Source: an uncultured Ruminococcus sp. (GTDB lineage Bacteria; Bacillota; Clostridia; Oscillospirales; Ruminococcaceae). From it: a stretch of DNA of 64,000 nucleotides. Below, in pieces: positions 1 to 64,000 of this stretch. The notes under the pieces were generated by a model, which was not told where the DNA came from, made no database searches, and saw only the letters and a program-made list of their open reading frames with translations. The stretch is taken from positions 1 through 64,000 of the forward strand of contig CANQVK010000012.1 of NCBI GenBank assembly GCA_947627275.1, in the 5' to 3' direction. Position 1 is the stretch's first letter. Each line of letters opens with the position of its first letter. The position numbers and the translations under genes are program-made.

Positions 1-27
1 ATCTTTTTTTTCCTCCTTTTTTATTCT

Positions 28-56
28 ATTATACCACTTCCTTTTTTCTTTTTCAA
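28..56 (-). promoter_or_regulatory. sigma-A promoter of a gene beyond the left edge
   Basis: Read on the minus strand, TTGAAA (56-51) and TATAAT (33-28) are separated by exactly 17 bp. An AAAGGAGGA ribosome site follows at about 19-11, so a start codon should lie at or just outside position 1. The gene itself is not in the window. Confidence 0.7.
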
Positions 57-115
57 CTGATTTGGGGCATTACCTAATTTGATTGTAATTGTTGGCTTTG
101 ACATTTTATCATACA

Positions 116-134
116 TTTGGATATTTTGCAATAG
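116..134. repeat. possible end fragment of the 160-bp palindromic element
   Basis: Nineteen bases are identical to the right inner arm of the element at 35292-35450 (TTTGGATATTTTGCAATAG). The rest is not recognisable, so this is at best a relic. Confidence 0.35.
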
Positions 135-168
135 AGGATGTTATAACCCGCATCACATAATATATAAA

Positions 169-193
169 ATATCCTCGCCAATAGCGAGGATAT
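169..193. terminator. perfect 10-bp hairpin at the IS66 end
   Basis: ATATCCTCGC and GCGAGGATAT form a perfect 10-bp stem around a CAATA loop, immediately after the end of the transposase remnant. There is no clear U tract, so it may be an element end structure rather than a working terminator. Confidence 0.45.
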
Positions 194-196
194 AAT

Positions 197-1253
197 TTAA
201 AAGCTATTCCACGGTAGTAATATGGTGCCTATCGGATTTGAGAACAGGTCGGTTAGATATTTTTCCACATCAATTCCGTTAGCCTATGCTGTTGAAATTA
301 TCGAATACATGGTAGCACTGCATTTTGCGCCACGCTCAGTATTGGTGAACAGTCGGTTCTTACGGCCGATGGTAAATGGTCTGATAGCATTTTCAGCACG
401 ATTGTTATCAATCGGAACATCTCCGTTTTCAAGGAACGTGTACAGATATTTCTTTTCATTATGAGTATAGCGGAATGCATCAACGAGTTTGTTCTTACCG
501 CTGACCTGAAGTTCTTCTGCCCATGCAAAGAAAGCATCGAGTAAAGGCTTGATCTTTACAAGACGCTGATTGTATCTTTCCTCAGCAGTTAGTTCAGTCA
601 GCAGTTTTTCTTCATGATAGATTCTGTTACAGAATTCTACTCCTTTGACCGCTGCCGATGTTGCGTATGCTGATTTATCTTTCGGCAATGCAGTTACCCA
701 GTATCTTCTGACATGTGTAAGGCAACCACATCTCCTGGTATTTTTGAGTGCATTGTATGCTGCATAACCGTCACATACAAGGAAACCATCAAATTCTCCA
801 AGGGATCTGACTGCATTTTCGCTTTTCCTTGTATGATGATAATCAAAAATGATATTACTGCGGTCATTGATTTTGCCATTACAGTATACCAACATTCTTG
901 AATCGGTCGTTGCCTTTCTGCCTTCTTCATGCAGTACCTGAAATACTGTTTCATCAGCATGGATTATTTTCTCTGATAACAGCTACTATGTGACGGCGGA
1001 TATGGAACTTCGCAGGAGTATATATCAGTTCATCATGTTTCTCTTCGCCGATCTCCATCATATCGAAACCGCATTTATCACACTTAGAATCATCTTCCTT
1101 ATGTAATACTTCTTCACCCGGTAATTCGCTCATACAGTCATCATGTGTTCGCTTTTTCTTGCGCTTATGCTCAGGGACAGTAATGCTGTTTTTAGAAGTT
1201 GCCTTTATTCTGCTCAGACATACTGCACACCGACCTTCGTTTTATGATACATA
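197..1253 (-). pseudogene. tnpC: IS66 transposase TnpC, multiply disrupted
   Basis: Remnant of the DDE transposase of IS66 elements, normally about 500 residues. Three lesions are visible. The N-terminal part (about 1253 to 980) starts abruptly and reads the typical KRTHDDCMSELPGEE zinc-finger segment up to FHIRRHIVAV. At about 980 the reading jumps out of frame into LSEKIIHADETVFQVL, so the central part of the protein is deleted. The intact stretch then runs to 284, where an in-frame TAG follows YSIISTA; homologous reading resumes behind it to position 197 (ending near LLPW). The HADET motif and the ENAIRPF segment are still readable. It cannot make a working transposase. Confidence 0.85.
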
Positions 1254-1302
1254 TTTTATAACATAAATCTACTGAAAAATCAAGTATTATCGCGGCTTTT
1301 TC

Positions 1303-1644
1303 TTAATACAATATGCTCGGTTTGCCTTCTCTGATAACTTTGGGCTGCTCGATTTTCAAACCCTCCAGCAGCCATCGCGTCTGCTGCGGTGTGAGTAGTA
1401 ATGCTTCCATTTCATTGCGCGACCATTGGAATCTTCCGTTATCAAGTCGTTTATACAGCAACAGAAAGACGTCATCTTCCCATAAAAGAACTTTCATACG
1501 ATCTCTGCGCCGACCGCAGAAAAGAAACGCACTGCTTGTGAACAAGTCAAGATGAAACTGTGCTTGTACAATTGTTGCAAGTCCGTCTATTGAACGCCGC
1601 AGGTCAGTGTACCATGTGACCAGATATACCTGCTTATCTATCAA
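1303..1644 (-). CDS. tnpB: IS66 accessory protein TnpB
   Basis: IS66 TnpB (Orf2) family, about 113 residues, needed for transposition of IS66 elements though its biochemical role is not settled. The family signature YLVTWYTDLRRSIDGLA near the N-terminus, FLFCGRRRDRMKVL in the middle and FQWSR near residue 73 are all present. The first usable codon seen is TTG at 1644; in-frame reading extends upstream (ILNDLL) without an ATG, and the position where relatives start reads ATA, so the original start codon may be lost. It lies between the tnpA and tnpC remnants and is probably not functional. Confidence 0.8.
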   Translation of the reverse strand: MIDKQVYLVTWYTDLRRSIDGLATIVQAQFHLDLFTSSAFLFCGRRRDRMKVLLWEDDVFLLLYKRLDNGRFQWSRNEMEALLLTPQQTRWLLEGLKIEQPKVIREGKPSILY

Positions 1645-1652
1645 CAGATCAT

Positions 1653-1976
1653 TCAGTATAGCTCATGTATCAATCTTATGAGCGTTTCTGTTGAAACATC
1701 CGCTGGCAGTGATATTTGCAAGCCATTCTTCTCAATACGAATATCTGAGGTTGCGCTGTGAATAGCCACAGGTACTATCGCTGGTTTAGCTTCCACACAC
1801 TGCTCACGCACTTTGCGAAGGCGATAATAATAGGTTTTAAGGTTGATACCTTTTTTTGCACAGAATGCTGTTACTATCATTCCGCTTTCCTGCTGTGCTT
1901 TTATCTGCTCCGCCCATTCTCACAGACATACTTCCTGCCTGACTTTTGTAATTGCTTTTGTTGTTTTTGTTTCCAT
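1653..1976 (-). pseudogene. tnpA: IS66 TnpA-like protein with internal stop
   Basis: Small helix-turn-helix protein encoded first in IS66 elements. Starting from ATG at 1976 the frame reads METKTTKAITKVRQEVCL, then an in-frame TGA (1922-1920), then EWAEQIKAQQESGMIVTAFC and on to the stop at 1653. AFCAKKGINLKTYYYRL is the helix-turn-helix region. A CGA-to-TGA change would explain the break. The part after the stop stays open for 75 codons but lacks its own ribosome site. Confidence 0.75.
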
Positions 1977-2128
1977 TACCGTTCCTCCCATAATCTCATT
2001 TAGTCAAGTTTACTCCATAGACTATTTTGGACTGTCTAATTTGGTCTATGAATTTGCTTTGACTCTATTATACACGGAAGTACTGTTTATTGGAAGTCGC
2101 GGGTTATTTGACGCTTTCTTTAAATTTA

Positions 2129-2209
2129 TAGCAAACGACAAAACGTTTTGGCGTTTGCTATTTGCCGATTCGCACGCAGCGAACGTAAGTGAGCGAATGT
2201 GCAAGGCAA
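2129..2209. repeat. pair of inverted repeats between IS66 and the surface gene
   Basis: TAGCAAACG/CGTTTGCTA (2129-2137 with 2152-2160) and TTGCC/GGCAA enclosing ATTCGCAC and GAGCGAAT (2162-2209) form two neighbouring hairpins. I recognise no gene or known element here. It could be element debris. Confidence 0.4.
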
Positions 2210-2221
2210 TTAAAATCAAAA

Positions 2222-2303
2222 TTATGGTGAACGTCAAATTTATTTTGACGTTCACCATAAAACTTTTTCGGGCACGGGGGAAAAGGCTTCCCCCGTGCCC
2301 GAA
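2222..2303 (-). terminator. tandem terminators of the giant surface gene
   Basis: Two long perfect hairpins lie just downstream of the stop at 2316. The first (2303-2267) pairs TTCGGGCACGGGGGAA with its complement; the second (2260-2222) pairs TTATGGTGAACGTCAAA with its complement and is followed by a T-rich stretch on the minus strand. A doubled terminator fits a strongly transcribed surface gene. Confidence 0.75.
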
Positions 2304-2315
2304 CATATGTGTGTT

Positions 2316-5300
2316 TTATCTTCTCCGGAGTTGTGATTTTCTACGTTTGATGATTAATCCGCTCGCTGCGGGCATAAACAGGAACACAAATCCTATCAGA
2401 TAATAGTTTTTAGTTCCACTGCCGCCTGTCATGGGAAGCGTTGTTACCGGTTCGCTCGATGAGGAGTTTGTGACCGAGAGTGTTAATGGTGAACCGTTTA
2501 GAGTTGAGCCGTTGCCGATGTATTCTGTCGGGTAGTAAGTTGCGCCGTTGCCGTAGACAACGTTAATCGGTTCGTGAGTTTGCCCATCAACTTCCACGAT
2601 GTAGTAATGATACTCGTTACCGTTTGCATCTGTTTTGTCAAGATCAGAGAATTCATCCTGCCAATTGCCATTGGCGTCAAGCGTGATGAACTCTTCAAAA
2701 CTTGTGTCGATAGTTTCGTCCTCGGGAATCGTTACTGTAACCCCCGTCAGCGTAATGTTGATAATGAATTCCGTCGATGTATTATCATAATCGTCGGTAA
2801 CTTTTACCGTAGCTGTGCCGTCCTTGTCACGGGCAGTTACTTTTCCGTTTTGATCAATGGAAATTATATCAGGGCCTTCGGTAACTTCCCAAGTCAGATT
2901 GCCGATAGCGTTCTGGGCTGTGAGCTGTTGAGTTCCGCCCTTGTTCATCGCATTCGAGCCGCTTATCGCAAGATCGCCGCGAACATTTACTGTGATAGAT
3001 TTCGTCTGACCGTTTCTGCTGAATTTTACTGTAACGTTTTCAGCAGGATTTTCGCCTGCGGTTATTGTGTATTCGCCGTTGCTACCGGTAACGTTTACTC
3101 CGCTGTTCGGAGTGATTACAGGTTCTTCAACATTATCTGACGGGCTTATTGTGATATTTGCACTTCCACCACAACGAAGCTTTATTGGTTCTGTAACGGC
3201 AACACCATTTTGAGTTACCTCTAAAGCCTTGCCGACTACGTGTACCGTAGTTGTAACCGTCTTGCCGTCAGCTGTTGCCGAAACGATATAATCGCCGCAT
3301 GGAATACTGGTTATTGTAAATTTCGAACCGTCCGCAGTATAAGTTACACCATCAGTTTTGTTAATTGACCATTCAGCTGACATATTTGCTGTGATTTCAG
3401 CGGTTTCACCCTCTGTGATTGTGATTTCATTGCCTGATGTAATTTTTATGCCATCGGATTCGCAGTAGAAGATAATCGTTACATTAGCAGGAGATGGTTG
3501 TAACCACCATGGCTTAAAGATTAAACTGTCAACCTCAGCTATGTCGTATAAATCGTATTCAAACGTTGTGTTATTTTTTATTTCCCATTGGTTATTATTA
3601 TTATTACTCTTACTACCCGGTAAAATTATTTCATTGTTATCACACTTGATTTTTAGCATACCATTGGAATCATTGATAGTTCTATCAAATTGAATAGCAA
3701 TTTTTTTAACATTCTTTAGACTCACGTTCTTTTCAACTTGAACATTATATTCTGCTTTAATGGGAACTGTATGAATATCATATAAGGACGAATCTGGTAT
3801 TGTGGTGGTTGTGGTGGTTGTAGTAGTTGTTGTGGTCGTTGTTGTTGTGGTCGTTGTTGTTTCAGCTGGTTTGCTTGTTGAGGTTGTTTCTTCGTTACCG
3901 CTATCAGAATCAAAATAGAATTTAACTTTGTAAGCAGCAAAATCACCATAACCATTATTACTGAAAACTATATTTTTTATATTCTGATAATTTTCAGGAA
4001 CTTTAACATGCCATACACCACTTGTTGACGAATCTAATTTTGCAAAATAATTCCACGCATAATCTGTTGAAACTTGACTTGGATTACCATAAGATTTAGT
4101 ATACCAAATATCCATTGAAACAATAGTTTTACCAATTATGTCACTTGGAAGAACGTTTACTTCACCATCTACAAAATTTTTCTCCCAAATATACGAATTA
4201 CTCTCCTCTGCCGCCAAAATCCTCGGCGTATTCAATTTAACAGAACCCATGCTCAGCGTATTTATTGATGCGTCATTCTGTTCCTGAGAGGTTTGGGCTG
4301 TGGGTACGTTGTTTGAGTAGGTTAAGCCTGTGCCGTAGAAATGATAGAGTCCTGCGGCTGCGCCTACAAGTCCTGCGTTGTAGTCGCAAGCTACCTCGTT
4401 GCCAACATGGTCTTTACAGTTATCCTTATAGGTACTGTTGTCTCCGTTGCCGCCTGCGAGAGCGCCTACAATAACGTGGCTGTCTGTTTTATACACACCA
4501 TCCCAGTTATTCCAATTGCTCCAATTATCACCGGCTATGAGATTTGAAGCTGCCCTGTGATGAAGATTTTTAACTGAATTAGGTGCAAATCCTGATACAA
4601 AACAAGTTGATTTGTTGTTGTTGCTTGGAACACTATTACCTCCTAAAATATAATTCATCTGGTTCTTAGCCCAATTTGTATAATTAGGCTCACTGTGATG
4701 TTTATTATAAATAAGAGCTACAGTCTGAGCAAGTGCGTTATGTCTAACACTACCCCAGTTTTCACCACCAATCACATCAAATGTATTTCCCTTACACTCT
4801 GCATTCAAAAAATCTGTGACTTTTTTCTTAATATCGGAATCATTTGGGTCGATTCTTGTTGCATATACAGTAGCTGCGCCAAGAGTTGTATCTCCCCAGA
4901 CATGACCTCTGTCTTCAACGCTTAATGAATCAAGCTTAGTCTTACAAGCTGTTTTGTAGCTTTTCTCATTTGTTGCCAGATAAAGCCATGCTGCTGCCCA
5001 AGCCTGTTCGCTGTTGCATTCGTTATCAGCATAAAACGATACACTATATGTACTATTATGTTGTGTAGAAAATTTATACAATGCTTTAGCGTACTCAAGA
5101 TAATTTGAACTTTCAGGGGCATTCGGGAAATTCAAATAATACTGTGCCAATGCTGCCGCATAATCTGCCGCAATATTGCTTCCTCCATTAGTCGTCCATT
5201 CCAGTCTGCCTCGTTTATCATTCGGCTGAGATTCAGGGGGGCCCCAATAACTGTGATCTGTATTACCCTCGCCTTTTTCAACGAGAAGTCTGCTTACGTT

Positions 5301-8300
5301 TCCATTGCTCATTTCTGTTGAAGCCACGAAGAAATCACAGAAGTATTTCATAATGTCCTTATAATGATCTGTAAGTCCCAGATTATCAAATGAATCCTTG
5401 AACTCGTTGTAACTCCAACCAAGAGTTGAAGCACTGAATCCCTGCGGCAAACCGAACATAACATGGTCGCCGGCATCATGGAAACCGCCTTTAACTTCAT
5501 CGCTCGTATGGCAATCTTCTCGCCAACTGTATGCACTCGTTTCATTAACCTGATCGCCGCACATATTAGCGTCATAGAAGTAAAGCGAATACTGCAATAG
5601 TCTTGCGTAGTCATTCTGCTGAGTTATGCCATTATTCGTGTATACAGCAGAGTTATAATCAGGATAAGGATTACTCAAATTAGGATCAAAACTCGGCGAA
5701 GTAGCAGCCGTTGGCTTAATAGTGCGTATAAGTTTAAGGTAAATGTTTTCCGGACGTTGACTTGTATTGTTACCGTCAGCCCAGTTCTTTTTGACTATTA
5801 TTTTACCAACGTCTTGTGTATTGTTAATTGTGTAATTGGTTCCTTCATTTCCAGGAACTTCATCCCATGTCCAACCGTTCGGAACGTATGATTCAATTAC
5901 CTGATACTCCTTATTTGTAGGGAGTTTTTCAAATGTTTCACTATAATCAGGAGCTCTGAGTGTAAGAGTTTTGCCCGGAACGTCTGTGAATCCAGCACTG
6001 CTGCCTTTATCTCTCCATTGGAGTTTTACAGTAACACTCGGCGAACCTTCGGGAGAGTTATTTTCAGTTCCGTCAGAATTCAGCCACTTTTTATTTACCG
6101 TAATATTCGTAGTTTTAAGAGTATTGGTAATCGTTATAGTTCCGTTAGTAGAAAGACCTGACGTATTATTTTCAGAATATGAAATCTGATAATTACTGAC
6201 CGGATTTTCTACAACATAGTATTTATACCAGTTGCTTTCTTCATCTGCTCCGTTTTCATCAACAAGTCTCTCGAGTCCCGACCATGTTGCTGGTATCCAA
6301 TCGCCATTCGCATCAGGAGTAATTTTGGCTTCTTTTTTAAACTTTTCATCATCGACCCAATTTCCATCAACTTGTTTCTTTCTCTTAAGAGTTACAGAAA
6401 TCTCCGTGGGTCTAAACAACGGTTCAAAGCCTGTATCATCTGCCCATATCTTCTCGGCGGTAATTGATATATTAGTGCCGGGTTTTTGGTTGGGGATTTT
6501 GATGAGCGATGAATCACCGCCTGGAACAACATCAAGATTTAATAGCGGTGGTGCATCACTTGTCGTGGGATCTGGTGGAGTTGTTTCTTCGGGTTTTGAA
6601 ACAGGTTCGCTACAGTCGCCGAATTCCTTTGTACCAGATACCTCTTCCCACCAGTTTCCAAAAGCAGCAACACTATCACTCTCTCTTACAGTAGCTTTGA
6701 ATATAAATCCGTTTTTAGGAACAATTTTAACTCCTACTACATTGTTTTTATTCAAAGAACCGGTATTAATAAGGTCTCCGTTGAATGAAGTATCAGTTAT
6801 TGTTTGTGATTCTCCTGATCCATAATAGAAAGTTAAATCTAAAGTACCATTTAAAGTACTATTTGAATCATATTTCTGACATATAATATCCTGAATATTT
6901 TTGCCAGAACTACTTGAACCAGAAGCTCCACCTTCTTCACCATAGATTCTTACCTCTTTAACATCAACGCCATCATTATATGTTCCATTTTGAATTTTGA
7001 AACTATCAAAGCTGACATTATTAAGGTTATCTATTATAACTTTACCATCAGTTATAGTTGGCTTATCTCCATTAAATGGACCACCCAAAAGCTCAAGTGT
7101 TCCGCTTGTAGGACGATTAAGTTCAATCTCAATCTTTGTTACATTTGATACGCTTATTTTCTCATCTTTGGAATTTTGTGGGTATACTACAACTTCTTGA
7201 CCAGTTCCAATAGTAGTAGTATAATATGGCGGCGTACCAGACGGAATAATAGTTATTGAATTATTCGCTTCAACCTTGAAATTAAAATCCTGAGCCTGAT
7301 AACCACCGCTTGGAGGTGTGACCTCATGAAGAATATATGTACCAGGTTTCAAATAGCCGTTATTGACATATTGAGAATTATAAGCACCATTATTTTTAGG
7401 ATCTCTGAGAGTCGTAAACAAGTCGAAATCTCCAGTTTCCGGAATTTGGAATGTTCCTTCTAACGGATAAATCGGAGTTTTGTCCGATGCCTGAAGCTGG
7501 AATGTTGCACCGCCAAGTTGGCTAGAATAATCTGACTTCCATTTTTCAAGCTTGATCTTCGCACCACTGATTTTAATATCAGTCATGCTGATAGCGTAAT
7601 AAGCATTGTTTACTTTATCAACCTCATCGCCAGTTTTACCGTTAGCGTCGCACTTGTAAAGCTTACCATCTACTTTTTTAAAGTAAATCGGATCAGCCGG
7701 TTCATATCCTGGCGGTGAGTTGTTTTCTACAAAAGAATAAACCGATTCTTCTGTTAATTTATCAATATCAATAGGGTAAGAAGATGATGTCTCACTCCAT
7801 TCCCATTTGTCATCTTGTGGTTCGCTACCCTGCATCAAGCTAATATCCGCACCGGTAAGAGCATTACCAGCATTGTCAATCTTAGTGAAGAGCAGACCCG
7901 GCTTATTCTCGAAACTCAAATTATGCTCCGGCAATGGCATTACCATTACGCTGTCGCAGTCATAATAATATTTTGTGCCGTCAATGACTTTCGATGTTTT
8001 TAATGATGTAAGATCTTGGTCAATCGTTCTTGCCAACTCAATCTTCTTGATCTTCTTATACCGAATCGCTGTCGTTTCTGCATAAACCTGCGGCTCGTCA
8101 ACAGCTTCTTCCGCATAAATCTGCGGCACAAGTTCATCAACAGTCTCTTCCGCATAAGCCTGCGGTTCGTCAACAACATCTTCCGCAACGGTTTCCACAG
8201 ATGTCGACTCTTCCGAAGTTTCTTCAATCGCTGTCGTTGTAACTTCAGCCTGTTCATCAGTCTGCACAACGGATTCGGCTTCATCGGAAACTTCTGGAAT

Positions 8301-8870
8301 TTCTGCATTATCAGAATTTATCGAAATTTCGGGGATTGTCAGATTTTCTACCGAAACATTTGCAACCTCATTCTGATCTGCCTCAGTATTTGTTTCTTTA
8401 ATAAGTTCGTCATCGACGAATGAAGTATTAATCGTACCAAGAGCGGTATTCTGATTTGAATCAAGGTTTATCGCATATACATCTATAATGTTACCGCCAG
8501 CGTCTTTCATCACAATCTTTCGCTGCAACAAACCCTTTGATGTTTCGCCATAAGCATCTCTTGTTTGAAAGTACAGCGTTTCAAACGGATCAAATTTACC
8601 GATTGAATTGTTTTTCGATTCAATTGTAACTGTTACATCAACGACCTGCGGTACATATTTACTATCTCCGTCTATAATAATTACCAACACATACTCAGGA
8701 TCGATTACTTCTTTAACAGTAACTTTGTATTCCTTTTCAATACCAAGATAACCGGTAGGCGGAGATTCTTCTGCAATTGTATAATTTTTTATTATAGTAA
8801 GTTCTTCAGGACTAATTAGTTGCACCTGTAAGATCAACAGCCGACGGAATATTAACATATTCGGTTTCAT
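2316..8870 (-). CDS. LPXTG-anchored giant surface protein with GH9 cellulase, C-terminal part
   Basis: Probably the second, larger part of one gene with the frame at 8812-10527; real coding in this frame likely begins near 8813, where one extra T breaks the frame, and the ATG at 8870 has no ribosome site. Residues counted from 8870: end of a SpaA domain (20-60), acidic VDEPQ/YAEE repeats (about 200-270), two more SpaA-like domains (about 310-540), a beta module (about 545-700), Cna_B domains (about 830-930 and 930-1018), then half a Cna_B domain (1020-1052). The GH9 catalytic domain follows (about 1060-1540): HDAGD with D1132/D1135, the HHRAAS histidines near 1438 and the acid E1492 in NEVACDYNAG are intact, so it should cut beta-1,4-glucan. 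After it come a beta module, a poly-Thr linker (about 1670-1697), a second beta module, Ig-like repeats, the other half of the Cna_B domain (2038-2136), then LPMTG, a membrane helix and a basic tail, the sortase sorting signal. A neighbouring IS element and an AT-richer look suggest accessory DNA. Confidence 0.85.
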   Translation of the reverse strand: MKPNMLIFRRLLILQVQLISPEELTIIKNYTIAEESPPTGYLGIEKEYKVTVKEVIDPEYVLVIIIDGDSKYVPQVVDVTVTIESKNNSIGKFDPFETLYFQTRDAYGETSKGLLQRKIVMKDAGGNIIDVYAINLDSNQNTALGTINTSFVDDELIKETNTEADQNEVANVSVENLTIPEISINSDNAEIPEVSDEAESVVQTDEQAEVTTTAIEETSEESTSVETVAEDVVDEPQAYAEETVDELVPQIYAEEAVDEPQVYAETTAIRYKKIKKIELARTIDQDLTSLKTSKVIDGTKYYYDCDSVMVMPLPEHNLSFENKPGLLFTKIDNAGNALTGADISLMQGSEPQDDKWEWSETSSSYPIDIDKLTEESVYSFVENNSPPGYEPADPIYFKKVDGKLYKCDANGKTGDEVDKVNNAYYAISMTDIKISGAKIKLEKWKSDYSSQLGGATFQLQASDKTPIYPLEGTFQIPETGDFDLFTTLRDPKNNGAYNSQYVNNGYLKPGTYILHEVTPPSGGYQAQDFNFKVEANNSITIIPSGTPPYYTTTIGTGQEVVVYPQNSKDEKISVSNVTKIEIELNRPTSGTLELLGGPFNGDKPTITDGKVIIDNLNNVSFDSFKIQNGTYNDGVDVKEVRIYGEEGGASGSSSSGKNIQDIICQKYDSNSTLNGTLDLTFYYGSGESQTITDTSFNGDLINTGSLNKNNVVGVKIVPKNGFIFKATVRESDSVAAFGNWWEEVSGTKEFGDCSEPVSKPEETTPPDPTTSDAPPLLNLDVVPGGDSSLIKIPNQKPGTNISITAEKIWADDTGFEPLFRPTEISVTLKRKKQVDGNWVDDEKFKKEAKITPDANGDWIPATWSGLERLVDENGADEESNWYKYYVVENPVSNYQISYSENNTSGLSTNGTITITNTLKTTNITVNKKWLNSDGTENNSPEGSPSVTVKLQWRDKGSSAGFTDVPGKTLTLRAPDYSETFEKLPTNKEYQVIESYVPNGWTWDEVPGNEGTNYTINNTQDVGKIIVKKNWADGNNTSQRPENIYLKLIRTIKPTAATSPSFDPNLSNPYPDYNSAVYTNNGITQQNDYARLLQYSLYFYDANMCGDQVNETSAYSWREDCHTSDEVKGGFHDAGDHVMFGLPQGFSASTLGWSYNEFKDSFDNLGLTDHYKDIMKYFCDFFVASTEMSNGNVSRLLVEKGEGNTDHSYWGPPESQPNDKRGRLEWTTNGGSNIAADYAAALAQYYLNFPNAPESSNYLEYAKALYKFSTQHNSTYSVSFYADNECNSEQAWAAAWLYLATNEKSYKTACKTKLDSLSVEDRGHVWGDTTLGAATVYATRIDPNDSDIKKKVTDFLNAECKGNTFDVIGGENWGSVRHNALAQTVALIYNKHHSEPNYTNWAKNQMNYILGGNSVPSNNNKSTCFVSGFAPNSVKNLHHRAASNLIAGDNWSNWNNWDGVYKTDSHVIVGALAGGNGDNSTYKDNCKDHVGNEVACDYNAGLVGAAAGLYHFYGTGLTYSNNVPTAQTSQEQNDASINTLSMGSVKLNTPRILAAEESNSYIWEKNFVDGEVNVLPSDIIGKTIVSMDIWYTKSYGNPSQVSTDYAWNYFAKLDSSTSGVWHVKVPENYQNIKNIVFSNNGYGDFAAYKVKFYFDSDSGNEETTSTSKPAETTTTTTTTTTTTTTTTTTTTIPDSSLYDIHTVPIKAEYNVQVEKNVSLKNVKKIAIQFDRTINDSNGMLKIKCDNNEIILPGSKSNNNNNQWEIKNNTTFEYDLYDIAEVDSLIFKPWWLQPSPANVTIIFYCESDGIKITSGNEITITEGETAEITANMSAEWSINKTDGVTYTADGSKFTITSIPCGDYIVSATADGKTVTTTVHVVGKALEVTQNGVAVTEPIKLRCGGSANITISPSDNVEEPVITPNSGVNVTGSNGEYTITAGENPAENVTVKFSRNGQTKSITVNVRGDLAISGSNAMNKGGTQQLTAQNAIGNLTWEVTEGPDIISIDQNGKVTARDKDGTATVKVTDDYDNTSTEFIINITLTGVTVTIPEDETIDTSFEEFITLDANGNWQDEFSDLDKTDANGNEYHYYIVEVDGQTHEPINVVYGNGATYYPTEYIGNGSTLNGSPLTLSVTNSSSSEPVTTLPMTGGSGTKNYYLIGFVFLFMPAASGLIIKRRKSQLRRR

Positions 8871-10527
8871 TTGAAGAAGTCCATTTGTAAACAGGTTTGC
8901 CGGTGATGTCGTCAGTTACTTTAAATTTAGCGCCTGCAAGTTTACTTTCTGTACCTTTGATAAACTTATCAACAGGTACCGCATAGCCGGAGGTAGCACC
9001 GAGAATGTCGCTTGTTCCGCGATATGGTCTGTAACCAAATTCCATGCCGCCTTCAAACGACTTAGCTATTAACGCACCTGAAAGATGTCCGTCGCACTCA
9101 TCCGCAGAGAAAATGTCAGCATTAGGTGCAAAAATTGTACCATTAAAATTTCCTTTAAGTGAACTCTTTTTTGAAACATCCTGTTTACCCGCTTCATAGA
9201 AATTGTAAAGTATCTTTTCAGAAGCTAATCTGTTGTTTGTAGCTTTTACCTTATCATAAGCATTAGGAATATCGACACCTGCTGGTCTATTGGAAATTGG
9301 TAACGTTTTGCCCTTAGCACTAATATAAGTATTTGTCAATTTGGCGTCATTGCCAGTATGAAATTCATTTCCACCACAATTAACAACGATATTACATGTA
9401 GGACACCATGAACCATCAGGTTCATTATAATCGTTACCCTCTACTAATTTAAGTCCATCTCTCTTAACAGGCGGATTTACTGTATCTTCAAATTCATAAT
9501 ATATATCAGTTACATTGTCCGGCCAGTTATCAAGCTGAAAATAAACCGTATCACCCTCTTTAATGCTGCTTGGTATCTTAAAAGTAAGAGTACTTCCCTC
9601 TGGTTCAACATGAATGGAAGGTTTCTCGCTCAAGGCTTCTGAACGTTCACGCAACCATTTAAATGTTTCAGTAAAATCAATAAGAGGAGTGCCTGACTGC
9701 ATATATATTTGACTTGCTTCATCAGCATCAGATATAGGATTATTTTGAATCCAATCATTACTACCAGTCTTTATCAAATAATGATCATGAGTACCTGAAT
9801 ATCTACATTCGTTATTACTATCATTACGATGATAAGACTGATCAAAGTCACTAATTACAATTCGTTTAAAGAAGTCATCTTTATAATCTGCTGCTTTACC
9901 ACCACCGTTTTTTGTTCCGTACGGATCCACTCTTCCTATAAAACCATTAGAAATTACATGTGCAAAATCTGTAATTCCATCGTAATTATCAGTATTTTTT
10001 AAAGCTGTATTTGTTCCATAATCGCCTGCACCAATTTGATAGTTACCATCACTCGGCTTAACTATATTTCCACCAACAGCTACACGTCCTTCCGAGTCGG
10101 CATTTTTTGGTGTAAAATCACCTTCAAGGAATACGCAAAAGTCATAAGCAATGCCAAGAAAATATTCACGTTGTGCCGCTTCAATTATATCACTTGCAGT
10201 TTCACAACCATCAGCCCACGAATGAGAATCATCACCATCGCCAACTTTACCAATTAAAAGGTCTTTTACAGACATACTTGCAGGACTATATGTAGTGCCA
10301 TTTACTATATTTCCGTCTGCTTTTGTATAGTTAGTAAGCGATGTAGCATCACCATTAGCCGCTCTCGGAGTAACCCCGTCGCCTGTAGTACTGATTGCAG
10401 GTTCAATCAACGTGAAAGAAACCGTAAACGATATCAGTATCGACAGTGCCGTCAAAACAGCCAGATATTTTTTGTGTTTATTATAATCGGTCATATAAGA
10501 CTCAACGATTCTCTGCAATTCTTTCAC
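8812..10527 (-). CDS. giant surface protein, N-terminal part (choice-of-anchor A domain)
   Basis: First part of the surface protein continued at 2316-8870. From the GTG at 10527 it has 571 residues; this start is chosen because AAAGGGTG lies directly upstream, while the GTG at 10536 lies inside that ribosome site. A hydrophobic segment near residues 20-42 would be the export signal. From about residue 115 to 510 a choice-of-anchor A type domain is seen (FLEGDF, GRVAVGGNI, then GTIFAPNADI and LSGALIAKSFEGGMEFGYRPY), a module of adhesins and spore or surface proteins. The end starts a SpaA domain (LAGAKFKVTD) that is cut by TAG at 8814-8812 and continues in the next frame (SPEELTIIKNYTIAEESPPTGY). 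Joined, the protein would have about 2,740 residues. Confidence 0.8.
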   Translation of the reverse strand: MKELQRIVESYMTDYNKHKKYLAVLTALSILISFTVSFTLIEPAISTTGDGVTPRAANGDATSLTNYTKADGNIVNGTTYSPASMSVKDLLIGKVGDGDDSHSWADGCETASDIIEAAQREYFLGIAYDFCVFLEGDFTPKNADSEGRVAVGGNIVKPSDGNYQIGAGDYGTNTALKNTDNYDGITDFAHVISNGFIGRVDPYGTKNGGGKAADYKDDFFKRIVISDFDQSYHRNDSNNECRYSGTHDHYLIKTGSNDWIQNNPISDADEASQIYMQSGTPLIDFTETFKWLRERSEALSEKPSIHVEPEGSTLTFKIPSSIKEGDTVYFQLDNWPDNVTDIYYEFEDTVNPPVKRDGLKLVEGNDYNEPDGSWCPTCNIVVNCGGNEFHTGNDAKLTNTYISAKGKTLPISNRPAGVDIPNAYDKVKATNNRLASEKILYNFYEAGKQDVSKKSSLKGNFNGTIFAPNADIFSADECDGHLSGALIAKSFEGGMEFGYRPYRGTSDILGATSGYAVPVDKFIKGTESKLAGAKFKVTDDITGKPVYKWTSSNETEYVNIPSAVDLTGATN

Positions 10528-10536
10528 ATTTATCAC

Positions 10537-11250
10537 CCTTTACTTATTATTTATTGTTACTATACGTTTCCATGGCCATACTCGAAAGAAAAGTTCCCAT
10601 TCAGAAAGAAACTGTCTATTTTTGGTTTCAAACAGCAATTTCAACAATTCTACATATGTGAACTACCCCATTGTCTAAAGCCAGTGGGATTGCAGTTGAC
10701 TATATTTCAATTCATAGACCTTTTTATCTGTCATAGTTATCATTTTCTCAGTAGTTTAATATATATTATGTCATTATTATATTAATATAACTATAATTCG
10801 TGATAAATAAAAGCCATAAACCTATCGAACTTTATTCAACCAGCAAAAGATTATCCAATAAAGATTTCGATATAAACACTTATATGATATTTATATCATA
10901 CCTCAATATGCACAAAAAGTCAAGAGGTTTCTTAATTTTTTGTGCATTTTAACAAATACATACTATTATTTTTGAGCAAAATGATATTTATAGTAATTGC
11001 CAAAAATAATTCTACGATGAATAGGACAAGGAATGTAGCTGAGAATTAGGAACAAGCCACTGTGAAAAAGCGTTATCAAGAGTTAATTTTAACGTGAGTT
11101 CGACAGAAAAAGTTAGTCAAGCAGGAGTAAAAAGCCTTCTTGCATATTAGAAGCAGGACAGACAGATGGCTTTTGATTTTGTCAATATTCCTTGACACAA
11201 TTTTGAAAAAATATGAAAGCTTAAACTGAGTATAGTAATCCTGCTTGAAC
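10537..11250. other. AT-rich gap without recognisable gene
   Basis: About 700 bases upstream of the giant surface gene. It is AT-rich, with no open frame that looks coding on either strand. It may hold the promoter and leader of the surface gene (TATAGT near 10560 on the minus strand is a weak -10 candidate) and further unrecognised IS debris next to the IS3 fragment. Confidence 0.5.
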
Positions 11251-11340
11251 TCAGAACAGGTCTATTCTTGCCCACATACTCTCACACCGAGCATTGTCAT
11301 GACATCTTCCTTCGGCGCTGTTCATACTCTGTTTCAAACT
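11251..11340 (-). pseudogene. fragment of IS3-family transposase OrfB
   Basis: Thirty codons read SLKQSMNSAEGRCHDNARCES then MWARIDLF and stop. This is the DDE core segment of IS3/IS150-type transposases, which usually read SMSxxGxCYDNARCESMWARMK. Nothing on either side could be joined to it, so it is a short relic showing past IS activity here. Confidence 0.7.
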
Positions 11341-11368
11341 GTATGCGGCTCAAAAACAGAATATTAGC

Positions 11369-11405
11369 AAATATGGAGCGCTGCGAAAAGCAACGCTCCA
11401 TATTT
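11369..11405 (-). terminator. terminator of the amidase stump
   Basis: AAATATGGAGCG and CGCTCCATATTT form a long stem with a small loop, 32 bases after the stop of the truncated amidase gene on the minus strand. Confidence 0.6.
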
Positions 11406-11436
11406 AATCAGCGGTTCTTTAATTTTTGAACTATGT

Positions 11437-11616
11437 TTAAGAAGATTCGCCATGTCCTGCATCTAAAATAATAACAGGCGGTTCTTCCTCAAAGGATGTA
11501 ACAGATGTGGGGACTGATTCGGACTTTTGACTTATGATTGCTCCGCCTCCGATAGCGGCAGCGATGCAGCAGAAAAACACAGTTCCGGCTATAATTTTAC
11601 GTTTGGCATTTCTCAT
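11437..11616 (-). pseudogene. 59-codon stump of N-acetylmuramoyl-L-alanine amidase
   Basis: An ATG at 11616 stands behind a strong ribosome site (AAGGAGAACTGCA). The 59-residue product has a basic start (MRNAKRK), one membrane helix or signal anchor (residues 8-28), a short linker, and then PPVIILDAGHGESS and stop. VIILDAGHG is the opening strand and zinc-binding His of Amidase_3 (CwlD/AmiC type) enzymes, which cut the peptide from muramic acid in peptidoglycan. The whole remaining catalytic domain, about 170 residues, is missing, and a terminator follows directly. It is most simply a gene truncated by deletion; expression as a small membrane peptide cannot be excluded. Confidence 0.7.
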
Positions 11617-11788
11617 TGCAGTTCTCCTTGAAAAAAATATCGTATTAAAAAATATGCTGAAAAATAAAAAAAAATGCGGCTTGAACTAATTCAGTCGCGA
11701 AATTCATAAGACAGCATTTTTATAGCATCCGGGGAAGTCTGCTTAAAAGTATTACTTCTTAAAAAACAAATTTCCATAAAAATGGTTA

Positions 11789-11817
11789 TTGACTTATGTC
11801 GGAAATTGTGGTAAAAT
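11789..11817 (+). promoter_or_regulatory. promoter of the PH-domain gene operon
   Basis: TTGACT (11789-11794) and TAAAAT (11812-11817) with 17-bp spacing, 43 bases before the start at 11860. Confidence 0.7.
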
Positions 11818-11859
11818 AATATTTAAGAGAGGTTTCCTGATATTGAAAGGAGGATTCAA

Positions 11860-12270
11860 ATGGCAAAAGATGAGATAAATTATGTTTGGACGGATAAAAA
11901 GCGTACACTGTTCGGTTTGCCGCTGTCCTTTACAAGATATTACCTGACTCCTACCAAATTCATTACGCGCGTTGGCTTTATCAATGTTGAGGAGGACGAG
12001 ATCGACCTTTACAAGATAATTGATAAAAGCGTCAGCCGACCGCTTACGCAGAGACTTTTCGGCTGCGGAACTATCATAATCCACAGTAAGGATGCGGACA
12101 CTCCTACCAAGGAGGTCAAGAGCATAAAGTGCGTCCGTCAGGTGGCGAACCTGATAGACAAATACATGAATCAAATGCGTGACAGATACGGCATACGCGG
12201 TCGTGATATGGTCGGAGTTATTCCCGGGGATATTAATGATGATGTTTCCGTTGACGCAGATATATTTTAA
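11860..12270 (+). CDS. PH domain-containing protein
   Basis: A 136-residue protein with a bacterial pleckstrin-homology-like fold (YdbT/bPH_2 type): FTRYYLTPTKFITRVGFINVEEDEIDLYKIIDKSVSRPLTQRLFGCGTI is the usual strand pattern, in which a membrane or small-molecule signal is thought to be sensed; the true role is unknown. There is no signal peptide or membrane helix, so it is cytoplasmic. The start is fixed by GAAAGGAGG eight bases upstream. The next gene begins only 14 bases after the stop, so the two are probably cotranscribed from the promoter at 11789. Confidence 0.75.
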   Translation: MAKDEINYVWTDKKRTLFGLPLSFTRYYLTPTKFITRVGFINVEEDEIDLYKIIDKSVSRPLTQRLFGCGTIIIHSKDADTPTKEVKSIKCVRQVANLIDKYMNQMRDRYGIRGRDMVGVIPGDINDDVSVDADIF

Positions 12271-12284
12271 TTTCGGAGTATTTT

Positions 12285-13349
12285 ATGATTTCTTTTATAA
12301 AAGAAAAGCAGTCCGTCTGGGATAAGCTCAAGGCGGAGAAAAGACCTATTTTTATATATGGCATGGGCGACGGAGCGCTGAAGATCATGTCGGTTTTCCG
12401 TGAAAAGGGGATAACTCTTTCGGGAATTTTTGCCAGTGATGATTTCGTTCGGGGTCATTCATTTGAGGGCTATAAGGTTCATAAGCTCTCTGAGGTTGAG
12501 GAAATGGTAGACGACTTTGTGGTCGTCCTTGCCTTTGCAGCCGGTTATCAGTCTATTGTGGACAAAATTCATGAAATTGCGGAAAAGCATACTCTTTATG
12601 TACCTGATGTTCCGGTGACCGGAGGCGGTCTGTTTACTTATGAATACTGCATAAAGAATGCCGAAAAGCTTCAGCAGGTCTATGACAGCCTTTACGATGA
12701 CTACTCGAAAAAGGTTTATTCAAATATTATAAACTTCAAGATATGCGGCGATATAAGCTATCTTGACTCTGTAACTACGCCGAAAGCTGAGATATACCGC
12801 GAGATAATCAAGCCTAATATGGGAGAGACTTACGTTGACCTCGGCGCTTACAACGGGGACACTATCAGGGAGCTTCTGGAATTTACCAGAGGAAGATATG
12901 CCGGAATTTACGCTCTTGAGCCTGATAAAAAGAATTACAAAAAGCTGTCAAAATTTGTGGACGGTATGAAGTACGTGTATCCGTATAATGCAGCGGCTTG
13001 GTGCGTAGATACCGAGCTGCCCTTTGCGGCAAAAGCAGGACGGCAGTCGGCGATCTCGGCGAGTTCGGAAAGTATTATAACCGCTCGTTCCGTTGACAGT
13101 ATTCTCGGACGCAAAGCGGCTACAATAATCAAAATGGACGTTGAGGGCTTTGAACGTGAGGCTATATGGGGCGCAGCTCAGACAATAGCTCATTATACGC
13201 CGAAGCTTATGATCTCGCTTTATCATCGCAACGAGGATATATTTGAGCTTCCTCTGCTTATAAAAATGCTCAATCCTAATTATAAGCTGTATATTCGTCA
13301 TCAGCTTTACATTCCGGCGTGGGAGACTAATCTTTACGCCGCACCCTAA
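12285..13349 (+). CDS. FkbM family methyltransferase
   Basis: A 354-residue protein. The first 110 residues hold a nucleotide-binding-like fold (IFIYGMGDGALKIMS, residues 22-36), as in many glycan-modifying FkbM proteins. From about residue 180 the SAM-dependent methyltransferase domain is seen: YVDLGAYNGDTIRELL (from 183), the acidic loop YALEPD, and IKMDVEGFEREAI (from about 281). FkbM enzymes O-methylate sugars or polyketides; the substrate here is not visible, but surface polysaccharide is plausible given the neighbouring envelope genes. Second gene of the pair with the PH-domain gene; a strong terminator follows. Confidence 0.85.
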   Translation: MISFIKEKQSVWDKLKAEKRPIFIYGMGDGALKIMSVFREKGITLSGIFASDDFVRGHSFEGYKVHKLSEVEEMVDDFVVVLAFAAGYQSIVDKIHEIAEKHTLYVPDVPVTGGGLFTYEYCIKNAEKLQQVYDSLYDDYSKKVYSNIINFKICGDISYLDSVTTPKAEIYREIIKPNMGETYVDLGAYNGDTIRELLEFTRGRYAGIYALEPDKKNYKKLSKFVDGMKYVYPYNAAAWCVDTELPFAAKAGRQSAISASSESIITARSVDSILGRKAATIIKMDVEGFEREAIWGAAQTIAHYTPKLMISLYHRNEDIFELPLLIKMLNPNYKLYIRHQLYIPAWETNLYAAP

Positions 13350-13372
13350 TAGTTGGTAAGAGCCTGTTTAGT

Positions 13373-13419
13373 ATCCCGTCAAAGCCGCAGTATTTCGGCT
13401 TTGACGGGATAATTTTTTT
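13373..13419 (+). terminator. terminator after the FkbM gene
   Basis: ATCCCGTCAAAGCCG pairs with CGGCTTTGACGGGAT, followed by AATTTTTTT: a classical intrinsic terminator. Confidence 0.9.
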
Positions 13420-13459
13420 AGCAGTTTTACGTCATTGCAGCTCTTGGTGAAAAAATCAT

Positions 13460-13530
13460 ATTTGCGGAGAGTTTAACGCTTTTGTGAGGCTTCGAGTCTT
13501 ACCTGTCGGTTCGGTCGGCGCTTCATTAAG
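13460..13530. repeat. relic of the large 10-bp-TSD element variant
   Basis: This stretch aligns by eye to the interior of the element at 24970-25287 (TTTGCGGAG..TTAA.CGCT, then CCTGTCGGTTCGGTCGG and GCTTC). Ends are not preserved. Confidence 0.5.
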
Positions 13531-13619
13531 GCAATCTTAAGACTTTCATTATAAATTCTATAAGGTTATTATGATAACATTAAAACTGTCAACAAAATAT
13601 TTGCACAGGGAGAAAAATA

Positions 13620-14291
13620 ATGAAAAGAAAAATGATTTTATTAGCTCTTCTTGTATCTATCATGATAACCGGAGCATTTGTAATGAATAAATGCAGCATT
13701 GCAAAAAAGATTTCAGTATCTGTTTTGAATCCGAAGGATGATACGCAGAATGACTGGCGGTTGATTCTGGTGAATGATAGTCATGCTGTTCCCATGAATT
13801 ATCAGTTTGAATTGACTCGGCTTTCAAACGGAATATGCGTGGATTCAAGAATTTATCCGGATTTGCAGCAGATGTTCGATGATGCAAGAAGCTCAGGGAT
13901 TTATCCGGTCGTCGGTGAGGGTTATCGAACTCATGAGGAACAGCAAAATATGATGCAGAATAAAATAGACAGCTTTATCAGCGAAGGCTATTCCGAAAAA
14001 GATGCGGAAAAGCTTGCGCAGGATTGGGTTGCAGAGCCGGGAAAAAGCGAGCATGAGCTTGGTCTTGCGCTTGATATAAACGCTGATACTTCGCTGTCAT
14101 CAGATGAAGAGGTATATAGCTGGCTTGCCGAAAACGCCTATAAATATGGATTTATACTTAGGTATCCCCAAAGCTGTGAATATATAACGGGTATTGATTA
14201 TGAGCCGTGGCATTACAGATATGTAGGAATTGAAGCGGCTTTGGAAATTTATACAAAGCAGATCACATTAGAAGAATATTTATGCGGTTAA
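13620..14291 (+). CDS. VanY-type D-alanyl-D-alanine carboxypeptidase
   Basis: Peptidase M15B of 223 residues that removes the terminal D-Ala from peptidoglycan stem peptides outside the membrane. An N-terminal hydrophobic segment (residues 5-24) serves as signal or anchor. The zinc site is complete: SEHELGLALD gives H145 and D152, EPWHYR gives catalytic E195 and ligand H198; GYRTHEEQQ near residue 101 is the substrate-binding strand. The start follows GGGAGAAAAATA. It stands alone between terminators, with no VanRS-like regulator nearby, so it is more likely a wall-remodelling enzyme than part of a vancomycin-resistance cluster. Confidence 0.88.
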   Translation: MKRKMILLALLVSIMITGAFVMNKCSIAKKISVSVLNPKDDTQNDWRLILVNDSHAVPMNYQFELTRLSNGICVDSRIYPDLQQMFDDARSSGIYPVVGEGYRTHEEQQNMMQNKIDSFISEGYSEKDAEKLAQDWVAEPGKSEHELGLALDINADTSLSSDEEVYSWLAENAYKYGFILRYPQSCEYITGIDYEPWHYRYVGIEAALEIYTKQITLEEYLCG

Positions 14292-14308
14292 TAGACTCCC
14301 TCTAAAGT

Positions 14309-14327
14309 TGCAATAGCGGCGAGTATA
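14309..14327. repeat. end fragment of the IS630-like 160-bp element
   Basis: TTGCAATAGCGGCGAGTATA is the terminal sequence of the element seen complete at 35292-35450; only this end remains. Confidence 0.6.
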
Positions 14328-14361
14328 AAAAAATGCGGCAGAGTTGTCTGCCGCATTTTTT
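14326..14361. terminator. bidirectional terminator between convergent genes
   Basis: AAAAAAATGCGGCAG pairs with CTGCCGCATTTTTT. It has A and T tracts on both sides and lies between the convergent VanY-like and dockerin genes. Confidence 0.9.
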
Positions 14362-14369
14362 GGAGGTTC

Positions 14370-16040
14370 TCAGTCAAACGAGGGATGCTTTCCTGTAGAG
14401 GAGGCTGAATAGTATGCAAGTATCAGTGATGCGTCTGTAGAATCTATCGAGCCGTCATGGTTTACGTCAGCTGATTTTTTCTGTATGTCCGTAAGGACAG
14501 AGGGGCTGCCCGTTTGATTTTTGGCATATTCAATAAGAACGTCAGAAGCGTCGGAGGAGTCGATAGTGCCGTCGTTGTTGACATCGCCAAGGGTGTAGAC
14601 AGGCTCCGTAACAGGAGGCGTTGTAGCGGAAGTTTCCGTAGTAACAGTTGAAACGGTAGTTGTTGCGGTAGTTACAGGAGGAGCGGTAGTCTCTATCGGT
14701 TTTGCGGACTTGACGTTCAGGGTTATGGAAACGTTTACGTCGTTTGCGCAGTGAGCAGTCAAAGTAACAGTACCCTCGCTTTTCAAAGAAACGTCATAGC
14801 CGTTCTGACAGCTTGCGATGTCGTAATTTGAAGATTCGATCCACCATATCTGCGGAAATTGACCGTCAGAGCTTATATAGTTCAGCTTAACGGTATTTCC
14901 TGCGTAAAGCTCGCTTTCGTCAATGGGAGCTATGTAGTATTCCGAGGGTGACGGAGTAGTTGAAACGATGGGAGATTCGGTAGTATGAGTAGTTGTAGTC
15001 TGCGGTTCAGTTACGGTAGTCGAAGTAGTGGTGGTGTCAGTCGGAGCAGGGGAGACGGTAGTTGTCGTAGATGTTGATGTGGTCGATGTAGTTGATGTGG
15101 TAGATGTAGTCGATGTGGTCGATGTGGTCGATGTGGTAGATGTAGTTGATGTGGTAGATGTAGTTGATGTTGTCGATGTAGTAGATGTAGTTGATGTGGT
15201 AGATGTAGTCGATGTGGTCGATGTAGTCGATGTAGTCGATGTGGTAGATGTAGTCGATGTAGTTGATGTAGACGTTGGAACAGTGGGGGCAGTCGTTGCT
15301 GTAGTCTGCCCAAGATCGCTTATAACAATGATTTTTGTAGATGTATTGCCGTTTAAATCGGTTGCGGTAACTTTGTATTGACCCGGTTCAGATATAGTGT
15401 AGTTTACTCCCGTGCATTCGGAGTAAACGGTATCGTTGACTTCAAGCCGGCACAGCTCGTTTGATTCAATGTTGACAGTAACGCTTTGCCCGGGCTGTCG
15501 GCTTACAATTTTATCGGAGATCTCGGGAGCAATCGTATCGGAAGGATCTCTCGGGTCGTTGACCTCCACAACGTCTATCTGAGATTTGGCAGTTGTTCCC
15601 GAAGAAGCGGTTGCATAAAAAGTGTATACGCCGTTTTGGGCGAATTCGAGGTACAGCGAGTCTATCTGACCCGGTTCAAAGCCCACTATTTCGGGTGATG
15701 TGTAAGAGCCGTCCTCATGTTCAAGAACACAGCGGACGTTTTCTATTTTACCCGACAGAGGAGTTATGACAGCAGTATAGTCAGAGGAATCGAATTTTCC
15801 CGTGTCGTATTTTACATGAACGTCATAAATAGCCCTCCGACTGTTGCGGGCGTAGGTTTCCGATGAATTGTATATCCACCTGATGTATACGCCGTTTCTT
15901 CCTTTCATGCTTCCCGTGAGTGACGAGGCGGACTCGGAAACGGAGATATTAGGCGTATTTGAAGCTGCCGCATATAACGGCGAAACCGCTGTCAGAGCGC
16001 CGCATAGGAGCAGGCTGACTAATTTTCTGAAAACTTTCAT
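14370..16040 (-). CDS. secreted dockerin protein with long (TST)n linker
   Basis: A 556-residue exported protein. The signal peptide (MKVFRKLVSLLLCGALTAVS) ends near residue 26. The N-terminal 220 residues form two beta-rich modules that I do not recognise; the second, with PGQSVTVNIESNELCRLEVN and YKVTATDLNGNTS, looks Ig-like. Residues about 255-327 are almost pure Ser-Thr-Thr repeats, followed by a Thr/Pro-rich stretch, another small Ig-like module (about 370-445, with VTLTAHCAND) and a second Thr-rich linker. The C-terminal dockerin (about 485-556) has two calcium loops, DVNNDGTIDSSD and DVNHDGSIDSTD, so it should dock to a cohesin of the cellulosome. No catalytic domain is visible; a binding or structural subunit is possible. 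GGAGGT precedes the start. Confidence 0.8.
   Translation of the reverse strand: MKVFRKLVSLLLCGALTAVSPLYAAASNTPNISVSESASSLTGSMKGRNGVYIRWIYNSSETYARNSRRAIYDVHVKYDTGKFDSSDYTAVITPLSGKIENVRCVLEHEDGSYTSPEIVGFEPGQIDSLYLEFAQNGVYTFYATASSGTTAKSQIDVVEVNDPRDPSDTIAPEISDKIVSRQPGQSVTVNIESNELCRLEVNDTVYSECTGVNYTISEPGQYKVTATDLNGNTSTKIIVISDLGQTTATTAPTVPTSTSTTSTTSTTSTTSTTSTTSTTSTTSTTSTTSTTSTTSTTSTTSTTSTTSTTSTTSTTSTTSTTSTSTTTTVSPAPTDTTTTSTTVTEPQTTTTHTTESPIVSTTPSPSEYYIAPIDESELYAGNTVKLNYISSDGQFPQIWWIESSNYDIASCQNGYDVSLKSEGTVTLTAHCANDVNVSITLNVKSAKPIETTAPPVTTATTTVSTVTTETSATTPPVTEPVYTLGDVNNDGTIDSSDASDVLIEYAKNQTGSPSVLTDIQKKSADVNHDGSIDSTDASLILAYYSASSTGKHPSFD
15062..15272. repeat. 9-bp tandem repeats coding for the (TST)n linker
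   Basis: About 23 copies of a 9-base unit GATGTRGTN (plus strand) without interruption. Third bases vary (A, G, T, C) while the first two stay fixed. Such arrays can change length by slippage in whole codons, so linker length is expected to differ between strains. Confidence 0.85.
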
Positions 16041-16188
16041 ATGACCTCCCGATAATTTGGTCAGCGAAGTACTTTCGTAGACCGTCTGACCATAATACTG
16101 TTTATTCTTTATTATAGCATTTCATTCAGAAAATGTCAACAAAAAAAATGTAATCAATTTTTAAGAGATCAGGGAATTTACAATAAAA

Positions 16189-16220
16189 TAAGCGCATCTG
16201 TAAAAACGAATGCGCTTAAA
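16189..16220 (-). terminator. terminator of the FlaA1-like gene
   Basis: TAAGCGCAT and ATGCGCTTA form the stem, with a U-rich tail (ATTTTATT) on the minus strand, 28 bases after the stop at 16248. Confidence 0.75.
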
Positions 16221-16247
16221 GAATCATACAGCTGCTAATTGTCGTCC

Positions 16248-18179
16248 TTAAATATTTTCCTCTTTATGTGGGGTATGGGAGTTATTGAATTCCTCGGGAG
16301 TTATAAAAGTAGGGACCATTCGGTGAAGCTCCATTACCGCCGTTGCTTCATCGTTAGCTTCGGCTGCATCGCGGAGCCGCCGCAGACGTGAAACAAAAGT
16401 CTCAGTGTCAATCTCTATTTGCTTGCCGATGAAAATAAGCTCGTTGGAGGTCTTTTTCAGACCTTCTTCATTCATCAGCAGTTCCTCCTTGATCTTCTCT
16501 CCCGGGCGAAGTCCTGTGAAGATGATCGGAACTTCTTCATAGGGGACTTTTCCGTACATGCGGATAAGGTTTTCAGCAAGTGTGATTATTCTCACGGGTT
16601 TGCCCATATCGAGTACGAAGATCTCGCCGCCCTCGGCTATCGCTGCCGCCTGCATAACAAGGCTGACAGCCTCGGGAATAGTCATAAAGTAGCGGATAAT
16701 ATCGGGGTGAGTTACCGTAACGGGCTTGCCTGACTTTATCTGACGTTTGAAAAGGGGGATAACCGAGCCGTTTGAGCCGAGAACATTTCCGAAGCGAGTC
16801 GTTACAAATTCGGTCTTGCTGCCTTTTTCCTGTGCAAGATACTGTACTATCATTTCGCAGCAGCGTTTTGAAGCGCCCATAACGTTTGTAGGGTTGACCG
16901 CTTTATCGGTAGAGATCATTACGAACTTTTCAACGTTGTGGAACTGTGCAAGGGTCGCGGTGTTGAAAGTTCCGATGATGTTGTTCTTGATCGCCTCCAT
17001 AGGAGACTCCTCCATAAGTTGGACATGCTTGTGTGCAGCTGCGTGGAAAACCACATGCGGCTTATACTTGGTAAAGATCTGATTCATTCGGAAATAATCC
17101 CGAACGGAAGCGATAAGAACCTTGAGATTCAGCGTATCGCCGTATTCCATATTAAGCTCCTGCTGAATATCATAGGCGTTGTTTTCGTATATATCGACAA
17201 TAATTATCATCTCGGGATCGCATTTCGCTATCTGACGGACAAGTTCCGAACCGATCGAACCTCCGCCGCCTGTAACCATGCAGACCTTACCGTGTATAAA
17301 GCTGCGGACTTCGCTTATATCGAATTTGATAGGGTCACGTCCCAGAAGATCCTCCACTTTAATATCGTGGACTTGTTTTAAAAGAGTATTGTTTTCGCTG
17401 AATATAAGATTCCCGATAAACGGCAGCATACGTACCTTCAAACCGGTATCGTTGCATATATTGAGAATGCGTCTTTTCTCGTCTCCGATACATGAGGGGA
17501 TGGCGAAAATAATAAGCTCGATGTTTTTTTCTTCGATAAATTTTTTGATCTCGGCTGTAGTTCCGACAATTTCGACGCCCTCTACCAGAGAACCTATCCT
17601 GTTTCTGTCATCGTCTATAATACAAATAGGCTCATAGCAGGCAGCCGATCTGCTTTCGGCATTTTGATTTTCACGGGAGCTTTTTATCTCTTTAAGAAGT
17701 ATTTCGCAGGCTCTTCCGCCGCCTATTATCATAGTTCGCGGGTAGCTGACGGTCTCTGCCGATTTGACGTTTGAAATTTTAATAAATGTAAATCTGAACA
17801 GTAACCGGAAAAGACATATTCCCACAATGGTAATAATCAGATGCAATGTTATGTAGAAGGGGCTGAGGAAATGTCTTGTCGATAGATAGTAGAACATCCA
17901 TGAGAATAATATACCGAGGCCTGCGCCGATGAAACAGCAAAGGTAGTCCTTTTTATTGGAATAACGCCACATCTTGGTATACGCTACTGAGAGAGACAAA
18001 AAAACGAGGCAGCATATTGTGACTGTGATTATGGGCGTCAGCATTTCCTTGGGGGAAATCGACATATGCAGCAGGGATAGAGCGTAGTTTGTGATAAGCG
18101 CAGAAAAGACCGTGATAAAGGCGTCGGCGAACATCAAAAGAATCTTCCTTACGCCGAATTCAGCCAGCTTTTTTTTCAT
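16248..18179 (-). CDS. membrane NDP-sugar epimerase/4,6-dehydratase (FlaA1/CapD family)
   Basis: About 643 residues. Several membrane helices occupy the first 150 residues, followed by a Rossmann-like domain (MIIGGGRACEILL) and the C-terminal short-chain dehydrogenase domain: NAD loop VTGGGGSIGSELVRQ near residue 300 and STDKAVNPTNVMGASKR, where the family's active site lies (a variant of the classical YxxxK). Relatives convert UDP-GlcNAc or similar sugars for capsule, O-glycan or other surface polysaccharide. The start is taken at 18179 because GAGGAG lies ten bases upstream; two earlier in-frame starts overlap that site. Transcription probably starts about 260 bases upstream at the promoter 18446-18474. 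Confidence 0.88.
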   Translation of the reverse strand: MKKKLAEFGVRKILLMFADAFITVFSALITNYALSLLHMSISPKEMLTPIITVTICCLVFLSLSVAYTKMWRYSNKKDYLCCFIGAGLGILFSWMFYYLSTRHFLSPFYITLHLIITIVGICLFRLLFRFTFIKISNVKSAETVSYPRTMIIGGGRACEILLKEIKSSRENQNAESRSAACYEPICIIDDDRNRIGSLVEGVEIVGTTAEIKKFIEEKNIELIIFAIPSCIGDEKRRILNICNDTGLKVRMLPFIGNLIFSENNTLLKQVHDIKVEDLLGRDPIKFDISEVRSFIHGKVCMVTGGGGSIGSELVRQIAKCDPEMIIIVDIYENNAYDIQQELNMEYGDTLNLKVLIASVRDYFRMNQIFTKYKPHVVFHAAAHKHVQLMEESPMEAIKNNIIGTFNTATLAQFHNVEKFVMISTDKAVNPTNVMGASKRCCEMIVQYLAQEKGSKTEFVTTRFGNVLGSNGSVIPLFKRQIKSGKPVTVTHPDIIRYFMTIPEAVSLVMQAAAIAEGGEIFVLDMGKPVRIITLAENLIRMYGKVPYEEVPIIFTGLRPGEKIKEELLMNEEGLKKTSNELIFIGKQIEIDTETFVSRLRRLRDAAEANDEATAVMELHRMVPTFITPEEFNNSHTPHKEENI

Positions 18180-18445
18180 TATAAACATTCTCCTCAAATT
18201 CGACTTGCTAAATAACCAGAGAAATATCGCTTTTCATGTTTAATTTTGATTTATCCATTTTTTTATGAAATACACAGCAGTTTTCCTGCGAAAATCCGAC
18301 ATTTATCAGGTTACTGAACATGTTTGTTGAATTTTAGTATTCTGTACTTGCTTTAACGTTGCGTTCAAAAAACAAAGGTCAGATCATGAAGCAGTAATAA
18401 ATTACGTCTGTATAAGGAATCATTATATAGCATAACACTACTCAT

Positions 18446-18474
18446 ATTATATCACATAACTATCTATATGTCAA
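18446..18474 (-). promoter_or_regulatory. consensus promoter with long leader for the FlaA1-like gene
   Basis: Minus strand TTGACA (18474-18469), 17-bp spacer, TATAAT (18451-18446): a perfect consensus. The first start codon lies about 260 bases downstream, leaving a long untranslated leader. Part of that leader (about 18266-18307) resembles the interior of the palindromic element at 28836-29036. Confidence 0.8.
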
Positions 18475-18550
18475 GACATATACGAAATTATGAAAAAATT
18501 GTCTTTCTGCATTTTTTTATGTGAAAATTCATAATTTTTTTGGAGAAAAT

Positions 18551-18590
18551 AAAGAGACTGTCACATTTTGTCGATGCGGCAGTCTCTTTA
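18551..18590 (-). terminator. terminator of the acyltransferase gene
   Basis: AAAGAGACTG and CAGTCTCTTT form a 10-bp stem right behind the stop at 18593, with T-rich sequence on the minus strand beyond it. Confidence 0.8.
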
Positions 18591-18592
18591 AC

Positions 18593-19702
18593 TTATTTAT
18601 TTACGGTTTTCACGTTTCTGATCAAAGCTCTTACAAGCTTTGCGATAAATTCCACAAAAATCCAAAAATATTTAACTATAAGATACAGCACGAAGCCTGC
18701 AATAGTACACAGTACAAAAATGGCTATATTTTTCATCATCGGAGTCTTGTCAACGATTTCTGCAAGCAGTTTTCCGCTGAGCCATTCCTGTACGCAGTAA
18801 AGCTCCAAGCTAAAAAGTCCGAAGAAAGAGAAGAATTTTACAATGCCCTTGCCGATAATTCCTGCTTTGGGGATACTGCACAACAGATCGAGCAGTTTTG
18901 CCATAATAAATGGGAAAGATACGGCGATAAGCAGATTCGGGAGAAAGCAGTTGGAAGTCGGAACAATAAATCCGATACCCTTGAAATTGGCTAAATAAGC
19001 GAAGTAAAGTCCCGAAATAAGTACGGCAGTCAAGGAAAACCAAACGGTTTTCGTAAACGGTTCTTTACGTGTTTTGGTTAAATGACCTGTATAAACTCCG
19101 AATAAAAATACAGGTATTCTATTGGTGAAGCCGTATAGATCGGGTCTGAGCCTGTCCCTGAAAAAAAGCGACAGCGTCATCCATATCAGGAACATCGCCG
19201 CGGTAAACATGAGCTTGTTTGAAGCCTTTGAAAACAGCTTGTAATACAGCGGAAAAAGCAGATAAAGCGTCAGTATCGCTGGTACGAACCACAAAAAGGA
19301 ATACATATTCGTTTTGTAAAAGCTTATACACAGAACGTTGTCCCAAAAGCCTTCGGAAGTCCATTTTTCCGTGACAGCACGTATAATGCCTATTATAAGA
19401 AACGGCAGATACACTCTTTTGAGACGGCGGTAATAAAAGCTGATAATATTCTTCTTTCCGATTGCAAAAACAAGTCCTATACCTGACAAAAAGAGGAAAA
19501 TGTCAACTCCGCAGAAGCCGATTCGCTTTATATAGTTTTCAAATTCGGCGGCTTTTCCGGGTTCGGTAGTCAATATCTGCCATTCGTGGAAAAACAGTAT
19601 CCACAACGCAGAGATGCCCATAATAGCGCCGCGGTATTTTGTAAGTATATCGAGTCCGCTTTTATGCCTGACTATAGATTGAGATGAGGTGGTATTATCC
19701 AT
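18593..19702 (-). CDS. acyltransferase family 3 membrane protein
   Basis: A 369-residue integral membrane protein with about ten helices, of the Acyl_transf_3 (OatA/WecH) family, which moves acetyl or other acyl groups onto sugars of the cell surface. Typical are the early ISALWILFFHEW segment with its conserved His in the first helix, GFCGVDIFLFLSGIGLVFA, and FYYRRLKRVYLPF. The start follows AAGGAGAATCACA. There is no extracellular SGNH domain, so it is the short form. The acceptor is unknown; the nearby sugar-nucleotide enzyme suggests surface glycan. A terminator for the upstream gene lies right before it. Confidence 0.85.
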   Translation of the reverse strand: MDNTTSSQSIVRHKSGLDILTKYRGAIMGISALWILFFHEWQILTTEPGKAAEFENYIKRIGFCGVDIFLFLSGIGLVFAIGKKNIISFYYRRLKRVYLPFLIIGIIRAVTEKWTSEGFWDNVLCISFYKTNMYSFLWFVPAILTLYLLFPLYYKLFSKASNKLMFTAAMFLIWMTLSLFFRDRLRPDLYGFTNRIPVFLFGVYTGHLTKTRKEPFTKTVWFSLTAVLISGLYFAYLANFKGIGFIVPTSNCFLPNLLIAVSFPFIMAKLLDLLCSIPKAGIIGKGIVKFFSFFGLFSLELYCVQEWLSGKLLAEIVDKTPMMKNIAIFVLCTIAGFVLYLIVKYFWIFVEFIAKLVRALIRNVKTVNK

Positions 19703-19713
19703 TGTGATTCTCC

Positions 19714-19760
19714 TTAAAAACAGGCTGTTACAGCGTTAAAACACACTATAGCAGCCTGTT
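19714..19760 (-). terminator. terminator of the anchored surface protein gene
   Basis: AACAGGCTG..AG pairs with CT..CAGCCTGTT and is followed by TTTTTA on the minus strand. It sits between the surface protein gene and the acyltransferase start. Confidence 0.75.
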
Positions 19761-19807
19761 AGTATTACATCATGTTTTCTTTAAGTTAGATTTTTTTGTT
19801 AAATTTC

Positions 19808-20692
19808 TTATTCGTGTTTTCTCTTTTTCATTGAAAGGAGAGCTGCTGCTGCGGCAACGGCAAGAACGCCCGTAACAGTGCCTGCGTCGCCCGTTTTAGG
19901 TGAATCGGTCTTTTTAGCCGTAGTTGTTGCGGTTTTTGCGGTAGTCTTTACAGCCGTTGTTTTCTTGGCAGGCGTTGTAGCTTTCGGTGCAGTAGTTGAA
20001 GGAACTTCACCAATAGCCGAGAATGTAAGTCCACTGCTTAAGGCGTATGCTTCAGCTGCCGTACCCGAATATCCGTAAACTGTAGGAGTTGCCGAAGAAC
20101 CGCCGAGAGGATCGGCAGTTATTGCCTTGATATTCTTGCCGAAAGTAATTTTTGTACAGCCGTCAACTTCGGATGCGTCAAAGAGAGCCGTATTTATATC
20201 GGTAACATTATCGGTTAAAACGATTTCACTGATTGAAAGTTCGTTCAGAACTTCGGCAACTCGTACAATGAGCTGCTGTTCCTCGTCGGTAAGATCTGTT
20301 AAGTCGAAATTGATCTCCTCAATTACAGTACCGTCGATAGTTGCTTTATTGTTCTCGATATTGATGGACATACCTGTTGCGTTATCCTTCAAATAAAGAT
20401 TATTTCCGGTTATACGTATTTCAATGTTCTTGACAGTACCGCTTACATCGCCGGTTACGGCAGGCGTTGTGGGGGCTGCTGTAGGAACTTCAGTGGGAGC
20501 ATCTGTAGGCGTTTCGGTAGGAGCTTCCGTGGACGCTATTGTGGGAGCTTCGGTAGGAGCTTCAGTAACAGCCTCAGTGGGAACTGTGGTTGGGACTTCT
20601 TCACCCTCTGCATAAGCAGTAGTCATAGCGGCTGCTGTTGAGGCAATAGCAAGCGCCATAGCCCATGCTGTGATTTTTCTGAATGATTTCAT
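19808..20692 (-). CDS. Thr/Pro-rich cell-surface protein with C-terminal anchor
   Basis: From ATG 20692, with AGGAGGT upstream, it has 294 residues. Reading further upstream would only translate an element fragment. The signal peptide ends near AYA (residue 28); then come about 55 residues of TEAPTEAPT-type repeats, a beta-rich domain (about 85-225) that ends like a leucine-rich BspA repeat (CTKITFGKNIKAITADPLGG), and a Thr/Lys/Ala-rich wall linker. The tail has SPKTGDAG, a hydrophobic helix and KKRKHE, a sortase-like sorting signal whose motif differs from LPXTG (PKTGD). It should be an exposed wall protein of unknown binding partner. Confidence 0.75.
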   Translation of the reverse strand: MKSFRKITAWAMALAIASTAAAMTTAYAEGEEVPTTVPTEAVTEAPTEAPTIASTEAPTETPTDAPTEVPTAAPTTPAVTGDVSGTVKNIEIRITGNNLYLKDNATGMSINIENNKATIDGTVIEEINFDLTDLTDEEQQLIVRVAEVLNELSISEIVLTDNVTDINTALFDASEVDGCTKITFGKNIKAITADPLGGSSATPTVYGYSGTAAEAYALSSGLTFSAIGEVPSTTAPKATTPAKKTTAVKTTAKTATTTAKKTDSPKTGDAGTVTGVLAVAAAAALLSMKKRKHE

Positions 20693-20760
20693 GTTTGTGA
20701 CCTCCTGAATTATGTTGATCCTTTTGACGATTGATTTTTTTGCCGTTTCTAAAAATGAAT

Positions 20761-20781
20761 TTTGTAATAGCGGCGAGTATA
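20761..20781. repeat. end fragment of the IS630-like 160-bp element
   Basis: TTTGTAATAGCGGCGAGTATA matches the terminal arm of the element at 35292-35450 with one difference. It lies just upstream of the surface protein gene; the other arm is absent. Confidence 0.55.
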
Positions 20782-20926
20782 CATACATCAATTGTGTATA
20801 ATTACATTATATCACATATATGAAAAAAGTCAAGAGCATTTCCAAACTTTTCAAAATGTTCACAGAAACGACACAAATTATATGAAAACCAATTTTTAAC
20901 AGCATAAAATAGATGTAAAAATTCAC

Positions 20927-20955
20927 TTTACAAATCCGGAAGAATATAGTATAAT
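20927..20955 (+). promoter_or_regulatory. promoter of thrH-like gene
   Basis: TTTACA (20927-20932) and TATAAT (20950-20955), spacing 17, 35 bases before the start codon. Confidence 0.8.
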
Positions 20956-20989
20956 AAAAAAGTAAAAAAATCTCAACGGAGGAAATAAT

Positions 20990-21601
20990 ATGTCAATGTA
21001 TATTACCTGTTTAGACCTTGAGGGCGTGCTTGTGCCTGAAATATGGATAGCTTTTGCCGAGGCAAGCGGAATCCCTGAGCTTAAAAAGACCACAAGGGAC
21101 GAGCCTGACTACGATAAGCTTATGAATTACCGTATAGCTATACTTAAAGAGCATGGACTGGGTCTTAAGGAAATTCAGGAAACTATCGCAAAGATCGACC
21201 CTATGCCCGGCGCAAAGGAGTTTCTGGACGAGCTGCGTTCTGTTTGTCAGACTATAATTATCAGCGATACTTTTACGCAGTTCGCCGCACCTCTTATGGC
21301 GAAGCTGGGTCAGCCCACTATTTTCTGCAACACCCTTGAAGTTGCCGAAAGCGGCGAAATTACGGGCTTTAAAATGAGATGTGAAAAATCGAAGCTTACT
21401 ACGGTAAAGGCTCTCCAGTCTATCGGCTACGAAACTATCGCAAGCGGCGACAGCTTCAACGATCTCGGAATGATACAGGCAAGCAAGGCAGGTTTCCTTT
21501 TCCGCAGTACAGAGCAGATAAAGAAGGATTATCCGCAGTTCCCTGCTTTTGAGAATTACGACGAGCTTCTTTCCGCTATAAAGAACGTTATCAATGAATA
21601 A
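20990..21601 (+). CDS. thrH: phosphoserine phosphatase/homoserine phosphotransferase ThrH
   Basis: HAD-family enzyme of 203 residues. ThrH hydrolyses phosphoserine and can move the phosphate to homoserine, linking serine and threonine synthesis. Motif I reads DLEGV (D9, E11) instead of the usual DxDxT/V, and CLDLEGVLVPEIWIAFAE is a hallmark of this subfamily. Motif II is TIIISDTF (about 89-96), motif III the Lys in CEKSK, motif IV GDSFNDLGMI. AACGGAGG sets the start. It is monocistronic, followed by a transposable element copy. A threonine synthase gene is present further on at 45943 but is not linked. Confidence 0.88.
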   Translation: MSMYITCLDLEGVLVPEIWIAFAEASGIPELKKTTRDEPDYDKLMNYRIAILKEHGLGLKEIQETIAKIDPMPGAKEFLDELRSVCQTIIISDTFTQFAAPLMAKLGQPTIFCNTLEVAESGEITGFKMRCEKSKLTTVKALQSIGYETIASGDSFNDLGMIQASKAGFLFRSTEQIKKDYPQFPAFENYDELLSAIKNVINE

Positions 21602-21638
21602 TAAAATCAAACAAAAAATATGTTCTTTATTAAATAAA

Positions 21639-21866
21639 CACTATCCGCAACTTAGTGGATAGTGTTTTCCTGTATCTTTTGCCAATAGGTAATCTCTTGA
21701 ACCTTATATCGTGAATTTTCCTGCATAAAGCCATGTGAAATTAAAATCACAAATAAATAAGGTGGCTTTATGCAGGAAAATTTACGACAACAGAGATTCC
21801 AAAGGGGTCACCCCTTTGGCAGGGGGTGCAGGGGGACAGAGTCCCCCGCTAAAGTTGTAGACAGTG
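21639..21866. mobile_element. MITE, 10-bp-TSD family, 228-bp variant
   Basis: Ends CACTATCCGCAACTTAG and AAAGTTGTAGACAGTG are near-inverted repeats. The flanking decamers ATTAAATAAA and TTTAAATAAG agree at 8 of 10 positions, consistent with an old target duplication. Inside are three hairpins: TTTTCCTGCATAAAGCC with GGCTTTATGCAGGAAAA, CCAAAGGGGTCACCCCTTTGG, and GGGGGACAGAGTCCCCC. It ends one base before the last base of the nagZ-like gene. Confidence 0.85.
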
Positions 21867-21867
21867 T

Positions 21868-23097
21868 TTAAATAAGTCCCATTTCTTCTTTCTTTTCAAG
21901 GATTCGGGTAACGCTCTCGTTGATCCTTTCAAGGGGGACTTTTCCCGTATTTACAGCGGTTTTAAGCCCGTCCACAGCCGTTCTGAGGTCATAGGGCATG
22001 AGTATAACGTCCACGCCCGCCTTGACCGCCATTATTGCGGCTTCGTCGCTTGTATAGATGTTCGTTATTGCGCCCATAGAGTGAGAATCGGAAATAATTA
22101 TCCCGTCAAATCCCATTTCGCCCCTGAGCCAATCCGTAACCACCACGGGAGACAGGTCTCCGGGAAGCTCGTCCCCTGAAGCGGAGGTTATCTGATGACC
22201 CACCATGACGAAATCAGTACCCGATTCGATACCGCCCTTGAATGCAGGAAATTCCTCGATCGTAAGCTGTTCGTATGTACGGTCGATATATACCGAATTA
22301 TAGTGTGTATTACCCTCGCCTGCGCCAAGTCCCGGGAAATGTTTCAGAGTAGCGCATATTTTCTGAGACTTAAGACCCTTGACGACTGCCGCCGACATAT
22401 CTGAAACAACGATCGGGTCGCTGCTGAAAATACGATTGCCAAGCTCGTTTGAGGGATTTATATTAACGTCGGCAACAGGAGCGAAGTCCACATTGAAGCC
22501 GTAATCCGCCAGATAGCCGCCGATAGTCCGACCGGCTTCATAAGCCTTATCAACGTCGTTGAGTTTGCCGTAATGGCTCATATCGTACACGGGGTCAGTC
22601 CACAGCGTTTTCTGAACTCGGGTGATAGAACCGCCCTCCTCGTCAACGGACTGGAAAACGCCGATACCTTTATCCATAGCCATTTCCTGAGATCTGCCGA
22701 GCAGATCGCGAAGCTGCTGGTCGTAGGAAATATTCGTATCAAAGTAGATGAATCCGCCTATGGGATATTCTTCATAGCAGGTCTTGAACCAGTCGTCAAC
22801 GTAAAGCACGCTGCTGTAGCCGGGAACAGCCTCGGGAACAGCCACAAACATCTGACAGATCTTCTCCTGCAAATTCATTTCCTTGAGTTTTTTTGCGACT
22901 TTGGGCGAAACGGTTTCCTCAGCCTCGGTCGGAGCTTCCGAAGCCGCTTCGGTAGTTTCCGGCTCTGTGGTTTCGGAAACTGTCTCAGGCTCGGAAAAAT
23001 TCGCAGCCGGTATGCTTACCGCCGAAAGCTCCACAGGCGAATCGCCGCAGCCTGTCAGCAGCGATAAAAGAAGCGCGGACAAAAATATTTTTTTCAA
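21868..23097 (-). CDS. GH3 family lipoprotein, beta-N-acetylhexosaminidase (NagZ-like)
   Basis: A 409-residue exported lipoprotein; LLTGC puts the lipidated Cys at residue 17, followed by a Glu/Thr-rich spacer. The GH3 barrel begins near residue 85. KHFPGLGAGEGNTHYNS (from about 250) carries the His used as acid/base partner in NagZ-type enzymes, and GIIISDSHSMGAI (about 331-343) carries the nucleophile Asp. Such enzymes remove GlcNAc from muropeptides; here this would happen outside the membrane. The start is TTG, overlapping the TGA of the upstream gene by four bases (TTGA) with GGAG eight bases before, so translation is likely coupled. Confidence 0.85.
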   Translation of the reverse strand: MKKIFLSALLLSLLTGCGDSPVELSAVSIPAANFSEPETVSETTEPETTEAASEAPTEAEETVSPKVAKKLKEMNLQEKICQMFVAVPEAVPGYSSVLYVDDWFKTCYEEYPIGGFIYFDTNISYDQQLRDLLGRSQEMAMDKGIGVFQSVDEEGGSITRVQKTLWTDPVYDMSHYGKLNDVDKAYEAGRTIGGYLADYGFNVDFAPVADVNINPSNELGNRIFSSDPIVVSDMSAAVVKGLKSQKICATLKHFPGLGAGEGNTHYNSVYIDRTYEQLTIEEFPAFKGGIESGTDFVMVGHQITSASGDELPGDLSPVVVTDWLRGEMGFDGIIISDSHSMGAITNIYTSDEAAIMAVKAGVDVILMPYDLRTAVDGLKTAVNTGKVPLERINESVTRILEKKEEMGLI

Positions 23098-23651
23098 TGC
23101 AAATTTCTCCTTTTCTTTATATTTTTAACTCTTTTTCTGATATAGCGGAACGCTTCATCTTCGCCCTTATCTGCGAGAAGATGAAGCAGAAATTCCAGCT
23201 TTGCAGCCGTAAGCGGCTCTATATCACGTTTTGCTTTCCTTGCATTGTAATATTCAAGGGGACAGCGGTCATTGTATTCGGACTTTTTGTATATTTTTGA
23301 AGCCGCCACACGATCGCAGAACATCTCGAAAATGTATTCGTCGGGCATTCTTACCGGGTCGAGAGTACCCGTTTTCATGGAATAGTCTGTCCAGTATTCA
23401 AAATGGTGACGGTTTCTGCCTTTGTGGTGCATCCATGCTTTTGAGAAGCCGCTTACCTCCCGTTCGCGTTCGTTGGGGCTGCGGCTGCCCTGATAGTAGA
23501 GTACGCCGGGAATAAATTCCACGGGCGAAAATTTCGACAGGTCGTGGAGAAGTCCTCTGCGGAAAATTCCTGCCTTAAAGCAATGCCTCATGACCATATG
23601 TCTGTGTTTCAGGATAGTATTCAGGTGTCCGAAGAAATTTCTGATAAGCAA
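23094..23651 (-). CDS. DUF5662 family protein
   Basis: A 185-residue cytoplasmic protein of a family common in Clostridia, function unknown. The conserved pattern is HRHMVMRHCFKAGIFRRGLLHDLSKFSPVEF, then HHKGRNRHHFEYW and MPDEYIFEMFCDRVAASKIY. The many spaced His and Asp residues, HDLSKFSP above all, look like a metal-dependent HD-type hydrolase, but this is inference. TTG at 23651 is used, behind GAAGG. It is the first gene of a two-gene unit with the GH3 lipoprotein, which hints at a link to envelope metabolism. Confidence 0.75.
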   Translation of the reverse strand: MLIRNFFGHLNTILKHRHMVMRHCFKAGIFRRGLLHDLSKFSPVEFIPGVLYYQGSRSPNEREREVSGFSKAWMHHKGRNRHHFEYWTDYSMKTGTLDPVRMPDEYIFEMFCDRVAASKIYKKSEYNDRCPLEYYNARKAKRDIEPLTAAKLEFLLHLLADKGEDEAFRYIRKRVKNIKKRRNLH

Positions 23652-23711
23652 TTTGCGACCTTCTTTCGAGATAAGATATTATCTTTAAAAGTTATGAAAA
23701 TAAGTGCGTTT

Positions 23712-24734
23712 TTACCCCGATATATCAAGCACGCTGTTTTTTTCAATAAGTTTGCCGCTTATAATGCGTCTGCCCTCGCTGAATTTGGGAGCTTCAAGTT
23801 TTTTAACTATCATATCTACTGCACCTGCCGCCATTTGTTCAATATCGACCTCTACAGTGGTAATGGCAGGTATGCAGATGTTCGATACGGTGTAGTTATC
23901 ATAGCCTACCACCGAAATATCCTCGGGAACACGCACGTTCTTTGACCTCAGAGCCGAGATAACACGAAAAGCCGTTTCATCGCTGTTGCAGACGAAAGCC
24001 GTAGGCATATCGCTTGGGAAGTCGATACGCTCAAACAGAGTGCCGGTATCGTCACGATCCTCCAGAAGCCATTCGCTGCGGTATGTAAGACCGTTTTCCA
24101 GAAGGCATTTTATGTAGCCGAGGAAGCGGTCGTTAATGCTGCTTGTGGCGTTGAGCGAGCCGACAAAGCCGATTTTCCTGTGTCCTTTTTCAACAAGGTA
24201 ATCGGTGAGCATATATCCTCCGTGGAAGCTGTCCGAATTTATTGAGTCTACATTGCATCGGCTGACGTAAAAATCCACAAAAAGCATTGGAATATCCGTT
24301 TTACTCAGTGATAAGGCAAAATCGCGGCTTATCTGTCCGATAACGATGACTGCGTCCACTCGTCCCTCGGTCACGGTCGGAGGAAGAACGAGTTTTTTCT
24401 CGTTTTTTCTTGTGATACATTCATATACCGTCAGCACGTTGATGGCGGAAAGTTTGTTGGAAATATTTGCTGTAAGCTCCCAATAAAAAGTTCCCATAGA
24501 GCCTACGAAGCGTTCGGAAGTAAGTATCCCCACGCTTTTCCCGAGTTTGGGCAGTTCGGATTTTTTTCTGCCGTTTGTATTTGACGGCTTATATCCCATT
24601 TCCTCGGCAGTTTCGCAGATCTGCTGTCTGACCTGTTCGCTTACGCCGTCCCTGCCTGCAAGCGCATTGGAAACAGTAACAACGCTTACTCCCAGTTTTT
24701 CGGCGATGTCGAGCATTCGTACACCGTTTTTCAT
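23712..24734 (-). CDS. LacI family transcriptional regulator
   Basis: A 340-residue repressor-type regulator. The DNA-binding helix-turn-helix is at residues 6-26 (MLDIAEKLGVSVVTVSNALAGRDGVS) with the hinge near 50-58. The rest is a periplasmic-binding-protein-like sensor domain (SVGILTSERF, DRFLGYIKCL, PTAFVCNSDETAF, EDISVVGYDNY). The effector is probably a sugar; the target genes are not evident because the nearest genes are not a sugar operon. Start at 24734, with AAGGG upstream; an earlier ATG lacks a ribosome site. Confidence 0.88.
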   Translation of the reverse strand: MKNGVRMLDIAEKLGVSVVTVSNALAGRDGVSEQVRQQICETAEEMGYKPSNTNGRKKSELPKLGKSVGILTSERFVGSMGTFYWELTANISNKLSAINVLTVYECITRKNEKKLVLPPTVTEGRVDAVIVIGQISRDFALSLSKTDIPMLFVDFYVSRCNVDSINSDSFHGGYMLTDYLVEKGHRKIGFVGSLNATSSINDRFLGYIKCLLENGLTYRSEWLLEDRDDTGTLFERIDFPSDMPTAFVCNSDETAFRVISALRSKNVRVPEDISVVGYDNYTVSNICIPAITTVEVDIEQMAAGAVDMIVKKLEAPKFSEGRRIISGKLIEKNSVLDISG

Positions 24735-24751
24735 ATATAACACCCTTTGCA

Positions 24752-24810
24752 TTTCCGTAATTCCTGCGGAATCCGGCGCTTCTCCGGTTTCCGAGGAGGT
24801 CTGTTTATAG
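24752..24810. repeat. end fragment of the palindromic AGACCTCCTCG element
   Basis: GGCGCTTCTCCGGTTTCC then GAGGAGGTCT matches the right end of the element at 28836-29036, with TTCCTGCGGAATCCG further in. It lies directly upstream of the lacI-type gene. Confidence 0.5.
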
Positions 24811-24969
24811 TCTGCATTGTCAATTAAATTATAGCATAGTTTAAGTAAAAAATAAAGAGTTTTTTTAATTTTTGTTTATCCCGATATTTTTTTTATAATT
24901 TTTAGGTAATATTATACAAATTTAACGGCTGAGAAATTCCCAACCGTTAAAAATAAGGTTATTTCTAAT

Positions 24970-25287
24970 CACTGTCTACAACTTAATGGAGTATTTTTCC
25001 TTTATTAAAATCGTTTTCTTAATAGGGAACGCCCTCTCTTGCAGGGCGTTCCCTCTTTCAAAACAGTCCAGTGGACTGTTTTGAAATTCACCCTTTGCGG
25101 AGCGCTTAAACGCTATGCAGGGCTTTGATTCTCCCCTGTCGGCTCGGTCGGTGCTTCTGCTTCGCAGAGGTGTTCACTGGACACCCGCACCCCCGCACCC
25201 CACCAGAGGCGCTGCCTCTGGACTCTGCCAAAGGGACATCGTCCCTTTGGAATCCCGATGTTAGTTTGCTTTAAGTTGTGGATAGTG
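24970..25287. mobile_element. MITE, 10-bp-TSD family, 318-bp variant with perfect TSD
   Basis: Ends are CACTGTCTACAACTTAA and TTTAAGTTGTGGATAGTG. The decamer TATTTCTAAT stands exactly at both flanks (24960-24969 and 25288-25297), an intact target duplication. Inside: hairpins GGGAACGCCCT/AGGGCGTTCCC (25025-25053), AAAACAGTCCA/TGGACTGTTTT (25058-25084), CCAGAGGCG/TGCCTCTGG and CCAAAGGGAC/GTCCCTTTGG. No open frame inside looks coding. The right duplication covers the stop codon of the next gene. Confidence 0.92.
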
Positions 25288-25292
25288 TATTT

Positions 25293-25487
25293 CTAATAGC
25301 TGTCTCTTGCTTCAGGGGTGGGGAGATACGGGTAAAGTTCTTCGTACTCCTCGGAAATCGTTTCGGGAGAATTGTTTGCAGGGATAAGCCCTGTCATATC
25401 GCCCCATGAAGCCGAGGGGCAGATGTACTCCATATCGCTTGAATCAGGGTCGGGAACGGGAATGTTTTTTCTGTTTTTCTTGTTCAT
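25293..25487 (-). CDS. small hypothetical acidic protein
   Basis: A 64-residue protein with a basic start (MNKKNRKNIP) and a conserved-looking core, CPSASWGDMTGLIPANN then EEYEELYPYLP. I do not recognise the family with certainty; similar short DMTGLIP/YPYLP peptides occur in Clostridia. There is no signal peptide. The start at 25487 follows GAAAGGCGGT; a longer reading from 25616 would overlap the upstream gene and has no ribosome site of its own. It follows the solute-binding lipoprotein by 113 bases. Its stop codon lies in the target duplication of an inserted element. Confidence 0.55.
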   Translation of the reverse strand: MNKKNRKNIPVPDPDSSDMEYICPSASWGDMTGLIPANNSPETISEEYEELYPYLPTPEARDSY

Positions 25488-25599
25488 TGCAATACCGCCT
25501 TTCAAAGCTTTGCTGAGCCTTGCAGCAGGCTCTAAGGCATAGTATTTGCTGTTTTCATCTGAAAATTCGTTAGATCTCCTCGGAAACTTCCGAAGATGT

Positions 25600-27864
25600 C
25601 TATTGTTGTTCTCCAAGAAGTATTTCTACACGATCCTGAATGTAAGAAGCGCATTGTTCGGCTGTGATCTCATCGTTGATGAAACGGTTGTATTCTTCGT
25701 AAAGAATGTTTGTCACATCATAATTATTGTATTCGAGCTTTGTGCAGTTCATAACAAAGCTGCGGTATTCCTCTGCCTGTTCAGCCGTGACCGTAGAAGG
25801 ATAATCAATTTTCAGGAAAATGTCTTTTCCGTCACATAATTTTATGCTGCTCATTTCAGGTTCTGTACCTTGATGGATATTTTGGTTAATTGAAATATCA
25901 AAAGCCTTTTTGTTGACCCAGTTGAATCCGTTGCCCATTTTAGCATTGCTGCATTGACGTTCTTCGCCAAGCAGAAAAGAAACGTAAGCCCATGCGCCCT
26001 CTTTGCAGTCGCTGCTTTCCATTACGGATATGGAGTTATTTGCCAAAATAGTGCCTGTTCCGCCGTTTTCGGGGAAATTGAGTACAGACGCAGTATCGAA
26101 AGTCAGCCCTTTTCTGCCTTCTTTTGCTATAAGTCTTCTGATCCCGGCATCTCCTATTCCTTCTGAGCACAGCATGGCTGTATGATCTTTGAGTGAAACC
26201 GAAAGCTGTTTCTGATAAAGAAGATCGGCGTTTTCCTCATCGCTGTTCGGCTCGGGAATGTGAGAATCTTTCGTTTCCTTGCAGAACTCAAGAAATTTCA
26301 CAAATTCAGGAGTTCCGAATTTGCAGGTATTACTTTCCGTGTCTATCCACGCATAAAGATTCTGCATACATAACAGGTTATATGCGTCCTCCCACTCATC
26401 ACCGAAAAGGTACATTCCCTCGGGACGTTCTTCGTAAAAACGATAGAGGTCGTCATATGTCCAGTCGGTATATTCTTTACTTATGTAATCGCTGTTTGCA
26501 ATAAGGGTTATAATGGAGAAGAATTCGGGCAGGGCGTAAATATGTCCGTCCATATCAAAGGCTTCAAGAACGTTCGGCATAAGCTCCTCACGCTCCAGAC
26601 CGCCGTATTCCTCCATAAGCTCGTTCATATCCGCCAATGCGCCGAGGTTTACAAGCTTGCGTATAAGATCGCCGTCAGAGTATTCGATAACATCGGGAGC
26701 TTTATCGGTGAGGACTGCTTTTGTAAGATCGTCGGGACTTTTAAGCGAGATATTCAGCTTGCAGAGATATTTGTCGTTATATTTGTTGAACTCCGTTATT
26801 TTTTCTCCTCCGTCTCCTCCGCTTATGTACCATATATCAACAATTTCCCTGTTCTCCGTATAGTCGTCGGGGCGGCGGGTATACAGCAGCAGTGAGTTTG
26901 ACGAATTGCCTGCCGTGAGAAATATTCCGTCACCGCATGGCGTAAAACAGGAAATATCAGAGTCCTTTACAAGTGATTCGGTAAAATCAAATACAAGAAT
27001 AAGCTCTCCGCTTTCCGTAAGACCGTAAATACCGTCATTTCGCTTAAAATACGCCTTAAAACCGCCGTTTCCGGGCATAGCTCCGATGTCGAGGCTGAGC
27101 ATTTCATCATACTCTCCAAGCAGTTCATTCGGAAGATCCAGCGTTTCACCGTCCATATAACCGAATCCGTGGAATTCCGATGCTATCACTTTTCCGTCAC
27201 TGTTACAGCCAAGGTCAATTAACTGCATTTCATAGTGCTGTGAATCGAGCAGCGAACCGTCCGTACCGATAACTGCAAGACCGTTTCCGTAGGAGAGAAG
27301 AAGTTTTCCCTCACCGTAGGGGCAGAGATCGCCGAGCTGAGAGCCGCTTTTTTCAAACTCCTTATCCAGTCCGACGATCTCATGTTCCGATACTATCTTT
27401 CCCGAACTGTCGTAATTGGTGAGCATAAAGCCGAGACTGCCGTTTTCGAGGAAGTCCTCATAGTTTTCGATGTCTCCCGATTCGTTCCTTTCAAATTCAA
27501 AATCCGTGACAGCCGAGATAACGCAGAAGCTGCCGTCCTCGTTCACATTTACAGAGAATCCCGTATTGATGGAATCGCAGAGCGCAGTATCGCTTACAAT
27601 GTTGAATCCGCTGTCCAGAACGGCAAGCCGCAGTTCGTCTTTATCGCTTTCGTAAAAATAGTAGTATCCGTCTCCGCACGGCGTTATTTTTATCGGCGTA
27701 TCAACTTGGTTTTCGAGCGTTATTTTTCTTTCCTTGTAAAGCGTCTGCCTGACTTCGACAGTTTCGGAAACAGGCTCGGCTGTGCTTGAGCTGCTGTTTT
27801 CAGCCGAACATGAAACAGATGTCAGCATGGCAAGCGTGATCATAAGTAATTTAAATTTTTTCAT
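25600..27864 (-). CDS. two-domain extracellular solute-binding lipoprotein
   Basis: A 754-residue lipoprotein: TSVSC gives the lipidated Cys at residue 19. The first about 330 residues are repeated beta strands with GDGYYYFYESDKDELRLAVLD-like units, suggestive of a propeller. From about 340 (EIVDIWYISGGDGGEKITEFNK) the protein reads as a family 1 ABC-type solute-binding domain: DVIEY, GHIYALPEFF, WTYDDLYRFYEER, ENGGTGTILANNSISVMESSDCKEGAWAYVSFL. That domain usually delivers oligosaccharides to an importer. No permease genes lie next to it, so it may act as an orphan receptor or sensor. GGAGAAACTGCC precedes the ATG. Confidence 0.8.
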   Translation of the reverse strand: MKKFKLLMITLAMLTSVSCSAENSSSSTAEPVSETVEVRQTLYKERKITLENQVDTPIKITPCGDGYYYFYESDKDELRLAVLDSGFNIVSDTALCDSINTGFSVNVNEDGSFCVISAVTDFEFERNESGDIENYEDFLENGSLGFMLTNYDSSGKIVSEHEIVGLDKEFEKSGSQLGDLCPYGEGKLLLSYGNGLAVIGTDGSLLDSQHYEMQLIDLGCNSDGKVIASEFHGFGYMDGETLDLPNELLGEYDEMLSLDIGAMPGNGGFKAYFKRNDGIYGLTESGELILVFDFTESLVKDSDISCFTPCGDGIFLTAGNSSNSLLLYTRRPDDYTENREIVDIWYISGGDGGEKITEFNKYNDKYLCKLNISLKSPDDLTKAVLTDKAPDVIEYSDGDLIRKLVNLGALADMNELMEEYGGLEREELMPNVLEAFDMDGHIYALPEFFSIITLIANSDYISKEYTDWTYDDLYRFYEERPEGMYLFGDEWEDAYNLLCMQNLYAWIDTESNTCKFGTPEFVKFLEFCKETKDSHIPEPNSDEENADLLYQKQLSVSLKDHTAMLCSEGIGDAGIRRLIAKEGRKGLTFDTASVLNFPENGGTGTILANNSISVMESSDCKEGAWAYVSFLLGEERQCSNAKMGNGFNWVNKKAFDISINQNIHQGTEPEMSSIKLCDGKDIFLKIDYPSTVTAEQAEEYRSFVMNCTKLEYNNYDVTNILYEEYNRFINDEITAEQCASYIQDRVEILLGEQQ

Positions 27865-27923
27865 GGCAGTTTCTCCTTTTTCTTTATGATTCCTTAGTGT
27901 TCGTTTGCAAATATCGCAGGCTC

Positions 27924-28083
27924 TATACTAAACGCTATAGCCAATCACGCATATCTGACAGCATATTTTACACATAGCATCGTTGTCGTCCTTGCCATAC
28001 GACAGTATGCCTGCGTCCTCCGCCTTGCTATGTGCAAAATCTGCTTGTCGTTTATTGCGCGTTTTGCTATAGCGTTTAGTATA
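27924..28083. mobile_element. 160-bp palindromic MITE, IS630/Tc1-like ends
   Basis: TATACTAAACGCTATAG and CTATAGCGTTTAGTATA are perfect inverted ends, with a TA at the outermost position on each side as left by IS630/mariner transposases. Inner arms also pair imperfectly (ACATAGCA with TGCTATGT). Its centre (TTGCCATACGACAGTATGC) resembles the centre of the element at 35292-35450. Confidence 0.85.
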
Positions 28084-28091
28084 AAAACCTC

Positions 28092-28201
28092 TTATGAAAA
28101 AATCAGCTATGCACGACACTTGCTGCGTTAACTCCTCTCGTAGTGCGGCAGCAGCCTTCGAGGGCTTTCTTTGCAACTGACGCACCTATCTGATTTTTTC
28201 T
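28092..28201. repeat. third palindromic repeat, ends GAAAAAATCAG
   Basis: GAAAAAATCAG (from 28094) and CTGATTTTTTC (to about 28199) enclose arms TGCACGACACTTGCTGCG and TTGCAACTGACGCA that pair partly. Its size and build resemble a MITE. It directly follows the element at 27924-28083. Confidence 0.55.
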
Positions 28202-28419
28202 TAACCAAACATGTTTTTAGAGTTCGCCTTAATGTCTATATATAAGTGATTTAAAACCGCAAAAAAGACGAAATAATTTTTTGAATTTCAAAATTTTGTA
28301 GGATGTTACAAAAACGACGTGAAGATTTGTGCTTGTTTTACAAAGTTAAATTTGCCTCTAATGCAAAATATACAATACTCTAAGCTTCAAGGAACCGTCC
28401 CGAACAAATCAAAAAACGC

Positions 28420-28448
28420 TTGACAAGACGCGATAAAAGTGATATAAT
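28420..28448 (+). promoter_or_regulatory. rnpB promoter
   Basis: Perfect consensus TTGACA (28420-28425), 17 bp, TATAAT (28443-28448), with transcription expected to start near 28456. Confidence 0.9.
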
Positions 28449-28455
28449 ACATAAA

Positions 28456-28800
28456 TGAGCAGACTATGCGGCAGCGTGAACGAAATAGTTTATGAGGAAA
28501 GTCCGGGCATCACAGAGCAGGGTAGCTGCTAACGGCAGCCGAGGGCGACCTTAGGGCAAGTGCAACAGAAATAAACTGCCTGAGAAATCAGGTAATGGTG
28601 GAAAGGCGAGGTAAGAGCTCACCGGGGTGCGGGAGACCGTACCGCCATGTAAACCCTATCCGATGCAACGTCTATTGGTGCTGTGTATCTCAACGCCGGC
28701 TCGGCGGATGCACAGTAATGACGGCTTGAGCTTATCGGCGACGATAAGAGTAGATAAATTGCCGCACACGACAGAACCCGGCTTATCGGTCTGGTCATTT
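28456..28800 (+). ncRNA. rnpB: RNase P RNA
   Basis: Catalytic RNA that matures the 5' ends of tRNAs. The universal core is present: GAGGAAAGTCCGGGC (from about 28494), followed by a GGGCGACC region and, near the 3' end, ACAGAACCCGGCTTATCGG. The 5' segment GCAGAC pairs with GTCTGG at the 3' end (P1), and TGCGGCA pairs with TTGCCGCA (P2). Length is about 345 nt. It has a consensus promoter upstream and a terminator downstream. Exact ends are estimates from promoter spacing and helix P1. Confidence 0.95.
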
Positions 28801-28804
28801 AAGA

Positions 28805-28830
28805 GGGAGAACTTTGGTTCTCCTTTTTTT
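28805..28830 (+). terminator. rnpB terminator
   Basis: GGAGAAC and GTTCTCC with a short loop, then TTTTTTT. Confidence 0.9.
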
Positions 28831-28835
28831 GCATT

Positions 28836-29036
28836 AGACCTCCTCGAAAACCACTATCCACAACTTAAGTTGTAGATAGTACCTCGAAAACTGAAAAACG
28901 CTGTCTGACTTGTCTTTTTTGTGCTGTGCTTTGTTGGCTTTCCTTGAAATACATACAGTATTCCTGCGGAAACCCGACTTTGCACATCAAAAAAAATCCT
29001 TCGCCATACAGCGCTTCCCAGTTCCCGAGGAGGTCT
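28836..29036. mobile_element. palindromic MITE (ends AGACCTCCTCG) carrying a nested insertion
   Basis: AGACCTCCTCGAAAACTG at the left and CAGTTCCCGAGGAGGTCT at the right are imperfect inverted ends; AACGCTGT and ACAGCGCT pair further in. The left arm is interrupted by the 30-bp element at 28852-28881 and its target duplication. Partial copies lie at about 24752-24810 and 18266-18307. Confidence 0.7.
28852..28881. mobile_element. 30-bp minimal copy of the 10-bp-TSD family
   Basis: CACTATCCACAACTTAAG continues directly into TTGTAGATAGTA, that is, the two ends joined with no interior. The decamer CCTCGAAAAC is repeated exactly at both sides (28842-28851 and 28882-28891). It is either an internally deleted copy or an extreme miniature element. 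Confidence 0.88.
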
Positions 29037-29184
29037 ATTGTACCTATTGTTAAAATTCACATAACGGCATATATTGCTTTGTATAATTTCACGATTTTAC
29101 AAAAAATTCATATTTTCTATTTACAAATTGTTTATTTTGTGATATGATATACAATAGGTGAAGCAAAAAAATATTTGAAAGCTC

Positions 29185-29213
29185 TTTACTTTTTCACATT
29201 AATGTGATAAAAT
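29185..29213 (+). promoter_or_regulatory. yerC promoter with overlapping operator
   Basis: TTTACT (29185-29190) and TAAAAT (29208-29213), spacing 17. The whole end of the spacer (29194-29207) is the perfect palindrome TCACATTAATGTGA, so a protein bound there would block the polymerase. It may be the site of YerC itself or of a CRP/FNR-type regulator. Confidence 0.7.
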
Positions 29214-29258
29214 GGTAATATGGAATTTTTGCCGTTCGGCAGATGGGAGCTATACTAA

Positions 29259-29558
29259 ATGAACGAAAAGATAAGATCCGAAAATATGGATAAGCTTTTT
29301 GAAGCTATCCTTACGCTTGAAACTGTTGACGACTGCTACAAGTTTTTTGTTGACCTCTGTACGACTATAGAATTAAAATCCTTCGCTCAGCGTTTCCACG
29401 TTGCAAGGCTTCTTGACGAACATCGTGTGTACAACAGCATCGTTTCGGAAACCGGTGCAAGTACGGCTACAATAAGCCGTGTAAACCGTTCCTTACAGGA
29501 CGGCAGCGACGGATATAATATAGTTTTCGACAGACTAAAAGAAAAAGGACTTTTATAA
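29259..29558 (+). CDS. yerC: YerC/YecD family TrpR-related regulator
   Basis: A 99-residue DNA-binding protein of the TrpR/YerC/YecD family, with the typical ELKSFAQRFHVARLLDEHRVYNSIVSETGASTATISRVNRSL stretch (about residues 37-77), where GASTATISRVNRSL is the recognition helix. The role and ligand in Firmicutes are not well known. The start ATG 29259 has only a weak upstream site (GGGAG). A palindrome lies in its promoter, which fits autoregulation. The stop TAA is part of a 10-bp target duplication made by the element inserted at 29560. Confidence 0.85.
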   Translation: MNEKIRSENMDKLFEAILTLETVDDCYKFFVDLCTTIELKSFAQRFHVARLLDEHRVYNSIVSETGASTATISRVNRSLQDGSDGYNIVFDRLKEKGLL

Positions 29559-29559
29559 T

Positions 29560-29790
29560 CACTATCCGCAACTTAAGAAGATTTTGCTGCCCTTTACTTT
29601 CTGTTAAAGAGATAACTCTTAGAACCCAATATCGTAAATTTTCCTGTATAAAGCTATGTAAACTTAGATTTACAAGTAAATAAGGCGGCTTTATACAGGT
29701 AAATTTACGACAACAGAGATTCCAAAGGGGTCACCCCTTTGGCAGGGGGTGCAGGGGGACAGAGTCCCCCTGCTTAAGTTGTAGGCAGTG
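29560..29790. mobile_element. MITE, 10-bp-TSD family, 231-bp variant with perfect TSD
   Basis: Ends CACTATCCGCAACTTAAG and CTTAAGTTGTAGGCAGTG. The decamer CTTTTATAAT is repeated exactly at 29550-29559 and 29791-29800. Inside lie CGTAAATTTTCCTGTATAAAGC paired with GCTTTATACAGGTAAATTTACG, plus the CCAAAGGGG and GGGGGAC hairpins shared with 21639-21866 and 49669-49895. Confidence 0.93.
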
Positions 29791-29842
29791 CTTTTATAAT
29801 TCAAAAATAAATGGACGTTTTTCGCCCGGAAAGGAATTATTT

Positions 29843-32587
29843 ATGAAGAAATCAAAGCTGTTAAGCAGGTCTGCGGCTGTTGTTTCGGCTGCCGCTGTGC
29901 TTATGTCGTGCGTTCCGAGCTTATCGAACGCCGCCGTAATTACACCTGACAAGCCGAATAATTACCAGAATTTCGCCGAAGCGCTTCAGCTCGGACTGTG
30001 CTTTTACGACGCTAATAAGTGCGGCGATGAGGTTGCGGAGGACGGTTACTATTCATGGCGTGCGGATTGTCATGTCAAGGACGCCGAGATTCCGCTGAAA
30101 ACCATGGATCCCATGCCCACCGTCAACAAAGGCGACGGCGGTGAGGATGACGGCAAGGACGACGGTCTCGGCTCATATGAGGGAGAGGGCGACGGAGGCT
30201 CGAGCGCGGCGGAGGGTCTTTACGAGGGCGTGAACATGACGGCGGAGTTTATCGAGGAGAACCGCAAATACCTTGACCCCGACGGCAACGGTACTCTCGA
30301 TCTTACCGGCGGCTGGCACGACGCAGGCGACCATGTAAAATTCGGTCTCCCCGGAAGCTATTCCGCTTCAACTCTTGGCTGGGGATATTATGAGTTCCCT
30401 GAGTCCTACAAGGAGCTTGGTCTTGACAAGCATGTGGAGGACGAACTGCGCTGGATCAACGACTACTTCATGAAAGCCACTTTCATGGACGACGACGGAA
30501 AAGTCATCGCTTACTGCTACCAAGTAGGCGAAGGAAACAACGACCACAACTACTGGTGTCCTCCAGAATTGCAGGTGGACGGCACATACGTTGCATCCTC
30601 CTCATGCGGAGTAAAGCGTCCTGCCTACTTCGCCACAAGGGAAATGCCCGCCTCCGACCAGTGCGCCGGAGCGGCGGCGTCGCTGGCGGTAAACTACCTC
30701 AACTTCAAGGAAAGCGATCCCGAATATGCTGAGAAATGCCTGAAATACGCCCTTGCTCTTTACGAGTTTGCCGTTGAGACACACACCGAGGAATGGACGC
30801 CCGGCACAACGCCTACAGCAACAAGTCTCGGATATGACGGCGGCTTCTACACCTCCAGCTACGACTACGACGAGCTTGCATGGGCGGCTGTATGGCTGTA
30901 CTACTGCACCGACAATTACGACTATATCAACGACATCATTGCTGTTGACGAGAATACCACCAACGACAAGGGCGCGCATCCCTATGTCGGCTATCTGAAA
31001 CGTATCATGACCGATACCGGCAACTGCTGGCAGAACATCTGGGTCCACTGCTGGGACACTGTATGGGGCGGAGTTTTCGCAAAGCTTGCTCCTGTCACAA
31101 ACACGGCGCGCGACTGGTACATTTTCCGTTGGAATCTCGAATTCTGGTCGGGAGTTGACGAGGGAACTGCCAAAACTGCGAACTACTATGTTCCGACATC
31201 GACCCACAAGTATTTCGGCATGGACGATCTTATCTGGAATCAGACTATCGACCCTGCCACGATCCCTGATCTGCCGGAGAACGGCGGAAACTTCATTGCA
31301 AAGTCACCGGAGGGCTATGCAGTCGTAGCAGGCTACGGAAGCGCCCGCTACAATACCGCTGCCGGCTTGCAGGCTATGGTTTACGCTAAGGAAACAGGCG
31401 ATCTCATCTTTGCAAACTGGGCTAAGGATCAGATGGAGTATATCCTCGGCGACAATCCCATGGGCTACGCCTATATGGTAGGATATGAAAGCAACTTTGC
31501 TTCCCAGCCTCACCACCGTTCCTCGCACTGTTCGCCTACACAGAGCATGGAGGATCCCATAACTCAGGTACACACCCTTTGGGGCGCGCTGGTAGGCGGT
31601 CCCGACCTGGACGATTTCCATTCGGACATCACTAAGGATTACATTTACAACGAGGTCACGGACGACTACAACGCTGCGATCTGCGGCGACCTTGCAGGTC
31701 TTTACCACTACTTCGGCGCTGAGGGCAAGGAGCTTGAGGATAAGAACTATATAATCCCCGATTTCAATATGTCCGAGAACGCTATCGGCTACGATCAGAT
31801 CGACGAAAACGGCGATCCGCTCCCTACAGGTCTTTATATTTCGGGAGGAAAATCTCAGGAGACTGATGCCGGTATTCAGATAAAGATCGTTGTTCACAAC
31901 AGAACAGTTGATCCGCCTAAATTTGAAAGCAATCTTAAAGCAAGATACTATTTCAACATCGGCGAACAGCTTGAAAAGGGCGAGGACATCAGCTTTATTG
32001 AAACTCGCGTTGACTACGATCAGGAGAAAAGCTTTACTGACGGAAAGAATCAGGCGCTTATCTCCGAGCCTGTAAAGTACGATGATAAGGGAAATTATTA
32101 CATTGAAATTTCATGGCAGAACTGCGACTTCTACGGCAGCCGTGTTTATCAGTTCGGTCTGCTCAATAAAATGAACCCCGAAACCTACGATACTGTCTGG
32201 GATTCGGCAAACGACTACAGCTACAGCGATCTTGTAAGCTTTGAGGACGACAACGATGCAGCCGCAATTACCGATAAGATCACGCTTTATGCGGACGATA
32301 AGCTTGTATGGGGCGTTGAGCCGGACGGAACTTCTGCGGAAGATACTACAAGCGGTTCCGACCAAGGTAAGCTTGTTGGCGATGCGAACTGCGACGGCAA
32401 GGTCACTATTGCAGATTCAACGGCAATTCTTCAGGCTTTGGGAAATCCCGATAAGTACGGACTTTCAAAGCAGGGAACGCTCAATGCGGACTGCTGCAAC
32501 GTCGGCGACGGTGTTATCACAAGCGATGCGCTTGCAATTCAGAAGCTCGACGCAAAAGTGATAACTAAGCTGCCTATAAGCGAATAA
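29843..32587 (+). CDS. GH9-CBM3c-dockerin cellulase
   Basis: A 914-residue secreted endoglucanase. The signal peptide ends near residue 30 (SLSNAA). The GH9 (alpha/alpha)6 barrel follows; GGWHDAGDHVKFG gives D160 and D163, QPHHRSSH lies near 553, and NEVTDDYNA gives the acid E604. An acidic, Gly-rich insertion (about residues 85-145) splits the barrel start, between YSWRADCH and the HDAGD motif. A CBM3c-like module (about 640-835) should feed the chain into the active site, as in processive GH9 endoglucanases. The dockerin (about 843-914) reads GDANCDGKVTIAD and NVGDGVITSDA, so the enzyme should join a cellulosome. GGAAAGGAATT precedes the ATG; a terminator follows. Confidence 0.93.
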   Translation: MKKSKLLSRSAAVVSAAAVLMSCVPSLSNAAVITPDKPNNYQNFAEALQLGLCFYDANKCGDEVAEDGYYSWRADCHVKDAEIPLKTMDPMPTVNKGDGGEDDGKDDGLGSYEGEGDGGSSAAEGLYEGVNMTAEFIEENRKYLDPDGNGTLDLTGGWHDAGDHVKFGLPGSYSASTLGWGYYEFPESYKELGLDKHVEDELRWINDYFMKATFMDDDGKVIAYCYQVGEGNNDHNYWCPPELQVDGTYVASSSCGVKRPAYFATREMPASDQCAGAAASLAVNYLNFKESDPEYAEKCLKYALALYEFAVETHTEEWTPGTTPTATSLGYDGGFYTSSYDYDELAWAAVWLYYCTDNYDYINDIIAVDENTTNDKGAHPYVGYLKRIMTDTGNCWQNIWVHCWDTVWGGVFAKLAPVTNTARDWYIFRWNLEFWSGVDEGTAKTANYYVPTSTHKYFGMDDLIWNQTIDPATIPDLPENGGNFIAKSPEGYAVVAGYGSARYNTAAGLQAMVYAKETGDLIFANWAKDQMEYILGDNPMGYAYMVGYESNFASQPHHRSSHCSPTQSMEDPITQVHTLWGALVGGPDLDDFHSDITKDYIYNEVTDDYNAAICGDLAGLYHYFGAEGKELEDKNYIIPDFNMSENAIGYDQIDENGDPLPTGLYISGGKSQETDAGIQIKIVVHNRTVDPPKFESNLKARYYFNIGEQLEKGEDISFIETRVDYDQEKSFTDGKNQALISEPVKYDDKGNYYIEISWQNCDFYGSRVYQFGLLNKMNPETYDTVWDSANDYSYSDLVSFEDDNDAAAITDKITLYADDKLVWGVEPDGTSAEDTTSGSDQGKLVGDANCDGKVTIADSTAILQALGNPDKYGLSKQGTLNADCCNVGDGVITSDALAIQKLDAKVITKLPISE

Positions 32588-32590
32588 GTA

Positions 32591-32625
32591 AAACAGCCGG
32601 GGAAATTTTCCCCGGCTGTTTTTAT
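32591..32625. terminator. bidirectional terminator between the cellulase and rmuC
   Basis: AAAACAGCCGGGG pairs with CCCCGGCTGTTTTT; it lies between convergent genes. A fragment of the IS630-like element end (TATACTCGCCGTTATTGTAC) follows and supplies the stop codon of rmuC. Confidence 0.9.
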
Positions 32626-32633
32626 ACTCGCCG

Positions 32634-33914
32634 TTATTGTACGATGTCGTTTGAAGTATCGGTATTCAGCGTAACATTTTTTAAAGTGCGGTTAATGGCG
32701 TTGGTACGTGTGCCGATAAGAGCTTCAAGATCCTTATCCGCCAATCTGAGGCGGTTTCGGGCGGATTCAAGCACGCTTTCAAAATTGCTGAACTCGGCTT
32801 TGGCTTTTTCGAGTATCTTCCAGACCTCGCTGCTTTTTTTCTGGATAGCAAGTGTACGGAAGCCCATTTGCAGGCTGTTCAGCATTGCAGCCATGGTAGA
32901 CGGTCCGGCGATATTTATACGGTAGTCCCTCTGCAAAAGCTCCACCAGTCCCATATTTACGACCTCGGCGTACAGTCCCTCGAAGGGCAGGAAAAGTACG
33001 GCAAAATCGGTAGTATACGGCGGTTTTATGTATTTATCGCGAATGCTTTTTGCGCAGCGTTTTATTTCGGTTTCAAGAGCTGTTCTTGCAAGCTTAAGCT
33101 CGGCAGGGTCGCCGTTTTCATAGGCGGAAACAAGCCGTGCGTAGGTATCGCCCGGAAATTTTGCGTCTATCGGGAGGAACACGCAGCCGTCCTCCTCATT
33201 GCCGGGGAGCTTTACGGCAAAGTCCACACGTTCTTTGGAATTGGGAAATACTGCCGTCTGCTCGGCGTACTGTTCGGGAGCGAGAATTTCGGAAAGTATC
33301 GCCCCAAGCTGTATCTCGCCCATGATCCCCCGCGTCTTGACATTGGAGAGGACTTTTTTCAGATCGGAAACTCCAGAAGCTACGGCTTTCATTTCGCCCA
33401 ATCCTTCGTAGACCTCCGAAAGTCTCTTGTTGACCGTTTCAAAGGAACGGGAAATACGGTCGTCAAGAGTTTTCTGAAGCTTTTCGCTGACGGCATGATT
33501 GATCTTGTCGAGACTTTCACTGTTTTCACGGCGCAGCTTTTCCATGCTTTCGGCATTTGAGGTCAGCAGTTTTTCGAGACTCTCATGGCTGCTTCGTTCA
33601 AGCTCTTTCATATTGGATTCGATTTTTTCCAGAGCTTCAACGGACTTTTTCTGCTGTGATTCCTGAGACTGCCGCAGTTCTCCGCCGAGATTCGATATTT
33701 GGCTGACTACCGATTCGCTCATTCGCACGGATTGCTCCATTGTGATCCTGTTCTGAGTTTCGGCAGTTTTTCCGAGAAGCTCCAGTTTTTTTTGAATGTC
33801 CGAGATGTCCTTTTTATTCGTTCCCCGACTGCCTGCGGTTTTCGCCGTCAGAAGTATCAGGAAAGCGATAAGTATCAGATTTATCGCCGCTAAAATTATT
33901 AATATTTTATCCAT
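32634..33914 (-). CDS. rmuC: DNA recombination protein RmuC
   Basis: A 426-residue protein: an N-terminal membrane helix (residues 3-23), a long coiled coil (about 35-200) and the RmuC nuclease-like domain (VLSNVKTRGIMGEIQLGAILSEIL, DFAVKLPG, FLPIDAKFPGD, DFAVLFLPFEGLYAEV). RmuC limits inversions at short inverted repeats, which is notable in a chromosome rich in palindromic elements. The start at 33914 follows GAGGGGGT; the frame is open further upstream but overlaps the GNAT gene. The stop TAA lies inside a repeat fragment, so the natural C-terminus may once have differed. Confidence 0.92.
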   Translation of the reverse strand: MDKILIILAAINLILIAFLILLTAKTAGSRGTNKKDISDIQKKLELLGKTAETQNRITMEQSVRMSESVVSQISNLGGELRQSQESQQKKSVEALEKIESNMKELERSSHESLEKLLTSNAESMEKLRRENSESLDKINHAVSEKLQKTLDDRISRSFETVNKRLSEVYEGLGEMKAVASGVSDLKKVLSNVKTRGIMGEIQLGAILSEILAPEQYAEQTAVFPNSKERVDFAVKLPGNEEDGCVFLPIDAKFPGDTYARLVSAYENGDPAELKLARTALETEIKRCAKSIRDKYIKPPYTTDFAVLFLPFEGLYAEVVNMGLVELLQRDYRINIAGPSTMAAMLNSLQMGFRTLAIQKKSSEVWKILEKAKAEFSNFESVLESARNRLRLADKDLEALIGTRTNAINRTLKNVTLNTDTSNDIVQ

Positions 33915-34467
33915 TTTTACCCCCTCTTGCTGAATGAAGCCATTCGTCTTTTGTAATACTGCTGACATGTCCTGTTCGGTATTCATTGACAAGAGGCACG
34001 AAAAGATTTTCAGTAGTATGGCGGTATGTGAAACCGCATTTTTCCTGAACACGTTTAGATTTATGGTTGCCGTCATAATAGCCGCACCAAACGGCCGTCA
34101 TACCTAAGTCCTCAAAACCACGGCGGAGCATTTCCATAGCAGCTTCGGGAATAAGACCTTGTCCCCAGAACGGCTTGCCGAGCCAGTAGCCAAGCTCACA
34201 TTCATCATCTCTTTCAGACATATCATTGTGACCGTTCAGTTTCAGCTCAATGCAGCCTACGGCGATATTGTCTGATTTTAAGCACACGGCGTAGCATTCC
34301 TTGCCGCAGAACACATTTTTTATAACGTCTGAGCTTTCGTTGATGCTTTTGTGCGGCAGCCAACCTGCTATAGGTCCTATATCGGGATCCTTTGCGTATT
34401 CATAAAGCGACTGCGCGTCGCTTTCCTCCCATGGTCGGAGGATAAGGCGTTCCGTTTCAAGTATCAT
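33907..34467 (-). CDS. GNAT family N-acetyltransferase (RimJ/RimL-like)
   Basis: A 186-residue acetyl-CoA-dependent transferase of the group that acetylates ribosomal protein N-termini or other amines. Seen are LETERLILRPWEESDAQSLYEY at the start, GCIELKLNGH, ELGYWLGKPFWGQGLIPEA with the acetyl-CoA loop, and NHKSKRVQEKCGFTYRHT. Its stop overlaps the rmuC start by eight bases, so both genes are probably translated from one mRNA. The substrate is unknown. Confidence 0.85.
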   Translation of the reverse strand: MILETERLILRPWEESDAQSLYEYAKDPDIGPIAGWLPHKSINESSDVIKNVFCGKECYAVCLKSDNIAVGCIELKLNGHNDMSERDDECELGYWLGKPFWGQGLIPEAAMEMLRRGFEDLGMTAVWCGYYDGNHKSKRVQEKCGFTYRHTTENLFVPLVNEYRTGHVSSITKDEWLHSARGGKNG

Positions 34468-34497
34468 TTATTGCAAGCTCCTTTCGTAAATAATTGT

Positions 34498-35271
34498 TCA
34501 CTTCTTTTTATTCTTATGATAAATAATGGTAAGTCCACGAATAAGCAGGTCGTTGTCGATATGTATTTTTTTTCTGCAAAGGGGGATCACCGTTGAAGCA
34601 AGACCTCCCGTAGCAACTGCTGTACAAGGTTCGCCAAGCTCGTCCTCGATACGTTCGATAATGCCGTCTATGGCACAGGCGTTTGAATAGAGAGCGCCGC
34701 TTTTCATGCAGTCTATGGTATTTCGACCGATAATATTAGGCGGCAGTTCAAAGTCTATTTTAGGAAGCTGTGCTGTGCGGTTGATAAGAGCGTCTGCGGC
34801 AACTCCCATGCCCGTCATAATAAGTCCGCCGAGGTAATTTTTATTTTTATCTATTACCGAGATAGTAGTAGCCGTACCCATATCAATTATTATAAGGGGA
34901 GCCGGGTAGGTATTTATAGCTGCAACAGCGTCTACCGCCTGATCGCTGCCAAGCTGTCTGGGGTTATCTATAAGAATATTCAGACCTGTTTTCACTCCCG
35001 GACCTGCTGTCATTGCCTCAACTTCGAACAGCTTGCGGACAGCCTCCTTAATCGTATTTGTTACTGACGGAACGACCGACGACATCACGGCGTCATCAAT
35101 ATCCTCGCAGCGGAAATGATTCATTTCAAGGATATTTTTTATAAGCGACGCATACTCTGTTGACGTTGCGTTCTGATTGGTAGAGATCCTTTCGGAAACA
35201 ACGATCTTGTCGTTATCGGTCACGCAGCCGAAAACTACGTTTGTATTGCCTATATCAACAGCTAAAAGCAT
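34498..35271 (-). CDS. coaX: type III pantothenate kinase
   Basis: CoaX, 257 residues, phosphorylates pantothenate in the first step of coenzyme A synthesis. It has the ASKHA-fold motifs DIGNTNVVFG (residues 6-15), GPGVKTGLNI, and DMGTATTISVID. The start is set by GGAGGTGCTTTT directly before ATG 35271; reading further upstream only translates the inserted element at 35292. The GNAT and rmuC genes follow on the same strand. The next enzymes of the pathway, CoaBC, are encoded divergently across a 270-base gap. Confidence 0.95.
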   Translation of the reverse strand: MLLAVDIGNTNVVFGCVTDNDKIVVSERISTNQNATSTEYASLIKNILEMNHFRCEDIDDAVMSSVVPSVTNTIKEAVRKLFEVEAMTAGPGVKTGLNILIDNPRQLGSDQAVDAVAAINTYPAPLIIIDMGTATTISVIDKNKNYLGGLIMTGMGVAADALINRTAQLPKIDFELPPNIIGRNTIDCMKSGALYSNACAIDGIIERIEDELGEPCTAVATGGLASTVIPLCRKKIHIDNDLLIRGLTIIYHKNKKK

Positions 35272-35291
35272 AAAAGCACCTCCAAAATAAT

Positions 35292-35450
35292 TATACTCGC
35301 CGCTATTGCAAAATATCCAGTAATGCAGACATAAGATCCGTCTGTCTGCGTCATCCTCCTCACCATACAGCAAGTATGCTTTCGTCGTCTTCCTTGACAT
35401 ACGAATTTTCTGTTCAGCATTCTTTGGATATTTTGCAATAGCGGCGAGTA
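35292..35450. mobile_element. 159-bp palindromic MITE in the coaX-coaBC divergent promoter region
   Basis: TATACTCGCCGCTATTGC then AAAATATCC at the left and GGATATTTTGCAATAG then CGGCGAGTA at the right are nearly perfect inverted ends of about 25 bp. The centre (CCATACAGCAAGTATGC) resembles that of the element at 27924-28083. Single ends of this type also occur at 14309, 20761, 32616 and 54761. Confidence 0.88.
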
Positions 35451-35545
35451 AATGCAAATCAATTATAGCATGTTTTTGAAAAAAAATCTATAGATTTTAA
35501 AAAAAATTTGTGATATAATGGTAGTAATAAAAGGAGGTCTTAATT

Positions 35546-36739
35546 GTGTTAAAAGGAAAAACAGTATTATTAGGAGTTTCAAGCTCCATAGCGGCATACA
35601 AAATGTGCAATGTTGCAAGAATGCTTACAAAATTAGGTGCAGAAGTCCACGTTGCAATGACAGCTAATGCCATGAATTTTGTTCATCCGCTGACTTTTGA
35701 AACGCTTACGCAGAATAAGTGTCTTATAGATACGTTCGACCGCAATTTTCAGTACAGCGTTGAGCATGTTGCGATAGCAAAAAAGGCGGACGTAGTTCTT
35801 ATCGCTCCGGCAACGGCGAATGTTATCGGAAAAATAGCCAACGGCATAGCAGACGATATGCTGACTACAACGGTAATGGCGTGTACGTGTCCAAAGCTTG
35901 TATCTCCTGCCATGAATCATAATATGCTCCACAATCCCATAGTTCAGGAAAATATTGCAAAGCTGCGGAAATACGGCTATAAGATCATCGAGCCTGTGAA
36001 CGGAATGCTTGCCAATCGTGACGTGGGCGACGGAAAACTCCCTGATGAGGAAACGCTTGTGGAGCATATTCTCCGTGAAATTGCCTTTGAAAAGGATCTG
36101 GCAGGTAAAAAAGTCCTTATTACCGCAGGCGCTACCCGTGAAAGCATTGACCCCGTGAGGTTCATCACCAATCATTCAAGCGGAAAAATGGGATTTGCCC
36201 TTGCAAGAGCCGCAATGCTCAGGGGGGCAGACGTTACGGTAATAGCCGCTCATACGGACGTTGAACCGCCGATGTTTGTGAATACGGTAAGAGTTGTATC
36301 GGCGGCGGATATGTTTAACGCAGTAAAACAGTATATGTCTGAAATGGATATTATCATTAAAGCTGCGGCAGTGGCGGACTATACCCCTGTTACAACGGCA
36401 GACAGCAAAATAAAAAAGTCTGATGACGATATGAGCATACCGTTAAGGCGAACTGTTGATATTCTTAAATATATAGGCGAAAATCGTCATGAGGGACAGC
36501 TTGTCTGCGGCTTTTCGATGGAAACGGACAATGTTATTGAAAATTCCCGAAAAAAGCTCATGTCGAAAAAATGCGATATGATATGCGCTAATTCTCTGAG
36601 AAGATCGGGAGCAGGCTTCGGCACGGATACAAATATAATCACGCTTATCACCCAAAACGGAGAAGAAGAGCTTGAACTTATGTCGAAATTTGATGCTGCT
36701 AACGAAATATTGACACGATTGAGGTCTATTGTAAACTAA
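35546..36739 (+). CDS. coaBC: phosphopantothenoylcysteine decarboxylase/synthase
   Basis: Bifunctional CoaBC, 397 residues. The N-terminal flavoprotein half (GVSSSIAAYKMCNVARML, with the catalytic His in VEHVAIAKKADVVLIAPATANVIGKIANGIADDMLTT and PAMNHNML) decarboxylates phosphopantothenoylcysteine. The C-terminal half (VLITAGATRESIDPVRFITNHSSGKMG, AAAVADYTP, GFSMETDN) makes it from phosphopantothenate and cysteine. GTG at 35546 is the start, behind AAAGGAGGTCTTAATT. With CoaX opposite, the locus covers the first three chemical steps from pantothenate. A bidirectional terminator follows. Confidence 0.95.
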   Translation: MLKGKTVLLGVSSSIAAYKMCNVARMLTKLGAEVHVAMTANAMNFVHPLTFETLTQNKCLIDTFDRNFQYSVEHVAIAKKADVVLIAPATANVIGKIANGIADDMLTTTVMACTCPKLVSPAMNHNMLHNPIVQENIAKLRKYGYKIIEPVNGMLANRDVGDGKLPDEETLVEHILREIAFEKDLAGKKVLITAGATRESIDPVRFITNHSSGKMGFALARAAMLRGADVTVIAAHTDVEPPMFVNTVRVVSAADMFNAVKQYMSEMDIIIKAAAVADYTPVTTADSKIKKSDDDMSIPLRRTVDILKYIGENRHEGQLVCGFSMETDNVIENSRKKLMSKKCDMICANSLRRSGAGFGTDTNIITLITQNGEEELELMSKFDAANEILTRLRSIVN

Positions 36740-36750
36740 ATGATATTGAT

Positions 36751-36785
36751 ATGGCGGCAGAAACGGTTTTGTTTCAGCCGCCATG
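36751..36785. terminator. bidirectional terminator between coaBC and the DUF1846 gene
   Basis: ATGGCGGC..GAAAC pairs with GTTTC..GCCGCCAT and is followed by GTGTTTT; the genes converge here. Confidence 0.8.
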
Positions 36786-36789
36786 TGTT

Positions 36790-38256
36790 TTAATTATATT
36801 TTGGTTCACAGGTAAGATTTATTCCGAGTCTCTTGAAAATACGTTCGTCAACGGGGGAGAGGATAACGGTGGAGTGAACCTCGCAGCCGCGGAGATTGGA
36901 GATCTGTTCCATAGCTTTTTTGGCGTTATCGTCCGTAGTGGCGCAGATAGAAAGAGCAAGGAGCGTTTCGTCGGTATGTATGCGCGGATTGCTGTTGCCG
37001 AGATGATTCACTTTCAAGTCCATAATAGGCTCGATAACATGGGGGGACATGAGCAGGATGTTGTCGTCAAGTCCTGCCATATATTTAAGAGCGTTGAGGA
37101 GAAGTCCCGAAGCTGCGCCGAGCAGCTCGGATGTCCTGCCGGTGAGGATAGTTCCGTCGGGCATTTCCATAGCGGCGGCAGGAGCGTTTGTCTGCGCTTC
37201 CTTGGCAAGAGCCGCTGAAACGGTTTTTCGGCTTTCGGGAGTAATATTCGCCTGTTTCATAAGGAGAGAGAGCTTCATTACTTCGTCCTCGGAAATAAGA
37301 CCCTTTCGGCGGTCACAAAGACCGACATAGTATCGGCGGATTATTTCATCGCACGCCGCCTTGCAGACCGTTTCATTGTCGATTATACAGTTTCCAGCCA
37401 TATTTACGCCCATATCGGTAGGCGATCTGTACGGAGAGCCGCCTAAAATATTTTCAAACATGGCGTTGAGAACGGGGAAGATTTCCACGTCGCGATTATA
37501 ATTTACGGTAGTTTCGCCGTATGCTTCAAGGTGGAACGGGTCTATCATATTAACGTCGTTAAGGTCGGACGTTGCGGCTTCGTAGGCGATATTTACAGGG
37601 TGACGAAGGGGGAGATTCCATATCGGGAACGTTTCAAATTTAGCGTAGCCCGCATTGATCCCTCGCTTGTGGTCATGATAGAGCTGAGATAGACATGTAG
37701 CCATTTTTCCGCTTCCGGGTCCGGGTGCGGTAATAACGACAAGCTTGCGCGAAGTCTCTATGTAATCATTTTTGCCGTAGCCGTCGTCGCTGATTATGCG
37801 CTTAAGATCCGAGGGATAGCCTTTAATGCTGTAGTGGTGGTAAACCTTGATGCCGAGAGCTTCGAGACGGCTTTGAAAAGCGTCGGCGGTAGGCTGATCG
37901 TCATAGCGTGTAAGTACAACGCTGCTTACGTACAGCCCGATTTTTGTAAATATGTTAAACAGGCGTATTACGTCAACATCGTAGGTTATGCCGAGGTCTC
38001 CTCGTATCTTGTTTTTTTCGATGTCGTCAGAGTTTATGACGATAACGATTTCCGCCTCGTCCTTAAGCTGTAGCAGCATTTGCAGCTTGCTGTCAGGTTT
38101 GAAGCCGGGGAGTACCCGTGATGCGTGGTAGTCGTCAAAGAGCTTTCCGCCGAATTCGAGATACAGCTTGTCCCCGAACTGTTCGATACGTCTGCGGATA
38201 TGCTCGGACTGCATTGTCAGGTATTTTTCATTGTCAAAACCGATTTTATTATTCAT
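36790..38256 (-). CDS. DUF1846 family protein
   Basis: A 488-residue cytoplasmic protein of the DUF1846 family, widespread in Firmicutes and without a settled function. The family blocks FDNEKYLTMQSEHIRRRI, LYLEFGGKLFDDYHASRVLPGFKPDSK, AEIVIVIN, ITAPGPGSGKMATCLSQLYHD and AGYAKFETFPIWNLPLRHPVN are all present; the GPGSGKMAT loop looks like a phosphate-binding site. The start ATG 38256 has GGAGGAGA upstream; an in-frame ATG nine residues earlier overlaps that site. It stands alone between a terminator and repeat DNA. Confidence 0.85.
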   Translation of the reverse strand: MNNKIGFDNEKYLTMQSEHIRRRIEQFGDKLYLEFGGKLFDDYHASRVLPGFKPDSKLQMLLQLKDEAEIVIVINSDDIEKNKIRGDLGITYDVDVIRLFNIFTKIGLYVSSVVLTRYDDQPTADAFQSRLEALGIKVYHHYSIKGYPSDLKRIISDDGYGKNDYIETSRKLVVITAPGPGSGKMATCLSQLYHDHKRGINAGYAKFETFPIWNLPLRHPVNIAYEAATSDLNDVNMIDPFHLEAYGETTVNYNRDVEIFPVLNAMFENILGGSPYRSPTDMGVNMAGNCIIDNETVCKAACDEIIRRYYVGLCDRRKGLISEDEVMKLSLLMKQANITPESRKTVSAALAKEAQTNAPAAAMEMPDGTILTGRTSELLGAASGLLLNALKYMAGLDDNILLMSPHVIEPIMDLKVNHLGNSNPRIHTDETLLALSICATTDDNAKKAMEQISNLRGCEVHSTVILSPVDERIFKRLGINLTCEPKYN

Positions 38257-38459
38257 TTCATTCTCCTCCATAAATTCCAATAATACTATTATATAACATT
38301 ATCTGTTAAAATGCAAGAGTATTTTTTAGTATATATCTGAAAAAAGCCGGATAAATACAAAAGCTGTCCTTGTAAAAACTGCTTCACCCGAGAGTGAACT
38401 CATGAAAAATATGAAAATCATTTTTAAGATTTGCAGTCAACCTTATGAATTATTATTTC

Positions 38460-38690
38460 TTTGTAGGGACACGGCGTGCCGTGTCCGTACTAAGGGAACG
38501 CCCTCTCTTGCAGGGCGTTCCCTCTCCAAAACCGATTCATGGAATCGGTTTTGGATTCACCCTTTGCGGAGCGCTTAAACGCTATGCAGGGCTTCGCCCC
38601 GCACCCCACCAGAGGCGCTGCCTCTGGACTCCGCCAAAGGGACGCCGTCCCTTTGGAATCCCGATGTTAGTTCTCTTAAATTATGGATTT
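38460..38690. repeat. degenerate copy of the large 10-bp-TSD element variant
   Basis: The interior matches 24970-25287 closely: GGGAACGCCCT/AGGGCGTTCCC (38494-38522), then a hairpin AAAACCGATTCA/TGGAATCGGTTTT (38526-38554) in the place of AAAACAGTCCA/TGGACTGTTTT, then TTCACCCTTTGCGGAGCGC and the CCAGAGGCG and CCAAAGGGAC hairpins. An additional GGACACGGC/GCCGTGTCC hairpin stands at the left. The left end is lost; the right end (CTTAAATTATGGAT) is decayed. No gene is seen in the 38257-38790 gap. Confidence 0.8.
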
Positions 38691-38734
38691 ACAAACACTT
38701 AAAAATTGACTTACGTACATGAAAAACAAATTTC

Positions 38735-38763
38735 TTGACAATGCTGATGTTTTAATGTATAAT
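38735..38763 (+). promoter_or_regulatory. promoter of the DUF896-cdd-radical SAM operon
   Basis: TTGACA (38735-38740), 17 bp, TATAAT (38758-38763): perfect consensus, 28 bases before the DUF896 start. Confidence 0.88.
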
Positions 38764-38790
38764 TTATGTATAATGAAAGGGGTGCAGGTC

Positions 38791-38997
38791 ATGACTCAGG
38801 AAAAAATAGACAGAATAAACGAGCTTGCGAGGAAATCAAAAACCGTTGGACTTACAGATGCGGAAAAAGCCGAACAGACCGAGCTTCGCAACGAATATCG
38901 CCGTGCCGTTACGGGTAATCTTGCCGCAAGCCTTGAAAATACATATATAATGACGCCCGATGGAAAGAAGCGTAAGGTTACGAAAAAAGGAGGCTGA
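38791..38997 (+). CDS. DUF896 (YnzC-like) small protein
   Basis: A 68-residue cytoplasmic protein, two helices in the N-terminal half: KIDRINELARKSKTVGLTDAEKAEQTELRNEYRRAV is the family signature. In B. subtilis, YnzC belongs to an SOS-linked operon; nothing here shows LexA control. The start follows AAAGGGGTGCAGGTC. The cytidine deaminase gene starts four bases after its stop, so they share one mRNA. Confidence 0.85.
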   Translation: MTQEKIDRINELARKSKTVGLTDAEKAEQTELRNEYRRAVTGNLAASLENTYIMTPDGKKRKVTKKGG

Positions 38998-39001
38998 AGT
39001 C

Positions 39002-39391
39002 ATGTATGACGATCTGTTCAAAGCCGCTGTCAGGGCAGCCGAAAACGCCTATTGCAGGTATTCGGGATTTCATGTGGGAGCTGCGCTTCTTTCGGTTGAC
39101 GGCAGGATATTCACAGGCTGCAATGTAGAAAATTCCTCGTATTCTCTTACTCTCTGCGCTGAAAGGAACGCCATTTTCAAAGCCGTTTCCGAGGGAGTGA
39201 CGGCATTTTCCGCTATTGCGGTCGCAGGAAGCTCCACGAGCGATTTTTCAAAGCCCTGCGTACCGTGCGGATCGTGCTTACAGGTACTCAGCGAATTTTG
39301 CGGCAAGGGCTTTCCCATTATATTGGCTGACGGTGCGTATCGGCTTTCCGACTTCCTGCCTGTCAGCTTCGGTAAGGAGTATCTTATATGA
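39002..39391 (+). CDS. cdd: cytidine deaminase
   Basis: A 129-residue homotetramer-type enzyme that converts (deoxy)cytidine to (deoxy)uridine in pyrimidine salvage. The zinc site is complete: CAERNAIFKA provides one Cys ligand and the catalytic Glu, PCVPCGSCLQVL the other two Cys. YSGFHVGAALL and GCNVENSSYSLTLCAERNA bind the nucleoside. The start follows AAAAGGAGGCTGAAGTC. The end overlaps the radical SAM gene by four bases (ATGA), showing translational coupling. Confidence 0.93.
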   Translation: MYDDLFKAAVRAAENAYCRYSGFHVGAALLSVDGRIFTGCNVENSSYSLTLCAERNAIFKAVSEGVTAFSAIAVAGSSTSDFSKPCVPCGSCLQVLSEFCGKGFPIILADGAYRLSDFLPVSFGKEYLI

Positions 39392-41232
39392 ATCTGAAAG
39401 AAAAAATCGAAAAGCATCTGCTGGAGGTGCAGAAGCCGTCGCGTTATATCGGGGGCGAGGTTGGCAGCATTATCAAGGACAAGTCAAAGATAGATGTCCG
39501 TTTTGCATTTTGCTTTCCCGATACATACGATATAGGCATGTCCCACATAGGCATGAAGATCCTGTATTCTCTGAAAAATTCGAGGGAGAATTTCTGGTGC
39601 GAACGCTGCTTTGCTCCTGATGAGGACTTCGAGAAAATAATGCGTGAAAACGGTATTCCGCTTTATGCGCTTGAATCCCTCGACCCAATAAAGGATTTTG
39701 ATTTTATCGGATTTACCATGCAGTACGAGCTTTCGTACACTAATGTGCTGAATATGCTTGATCTTGCGGAAATACCTGTATTTGCCAAGGATAGAACGAG
39801 GGAGCTTACGCAGATAGTAGTCGCAGGCGGTCCGTGCGTCTGCAATCCCGAGCCTTTGGCGGATTTTTTCGACCTGTTCATTTTGGGCGAGGGCGAAGAA
39901 GTCAACCTCGAGCTTATGGACTTGTACAATGAAATGAAAAAGCAGGGCGCTGACCGCATGGATTTTCTGCGCAGAGCGGCTCAGATAGAGGGCGTCTACG
40001 TTCCTCGTTTTTATGAGTTCAGCTATAAAGAGGACGGAGTTATCGAAGGGCTGACTGTTTCCGAAAATGCTCCGAAAACGGTAAAAAAGCGTATTATCAG
40101 GGATTTTGACAAGGTTTTCTATCCCGAAAACTTTGTTGTTCCGTTTACCGAGATCGTTCATGACCGTGTTTCCGTGGAGGTACTGCGAGGCTGCATACGT
40201 GGCTGCCGATTCTGTCAGGCAGGCTTTATTTACCGTCCGTTCCGTGAAAAGACTCCCGATACTATTTATAATGAAACGAAGTGCCTATGTGAAAATACGG
40301 GATATGACGAGGTTTCCCTTGCTTCGCTCAGCACGAGCGACCATTCGGAAATTGACGAAATGCTCACAAAGCTTATCGACTATACGGCAGGCGAGCGGAT
40401 AAATCTTTCTCTGCCGTCTCTGCGTGTGGACAACTTTTCGGAATCTCTCCTTGAAAAGATAAAAAGGGTTCGCAAAAGCGGTCTGACCTTTGCGGCGGAG
40501 GGCGGTACTCAGCGGCTTCGCGACGTTATAAACAAGAACGTTACCGAGGAGGAGATAATGAATACCTGTAGGATAGCCTTTGAGGGCGGCTACAGCAGCG
40601 TAAAGCTTTATTTCATGATGGGACTTCCTACCGAGACTGATGAGGATATTGTCGGAATTGCCGAGCTTGCCCAGCGAATACTCGACCTTTTCTACAGTAT
40701 TGAAAATCGTCCGAAGGGAAAGCACCCCCAGATCTCTGTAAGCTGTGCGACATTTGTTCCGAAGCCTTTTACGCCTTTTCAGTTTGAACCGCAGGATACC
40801 CGTTCGGAGATCGAGCGTAAGCAGAAGCTTCTTCTCGATTCGGTAAAGTCCAAGAAAATAAAGGTCAGCTATCACGACCCCGACGTCAGTCTCCTTGAGG
40901 CGGTCCTTGCCAAGGGAGACAGACGGCTTTGCAAGGTCATTTATACCGCATGGAAAATGGGCTGCAAATTTGACAGCTGGAGTGAGCATTTCAAGTTTGA
41001 CACATGGCTTGAAGCGTTTGAAAAATGCGGCGCAGACCCGTCGTTTTACGCTAACCGCCGTTTGGAGTTCGATGAAATACTTCCGTGGGATCACCTTGAT
41101 TATCTCGTAAGCAAGGATTTCTTTATCCGTGAGAACAAGACCGCTCATAAGTCGGTCACTACGCCGAACTGCCGTCAGAGATGCTCGGGCTGCGGCGTAA
41201 ATAAAGCTGTTGGGAGGGAATGCTTTTGTTAA
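39388..41232 (+). CDS. radical SAM protein of the TIGR03960 type
   Basis: A 614-residue protein with an N-terminal B12-binding-like domain (KIDVRFAFCFPDTYDIGMSH.G) and a radical SAM core, where RGCIRGCRFCQAG gives the cluster cysteines C269, C273 and C276. The C-terminus ends with a Cys-rich RQRCSGCGVNKAVG tail that could bind metal. The reaction is unknown; the partner protein encoded next (DUF2344) always or nearly always accompanies it, either fused or adjacent. It overlaps cdd by four bases and the next gene by 13 bases. A role in RNA modification has been guessed at for this family but is not shown by the sequence. Confidence 0.85.
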   Translation: MNLKEKIEKHLLEVQKPSRYIGGEVGSIIKDKSKIDVRFAFCFPDTYDIGMSHIGMKILYSLKNSRENFWCERCFAPDEDFEKIMRENGIPLYALESLDPIKDFDFIGFTMQYELSYTNVLNMLDLAEIPVFAKDRTRELTQIVVAGGPCVCNPEPLADFFDLFILGEGEEVNLELMDLYNEMKKQGADRMDFLRRAAQIEGVYVPRFYEFSYKEDGVIEGLTVSENAPKTVKKRIIRDFDKVFYPENFVVPFTEIVHDRVSVEVLRGCIRGCRFCQAGFIYRPFREKTPDTIYNETKCLCENTGYDEVSLASLSTSDHSEIDEMLTKLIDYTAGERINLSLPSLRVDNFSESLLEKIKRVRKSGLTFAAEGGTQRLRDVINKNVTEEEIMNTCRIAFEGGYSSVKLYFMMGLPTETDEDIVGIAELAQRILDLFYSIENRPKGKHPQISVSCATFVPKPFTPFQFEPQDTRSEIERKQKLLLDSVKSKKIKVSYHDPDVSLLEAVLAKGDRRLCKVIYTAWKMGCKFDSWSEHFKFDTWLEAFEKCGADPSFYANRRLEFDEILPWDHLDYLVSKDFFIRENKTAHKSVTTPNCRQRCSGCGVNKAVGRECFC

Positions 41233-41882
41233 GACTTCGTGCTACCTTTGAAAAAACTGGACGGGCAAAGTATATATCGCATCTCGATCTTAACCGCTGT
41301 ATGCTGAGGGTATTCCGCCGTTCAAAGCTGCCGGTGTGGTATACGGAGGGCTTTAATCCTCATCCCTACTACAGCTTCGCTCTTGCATTGTCTCTCGGAT
41401 TTGAGAGCAGATGCGAGATAATGGATTTCAATATCACCGATGACAATATGCCTTTGGAAGAAATTCGGGACAGGCTGAACGCTGTCATGCCCGAAGGTAT
41501 GGGAATAGTTGATATTGCTCTCCAGCAGAAGAAAATAACCGCTATAGCTAAGGCTGAGTACAGCTTTTCCCTTGCTTCGGAGGACTCGGCAGAACTTTTT
41601 GAAGCTGTCAGGCAGCTCATGGAACAGCCCAAGATACTTATTGAGAAAAAAACGAAAAAAGGCATGAAAACAGTCGATCTGAAACCCGATATGGAAATAC
41701 TCGGCTGCGAACTGAACGGAGGTTCGGTCGATATTGTCATGCGTCTGCCTGCCGGTACTCAGACGAATTACAATCCCATGCTTTTTGTCGAAGCTCTGAA
41801 AAAAAGCTGCTCTGTTACGTTTGAAACGGCGAATATCAGGCGTACAAAAATTTTATGCGGAAATAATGAAAAATTTTCTTGA
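41220..41882 (+). CDS. DUF2344 / TIGR03936 radical SAM partner protein
   Basis: A 220-residue protein. The family signature RATFEKTGRAKYISHLDLNRCMLRVFRRSKLPVWYTEGFNPHPYYSFALALSLGFES is complete at the N-terminus. It is the standard partner of the TIGR03960 radical SAM protein and overlaps its gene by 13 bases; the function is unknown. Last gene of the operon starting at 38791. Confidence 0.87.
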   Translation: MLLLRLRATFEKTGRAKYISHLDLNRCMLRVFRRSKLPVWYTEGFNPHPYYSFALALSLGFESRCEIMDFNITDDNMPLEEIRDRLNAVMPEGMGIVDIALQQKKITAIAKAEYSFSLASEDSAELFEAVRQLMEQPKILIEKKTKKGMKTVDLKPDMEILGCELNGGSVDIVMRLPAGTQTNYNPMLFVEALKKSCSVTFETANIRRTKILCGNNEKFS

Positions 41883-41888
41883 AAACAC

Positions 41889-41917
41889 TTGCAATTTAAA
41901 AAAAAGTATGATATAAT
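41889..41917 (+). promoter_or_regulatory. rplS promoter
   Basis: TTGCAA (41889-41894), 17 bp, TATAAT (41912-41917). It lies just after the DUF2344 stop and starts a leader of about 210 bases. Confidence 0.82.
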
Positions 41918-41924
41918 AATAAAG

Positions 41925-42130
41925 CATTTGTAATCCGTTCGGATTTTTGTCCGAATGAGGGTTAATGCCGAAAGACATTAAATCGAGCAGTCCGCTGTCC
42001 GTTTGACAGAAGTCAGGTCAAAGACCTCTTTATCAGGTATAAAGCGATGCTTCTGTGTTTTTCCGCTGCGGCGCAAAGCTGAAGCGCTGCGGAGGGTCGG
42101 GTATGAATGTTCGGAAATTTAGGAGGATTT
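41925..42130 (+). promoter_or_regulatory. structured 5' leader of rplS, possible L19 leader
   Basis: About 200 untranslated bases with several hairpins: TTCGGATTTTTGTCCGAA near 41939, AGGTCAAAGACCT near 42017, and a GC-rich CGCTGCGG pair near 42070-42095. Autoregulatory leaders of L19 genes are known in Firmicutes, so binding of L19 here is plausible but not proven by sequence reading. Confidence 0.55.
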
Positions 42131-42134
42131 TAAA

Positions 42135-42479
42135 ATGGATGCACTCAAGCTTATCAGCGAATCAAGCATGAAGGAAAACGCGCCTCAGTTCAACGTAGGC
42201 GATACCGTTAAGGTTCACGTACGTATCAAGGAAGGCGACAAGAGCCGTATTCAGGTTTTTGAGGGTACTGTTATTGCCAAGAAGCACGGCGGTATCTCCG
42301 AGACTTTCACTGTAAGACGTGTTGCTCACGGCTGCGGTATCGAGAGAGTTTTCCCCCTTCACTCGCCTGTTGTTGACAAGGTAGAGGTCGTAAGATACGG
42401 TAAGGTACGCCGTGCTAAGCTCTACTACCTCAGAGACAGAGTAGGTAAGGCTGCAAAGGTCAAGGAGCAGATTCGATAA
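42135..42479 (+). CDS. rplS: 50S ribosomal protein L19
   Basis: A 114-residue protein at the 30S-50S interface (bridge B8). The L19 signature [32 protein letters not shown] and [35 protein letters not shown] are present and length is normal. TTTAGGAGGATTTTAAA precedes the start. It has its own promoter and leader, and a terminator follows, so it is monocistronic. Confidence 0.98.
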
Positions 42480-42534
42480 GATTCTTTTGAGTTTGGGCTG
42501 CCGGAGTTTTCCGACAGCTTCAACTCCTATCCAT

Positions 42535-42557
42535 GGGGACTTAGCGTCCCTTTTTTG
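42535..42557 (+). terminator. rplS terminator
   Basis: GGGGAC and GTCCC around a short loop, followed by TTTTTT. A second small hairpin lies at about 42498-42519. Confidence 0.75.
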
Positions 42558-42581
42558 CTATACTTGCTTTTTAAGCAAAAT

Positions 42582-42631
42582 TACTGTCTGTAACTTCAGC
42601 GGAGATAGAATCGCTTAAGCTGTGGATAGTG
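42582..42631. mobile_element. 50-bp short copy of the 10-bp-TSD family
   Basis: TACTGTCTGTAACTTCAG and GCTTAAGCTGTGGATAGTG are the two ends with only about 15 bases between them. Flanking decamers TAAGCAAAAT and TAAGCTGAAT match at 8 of 10 positions. It stands between the rplS terminator and the first signal peptidase gene. Confidence 0.75.
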
Positions 42632-42687
42632 TAAGCTGAATTTTGCTGCAAGGTATATATATTGAGGAACAGTGAGGACTTCTTATA

Positions 42688-43443
42688 ATGGAAGAAAATA
42701 AAGATACCATTGAAAAAAAAGAGCTTGAAGAAAACAATGCGCAAGCTGAAGAAAATACCGACGCCGCAGATCCTGAAAAGGCGGAAAACGGCGGCGATAC
42801 CGAGAAGAAGGGAAATATCGTCAGGGATATTGTGGAAATTGCTGAATCCACACTGATAACAGTATTCGTTATCGTTCTGATCTTTACTTTTATTCTGCAT
42901 CCCGTTAATATTGTCGGACGATCTATGGTCCCTACCCTTAACAGCTCCTATGAGGGCGTGCGCGCCGAAAATAACGAGACTGACAAGGTTCTTATGAACA
43001 CCGTGTTCTTCAATGTCAAATACGGCGATATTCTTGTAATTGACAAGGATAAGAACTATCTTCTTGACGAAAACGGCAACGTCTACGAACCGACGCTTGA
43101 TCCGCCCATCAACGAGTGCATAATCAAGAGAGTTATTGCCGTAGGCGGTCAGACTGTCGATCTCAGGGACGGCAAGGTCTACGTTGACGGCGAAGCTCTG
43201 AACGAACCTTACATAGCCGAAAACTCCACTACGGACGATCTCGGCGCATTTACGGGACAGTACCCTGTTACAGTTCCCGAGGGTTATTATTTTGTTATGG
43301 GCGATAACCGCAACCACTCGACAGACAGTCGTGCAAGAAGCGTAGGTCTTGTAAAGAAAGACCAGATATACGGCAAGGCTATTGTAAAGTATTCTCCTCT
43401 TGACGAATTTGACATTCTTACAGACTCATGGAAGGGTGACTGA
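42688..43443 (+). CDS. lepB: signal peptidase I
   Basis: A 251-residue type I signal peptidase that removes signal peptides outside the membrane. An acidic cytoplasmic N-terminus (about 50 residues, Glu/Asn/Ala-rich) precedes one membrane helix (residues 55-73). The Ser-Lys dyad is S79 in VGRSMVPT and K147 in IIKRVIAVGG; MGDNRNHSTDSR is the box E motif. The first of two tandem signal peptidase genes, five bases before the second. The unusual acidic tail is absent from the second copy. Confidence 0.93.
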   Translation: MEENKDTIEKKELEENNAQAEENTDAADPEKAENGGDTEKKGNIVRDIVEIAESTLITVFVIVLIFTFILHPVNIVGRSMVPTLNSSYEGVRAENNETDKVLMNTVFFNVKYGDILVIDKDKNYLLDENGNVYEPTLDPPINECIIKRVIAVGGQTVDLRDGKVYVDGEALNEPYIAENSTTDDLGAFTGQYPVTVPEGYYFVMGDNRNHSTDSRARSVGLVKKDQIYGKAIVKYSPLDEFDILTDSWKGD

Positions 43444-43447
43444 TAAC

Positions 43448-44026
43448 TTGAAAAAGTCCGTTTCAGCTTCTGTTTTTGGCTTTATCGGGCAGCTTATAAC
43501 TACGCTGTTTGTTATGAGCCTGATTTTTACATATTGTCTCAGGATCGTTGACGTTCAGGGAGAATCAATGGAAAATACGCTTCTTCATGAGGACAGGGTG
43601 ATAATCGGTCTGCTGTATGACAAACCGAAAGCAGGGGATATTGCCGTCATTCAGTCGGACGAGGCTGTTACGCTCAGCGCCGACGGCGTTCTTGAATTTG
43701 GAGAAGGCGTTCACAAGTCCGTAATAAAGAGGATAATTGCCTGCGAAGGACAAACTGTTGACATAGATTTTGATTCGGGCGTTGTTTATGTGGACGGCGA
43801 AAGGCTGAAAGAGGATTATGTAACTCTCGGTATGACGCATATTGACGAGGGGGCGTTTACGGGACAGTATCCTGTGACCGTTCCGAACGGATATGTTTTT
43901 GTTATGGGGGATAACCGTCCCGTTTCAATGGACAGCCGTTCGGATAAGATAGGCTTTGTTTCCGAGGAAAGTATAACGGGCAAGGTTCTGATAAGAATTT
44001 CTCCGAAAATAGGTTTTGTCGAATAG
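43448..44026 (+). CDS. lepB: signal peptidase I, second copy
   Basis: A 192-residue type I signal peptidase. The TTG at 43448 is taken as start because AAGGGTG lies nine bases upstream; earlier in-frame starts lie inside the previous gene. One membrane helix (about 14-33), S40 in QGESMENT and K94 in VIKRIIACEGQ form the dyad, and MGDNRPVSMDSR is box E. Together with the upstream gene it gives the cell two enzymes of likely different substrate preference, useful for an organism that exports many dockerin enzymes. It runs on into rbgA, nine bases away. Confidence 0.92.
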   Translation: MKKSVSASVFGFIGQLITTLFVMSLIFTYCLRIVDVQGESMENTLLHEDRVIIGLLYDKPKAGDIAVIQSDEAVTLSADGVLEFGEGVHKSVIKRIIACEGQTVDIDFDSGVVYVDGERLKEDYVTLGMTHIDEGAFTGQYPVTVPNGYVFVMGDNRPVSMDSRSDKIGFVSEESITGKVLIRISPKIGFVE

Positions 44027-44035
44027 GAGGATAAT

Positions 44036-44911
44036 TTGGATAATATTGATATGAAGGCGATACAATGGTTTCCGGGTCATATGGCAAAGACGCGCCGCGC
44101 CATAACGGGAAATCTTAAGCTTGTTGACGCCGTGGCGGAGCTTATTGACGCACGTACTCCCATGAGCAGCCGGAATCCCGAGATCGACAGCATGACCGCT
44201 TCAAAACCGAGGATCGTACTGCTGAATAAATGCGACCTTGCAGACAGCAATGCAACGTCAGCTTGGATAAATTATTTAAAAAAAGATAACGTTACGGCTC
44301 TTGCCGTTGACTGTAAGTCGGGAAAGGGCATAAATAAGCTGCTCCCCACTCTGAAAGCTACTGTTTTAAAGGAGCTTATGGAGAAACGTGAGAAAAACGG
44401 CATGTCGGGAGCGCCGATACGTCTTATGATACTCGGTATACCTAATGTCGGCAAAAGCTCGCTAATCAACCGTCTTGCAGGCGGAAAAAGGGCTAAGGTC
44501 GAGGATCGCCCCGGCGTTACAAGGACTAAGCAGTGGGTTAAGCTTAAGGATAATACGGAGCTTCTGGATATGCCCGGCGTGCTGTGGCCTAAGTTTGAGG
44601 ATCAGTCCGCCGCAGTCCGCCTTGCTTTTACAGGGGCGATAAGCGACGATATTCTCGATATTGAGACGCTTGCCATGAAGCTTCTTGTGTTCCTTTCCGA
44701 AAGCTATCCGCAGGCGCTTATTGAAAGATACAAAATTGAGTTTAATGATGCGGACGACGGTCTTTCTCTGCTTGAAAAGGTTGGAAAAAAGCGTGGAATG
44801 GTAATTTCTGGCGGTGAAATAAATACCGAGCGTGCAGCGATCACTGTGCTTGATGAATTCAGAAGCGGCAGGCTGGGACGAATAACGCTGGAGTTGCCCG
44901 AGGTGAAATAA
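44036..44911 (+). CDS. rbgA: ribosome biogenesis GTPase RbgA (YlqF)
   Basis: A 291-residue circularly permuted GTPase needed for late assembly of the 50S subunit. The permuted order is seen: LLNKCDLAD (G4, near residue 62) comes before GIPNVGKSSLINRL (G1, near 139) and DMPGV (G3). The early WFPGHMAKTRRA motif and a C-terminal RNA-binding region complete it. TTG at 44036 follows GGAGGATAAT; an ATG five codons later is the alternative. It is in one run with the signal peptidases, rnhB and yraN. Confidence 0.95.
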   Translation: MDNIDMKAIQWFPGHMAKTRRAITGNLKLVDAVAELIDARTPMSSRNPEIDSMTASKPRIVLLNKCDLADSNATSAWINYLKKDNVTALAVDCKSGKGINKLLPTLKATVLKELMEKREKNGMSGAPIRLMILGIPNVGKSSLINRLAGGKRAKVEDRPGVTRTKQWVKLKDNTELLDMPGVLWPKFEDQSAAVRLAFTGAISDDILDIETLAMKLLVFLSESYPQALIERYKIEFNDADDGLSLLEKVGKKRGMVISGGEINTERAAITVLDEFRSGRLGRITLELPEVK

Positions 44912-44912
44912 T

Positions 44913-45548
44913 ATGGCGCGTATTATCCTGCATAAGGAGCTTTTTGATTACGATAAGGAACGGCGGAAAACAGCCCCCGTTATCTGCGGTGTTGACGAGG
45001 CGGGGCGAGGACCTCTTGCAGGCGATGTTTACGCCGCCGCTGTCGTTCTTAATAATGATATTCTTGTAGATTATCTTAACGACAGCAAAAAGATCTCGGA
45101 GACTCGCCGTGAAAAGCTCTATGATGAAATTATCGAAAAGGCGGACGCTTATTGCGTTTCCGCTGCGTCCGTAGCGGAAATAGACAAGATGAATATTCTT
45201 CAGGCGACCATGCTTGCTATGAAGCGTGCAGTTGAAGGTCTTGGCGTAACGCCCGATCTTGCTCTTGTGGACGGAAATCGTCTGCCGGAGCTGGAATGTC
45301 CTGCCGAGTGCGTTATAAAGGGAGACGCCTTGTCCGCTTCTATCGCAGCCGCTTCGGTGCTTGCAAAGGTTTCACGAGATCGTTACATGCGGGAGATCGC
45401 TGAAAAGTATCCGCTCTACCGCTTTGAAAAACACAAGGGCTACGGAACAAAGCTTCATTGCGATATGCTGAAAAAATACGGAGCAAGCGAAGTCCACAGA
45501 AAAACATTTTTGAAAAAAATTCTCGGTGACAGCGATGAACAGCGTTGA
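44913..45548 (+). CDS. rnhB: ribonuclease HII
   Basis: A 211-residue enzyme that cuts RNA in RNA-DNA hybrids and at single ribonucleotides. The active-site region CGVDEAGRGPLAGDVYAAAVVL (from about residue 24) has the Asp-Glu pair; DSKKISETRRE and the later LALVDGNRLPELEC and AAASVLAKVSRDRYM blocks follow. It starts one base after the rbgA stop and overlaps yraN by 14 bases; rbgA-rnhB-yraN is a conserved Firmicutes order. Confidence 0.95.
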   Translation: MARIILHKELFDYDKERRKTAPVICGVDEAGRGPLAGDVYAAAVVLNNDILVDYLNDSKKISETRREKLYDEIIEKADAYCVSAASVAEIDKMNILQATMLAMKRAVEGLGVTPDLALVDGNRLPELECPAECVIKGDALSASIAAASVLAKVSRDRYMREIAEKYPLYRFEKHKGYGTKLHCDMLKKYGASEVHRKTFLKKILGDSDEQR

Positions 45549-45903
45549 GATAGGCTGTATCGGCGAAGATTCCGTATGCGCTTACCTTATTAAAATGGGG
45601 TACGAAATTGTCGAACGCAACTATCGCATACGGGGCGGCGAAATTGATATTATTGCCGTTAATTCGGATTATATCGCCTTTGTCGAGGTAAAGTCCCGTA
45701 ATCCTCACAGCATGGTCGGCGGCTTTGAAGCCGTGAACAGGCGTAAAAAGGGGCTTATTATAAAAACTGCGGAGGATTTTTGCCGTAAGCACCCAAATAT
45801 GCTCCAGCCGAGGTATGACATCGCTCAGGTGACGATCTCGGGGAACAGGGTCATCGGCATTGACTATATTCAAAATGCTTATGATACCACGGATTTTCTG
45901 TGA
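45535..45903 (+). CDS. YraN family (UPF0102) endonuclease-like protein
   Basis: A 122-residue protein with the nuclease-like core GEDSVCAYLIKMGYEIVERNYRIRGGEIDIIAVNSDYIAFVEVKSRN. The E-x-D and E-x-K pattern (GEIDII, FVEVKSR) is that of the PD-(D/E)XK fold; the function is not established. ATG 45535 is chosen, with GGTGA upstream; a GTG three codons earlier is possible. It overlaps rnhB. Confidence 0.88.
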   Translation: MNSVEIGCIGEDSVCAYLIKMGYEIVERNYRIRGGEIDIIAVNSDYIAFVEVKSRNPHSMVGGFEAVNRRKKGLIIKTAEDFCRKHPNMLQPRYDIAQVTISGNRVIGIDYIQNAYDTTDFL

Positions 45904-45942
45904 TCTGCGGTGTATGGCGACTATATTTAAAAGGGTGATCAT

Positions 45943-47436
45943 ATGTTTTACAACAGTACACGAAACAGCGGAGTAAAGGTCAGCAGCGCCGAGGCTATTA
46001 CTCAGGGAATATCGGCTGAGGGCGGACTTTTTGTTCCCGAGAGCGTTCCCGAGCTTACGCTTGATGAGATCAAGGCGGTCGGCGATATGAAGTATGCCGA
46101 CAGAGCGGCTTTTGTTTTCTCCAAGTTCCTTACGGACTTTACGGAGGCTGAGATTCACTACTGTACCGATAATGCCTATTCCGACAGAAATTTCGAGACG
46201 GAGAGCATTGCGGAGATCGCTCATCTCTTTGACGGTACATATATGCTGGAGCTTTGGCACGGACCGACCTGCGCTTTCAAGGATATGGCGCTCCAGATCC
46301 TGCCGTATTTCCTGACAACTTCGGCTAAGAAAATAAATCTTGACAAAAAGATAGTCATTCTCGTTGCGACTTCCGGCGATACGGGAAAGGCTGCTCTTGA
46401 AGGCTTCAAGGACGTTGAGGGAACTTCTATCCTCGTTTTCTATCCCGAGGACGGCGTAAGCCCCATGCAGAAGCGTCAGATGAAAACTCAGGAGGGCGGA
46501 AACGTCGGCGTTTGCGCTATCAAGGGAAATTTTGACGACTGTCAGAACGGTGTTAAGGCTATTTTCACAGACGGCGACGTAAAATCCGCACTTGACAAAA
46601 ACGGAATGATGTTTTCTTCCGCAAATTCCATTAACTGGGGACGCCTTGTACCTCAGATAGTTTATTACGTTTCAGCTTATGCGGAACTTGTCAAGGACGA
46701 GGAGATCGCTCTCGGCGAGAAGATAAACATTGTTGTTCCGACGGGAAATTTCGGCAATATCCTTGCGGCTTATTACGCTAAGCATATGGGAGTTCCAGTA
46801 AACAAGCTCATCTGCGCTTCAAATATAAACAATGTTCTTACGGACTTTATAAATACGGGCGTTTACGACAGAAACAGGCAGTTCCATGCAACTGTTTCGC
46901 CGTCTATGGATATACTTATTTCAAGCAACCTCGAAAGACTTTTATATCTTATGTCCGGCAAAAACGACGCTGTTATTAACGACTGGTTCGGCAAGCTTGC
47001 GTCTGAGGGAAAATACGAGGTAACCGATGATGTCAAGGCAAAGCTGAAAGACGAATTCTGCGCAGGCTTCTGCGATGACGATCAGACCAAGGCGACTATC
47101 CATGACATTTACGAGAAGTATTCCTATACGTGCGATACTCATACGGCTGTCGCTGTCAAGGTATACAACGATTATAAGGCTTCAACAGGCGACGAGACAA
47201 AGACCGTTATCGCTTCTACGGCAAGTCCGTATAAGTTCTCGGCGGCAGTTCTCGAGGCTCTTGAGGGCGGCAAGTCAGATATTGACGAATACGCAAAGGT
47301 AGACCGTATTGCGGAGCTTTCGGACATTCCTGTACCCGCAGCTCTTGCCGATTTGAAGAACAAGCCCGAAAGATTCAGCGATGTGATCGGGAAATCTGAA
47401 CAGAAGGGCTATGTTCTCAATTCGCTCGGACTCTGA
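45943..47436 (+). CDS. thrC: threonine synthase
   Basis: A 497-residue PLP enzyme that makes threonine from O-phosphohomoserine. The PLP lysine is K113 in GPTCAFKDMALQ. LVATSGDTGKAALEGFKDV, FYPEDGVSPMQKRQM, and VPTGNFGNILAAYYAK are typical. The length corresponds to the longer (fungal/E. coli-like) class. AAAGGGTGATCAT precedes the start. Its last base is the first base of the next gene. The ThrH-like gene at 20990 could serve the same pathway but is far away. Confidence 0.95.
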   Translation: MFYNSTRNSGVKVSSAEAITQGISAEGGLFVPESVPELTLDEIKAVGDMKYADRAAFVFSKFLTDFTEAEIHYCTDNAYSDRNFETESIAEIAHLFDGTYMLELWHGPTCAFKDMALQILPYFLTTSAKKINLDKKIVILVATSGDTGKAALEGFKDVEGTSILVFYPEDGVSPMQKRQMKTQEGGNVGVCAIKGNFDDCQNGVKAIFTDGDVKSALDKNGMMFSSANSINWGRLVPQIVYYVSAYAELVKDEEIALGEKINIVVPTGNFGNILAAYYAKHMGVPVNKLICASNINNVLTDFINTGVYDRNRQFHATVSPSMDILISSNLERLLYLMSGKNDAVINDWFGKLASEGKYEVTDDVKAKLKDEFCAGFCDDDQTKATIHDIYEKYSYTCDTHTAVAVKVYNDYKASTGDETKTVIASTASPYKFSAAVLEALEGGKSDIDEYAKVDRIAELSDIPVPAALADLKNKPERFSDVIGKSEQKGYVLNSLGL

Positions 47437-48128
47437 TGAGCTTATATGTTATGGGCGACCTGCATCTGTGTTTCGGCGCTCCCGATAAGACGATGAGCAT
47501 ATTTGCAGGCTGGGACGATTATCAGGAAAAGATCAGGGAAAACTGGCTGAACACCGTAAGCGCAGGCGATACTATCGTGCTTGCAGGAGATATATCGTGG
47601 GGAATGTCCCTACAGCAGGCGCTTCCCGACTTTGAGTTTATCCATAAGCTGCCGGGGCAGAAGATCATCCTTAAGGGAAACCACGATTACTGGTGGGTGA
47701 CCATGAAGAAAATGGAGGATTTTTTTACGGAGAACGGCTTCGATACGATAAAGATACTGCATAACAATCATTACGCTTACGGTGAATACGGCATCTGCGG
47801 AACGCGCGGCTGGGTAAACATGCCCGGCGAAACGCAGGACGAAAAGGTGCTGCACCGAGAAGTGCAGCGTCTTGAAACCTCGATAAAGTCGGCTCTCGAC
47901 GCAAAGCTTGAGCCTATGGTATTTATGCACTATCCGCCTATTTTTGCCTCGAATTTCAACTATGATATACTTGAGATCCTTTACCGCTATAATATAAAGG
48001 ACTGCTACTACGGTCACGTTCACGGTCGTTCGGCTCACGGACTGTGCGTTACCAATACCTATGACGATATAAACTTTCATCTTATTTCAGGTGATTATTT
48101 ACAGTTTATGCCGGAGAAGGTGCTGTAG
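47436..48128 (+). CDS. metallophosphoesterase
   Basis: A 230-residue calcineurin-like phosphoesterase. Metal-binding motifs are GDLHLCF (D8, H10), GDISWGM, GNHDYWW, and the later VFMHYPPIF and GHVHGRSAHG. Substrate unknown; small cytoplasmic relatives act on nucleotides or phosphodiesters. It overlaps the thrC stop by one base and is probably cotranscribed. Confidence 0.85.
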   Translation: MSLYVMGDLHLCFGAPDKTMSIFAGWDDYQEKIRENWLNTVSAGDTIVLAGDISWGMSLQQALPDFEFIHKLPGQKIILKGNHDYWWVTMKKMEDFFTENGFDTIKILHNNHYAYGEYGICGTRGWVNMPGETQDEKVLHREVQRLETSIKSALDAKLEPMVFMHYPPIFASNFNYDILEILYRYNIKDCYYGHVHGRSAHGLCVTNTYDDINFHLISGDYLQFMPEKVL

Positions 48129-48288
48129 AATTGTGAGATGTGTAGAAGTATTCAAATAGTGTAGAAATATTTTTTGAAATATGGTATAATATTCCTGTTA
48201 TGTTTTGAAAAACAATGCTTTCAGGCTTCCTTAGCTGAGATCATGTTTTAAAATATGTATAATATAGATAGATATATGGAGGATCGTT

Positions 48289-49593
48289 ATGTTAAAATCA
48301 TCAAACAAAACAGATGTGAACACTACCGAGCTTGTCATCAGTGTTGACGGCGAAGCTTTTGAGGCTGCTGTTGAGAAAGAATATCAGCGTCAGAGAAAGA
48401 ATATCCAGATCAAGGGATTCAGAAAGGGCAAGGTTCCGAGAAAGCTTGCCGAAAAGGAATTCGGTGAGGGCGCATTCTACGAGGGCGCTATCAATATGCT
48501 CCTCGGACCTGAGCTTGACGCCGCTATCGCCGAGACAGGCATAGTCCTCGTTGACAGACCTAATGTTGAAGTAACTTCCGTTGATAAGGAAAATGGCGTA
48601 GAGCTTAAAGTAATATGCGTCACTAAGCCCGTTATCGAAATTTCAGACTACAAGGGTATAAAGGCTGCGAAAATCGTCAAGGATATTACAGACGAGGATG
48701 TTGACAGGCAGATCGACATCATCAGAAAGAAGAATGCGCGTATCGTTTCGGTTGACGACAGAGCAGCTCAGATGGACGATGAAGTTATCATCGACTTCGA
48801 GGGATTCTTCGGAGATGAGGCGTTTGAAGGCGGAAAGGGCGAGGATCATCCCCTTAAGCTCGGCAGCGGTCAGTTTATCCCCGGCTTCGAGGATCAGATA
48901 GTTGGTCACAATATAGGCGATGAATTTGACGTTGTTGTAACGTTCCCCGAGAATTACCACATGGCGGATTACGCAGGCAAGGAAGCTGTATTCAAGACAA
49001 AGCTCAAGGCTATCAGCTATGAGGAGCTTCCCGAGATAGACGATGAGCTTATCAAGGACTCTACGGAGTTCGATTCCGTTGACGAGTACAAGTCTGATAT
49101 ACGTGCAAAGCTGGAGGACGCTTCCGTAAAGCAGGCTGAAGCTGCTTTTGACAACGCTGTTCTTGAAGCTGTCATAAGCAAGGTGGATTCTCCTATTCCC
49201 AATTGTATGTTCGAGCAGAGAATAGACGAGCTTATCGGTGCGTTTGACCGTCAGCTCCAGCAGCAGGGCATGAACCTCAAACTTTACTGCCAGTACACAG
49301 GCATGGACGAGGCATCTATGAGAGAGACCTACAGAGAGCGTGCAGAGAGCGAGGTCAAGCTCAGACTTGCTCTTGAAAAGATCGCCGAGCTTGAGAACAT
49401 CGAGATCTCTGATGATGAACTCAACAACAGCCTCGGTGAGATCGCCGCTGCAAACAACGTTGATATTGCTACAGTCAGAAGAGTTATTTCTGTTGACGAC
49501 TTCGTAATGGATATGAAGGTCCAGAAGGCTGTAGAGCTTGTCAAGGAAAGCGCGGTCGTTGACAATTCCGCAGCAGAGGGATCTGCTGAATAA
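48289..49593 (+). CDS. tig: trigger factor
   Basis: A 434-residue ribosome-bound chaperone. The ribosome-binding signature GFRKGKVPRKLAEKEFG is near residue 43. The FKBP-type prolyl isomerase domain (about 150-240) has DDEVIIDFEGFFGDEAFEGGKGEDHPLKLGSGQFIPGFEDQIVG, and the helical C-terminal domain follows. GGAGGATCGTT precedes the start. A terminator and an inserted element separate it from clpP, the usual neighbour. Confidence 0.96.
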   Translation: MLKSSNKTDVNTTELVISVDGEAFEAAVEKEYQRQRKNIQIKGFRKGKVPRKLAEKEFGEGAFYEGAINMLLGPELDAAIAETGIVLVDRPNVEVTSVDKENGVELKVICVTKPVIEISDYKGIKAAKIVKDITDEDVDRQIDIIRKKNARIVSVDDRAAQMDDEVIIDFEGFFGDEAFEGGKGEDHPLKLGSGQFIPGFEDQIVGHNIGDEFDVVVTFPENYHMADYAGKEAVFKTKLKAISYEELPEIDDELIKDSTEFDSVDEYKSDIRAKLEDASVKQAEAAFDNAVLEAVISKVDSPIPNCMFEQRIDELIGAFDRQLQQQGMNLKLYCQYTGMDEASMRETYRERAESEVKLRLALEKIAELENIEISDDELNNSLGEIAAANNVDIATVRRVISVDDFVMDMKVQKAVELVKESAVVDNSAAEGSAE

Positions 49594-49615
49594 GCACAGA
49601 TATAGATACATACTA

Positions 49616-49646
49616 CTGTCCCGTCTGTTACGGGACAGCAGTTTTT
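49616..49646 (+). terminator. tig terminator
   Basis: CTGTCCCGT and ACGGGACAG around CTGTT, followed by CAGTTTTT. Confidence 0.88.
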
Positions 49647-49668
49647 AACAGAACTGTTTTAAAATCTT

Positions 49669-49895
49669 TATCGTAACTTAAGCAGGGGGACTCTGTCCCC
49701 CTGCACCCCCTGCCAAAGGGGTGACCCCTTTGGAATCTCTGTTGTCGTAAATTTACCTGTATAAAGCAGCCTTATTTATTTGTAAATTTAAGTTTATGTT
49801 GCTTTATACAGGAAAATTTACGATATTGAGTTCTAAGAGTTACCTCTTTAACAGAAAATAATGGGCGGCAGAAACCTCTTAAGTTATAGACAGTG
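49669..49895. mobile_element. MITE, 10-bp-TSD family, 228-bp-type copy between tig and clpP
   Basis: In opposite orientation to 29560-29790 but with the same interior (GGGGGACTCTGTCCCCC, CCAAAGGGGTGACCCCTTTGG, and the long CGTAAATTT..GCTTTATACAGG arm). The right end CTTAAGTTATAGACAGTG is good; the left end is worn. The flanking decamers GTTTTAAAAT and ATTTTATAAC match only in part. Confidence 0.85.
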
Positions 49896-49941
49896 ATTTT
49901 ATAACAGGTCTAATAATTACAATATGAAAGGGCGATGAATT

Positions 49942-50529
49942 ATGAGCTTTATTCCTTATGTTGTTGAACAGACCAGCCGCGGAGAACGTTCCTATGACAT
50001 CTTCTCACGTCTGCTGAATGACAGGATCATTATGCTTTCGGATCAGGTCAGCGATACTTCGGCAAGTCTTGTTGTTGCGCAGCTGCTTTTCCTTGAAAGT
50101 CAGGACACAGAAAAGGATATTTCCCTGTATATCAACTCTCCCGGAGGCTCTATCACTGCGGGAATGGCTATATATGATACAATGCAGTACATTAAGTGCG
50201 ATGTTTCAACTATCTGTATCGGTATGGCGGCATCTATGGGAGCGTTTCTTCTTGCTGCGGGAGCTAAGGGCAAACGATTCGCCCTTCCGAACAGCGAGAT
50301 ACTGATACATCAGCCGCTTATTTCGGGCGGTCTCGGCGGTCAGTGTACCGATATTAAGATCCATTCCGACCATTTGGTCAGAACACGCCGCAAGATGAAT
50401 GAACTGCTTGCTCTCAATACAGGCAAGTCCATCGAGCAGGTAGAAGCAGATACGGAGCGCGATAACTATCTTACCGCTCAGGAGGCAATGGCTTACGGTA
50501 TAGTTGATAAGGTTATTGAGAAAAGGTAG
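49942..50529 (+). CDS. clpP: ATP-dependent Clp protease proteolytic subunit
   Basis: ClpP, 195 residues, forms the 14-mer protease chamber. The triad is S98 ([11 protein letters not shown]), H123 (ILIHQPL) and D174 ([12 protein letters not shown]). [22 protein letters not shown] is typical. GAAAGGGCGATGAATT precedes the start. The clpX gene begins nine bases after the stop, so the protease and its unfoldase are cotranscribed. Confidence 0.97.
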
Positions 50530-50538
50530 GTTCATTGA

Positions 50539-51789
50539 ATGTCGGATTTCAGAATATGCAATTTTTGCGGACGAGGCGAAAACAGCGCGGGCGCGATGTT
50601 TTCCGCAGGAACTTCAAATATCTGTGAGGAGTGTATTATTTACTGCTATGAACAGCTTTACGACGCTAATGTGGTAAAGGCTAAGCGGAAAGAAGCGTCT
50701 AAGAAAAAGCCGTCATCCGTTTCTCAGATGAGACTTATGAAGCCGGTTGAGATAAAGGCTTACCTCGATGATTACGTTATCGGTCAGGACGAGGCAAAAA
50801 TAGCTCTCTCCGTAGCCGTTTACAATCATTATAAACGTCTCATGAGCCATGAGGAGAACGATTCAAACGACGGCGTTGAGCTTCAGAAAAGCAATGTTCT
50901 TCTCCTTGGTCCTACAGGTGTGGGAAAGACATTTCTTGCGCAGACTCTTGCGAAGCTCCTTAACGTTCCCTTTGCCATTGCGGACGCTACTACAGTTACC
51001 GAAGCGGGCTATGTAGGCGATGATGTGGAAAACGTTCTTCTAAGACTTATTCAGGCTGCCGATTTTGACATCGAAGCAGCCGAGAGAGGTATCATCTATA
51101 TTGACGAGATCGACAAGATAGCAAGAAAATCCGAGAATACGTCATTAACTCGTGACGTAAGCGGCGAGGGCGTTCAGCAGGCGCTGCTGAAAATTATTGA
51201 GGGAACAGTATCAAACGTTCCTCCTCAGGGTGGACGCAAGCACCCGAATCAGGAAACTCTGCAAATTGATACGAAGAATATTCTTTTTATATGCGGAGGT
51301 GCGTTTGACGGTCTTGATCATCAGATACAGAGACGTATCGGCAAATCGTCGATCGGCTTCGGCGGAGAGATAAAGAACTTCAAAGAGGAGCGGAACAATA
51401 TCTTCAAGCAGGTGATTCCGAAGGATCTGGTCAAATTCGGTATGGTTCCCGAGTTTGTGGGCAGACTTCCCGTTATATCGGTTTTGGAGGAGCTTGACGA
51501 AGCAACCTTGGTAAGGATCCTTACCGAACCGAAAAACGCTCTTATCAAGCAATACAAAAAGCTGTTTTCCTACGATAATGTCGAGTTGGAGATCGAGGAC
51601 GACGCGCTTGTTGAGATCGCCAAGAAAGCTCTTTCGCAGAAAACCGGCGCAAGAGGACTTCGCTCGATTCTTGAGGGAATACTTATGAAGTCAATGTACA
51701 GCGTTCCCTCCGACGGTACTGTCAAAAAGGTCGTCGTTACAAAGGAATGCGTTGTTGATAAGACCGAACCCGATCTTGTTAAAGAGTAA
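50539..51789 (+). CDS. clpX: ClpX ATP-binding unfoldase
   Basis: A 416-residue AAA+ unfoldase. The N-terminal zinc domain has C7, C10, C29 and C32, with a slightly unusual spacer. Walker A is GPTGVGKT (124-131), Walker [14 protein letters not shown], followed by the [13 protein letters not shown] pore-loop region and IGFGGEIK, where relatives have IGFG as the ClpP-contact loop. It works with the adjacent ClpP. A strong terminator follows. Confidence 0.97.
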
Positions 51790-51794
51790 ATAAC

Positions 51795-51832
51795 AAACCC
51801 CTTTGGACTTATCAGTCCAAAGGGGTTTTCCG
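51795..51832 (+). terminator. clpX terminator
   Basis: AAACCCCTTTGGACT pairs perfectly with AGTCCAAAGGGGTTT, followed by a T-rich tail. Confidence 0.92.
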
Positions 51833-51888
51833 ATATTAGCCGATTTTCAACGGCTTTAGCCGCCGTGAGATTCAGCGTCTATCTGTTT

Positions 51889-52032
51889 TCAGCATCCACA
51901 GCCGCAGCCGCAGTCGTTGTTGTTATTGCCGCAGTTGTTATTGCCGCATCCGCATGAAGAAAATGCGAGGAAGATGAGGATGAGAAGGATGATCCACATA
52001 CAGCTGTTGCCGCCAAAACAAGAATTACACAT
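51889..52032 (-). CDS. small Cys/Asn-rich membrane peptide
   Basis: A 47-residue peptide: MCNSCFGGNSCMW, then one membrane helix (IILLILIFLAFSS), then a tail of Gly, Cys and Asn with CGCG and NNNN runs. There is a strong ribosome site (AAAGGAGAAATTAATT) before ATG 52032; a longer reading has none. The build resembles YjcZ-type small peptides of spore-formers, and the Cys-rich tail could bind metal or cross-link. Function unknown. It is divergent from the clpC-like gene. Confidence 0.65.
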   Translation of the reverse strand: MCNSCFGGNSCMWIILLILIFLAFSSCGCGNNNCGNNNNDCGCGCGC

Positions 52033-52245
52033 AATTAATTTCTCCTTTGAGAATGTATTTGAAACGCTTTGTTTGCGTTTCATAGTACATAATATGCCAT
52101 AGCGGAAAAAGTGTTACAGCGCCGGCAGGCGAGTATATGAATGTCGAAAAACTTTTTTAGGCAATTTTTCTTTTCGACTGTTATCGCACAGTATAAGTGG
52201 CATAATATAGAAGTAGGACAAAAAAGAAGTCACGGAGGAGATACT

Positions 52246-54582
52246 ATGATAAACACAGACAACTTTACACGGAAAGCCGCCGACATCATTGACGGAGCTG
52301 TAGACGCCGCTTCGGATCTGGGGCATACCTATGTGGGCAGCGAGCATATCATTTTAGCCATAACCCATGACGGAACGACGGCGGCCGCTCAGATACTTAT
52401 GGACGGCGGCGTGGCATATGATGATCTTTACCGTGAGATAGTCGATCTGGTAGGGCAGGGAACGCCGTCGATCCTCAGTCACAGGTACTTTACCACAGCG
52501 GCGAAACGCATTCTCGAAAACGCTTACAATATTGCTCGCAGCGATAAAAAGAAACAAGCTGCGCCCGAACATATTTTAGCGGCAATTGTGCGTGAAGCAT
52601 CATGCAGCGCATGTACGGTCATAAAAAAAGCGGGAGGAAGCATGGCGGATATTTGCAGCGGACTCGAGATCATCTCCTCAGCCAAGGTCAGGGGAGAGCT
52701 TTATGAAGCAATAAAGCCGAAAATGTCCCATCTTCCCAATTTGTTCCGCTACGGAAAGAACCTTACAGATATAGCTCTTATAAAAAAGAACGACCCCCTT
52801 ATCGGCAGGATAAAGGAGGTGGAGCGCGTATTGCAGGTCCTTTCACGGCGCACCAAAAACAACCCATGTCTTATCGGAGAAGCGGGCGTGGGGAAAACTG
52901 CTATCGTTGAGGGTGTGGCAGAGCTTTTTGTCCGTAATCTTGTCCCTGATTCGCTGAAAAATAAGTTTATCTTTTCTCTTGATTTCACATCGCTGCTTTC
53001 GGGGGCGAAATATAGGGGAGACTTTGAAGAACGCGTCAAGGCGTGTATCGACGAAGCGGTCAACGCAGGCAATATTATCCTGTTTATCGACGAGCTTCAT
53101 ACTATTGTCGGCGCAGGAGCGGCGGAAGGAGCTATAGACGCCGCAAATATAATGAAGCCGCAGCTTTCAAGAGGAGAACTGCAAATTATCGGAGCGACGA
53201 CCTTTGAGGAGTACAGAAAGTCCATAGAAAAGGATTCCGCACTTGAAAGACGTTTCCAGCCTATTCATGTCAATGAGCCTGCCGCAGAGGAATGTGTTGA
53301 AATGATACGAGGCTTGAAAAAAAGCTACGAAAGCTATCACGGCGTGGAGATACCCGATGAAATGATAGAGCTTTCGGTAAACATGGCAGTCCGCTATATA
53401 TCCGACCGTTTTCTTCCAGACAAGGCTATAGACGTAGTGGACGAAGCCTGCGCCTGTGCGAAGATACGCTGTAATTCGGGAAAAAGGCGCACTGATTCGG
53501 AGTACGTGGAATTAAGAGACAAGAGCTTTACCATAAGTTCGTTGGGCAAGCTTATGGGCGGAGACGGCGACGCAGTTGTTTGTGCAGAGGACGTCATGTC
53601 GGTTGTATCGCTGAAAACGGGCGTTCCATTGAATAAGATCACCGCCGAGGAGGGAATGCAGCTGAGCTTTCTTGAGAAAACGCTTTCGGAAAGAGTGGTA
53701 GGTCACAGCTATGCGGTAAAAAAGGTGACAAACGCCGTATGCCGTTCAAAATCGGGACTTCGTGACCCTGACAGACCTACGGCTTCTTTTTTGTTTGCAG
53801 GGCCGTCCGGCGTTGGCAAAACTGAACTTGCAAGAGCCTTGGCAGATTGTCTTTTCGGTTCTGAAAAAAATCTTATACGCATCGACATGTCGGAATATAT
53901 GGAAAAGCATTCGGTTTCAAAGCTTATCGGAGCGCCTCCCGGATATGCAGGCTACGATGACAAAGGCGGCAGCCTGTGCGATAAAATAAGGAGAAATCCG
54001 TATTCGCTCGTTCTTTTTGATGAAATAGAAAAGGCGGACGCAGAGGTTCTTAATATCATGCTTCAGATTCTTGACTACGGTACGCTGACCGATTCAGGAA
54101 TGCGCAAGACCAGCTTTAGAAATACTATTATAATTATGACTTCAAATGTTGGGGCAGAGCTTTCGGGACGCAGCGGACTTGGCTTCGGTATCGAGGGCAG
54201 CGAAAGCGAAAATCGTGTTCTTGAAGCTGTGAAAGCAAGGTTTACTCCCGAATTTACGGGAAGAATTGACGAGATAATCGTTTTCCGCAGTCTGGAGCGC
54301 GACGATCTTATGAAGATCAGCAAAAAGGCTCTGGAAAATCTTCGCCTGCGCGCGGAGGCTCTCGGCATCGGACTATGCTACGGCGAGGACGTTATCGAAG
54401 CAGTAGCGGCTGCAAAGGAGACTGATAAATACGGCGCAAGACCGATAAAACGCCGTGTGACCGATCTCATTGAAAACGAGCTTGCCAAAATGATAATAGG
54501 TTCAGCGCTTCACAAGGGAGAGACAGTTAAGCTTGAGGCTCAAAACGGAAAAATCAAATTCTCCAAAAGTGTGGCAGTTTAA
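52246..54582 (+). CDS. clpC: ClpC-like AAA+ unfoldase
   Basis: A 778-residue Hsp100 protein with two ATPase domains: Walker A GEAGVGKT (from 211) and GPSGVGKTE (from 519), each with Walker B ([15 protein letters not shown] and [14 protein letters not shown]). The Clp-N repeat ([28 protein letters not shown]) starts at once. The middle region after the first ATPase is short ([13 protein letters not shown]), so the UVR coiled-coil middle domain of standard ClpC is reduced or missing. No ctsR, mcsA or mcsB genes are nearby. The start at 52246 follows CACGGAGGAGATACT. It should deliver proteins to ClpP. Confidence 0.87.
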
Positions 54583-54604
54583 TACTAATCTCCAAAATAG
54601 CAAT

Positions 54605-54669
54605 CACTGTCAACAACTTAAGCAAACTAACATCGTGATTCCAAAGGGAGCGCTGCTTTGTAGATAGCG
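54605..54669. repeat. relic of the 10-bp-TSD family
   Basis: CACTGTCAACAACTTAAG is a good left end; inside are CAAACTAACATCG and ATTCCAAAGGGA, reversed relative to the right end of the 318-bp variant; GTAGATAGCG is a worn right end. The target duplication is not recognisable. Confidence 0.6.
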
Positions 54670-54680
54670 CTTATAAAATA

Positions 54681-54724
54681 AATTCCGTCAAAGCTGCGAT
54701 CTGCCGCAGCTCTGACGGAATTAA
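54681..54724. terminator. terminator after the clpC-like gene
   Basis: AATTCCGTCA.AGCTGCG pairs with CGCAGCT.TGACGGAATT. The U tract is poor but the stem is long. Confidence 0.6.
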
Positions 54725-54760
54725 TAAGGTGAATAGGTATATCAATCGGTTTTTATGTCA

Positions 54761-54795
54761 GCATTACTGGATGGTTTGCAATAGCGTCGAGTATA
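54761..54795. repeat. end fragment of the IS630-like 160-bp element
   Basis: GCATTACTGGAT..TTTGCAATAG then CG.CGAGTATA matches the reversed left arm of the element at 35292-35450 over about 35 bases with few changes. It lies downstream of the convergent P-type ATPase gene. Confidence 0.6.
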
Positions 54796-54870
54796 AATGA
54801 CTGAACATATCACACCGCCAAAGAACAGTATCAAAAACCATGCTACGACATTTCCAGCTTCGGAAAGCGG

Positions 54871-57255
54871 TCATTGACCGCTTTTTTCATTTCCCGAAAA
54901 CAGCCTTCTCACGCCGTCTACAAATGCAGTCAGGTATCGGAGCATAGGTTCGGCGATAACAGAGAAATTCACGCAGAGCAGAATACACTGCACAGACATT
55001 CCCGATACGCTGAAAAATCCGCCGAGGAAAATCATGCTGAATGTCAGAAGAAGTCCGCAGGTCGCCCATATCCCCCATTTTACAGCGTTCATGGGCTTGC
55101 ATATGCGGAAAAGTATCATCATTCCAACAACGCTCAGAAGTATTGTCGAAGCGGTAGAAATATCGTCCTGTCCCGATTCAAAAATGTTGCCGAAGAATAC
55201 CATTGCCGCTACGATAATAGCGTCCGTAATTCCCGCAGGCAAGGCTTTTAGAAGTATATTCGTCATGAATTTTCCCTTGATAAGATCCCGGTTCGGTATC
55301 TGGGAAAGGCAAAGTCCCGGCAGACCTATGGTAAACATGCTGATGAGGGAAATATGCGCCGGCTTCAGCGGATATGTTATACCGAAGAAGATCGTCATGA
55401 CCGCCATGAGAAAAGAGAAAATATTTTTAACAAGGAACAGGCTTCCCGACCGTTCCAGATTGTTGACTACCTTTCTGCCCTCCATGACCACATGGGGCAT
55501 TTTTGAGAAGTCCGATTCAAGAAGAACAAGCTGAGACGCTTGGACTGCCGCCTCGCTTCCTGATGCCATAGCCACAGAGCAGTCGGCGTCCTTTAAGGCA
55601 AGCACATCGTTTACTCCGTCTCCCGTCATTGCGACGGTTCTTCCCGCCTTTTTTAAGGCGCGGACAAGCTTACGCTTCTGCTCGGGAGTTACTCTGCCGA
55701 AAACCGTATAATTTACGGCAGCCGTTTCTGTCGCCTCATCGGTTTTTAGCGTAGAAGCGTCAATATAGTTGCCTGCATTTTTGATTCCTGCCTGCCTTGC
55801 GATCTCCGATACGGTAAGCGGATTGTCGCCCGAAATGACCTTTATTTCAACGTTCTGCTCGGCAAAGAATTTAAATGTTTCGGGAGCGTTTTTCCGTATG
55901 GGATTTGAAAGTATGATAAGACCCAGCAGTTCAGTCTCTCCCGTAAGAGCCTTTCCGTCGGGAATGCCGCTGTATTTTGCAAAAGCGAGAACTCGGCTTC
56001 CTCTGCGGCTGTTTTCGGTGATGAGCGCATCATATTCAGAAATATTTTTCAGAATGAACTCGGGAGCTCCGAGAATATACGAGCCGCCTTCAAGGACAGT
56101 TCCGCTGTATTTGAATTCCGTCGAAAATCCCGTGTAAGACCGTATACTCTGCCCCGTGGGACTGCGGAAATAATTTTTTACAGCCGTCATAGTGGCGTTG
56201 TCCGCCGCCTGCGCCGATGCAAAATCGCTTATAAGCGGCAGAAGCTCCTCCTCCGGTACGTTGATCGGTATAACTGAAACAACGCTCATTCTGCCCTCAG
56301 TTATCGTACCTGTTTTATCCACGCACAAGGTATCGACCCGTGCAAGAGTTTCGATGCACTTCATGTCATGCGCCAATACCTTTCCCGAGGCAAGCCGCAT
56401 AGCGCTGATAGCAAGCGTAGTGCTTGCAAGCAGGAAAAGTCCCTCGGGTATCATGCCGATGACTGCTGCCGCCATGCTCTGGATACTGCTGCTTATTGAA
56501 TTATGTTCAAGGAAATGCTGCTGATAGAAAAGTATAAAGCCTATGGGTATTATCATTATTCCGGCTAATTTTACGATCCTGTTAAGCGAACGTATCATTT
56601 CGGACTGCTCGCCCTTTTTGGATTTTTTTGCCTGAAGCGTAAGCTTTGAAATATATGACTCGTTTCCGACCTTTTCAAGTCTTGCCCGACAGCAGCCCGA
56701 TACGATAAAGCTGCCCGACATAAGGGTATCGCCGCTGTTTTTGGCTATTTCGTCGGACTCTCCCGTCAGGAGAGATTCGTTTACCGAAACGCTTCCGTCT
56801 ATAATTACAGCGTCAGCAGAGATCTGATTGCCTGCGCGAAATACCGCTATATCATCGAGAACTGCGTCCGAGGACGGAATTAAGGATTCCTTTCCGTCCC
56901 GAATCACCGCCGTTTCAGGGGCGTTCATCATCGAAAGCTTGTCCAGCACCTTTTTTGCTCGTAATTCCTGAATGATTCCAATTAGCGTATTTGCAACGAT
57001 TATCGGCAAAAATGTCAGATCCCGATAATTTCTTGTAAATACCAGCAGCAGGCTGAGTATAAGAAATATAAAATTGAAGTAGGTAAAAACGTTGTCTGCA
57101 ACAATTTCGCCTACGGATTTGGACGGCGGATCGGGAGGACGGTTGTCAAGTCCCTCCTCGAGACGCTGATTCACCTGCTCGGAGGTAAGTCCGTGATCAG
57201 GGGATACTTCGATGCGGTGAGGTTCGGCAGAAGTACCCTTAAAATTTTTATTCAT
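54871..57255 (-). CDS. P-type ATPase, cation-translocating (CtpE-like)
   Basis: A 794-residue ion pump. LLTGESDEI is the actuator motif; DKTGTITEGRM near residue 313 has the phosphorylated Asp; MTGDGVNDVLALKDADCSVAM is the hinge motif. About ten membrane helices; helix 4 reads MIPEGLFLLAS, where PEGL is the type seen in the calcium-uptake CtpE branch rather than the CPC of heavy-metal pumps. No metal-binding N-terminal domain is present. The ion (Ca2+ is a guess from CtpE) is unproven. GAAAGGAGCATTTCGGTC precedes the start; it is a single gene. Confidence 0.85.
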   Translation of the reverse strand: MNKNFKGTSAEPHRIEVSPDHGLTSEQVNQRLEEGLDNRPPDPPSKSVGEIVADNVFTYFNFIFLILSLLLVFTRNYRDLTFLPIIVANTLIGIIQELRAKKVLDKLSMMNAPETAVIRDGKESLIPSSDAVLDDIAVFRAGNQISADAVIIDGSVSVNESLLTGESDEIAKNSGDTLMSGSFIVSGCCRARLEKVGNESYISKLTLQAKKSKKGEQSEMIRSLNRIVKLAGIMIIPIGFILFYQQHFLEHNSISSSIQSMAAAVIGMIPEGLFLLASTTLAISAMRLASGKVLAHDMKCIETLARVDTLCVDKTGTITEGRMSVVSVIPINVPEEELLPLISDFASAQAADNATMTAVKNYFRSPTGQSIRSYTGFSTEFKYSGTVLEGGSYILGAPEFILKNISEYDALITENSRRGSRVLAFAKYSGIPDGKALTGETELLGLIILSNPIRKNAPETFKFFAEQNVEIKVISGDNPLTVSEIARQAGIKNAGNYIDASTLKTDEATETAAVNYTVFGRVTPEQKRKLVRALKKAGRTVAMTGDGVNDVLALKDADCSVAMASGSEAAVQASQLVLLESDFSKMPHVVMEGRKVVNNLERSGSLFLVKNIFSFLMAVMTIFFGITYPLKPAHISLISMFTIGLPGLCLSQIPNRDLIKGKFMTNILLKALPAGITDAIIVAAMVFFGNIFESGQDDISTASTILLSVVGMMILFRICKPMNAVKWGIWATCGLLLTFSMIFLGGFFSVSGMSVQCILLCVNFSVIAEPMLRYLTAFVDGVRRLFSGNEKSGQ

Positions 57256-57451
57256 GACCGAAATGCTCCTTTCGGGAATTGTCGGGGAATGTCACACCAA
57301 TTTATTATAGCACAGCATGAAAATAAATTCAAGCGATACATGTTAATTTTGCCCGAATCTTCCCAGAATAATCACAGTATGAACATAGAACATATCATAG
57401 CGAGCCAATATCGTGATTTCAAAGGGATAGCGTTCATAGGCTGAAATTTTC

Positions 57452-57480
57452 TTGACATGCAGACATTTATGTGGTAAAAT
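57452..57480 (+). promoter_or_regulatory. maf promoter
   Basis: TTGACA (57452-57457), 17 bp, TAAAAT (57475-57480), 29 bases before the start. Confidence 0.82.
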
Positions 57481-57509
57481 TAGTGTATAATATTCGGGAG
57501 GAGATTTTT

Positions 57510-58079
57510 ATGAACATAATTCTCGCATCGGCATCTCCGAGAAGAAGGGAACTTATGCGAATTATATCCGAAAGCTTTACTGCCGTTTCGATCGACGCGG
57601 ACGAAACTCTGCCTGCGGACGTTGAACCGCTTAAGGCGTCGGAATATCTGGCAAAAATAAAAGCTTCAGCCGCTGCCGTTCTTTATCCCGAAAGCATTGT
57701 AATAGGCTGCGATACTACGGTAATATGCGGCGGCAGAATACTCGGCAAGCCGAAGGATAAAAATGAGTGCCGTGAATTTATGGATATGCTATCGGGACGG
57801 ACGCATCAGGTCGCTACAGGATGCTGTATCATAAGGGAAAACAGTATTGACGAAGCGTCGTTATTTACCGTTGTTACGGACGTTACGTTCAGAAAGCTTT
57901 CAGATGATGAAATATCGGCGTATATTTCAACGGAAGAACCGTATGATAAGGCTGGCGGATACGGCATACAGGGAAAAGGTTCGCTTCTTATCGAGAAGAT
58001 CAACGGCGATTATTTTAACGTAGTAGGGCTTCCCGTTTCGCAGTTGAATCAGGAGCTAAAAAAATTTATGCAGTTATAA
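57510..58079 (+). CDS. maf: Maf family nucleotide pyrophosphatase
   Basis: A 189-residue house-cleaning enzyme that hydrolyses non-canonical or excess nucleoside triphosphates (dTTP/UTP type in relatives with similar motifs). The ASASPRRRELM signature is at residues 6-16; IVIGCDTTVICGGRILGKPKD and GYGIQGKGSLLIEKINGDYFNVVGLP complete the family pattern. The start follows GGGAGGAGATTTTT; reading further upstream overlaps the promoter. The DUF1015 gene starts 11 bases after the stop. Confidence 0.92.
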   Translation: MNIILASASPRRRELMRIISESFTAVSIDADETLPADVEPLKASEYLAKIKASAAAVLYPESIVIGCDTTVICGGRILGKPKDKNECREFMDMLSGRTHQVATGCCIIRENSIDEASLFTVVTDVTFRKLSDDEISAYISTEEPYDKAGGYGIQGKGSLLIEKINGDYFNVVGLPVSQLNQELKKFMQL

Positions 58080-58090
58080 AGGAGTCTATC

Positions 58091-59353
58091 ATGAAACAAA
58101 CAGCTTTTCACAGCGGAAATATACTTATTCCGAATGAATCGGTAAATATGAAAAAATGGGCGGTCATTGCCTGCGACCAGTATACAAGCGAACCCGAATA
58201 CTGGGAAAAGGTGCGGAATGAAGTAAACGGTGCGCCTTCCTCTCTCAGCCTTATTCTTCCCGAGCTTTACCTTGAGGAAAATAATGTTGAGCAGAGAATA
58301 AATACTATCCACGATTCTATGGATAAGTACATTTCCGACGGCATCTTTACCGAATACAAGGACGCTATGGTGTATGTTGAAAGAATCCAGAGCAACGGGA
58401 TAGTAAGAAAAGGGCTTATCGGAACTATTGATCTTGAAGAATACGATTTCTCAAAGGGGAGCAGTTCGGAAGTCCGTGCTACGGAAGCAACGGTCGTTGA
58501 ACGCATACCTCCGAGAATAAAGGTACGTCAGGGAGCGTCCCTTGAGCTTCCCCACATCATGATACTCATTGACGACCCCGAGGAAACGGTCATCGAGTCA
58601 TTGGACAGATCCTCAATGAAAAAGCTTTACGATACCGAGCTTATGCAGAACGGAGGAAGTATCAGCGGCTATCTCGTAGATAAAAATGCTCAGGAGAAGA
58701 TCAACTCTGCTCTTTCAGCGCTGGCTGACCCCGAGGTTTTCAATAAAAAATACGGTCTGGAAAACTCCCCCGTACTTCTCTACGCTATGGGTGACGGCAA
58801 TCATTCTCTTGCTACTGCCAAGGAATTTTATGAGCAGATGAAAAAAGCAGATCCCGATAAGGATATGTCAAATCACCCTGCACGATATGCTCTTGCGGAA
58901 ATTGTAAACCTGCACAGCGAAGCATTAAAGTTTGAAGCGATATACCGTCTTGTGTACGATGTTGACTGCGATAAGCTCATTGCGGGAGCAACAGAGTCGC
59001 TTGCCCTGTCAGAGGAAGTATCAGAGCAATGGGTCGATATTGTTTGCGGCGGAAAAGAGAAAAAACTCTACATTCACAATGCGACCTCAAATCTGTCCGT
59101 AGGTTCGCTCCAGAATTATCTTGACGGATATATCAAGGAACACGGCGGAAAAATCGACTATATCCACGGCATTGAAAACGTTAAGGCTCTGGCAGAGAAA
59201 CATAACGGAATCGCTTTTATACTTCCGGATATGGATAAATCACAGCTCTTCCCAACAGTTATAAAGGACGGCGCATTGCCGAGAAAAACCTTCTCTATGG
59301 GTCATGCCGACGACAAGAGATTTTATATCGAGGCAAGAAGAATTTCCGAATAA
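58091..59353 (+). CDS. DUF1015 family protein
   Basis: A 420-residue cytoplasmic protein of the DUF1015 family. Conserved stretches are WAVIACDQYTSEPEYWEKV, LPHIMILIDDPEE, LLYAMGDGNHSLATAKEFYEQ and HPARYALAEIVNLHSEAL. Relatives have been linked to D-amino-acid or serine metabolism (SerK-like kinases carry a related fold), but the reaction here is unknown. It is cotranscribed with maf by spacing. Confidence 0.85.
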   Translation: MKQTAFHSGNILIPNESVNMKKWAVIACDQYTSEPEYWEKVRNEVNGAPSSLSLILPELYLEENNVEQRINTIHDSMDKYISDGIFTEYKDAMVYVERIQSNGIVRKGLIGTIDLEEYDFSKGSSSEVRATEATVVERIPPRIKVRQGASLELPHIMILIDDPEETVIESLDRSSMKKLYDTELMQNGGSISGYLVDKNAQEKINSALSALADPEVFNKKYGLENSPVLLYAMGDGNHSLATAKEFYEQMKKADPDKDMSNHPARYALAEIVNLHSEALKFEAIYRLVYDVDCDKLIAGATESLALSEEVSEQWVDIVCGGKEKKLYIHNATSNLSVGSLQNYLDGYIKEHGGKIDYIHGIENVKALAEKHNGIAFILPDMDKSQLFPTVIKDGALPRKTFSMGHADDKRFYIEARRISE

Positions 59354-59393
59354 GTAGCTGATATTGGTGTACGTGGCTTTATTTACACTCTCC

Positions 59394-59422
59394 TTGACAA
59401 TTTCCTGAAAAAGTATTATAAT
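59394..59422 (+). promoter_or_regulatory. promoter of the patatin-like gene
   Basis: TTGACA (59394-59399), 17 bp, TATAAT (59417-59422): perfect consensus. Confidence 0.88.
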
Positions 59423-59447
59423 GGTACACAAAGAGAGGAGTCGGAAT

Positions 59448-60296
59448 ATGAAATACGGATTGGTAATGGAAGGCGGAGCAATGCGAGGCATGTTTACTGC
59501 GGGCGTCACCGATGTTCTCATGGAAAACGGAATAGAATTTGACTGCGGAGCAGGAGTATCAGCAGGAGCATGTTTCGGCTGTAATTATAAGTCAAAGCAG
59601 AACGGCAGGGTGATTCGCTATAATCTGCGGTTTTGCCGTGACAAGCGCTATTGCAGCGTTCAGTCTCTTATCAGAACCGGGAACATGTTCGGAGCAGAAT
59701 TTTGTTACCACACGATACCCGATAAGCTTGACCTGTTCGACTATAAAACTTACGCTGCAAACCCCATGGAGTTTTTTTGCGTATGTACCGACATTCTCAC
59801 AGGCAGACCCGTTTATAAAAAATTGAAAACCGCAGATCGCTGCGACCTTGAATGGATGCGCGCTTCAGCGTCAATGCCGTTTGTCTCGCAAATCGTGGAG
59901 CAGGACGGCAGAAAACTTCTTGACGGCGGTATTTCGGACTCTATCCCGCTGCGCTTCATGGAAAAAAACGGCTGTCCCCGAAATGTTGTCATACTTACTC
60001 AGCCAAGAGATTACATAAAAAAAGCAGGAAAAAGTCTGACTTTAATGAAGCTTTTTTATAAAAAATATCCGGCTCTGATAAAATGTTACGTCGATCGTCC
60101 GAAGATGTATAATGAACAGCTTCAATATGTCCGCAGTTCGGAAAAGGACGGACGGGCATTCGTTATTGCGCCGCCGTTTTCTTTGCCTATCGGTCGTGTT
60201 GAGCATGACCCCGATAAGATTCTGGAGGTTTATCGTATCGGCAGAAAAGCGGCTTTGAAAAGGCTTGATGACCTGAAAGATTTCATGAGCCGATAA
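59448..60296 (+). CDS. patatin-like phospholipase
   Basis: A 282-residue lipid acyl hydrolase without a signal peptide. The oxyanion loop GGAMRGMF, the nucleophile S38 in GVSAG and the catalytic D159 in LLDGGISDSIP form the Ser-Asp dyad. The C-terminal half is rich in Lys and aromatic residues (about 195-282), typical of the YjjU/RssA-like group. Substrate unknown, membrane phospholipid likely. GAGAGGAGTCGGAAT precedes the start; a terminator follows. Confidence 0.9.
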   Translation: MKYGLVMEGGAMRGMFTAGVTDVLMENGIEFDCGAGVSAGACFGCNYKSKQNGRVIRYNLRFCRDKRYCSVQSLIRTGNMFGAEFCYHTIPDKLDLFDYKTYAANPMEFFCVCTDILTGRPVYKKLKTADRCDLEWMRASASMPFVSQIVEQDGRKLLDGGISDSIPLRFMEKNGCPRNVVILTQPRDYIKKAGKSLTLMKLFYKKYPALIKCYVDRPKMYNEQLQYVRSSEKDGRAFVIAPPFSLPIGRVEHDPDKILEVYRIGRKAALKRLDDLKDFMSR

Positions 60297-60318
60297 AACA
60301 ATGCTTTTGTAAAAAAGG

Positions 60319-60346
60319 AACGCCCTGCAAATCAGGGCGTTTTTTA
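60319..60346 (+). terminator. terminator after the patatin gene
   Basis: AACGCCCTG and CAGGGCGTT with a small loop, followed by TTTTT. Confidence 0.9.
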
Positions 60347-60376
60347 TAAGGTTATATCTTTTAACAGGCAAAATAC

Positions 60377-61297
60377 TTAAAAAACGGTACAGATCTCTCG
60401 TCCCGAGCATTCCGGGGCATAGTCCCAGCGGTCGATATGGCTTGAATCGGTGAAATACTCAAAGCTTCTGTCGGCTTCGCAGTCCTCGCAGACATCGACT
60501 ATCACAAGTTTAAGCTTCATTTTTTCGGGAATGATAGCTTTTATGTATACGCTGACGTTCTGCCCGGGGCGAATATCCTCCCGAAGCTCTGCAAGTCCGG
60601 CAAGATTGGGAGCAAGTTCAACAAAGATACCGTAGTTTTCCACGGAACGCACAATGCCGGAAACTGTTTCTCCCATTTCAAAATCTGCTGCATTTTCTTC
60701 CCATGTACCGAGCAGCTCCTTGTGGCTGAGACATATGCGGCTGCCTTCACGGGAACGTACAACGGCTTTGATAAACTGTCCCACATTAAATCGGTCGGAG
60801 GGATGAGAAATTCTTGATACCGATATGGCGTCGATAGGAATAAGGGACGGTACTCCGCAGCCGATATCCACAAAGCAGCCGAACTGTTCAAGGTGAGTTA
60901 TCCGTGCGTCGATAACGTCTCCGAGACGCAGTTTGTCGGCGTATTCGGCGATACATTCTTTCTGTGCCGCTGTACGTGAAAGTTCAACGCTGATCTTTCC
61001 GTTTTCGGAAGATGCGATCCTGATAACTTTAAAGCAGACTATTTTATTTACCCGTGATATAATGGCAATATCGCGGGTTTTTCCTTCGGCTATTCCGACA
61101 GCTCCGTTTTCACGCAGAATAATACCCTCCGCACATGGAAGATCGACTATAAGATTATGCGAGCTGTCGCAGACTGCCGCTCTTGCCTCGAGTATCACGC
61201 CTTTTTCCATTGCCTCAGTCAGACCGTCAAGGGAGGATATATACCTTTGATTTTCAGCGGTTCTGAAAAGACAGCCTTCGGGTTTGTAATTATTCAT
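60377..61297 (-). CDS. S1 RNA-binding domain protein
   Basis: A 306-residue protein like the short S1/RpsA-type proteins of Firmicutes. Two clear S1 folds are seen: LRLGDVIDARITHLEQFGCFVDIGCGVPSLIPIDAIS (about 123-190) and MGETVSGIVRSVENYGIFVELAPNLAGLAELRE (about 207-270); the first 110 residues may be a worn S1-like domain. It should bind mRNA or ribosomes. Preceded by AGGTAAAAAATC, a modest ribosome site. No operon partner; element debris lies upstream. Confidence 0.85.
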   Translation of the reverse strand: MNNYKPEGCLFRTAENQRYISSLDGLTEAMEKGVILEARAAVCDSSHNLIVDLPCAEGIILRENGAVGIAEGKTRDIAIISRVNKIVCFKVIRIASSENGKISVELSRTAAQKECIAEYADKLRLGDVIDARITHLEQFGCFVDIGCGVPSLIPIDAISVSRISHPSDRFNVGQFIKAVVRSREGSRICLSHKELLGTWEENAADFEMGETVSGIVRSVENYGIFVELAPNLAGLAELREDIRPGQNVSVYIKAIIPEKMKLKLVIVDVCEDCEADRSFEYFTDSSHIDRWDYAPECSGREICTVF

Positions 61298-61354
61298 GAT
61301 TTTTTACCTCCGAAATATTGTTTAGTGTATACCCGCCGCTTTGCAAATACTCGT

Positions 61355-61535
61355 CACCCTAAGTGGGGACCTCTGTTCCCCCCACACCCTGCCAAAGGGG
61401 CGATCCCTTTGGAATCTCAGTTTTCGTAACATTCTGCCCCGAAGGGAGCAGAATGTTACGACATTGGTTCAAAGAATCTTCCCTTAACAGAAAGTAAAGG
61501 GCAACAGAATCCTCTTAAGTTGACAAGATCGGTTA
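61355..61535. repeat. degenerate copy of the 10-bp-TSD family
   Basis: The CCAAAGGGG hairpin, a GGGGACCTCTGTTCCCC hairpin, a long new hairpin CATTCTGC/GCAGAATG (61430-61460), CCCTTAACAGAAAGTAAAGGGC and TCTTAAGTTGACAAG correspond in order to the parts of 49669-49895. Both ends are worn. A single IS630-like element end fragment (AATAGCGGCAAGTATA) follows at 61549-61564. Confidence 0.65.
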
Positions 61536-61616
61536 TACAGGACATTAAATAGCGGCAAGTATAAAGCCGGATAAGAAATATCACATTAAATGATATTCTT
61601 TTCGGAGGAAAAATAT

Positions 61617-61973
61617 TCATGTCAGCGGCGTATAAATGTTATTGCCCCCCATTGATGTGAGAATAGAGCTTATTTTATTAGTGCCGCTTCCGTCGCATAC
61701 AATAAAAACAGTAGTCTTGCGGCTTCTTGACGGCTCGGGGATAACGTCCTTTGAAGCAGGGGACTCCAGCACCGCCGTAAGGTAATTCTGCGATGTTACG
61801 GCAGTCGGCAGAATGGTGTATATCGTTGCCCCACGAAGCTTTTCCGCTTTGTTGGAATCCCTGTTGTATACAAAATTGGTGGAATAAACTCCGCTTACGT
61901 TTTCCCTGATTTTTTTCAAAGCCATTTCAGCCGATTCCGGGCCTTCAAATTCAGCCGTGATCCTTGTTACCAT
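61617..61973 (-). CDS. hypothetical protein
   Basis: A 118-residue protein I do not recognise. The first 40 residues (MVTRITAEFEGPESAEMALKKIRENVSGVYST) look like a ferredoxin-type beta-alpha-beta fold, as in YflT-like stress proteins; the last 35 (KTTVFIVCDGSGTNKISSILTSMGGNNI) look like a second such unit, so it may be a tandem. The middle is Thr/Ser-rich. No signal peptide or membrane helix. AAAGGAAGGTATCAACTT precedes the ATG, which supports it as a real gene. Confidence 0.6.
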   Translation of the reverse strand: MVTRITAEFEGPESAEMALKKIRENVSGVYSTNFVYNRDSNKAEKLRGATIYTILPTAVTSQNYLTAVLESPASKDVIPEPSRSRKTTVFIVCDGSGTNKISSILTSMGGNNIYTPLT

Positions 61974-62073
61974 AAGTTGATACCTTCCTTTATTATTTTT
62001 GTCTGCATTACATATTTTTTTTGTACGTTTTTATTATTTTTACACAAATTTTAAAAAATATGCGTCTGAAATA

Positions 62074-62102
62074 TTGATTTAATTTTATTTTTAGGGTATA
62101 AT
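62074..62102 (+). promoter_or_regulatory. promoter of the DUF951 gene
   Basis: TTGATT (62074-62079), 17 bp, TATAAT (62097-62102). Confidence 0.78.
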
Positions 62103-62146
62103 TATACAGTACGATTTTTTTGTTTTTCCGAAAGGTGGAGAGCGCA

Positions 62147-62335
62147 GTGGATGTACGTCCGAACGATATACTTATAATGAAGAAGAAGCATCCCTGCGGC
62201 TCGACAGAGATGCTTGTACTGCGGTCGGGAATGGACTTCAGACTGAAATGCAGGGGATGCGGCAGAGAATTTCTCGTCCCCAGAAATAAAATAGAAAAAA
62301 GCATAAAAAATATCCGCCGCGAGACAGAGGGTTAG
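62147..62335 (+). CDS. DUF951 family small zinc-ribbon-like protein
   Basis: A 62-residue protein: DVRPNDILIMKKKHPCGSTEMLVLRSGMDFRLKCRGCGREFLVPRNKIEKSIKNI is the DUF951 pattern, with a Cys at residue 18 and a CRGC pair that could bind zinc. GTG 62147 is the start, since AAAGGTGGAG lies just upstream and the length then matches the family. Function unknown; it is probably cotranscribed with prfA, 53 bases downstream. Confidence 0.88.
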   Translation: MDVRPNDILIMKKKHPCGSTEMLVLRSGMDFRLKCRGCGREFLVPRNKIEKSIKNIRRETEG

Positions 62336-62388
62336 CTTTTGCAGACAGTGTTGCCCTAATTTATTTCTAATGTGAAAGGAATTTTTTT

Positions 62389-63462
62389 ATGTTTGAAAAG
62401 CTTGCGGTAATGGAGCAGAAGTATGAGGATATAAGCAGCCGTCTCTCCGACCCGGAAACTCTCAGCGATAATAAGCTGTATGCGCAGTTAATGCGCGATT
62501 ATAAGAACATGACGCCTATTATTGAGAAATTCAGGGAATACAAGGCTTCCGAAAAAAGCTGCAACGAAGCAAAGGAGCTGCTTGACGGAGGCGGACTTGA
62601 CAGGGACTTCAAGGAAATGGTTCAGACTGAATATGAAGAAAGTAAGGCGGCTATGGAGAATATCCTTCAGGAGCTGAAAATACTTCTTCTTCCCAAAGAC
62701 CCTAATGACGACAAAAATGTTATTATCGAAATAAGAGGCGGTGCAGGAGGTGAAGAAGCGTCCCTTTTTGCCAATTCGCTTTACCGTATGTACACAATGT
62801 ACGCAGAGTCAAAGGGCTGGAAGCAGGAGATCCTCACCGCACAGCCTACCGAACTTGGCGGCTTTAAGGAAATAAGCTTTTCCATCGAGGGGGACGGCGC
62901 ATATTCGCGTCTGAAATACGAAAGCGGAGTTCACCGTGTTCAGCGAGTTCCTGAAACCGAGTCACAGGGACGTATACACACCTCTACGGTCACTGTTGCG
63001 GTGCTTGTGGAGGCGGACGAGGTTGAACTTGAAATAAATCCTACCGACCTTAAAATAGATTATTTCCGTGCCAGCGGCGCAGGCGGTCAGCATATAAACA
63101 AGACCGAGTCGGCGGTGCGTATAACTTATCTTCCGACCAATGTTGTCGTAGAATGTCAGGACGAGCGAAGCCAGCATAAAAATAAGGATAAGGCTATGAA
63201 AATACTTCGTTCCCGTATCTATGAAGCAATGCAGGAGGAGCAGGCGGCTAAGGTCGCTTCCGAAAGAAAAATGCAGGTGGGAACGGGCGACCGCTCGGAG
63301 CGTATACGTACCTATAATTTTCCGCAGGGAAGACTTACTGATCACCGCATAGGACTTACAATATACCGTTTGGAGGATATGATGAACGGTAATCTGGACG
63401 AGGTTTTTGACGCGCTTGCAACAGCAGATCAGGCTGCAAAGCTTGCAAGTCAGGAAGAATAA
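62389..63462 (+). CDS. prfA: peptide chain release factor 1
   Basis: RF1, 357 residues, ends translation at UAA and UAG. The GGQ loop is at 232-234 (SGAGGQHINKTESAVR). The codon-recognition region includes PETESQGRIHTSTVTVAV; the N-terminal coiled coil is complete. GAAAGGAATTTTTTT precedes the start. The Sua5-type gene begins two bases after the stop; prmC, often found between them, is not here. Confidence 0.97.
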   Translation: MFEKLAVMEQKYEDISSRLSDPETLSDNKLYAQLMRDYKNMTPIIEKFREYKASEKSCNEAKELLDGGGLDRDFKEMVQTEYEESKAAMENILQELKILLLPKDPNDDKNVIIEIRGGAGGEEASLFANSLYRMYTMYAESKGWKQEILTAQPTELGGFKEISFSIEGDGAYSRLKYESGVHRVQRVPETESQGRIHTSTVTVAVLVEADEVELEINPTDLKIDYFRASGAGGQHINKTESAVRITYLPTNVVVECQDERSQHKNKDKAMKILRSRIYEAMQEEQAAKVASERKMQVGTGDRSERIRTYNFPQGRLTDHRIGLTIYRLEDMMNGNLDEVFDALATADQAAKLASQEE

Positions 63463-63464
63463 AA

Positions 63465-64000
63465 ATGGAAACGATATTGCTTAGTGATTCCGCTGAGGAC
63501 GTATCAGCCGCAGCGGAACTTATAAAGAACGGGAAGGTCGTCGGCATTCCTACGGAAACTGTATACGGTCTCGGAGCCGACGCCTGTAATGAAGCGGCTG
63601 TAAGAGCTGTTTTTGCAGCTAAAGGCAGACCTGCCGACAATCCCCTGATAGTGCATCTTGCCGACTTTTCTCAGGCAGCGCTTTATACGGAGTACATTCC
63701 GCCGCTTGCATATAAACTGGCGGAGCGGTTCTGCCCCGGACCTCTTACTATGGTACTTCCGAAAAACGGGAAAATTCCAATGGTCACTTCGGGCGGACTT
63801 GATACTGTAGGTATCCGTGTGCCGTCCCACCCCGTAATGCACAGTATAATCGAGAGATCGGGCTGCCCGATAGCAGCTCCGTCTGCGAATATTTCGGGAC
63901 TTCCGAGCCCTACGTGCGCCGAGCATGTCATGAAAGACATGAACGGCAGGATAGAAGCTGTCCTTGACGGCGGCGATTCAAAATTCGGCGTGGAGTCAAC
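63465..64000 (+). CDS. L-threonylcarbamoyladenylate synthase (Sua5/YwlC), cut by the right edge
   Basis: The first 178 residues are visible. The enzyme makes threonylcarbamoyl-AMP for the t6A modification of tRNAs that read ANN codons. Seen are KVVGIPTETVYGLGADA near residue 26, KGRPADNPLIVHL (binds bicarbonate, ATP and Thr), FCPGPLTMVLPK, GIRVPSHPV and APSANISGLPSPT. It probably continues into a C-terminal Sua5 domain outside the window. Translation is likely coupled to prfA, two bases upstream. Confidence 0.93.
   Translation, partial: METILLSDSAEDVSAAAELIKNGKVVGIPTETVYGLGADACNEAAVRAVFAAKGRPADNPLIVHLADFSQAALYTEYIPPLAYKLAERFCPGPLTMVLPKNGKIPMVTSGGLDTVGIRVPSHPVMHSIIERSGCPIAAPSANISGLPSPTCAEHVMKDMNGRIEAVLDGGDSKFGVES

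Follow-up and report, generated by a model that had tools for sequence, protein, structure and literature searches.

This locus raises the question of why a GH9 cellulase should lie between two stretches of protein that each resemble part of a Cna_B domain. The window, the whole stretch of 64,000 nucleotides analysed here, comes from an uncultured Ruminococcus sp. Judged from its sequence, the encoded protein is very probably of a Ruminococcus pilus-tip type, in which a split Cna_B domain would be ring-closed around GH9 cargo.

A frameshifted gene beside an insertion element

The gene lies on the minus strand in two reading frames, with the following features:

8812..10536, minus strand: 5' part of the tip-type protein gene, ORF of 574 aa in a different frame (ORF list and domain searches)
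2316..8870, minus strand: 3' part of the gene, ORF of 2184 aa (ORF list and domain content)
7257..7559, minus strand: SpaA-type domain, residues 438-538 (domain search)
6111..6476, minus strand: intact Cna_B, residues about 799-920 (domain search and our own profile)
5808..6116, minus strand: intact Cna_B, residues about 919-1021 (our own profile)
2424..2438, minus strand: LPMTG sortase motif at residue 2145, anchor domain residues 2144-2178 (TIGR01167)
284..1644, minus strand: IS66-type transposase and TnpB, in place of the pilin gene of most relatives (neighbourhood annotation)

The initial annotation had numbered the protein from 8870, within ORF 2316-8870. The frame is indeed open with the features ascribed to it, but it makes up only the 3' portion of a longer, frameshifted gene. 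Upstream ORF 8812-10536 has the start, contains a choice-of-anchor A / pAdhesive_15 domain, and its N-terminus resembles those of relatives in a by-eye comparison; in several relatives a single frame spans both parts. The anchor match of ORF 2316-8870 to TIGR01167 scores 16.2 bits, just above the cut-off of 15.9. Backbone pilin and sortase genes are not adjacent to this copy, where the IS66 element is followed by the contig end; in the same genome, pilin and sortase genes occur on a different contig (L140).

It is quite possible, if not our expectation, that the gene in the window is decaying into a pseudogene and that the arrangement is idle in this strain, a reading compatible with the one preferred here for the family. 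The frameshift between the two ORFs and the IS66 element at the relatives' pilin position point that way, as does a second GH9-slot gene in the same genome that is only a fragment. Against decay, the rest of the gene reads through 2184 codons and retains its catalytic and bond residues, the break in frame could stem from faulty assembly, and several relatives are uninterrupted.

The insert and its relatives

The insert between the two Cna_B pieces is about 1,000 residues long, and the break point falls between strands B and C. It contains:

4359..5609, minus strand: GH9 catalytic domain, residues 1088-1504 (Pfam PF00759)
3912..4196, minus strand: beta-sandwich-like module, residues about 1559-1653 (AF2 strands)
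3789..3908, minus strand: poly-threonine linker, residues about 1655-1694 (sequence; low pLDDT)
3459..3782, minus strand: second beta-sandwich-like module, residues about 1697-1804 (AF2 strands)
2751..3428, minus strand: Big-like domains, residues about 1815-2040 (weak Big_1 match below cut-off; AF2 strands)

The match covers positions 1-443 of 444 in PF00759 at 293.9 bits, a full-length GH9 domain. Residues D1132, D1135 and E1492 occupy the positions of the Asp pair and acid Glu with which GH9 enzymes catalyse, and line up with the Cel9M motifs HDAGDH and EVALDYNAG. The first beta-sandwich-like module matched no family in Pfam, giving only low-complexity matches below cut-off. The earlier description of a GH9 domain inserted in one Cna_B domain therefore stands, while its picture of the cellulase as the sole insert gives way to a longer cargo with two beta-sandwich modules, a poly-Thr linker and Big-like domains.

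The GH9-in-split-Cna_B architecture is no accident of one genome. Distinct GH9-bearing proteins of this type number 25, with both pieces present in 21 and four cut by contig ends. Their GH9 domains form a single clade (support 0.992), and several separate GH9 insertions were thus unsupported as an origin. Tip candidates had to match either the last piece or GH9, which gave 61, or 59 after subtraction of two plain GH9 ORFs of L046. Rule-based sorting of the 59 counted the last Cna_B as split in 41 and as intact in 5, and left 13 unassigned. Among these 13 are L039 and L041, GH9 tips truncated where their contigs end; L108 and L109, GH9 tips in which the rule overlooked the pieces; and L139, whose Cna_B was missed by our own profile. 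L139, from the same genome as the window, has a Pfam Cna_B match over positions 1-77 of 87 that scored 20.2 bits in hmmscan, below the cut-off, and 27.4 bits in the genome search, above it.

Gene order was compared at the GH9 loci with room for neighbours. An LPXTG gene of pilin size follows the GH9 tip gene at 14 of 16 such loci and a sortase gene is present at 14 of 16; for the other two tips (L038 and L043) the search found no pilin and sortase neighbours. These neighbours suggest a pilus-tip subunit. Because the window copy has IS66 and then the contig end beside it, we assign the relatives as a family to sortase-assembled pilus tips, and the window copy only provisionally.

In relatives without GH9 the same slot holds CBM77, CBM4/9 or Big_2 domains. 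When non-GH9 inserts were scanned against Pfam, 6 of 20 had no match at E 0.01 or better. In 4 of the 24 non-GH9 cases sorted as split, the insert is only 133-152 residues, so these four may be long loops instead of cargo. Homologues lacking the insertion, which the initial annotation had proposed to look for, were found, as a few relatives without GH9 have an unbroken last Cna_B. The split arrangement also occurs, in circularly permuted form, in R. flavefaciens FD-1.

The variety of cargo bears on what the enzyme does. The domain may split, pair and crosslink in a protein that is a cellulose-gripping adhesin, with GH9 mainly binding and hydrolysis incidental; we regard this as unlikely, though with some points in its favour. 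The other named cargo of the slot has a binding or structural character (CBM77, CBM4/9, Big_2), the cargo known from such domains usually consists of isopeptide or adhesion domains (PMC12617251), and the GH9 cargo of the relative L111 no longer has the acid Glu, so that binding may outweigh cutting in L111. A pure adhesin would not need the catalytic residues, however, and the Asp pair is present in 25 of 25 GH9 proteins and the acid Glu in 22 of the 23 with a letter at that position.

One Cna_B domain in two pieces

The pieces on either side of the cargo, and the residues predicted to form the bond, are:

5715..5819, minus strand: split Cna_B first piece (strands A-B), residues about 1018-1052 (profile, Pfam, AF2)
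2454..2708, minus strand: split Cna_B second piece (strands C-G), residues about 2055-2139 (profile, Pfam, AF2)
5787..5789, minus strand: Lys1028 codon, predicted isopeptide lysine (Lys in 40/40 split and 150/150 intact domains)
2592..2594, minus strand: Glu2093 codon, predicted catalytic glutamate of the bond (Glu in 40/40 split and 150/150 intact domains)
2466..2468, minus strand: Asn2135 codon, predicted isopeptide asparagine (37/40 split, 3 gaps; 145/150 intact, 5 gaps)

Pfam Cna_B matches residues 1015-1060 over profile positions 3-31 of 87 at 19.0 bits, below the cut-off of 22.3, and residues 2030-2145 over positions 21-72 at 30.8 bits, above it. With our own Cna_B profile of 108 positions, made from intact domains, the first piece scores 25.2 bits (positions 4-34) and the second 36.8 bits (positions 44-106). 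Joined, they score 64.0 bits over positions 4-106, one full domain, and in the wrong order only 35.2 bits; full coverage of the profile was reached only with the two window pieces joined. These spans bear out the proposal that the first piece is the start of a Cna_B domain whose remainder lies before LPMTG. The AF2 model has two strands in the first piece (1021-1030 and 1042-1050; pLDDT by block 75-87), while the second has five (within 2060-2137; pLDDT 70-88), together the seven strands of the CnaB fold. A structure search with the model of L161, a short relative that spans 691 aa between the start of its first piece and the end of its last, listed only GH9 and other helical-barrel enzymes among its best 50 matches, with no Cna_B in that listing.

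Lys1028, Glu2093 and Asn2135 sit where the initial annotation had placed them, at positions conserved across Cna_B domains and in the Cna_B order of Lys on the first strand, Glu mid-domain and Asn on the last strand. The 40 split domains counted comprise 16 with GH9 and 24 with other inserts. Conservation in the intact domains is partly built in, because our own profile picked them; the 82 comparison domains came mostly from a peptide-pattern scan (best 80 of 257 relatives) and are no random sample. The halves might pair as a mere domain insertion without an isopeptide bond, since such a bond is invisible at the sequence level. This is improbable given the split domains, in which Lys and Glu are invariant and the Asn position has gaps but never another residue.

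The same complementarity was found in all 16 proteins scored with our own profile, which makes a chance origin of the split very unlikely. The first piece ends at profile positions 31-37 and the second begins at 44-54, except in L166 (33 and 34); in L170 and L173 the joined match ends at 79-80. We reject independent domains on the strength of these spans, which touch in L166, and an assembly chimera because the split occurs in many genomes. Among the relatives compared, none was seen in which each half has partner strands of its own. It is barely credible that the pieces resemble Cna_B halves only through chance or recombination debris, as unconnected remnants or as domains in their own right: the first piece alone is below the Pfam cut-off and 11 of 41 first pieces score below 10 bits in our own profile, but all 16 proteins scored show complementary pieces and the last Cna_B is split in 41 of the 59 tip candidates, themselves chosen by a last-piece or GH9 match. 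Complementarity, conserved residues and the two-plus-five strands of the model together support the proposal that the halves would fold as one domain.

Proposed mechanism and significance

The protein is best read, from its sequence and the gene order of relatives, as a tip subunit type of sortase-assembled pili of Ruminococcus. The two-strand piece with Lys1028 and the five-strand piece with Glu2093 and Asn2135 would fold into one domain, in which a Lys-Asn isopeptide bond would form spontaneously. The enzyme and its accessory modules would thereby lie within a covalently closed ring of about 1,100 residues, which might, as the initial annotation proposed, also shield the enzyme from proteolysis. 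The protein's LPxTG-type motif would let a sortase attach it to the pilin shaft. The cellulase would then be looped-out cargo at the distal tip of the fibre, gripping and cutting cellulose, and pulling force would pass through the crosslinked stalk, bypassing the enzyme.

We lean, with some reserve, towards a broader proposal: pilus tips of Ruminococcus and its kin may use the loop between strands B and C of their last Cna_B as a general exchangeable cargo slot, in which GH9, CBM77 and CBM4/9 are covalently ringed, and a cellulase at the tip of a force-bearing fibre may be a natural SpyRing and a further route beside cellulosomes and free enzymes. Cellulose attachment of rumen Ruminococcus has been put down to cellulosome scaffoldins with CttA and to type IV pili (PMC4081043, PMC3672088). 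If the proposal is true, a sortase pilus with a tip cellulase would unite grip and cut in one molecule, and would provide a natural case of enzyme cyclisation through an isopeptide bond in a gut Ruminococcus. Natural variants are available for testing: a protein that lacks the acid Glu, the circularly permuted form, and relatives whose cargo differs. Since FD-1 is a studied strain, tests are possible on a named organism.

A hydrolase as such an insert, the natural counterpart of engineered SpyRing enzymes, appears to be new. Among titles and abstract openings of open-licence PMC papers, none was found on a hydrolase inserted in Cna_B or on a hydrolase-bearing sortase-pilus tip, and the word Cna is absent from the main texts of PMC2721979 (the FD-1 genome), PMC4081043, PMC3672088 and PMC11557425.

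Comparison with known systems

Inserts in isopeptide domains of pilus tips are already known, with adhesion cargo, from RrgA, Mfa5 and Cpa/Spy0125. In the pneumococcal pilus tip RrgA, D2 is split by D3 ('Jo' and 'In'), and Lys191-Asn695 closes two sequence-distant halves across the inserted functional domain (PMC5333627). RrgA is thus a pilus-tip protein with one domain built from two distant halves around an insert, as proposed here; it differs in that D2 is CnaA-like (PMC12617251) with a catalytic Asp600, and that what is inserted is no enzyme but an adhesion domain of vWF type (PMC7835359). In Mfa5, a Porphyromonas fimbrial tip, a vWF domain lies between strands B and C with Lys111-Asn518 across it (PMC7835359). 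This is the same B-C loop as in the Ruminococcus split Cna_B, but the domain is CnaA-like, the cargo is adhesive and the fimbria is Gram-negative.

In Cpa/Spy0125 the insert is a thioester domain. This Group A Streptococcus tip adhesin has a CnaB-like domain with a large domain between the bond residues (PMC12617251), and its bonds are K297-D595 and K610-N715 (PMC7900414). A CnaB-like domain is interrupted by a large insert in both cases; the Cpa/Spy0125 bond is Lys-Asp over about 300 residues, whereas the Ruminococcus insert is GH9 with modules, about 1,000 residues.

GH9 endoglucanases such as Cel9M share with the cargo a full catalytic domain and the catalytic residues; descriptions of the solved GH9 enzymes listed mention no insertion in an isopeptide domain, and the Ruminococcus GH9 is inserted. 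An enzyme closed in an isopeptide ring was called not known in nature by engineers in 2016 (PMC4748275). In SpyRing and SnoopRing enzymes, as proposed for Ruminococcus, a split isopeptide domain holds the enzyme between its two parts and closes it into a ring. The rings differ in that SpyRing and SnoopRing are engineered for heat resilience, with SpyTag and SpyCatcher flanking the enzyme, whereas the Ruminococcus split lies in the B-C loop.

The two pieces of the split Cna_B domain

Window ORF:
2316..8870, minus strand, open reading frame of 2184 aa

Pfam matched Cna_B in four stretches of this ORF and placed a GH9 domain at residues 1088-1504 (293.9 bits). In separate Pfam scans, residues 1015-1060 alone gave Cna_B positions 3-31 of 87 at 19.0 bits, below the cut-off, and residues 2030-2145 alone gave positions 21-72 of 87 at 30.8 bits. 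The initial annotation had assigned the isopeptide bond to K1028, E2093 and N2135, with the second half of the domain just before an LPMTG motif; these residues and the motif (2145) were confirmed in the ORF sequence, as was W1030.

A Cna_B profile of 108 positions was made from intact domains of the same protein family and used to score the window protein and 15 relatives having both pieces. In these 16 proteins the first piece spans profile positions 2-5 at its start to 31-37 at its end, while the second begins at 44-54 (34 in L166, contig JAMPAJ010000001.1, which carries a GH9-slot tip gene) and finishes at 106-107 (79-80 in L170 and L173). Joined, the pieces gave a single match per protein with a score near the sum of both; for the window, 25.2 and 36.8 bits separately became 64.0 bits. 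Reversing their order gave a score no better than that of one piece alone. First pieces are frequently weak by themselves, with 11/41 below 10 bits on this profile. The earlier claim that neither half is complete alone is thus borne out, as the pieces cover complementary parts of the profile and give one match when joined.

The bond positions were read from the same profile. Domains split by GH9 carry Lys in 16/16, Glu in 16/16 and Asn in 14/16 (2 gaps), and those split by other inserts 24/24, 24/24 and 23/24 (1 gap). Intact domains have 150/150, 150/150 and 145/150 (5 gaps), a conservation that is partly built in by their selection with this profile. The Lys position belongs to the first piece alone and those of Glu and Asn to the second alone, so the predicted bond requires both. 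The protein would be a tip subunit in which a Lys1028-Asn2135 bond seals the last stalk domain, enclosing the cellulase as a loop. Since the last strand of the domain comes last, the split Cna_B would close only once the entire insert had been synthesised.

Relatives, cargo and the empty slot

With residues 1010-2184 as query, a search across 125 genomes of the genus returned other large ORFs whose match begins in the first piece. An alignment of C-terminal pieces, used as query, matched in 90/125 of these genomes and in 60/247 of a family sample, many of the weaker matches being shorter, pilin-size ORFs. For comparison, 62 stretches were retrieved, and 59 candidate tip proteins were chosen for their similarity to either GH9 or the last piece. 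The last Cna_B is split in 41 of them, 17 of these with GH9 (window counted), and intact in 5; the sorting rule left 13 unsorted. The gap between pieces measures 544-1255 residues with GH9 and 133-1162 with other inserts. To judge from their match patterns, two tip proteins (L113, L123) may each contain at least two split Cna_B domains, with shorter inserts.

Homologues lacking the insertion, for which the initial annotation had proposed a search, were found, the unbroken last Cna_B being clearest in L148, L150 and L151. The window's own genome also has one (L139, Pfam Cna_B 1-77 of 87), above the cut-off in the genome search and below it in a separate Pfam scan. The same genome also holds a fragment of a second GH9-slot gene near the end of contig C32 (L138:3857-4714); it comprises the GH9 end and the last piece and is truncated by unrelated sequence. 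Pfam scanning of 20 of the 24 non-GH9 inserts placed above the cut-off Big_2 in seven, CBM77 in two (L142, L145) and CBM_4_9 in two (L135, L155), with no family above it in nine.

Distinct GH9-slot domains number 25, from 21 proteins with both pieces and four truncated by contig ends (L039, L041, L168, L169). They were placed in a tree with 82 other GH9 domains, taken largely from a peptide-pattern scan of named genomes (best 80 of 257 relatives, not a random sample), and form a single clade with support 0.992. As they form one clade, a single old insertion, retained afterwards, is the simplest reading. Matches in that scan were mostly Ruminococcus, R. flavefaciens FD-1 included, and Cna_B was also present in 19/101 GH9 ORFs at these best 80 loci.

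In the FD-1 protein (L211:4454-11884, the same protein as L124), the slot GH9 at residues 1462-1919 is circularly permuted: positions 38-417 come first and positions 1-38 follow ~45 residues on, within the same split Cna_B slot. This single case is consistent with a cargo whose ends lie near each other.

The catalytic Asp pair is retained in 25/25 GH9-slot domains and the acid Glu in 22/25, with 2 gaps and one Gly (L111). On these residues most copies are expected to act as enzymes, with at least one possibly binding-only. In L111 (2627-10408, protein residues 1601-2048) the slot GH9 has Gly at the acid Glu and DGEDH in place of DAGDH, and it is perhaps such a binding-only form.

Gene neighbourhood and state of the window copy

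Insertion element in the window:
284-1644, IS66 transposase and TnpB, beside the contig end; in most relatives the pilin gene takes this place

Neighbours were counted only for tip loci with >2.5 kb downstream (n=51; GH9 tips n=16). An LPXTG protein of pilin size is the next ORF in 43/51 (GH9 tips 14/16), and a sortase lies within 4.5 kb in 43/51 (GH9 tips 14/16). Pfam was run on two pilus operons, L037 and the own genome's L140, and identified a pilin (GramPos_pilinBB, SpaA, Gram_pos_anchor), a Sortase and a small third protein with Cna_B. In the window the pilin place is occupied by the IS66 element, followed by the contig end; the L140 operon is on a different contig from the window tip gene.

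The choice-of-anchor A part is encoded by ORF 8812-10536, in another frame than 2316..8870, and the two frames of one gene overlap at 8812-8870. Several relatives have both parts in one frame. The 60 bases preceding the stop of the first frame hold no run of more than three identical bases, and the break is either a true frameshift or an assembly error. Elsewhere in the window, by eye, a second GH9-like ORF (29843-32587, plus strand, 914 aa) has a dockerin-like tail, and an ORF at 14370-16040 (minus strand) contains an extended Ser-Thr-Thr repeat and terminates in a dockerin-like segment.

Comparison with known systems

Among the open-licence PMC papers listed by literature searches, titles and abstract openings contained no report of a hydrolase inserted in Cna_B. 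A 2025 survey (PMC12617251) describes both Cna folds as accepting domain insertions in loops, mostly isopeptide or adhesion domains. In RrgA (PMC5333627) two halves of D2 surround D3, with a Lys191-Asn695 bond, a split domain enclosing an inserted one as predicted for the window tip protein. Similarly, Mfa5 (PMC7835359) has a vWF domain located between strands B and C, likewise an insertion into an isopeptide domain. Since these systems and the survey show such insertions, the plan itself is already known; the difference lies in the hydrolase cargo, in a cellulose degrader.
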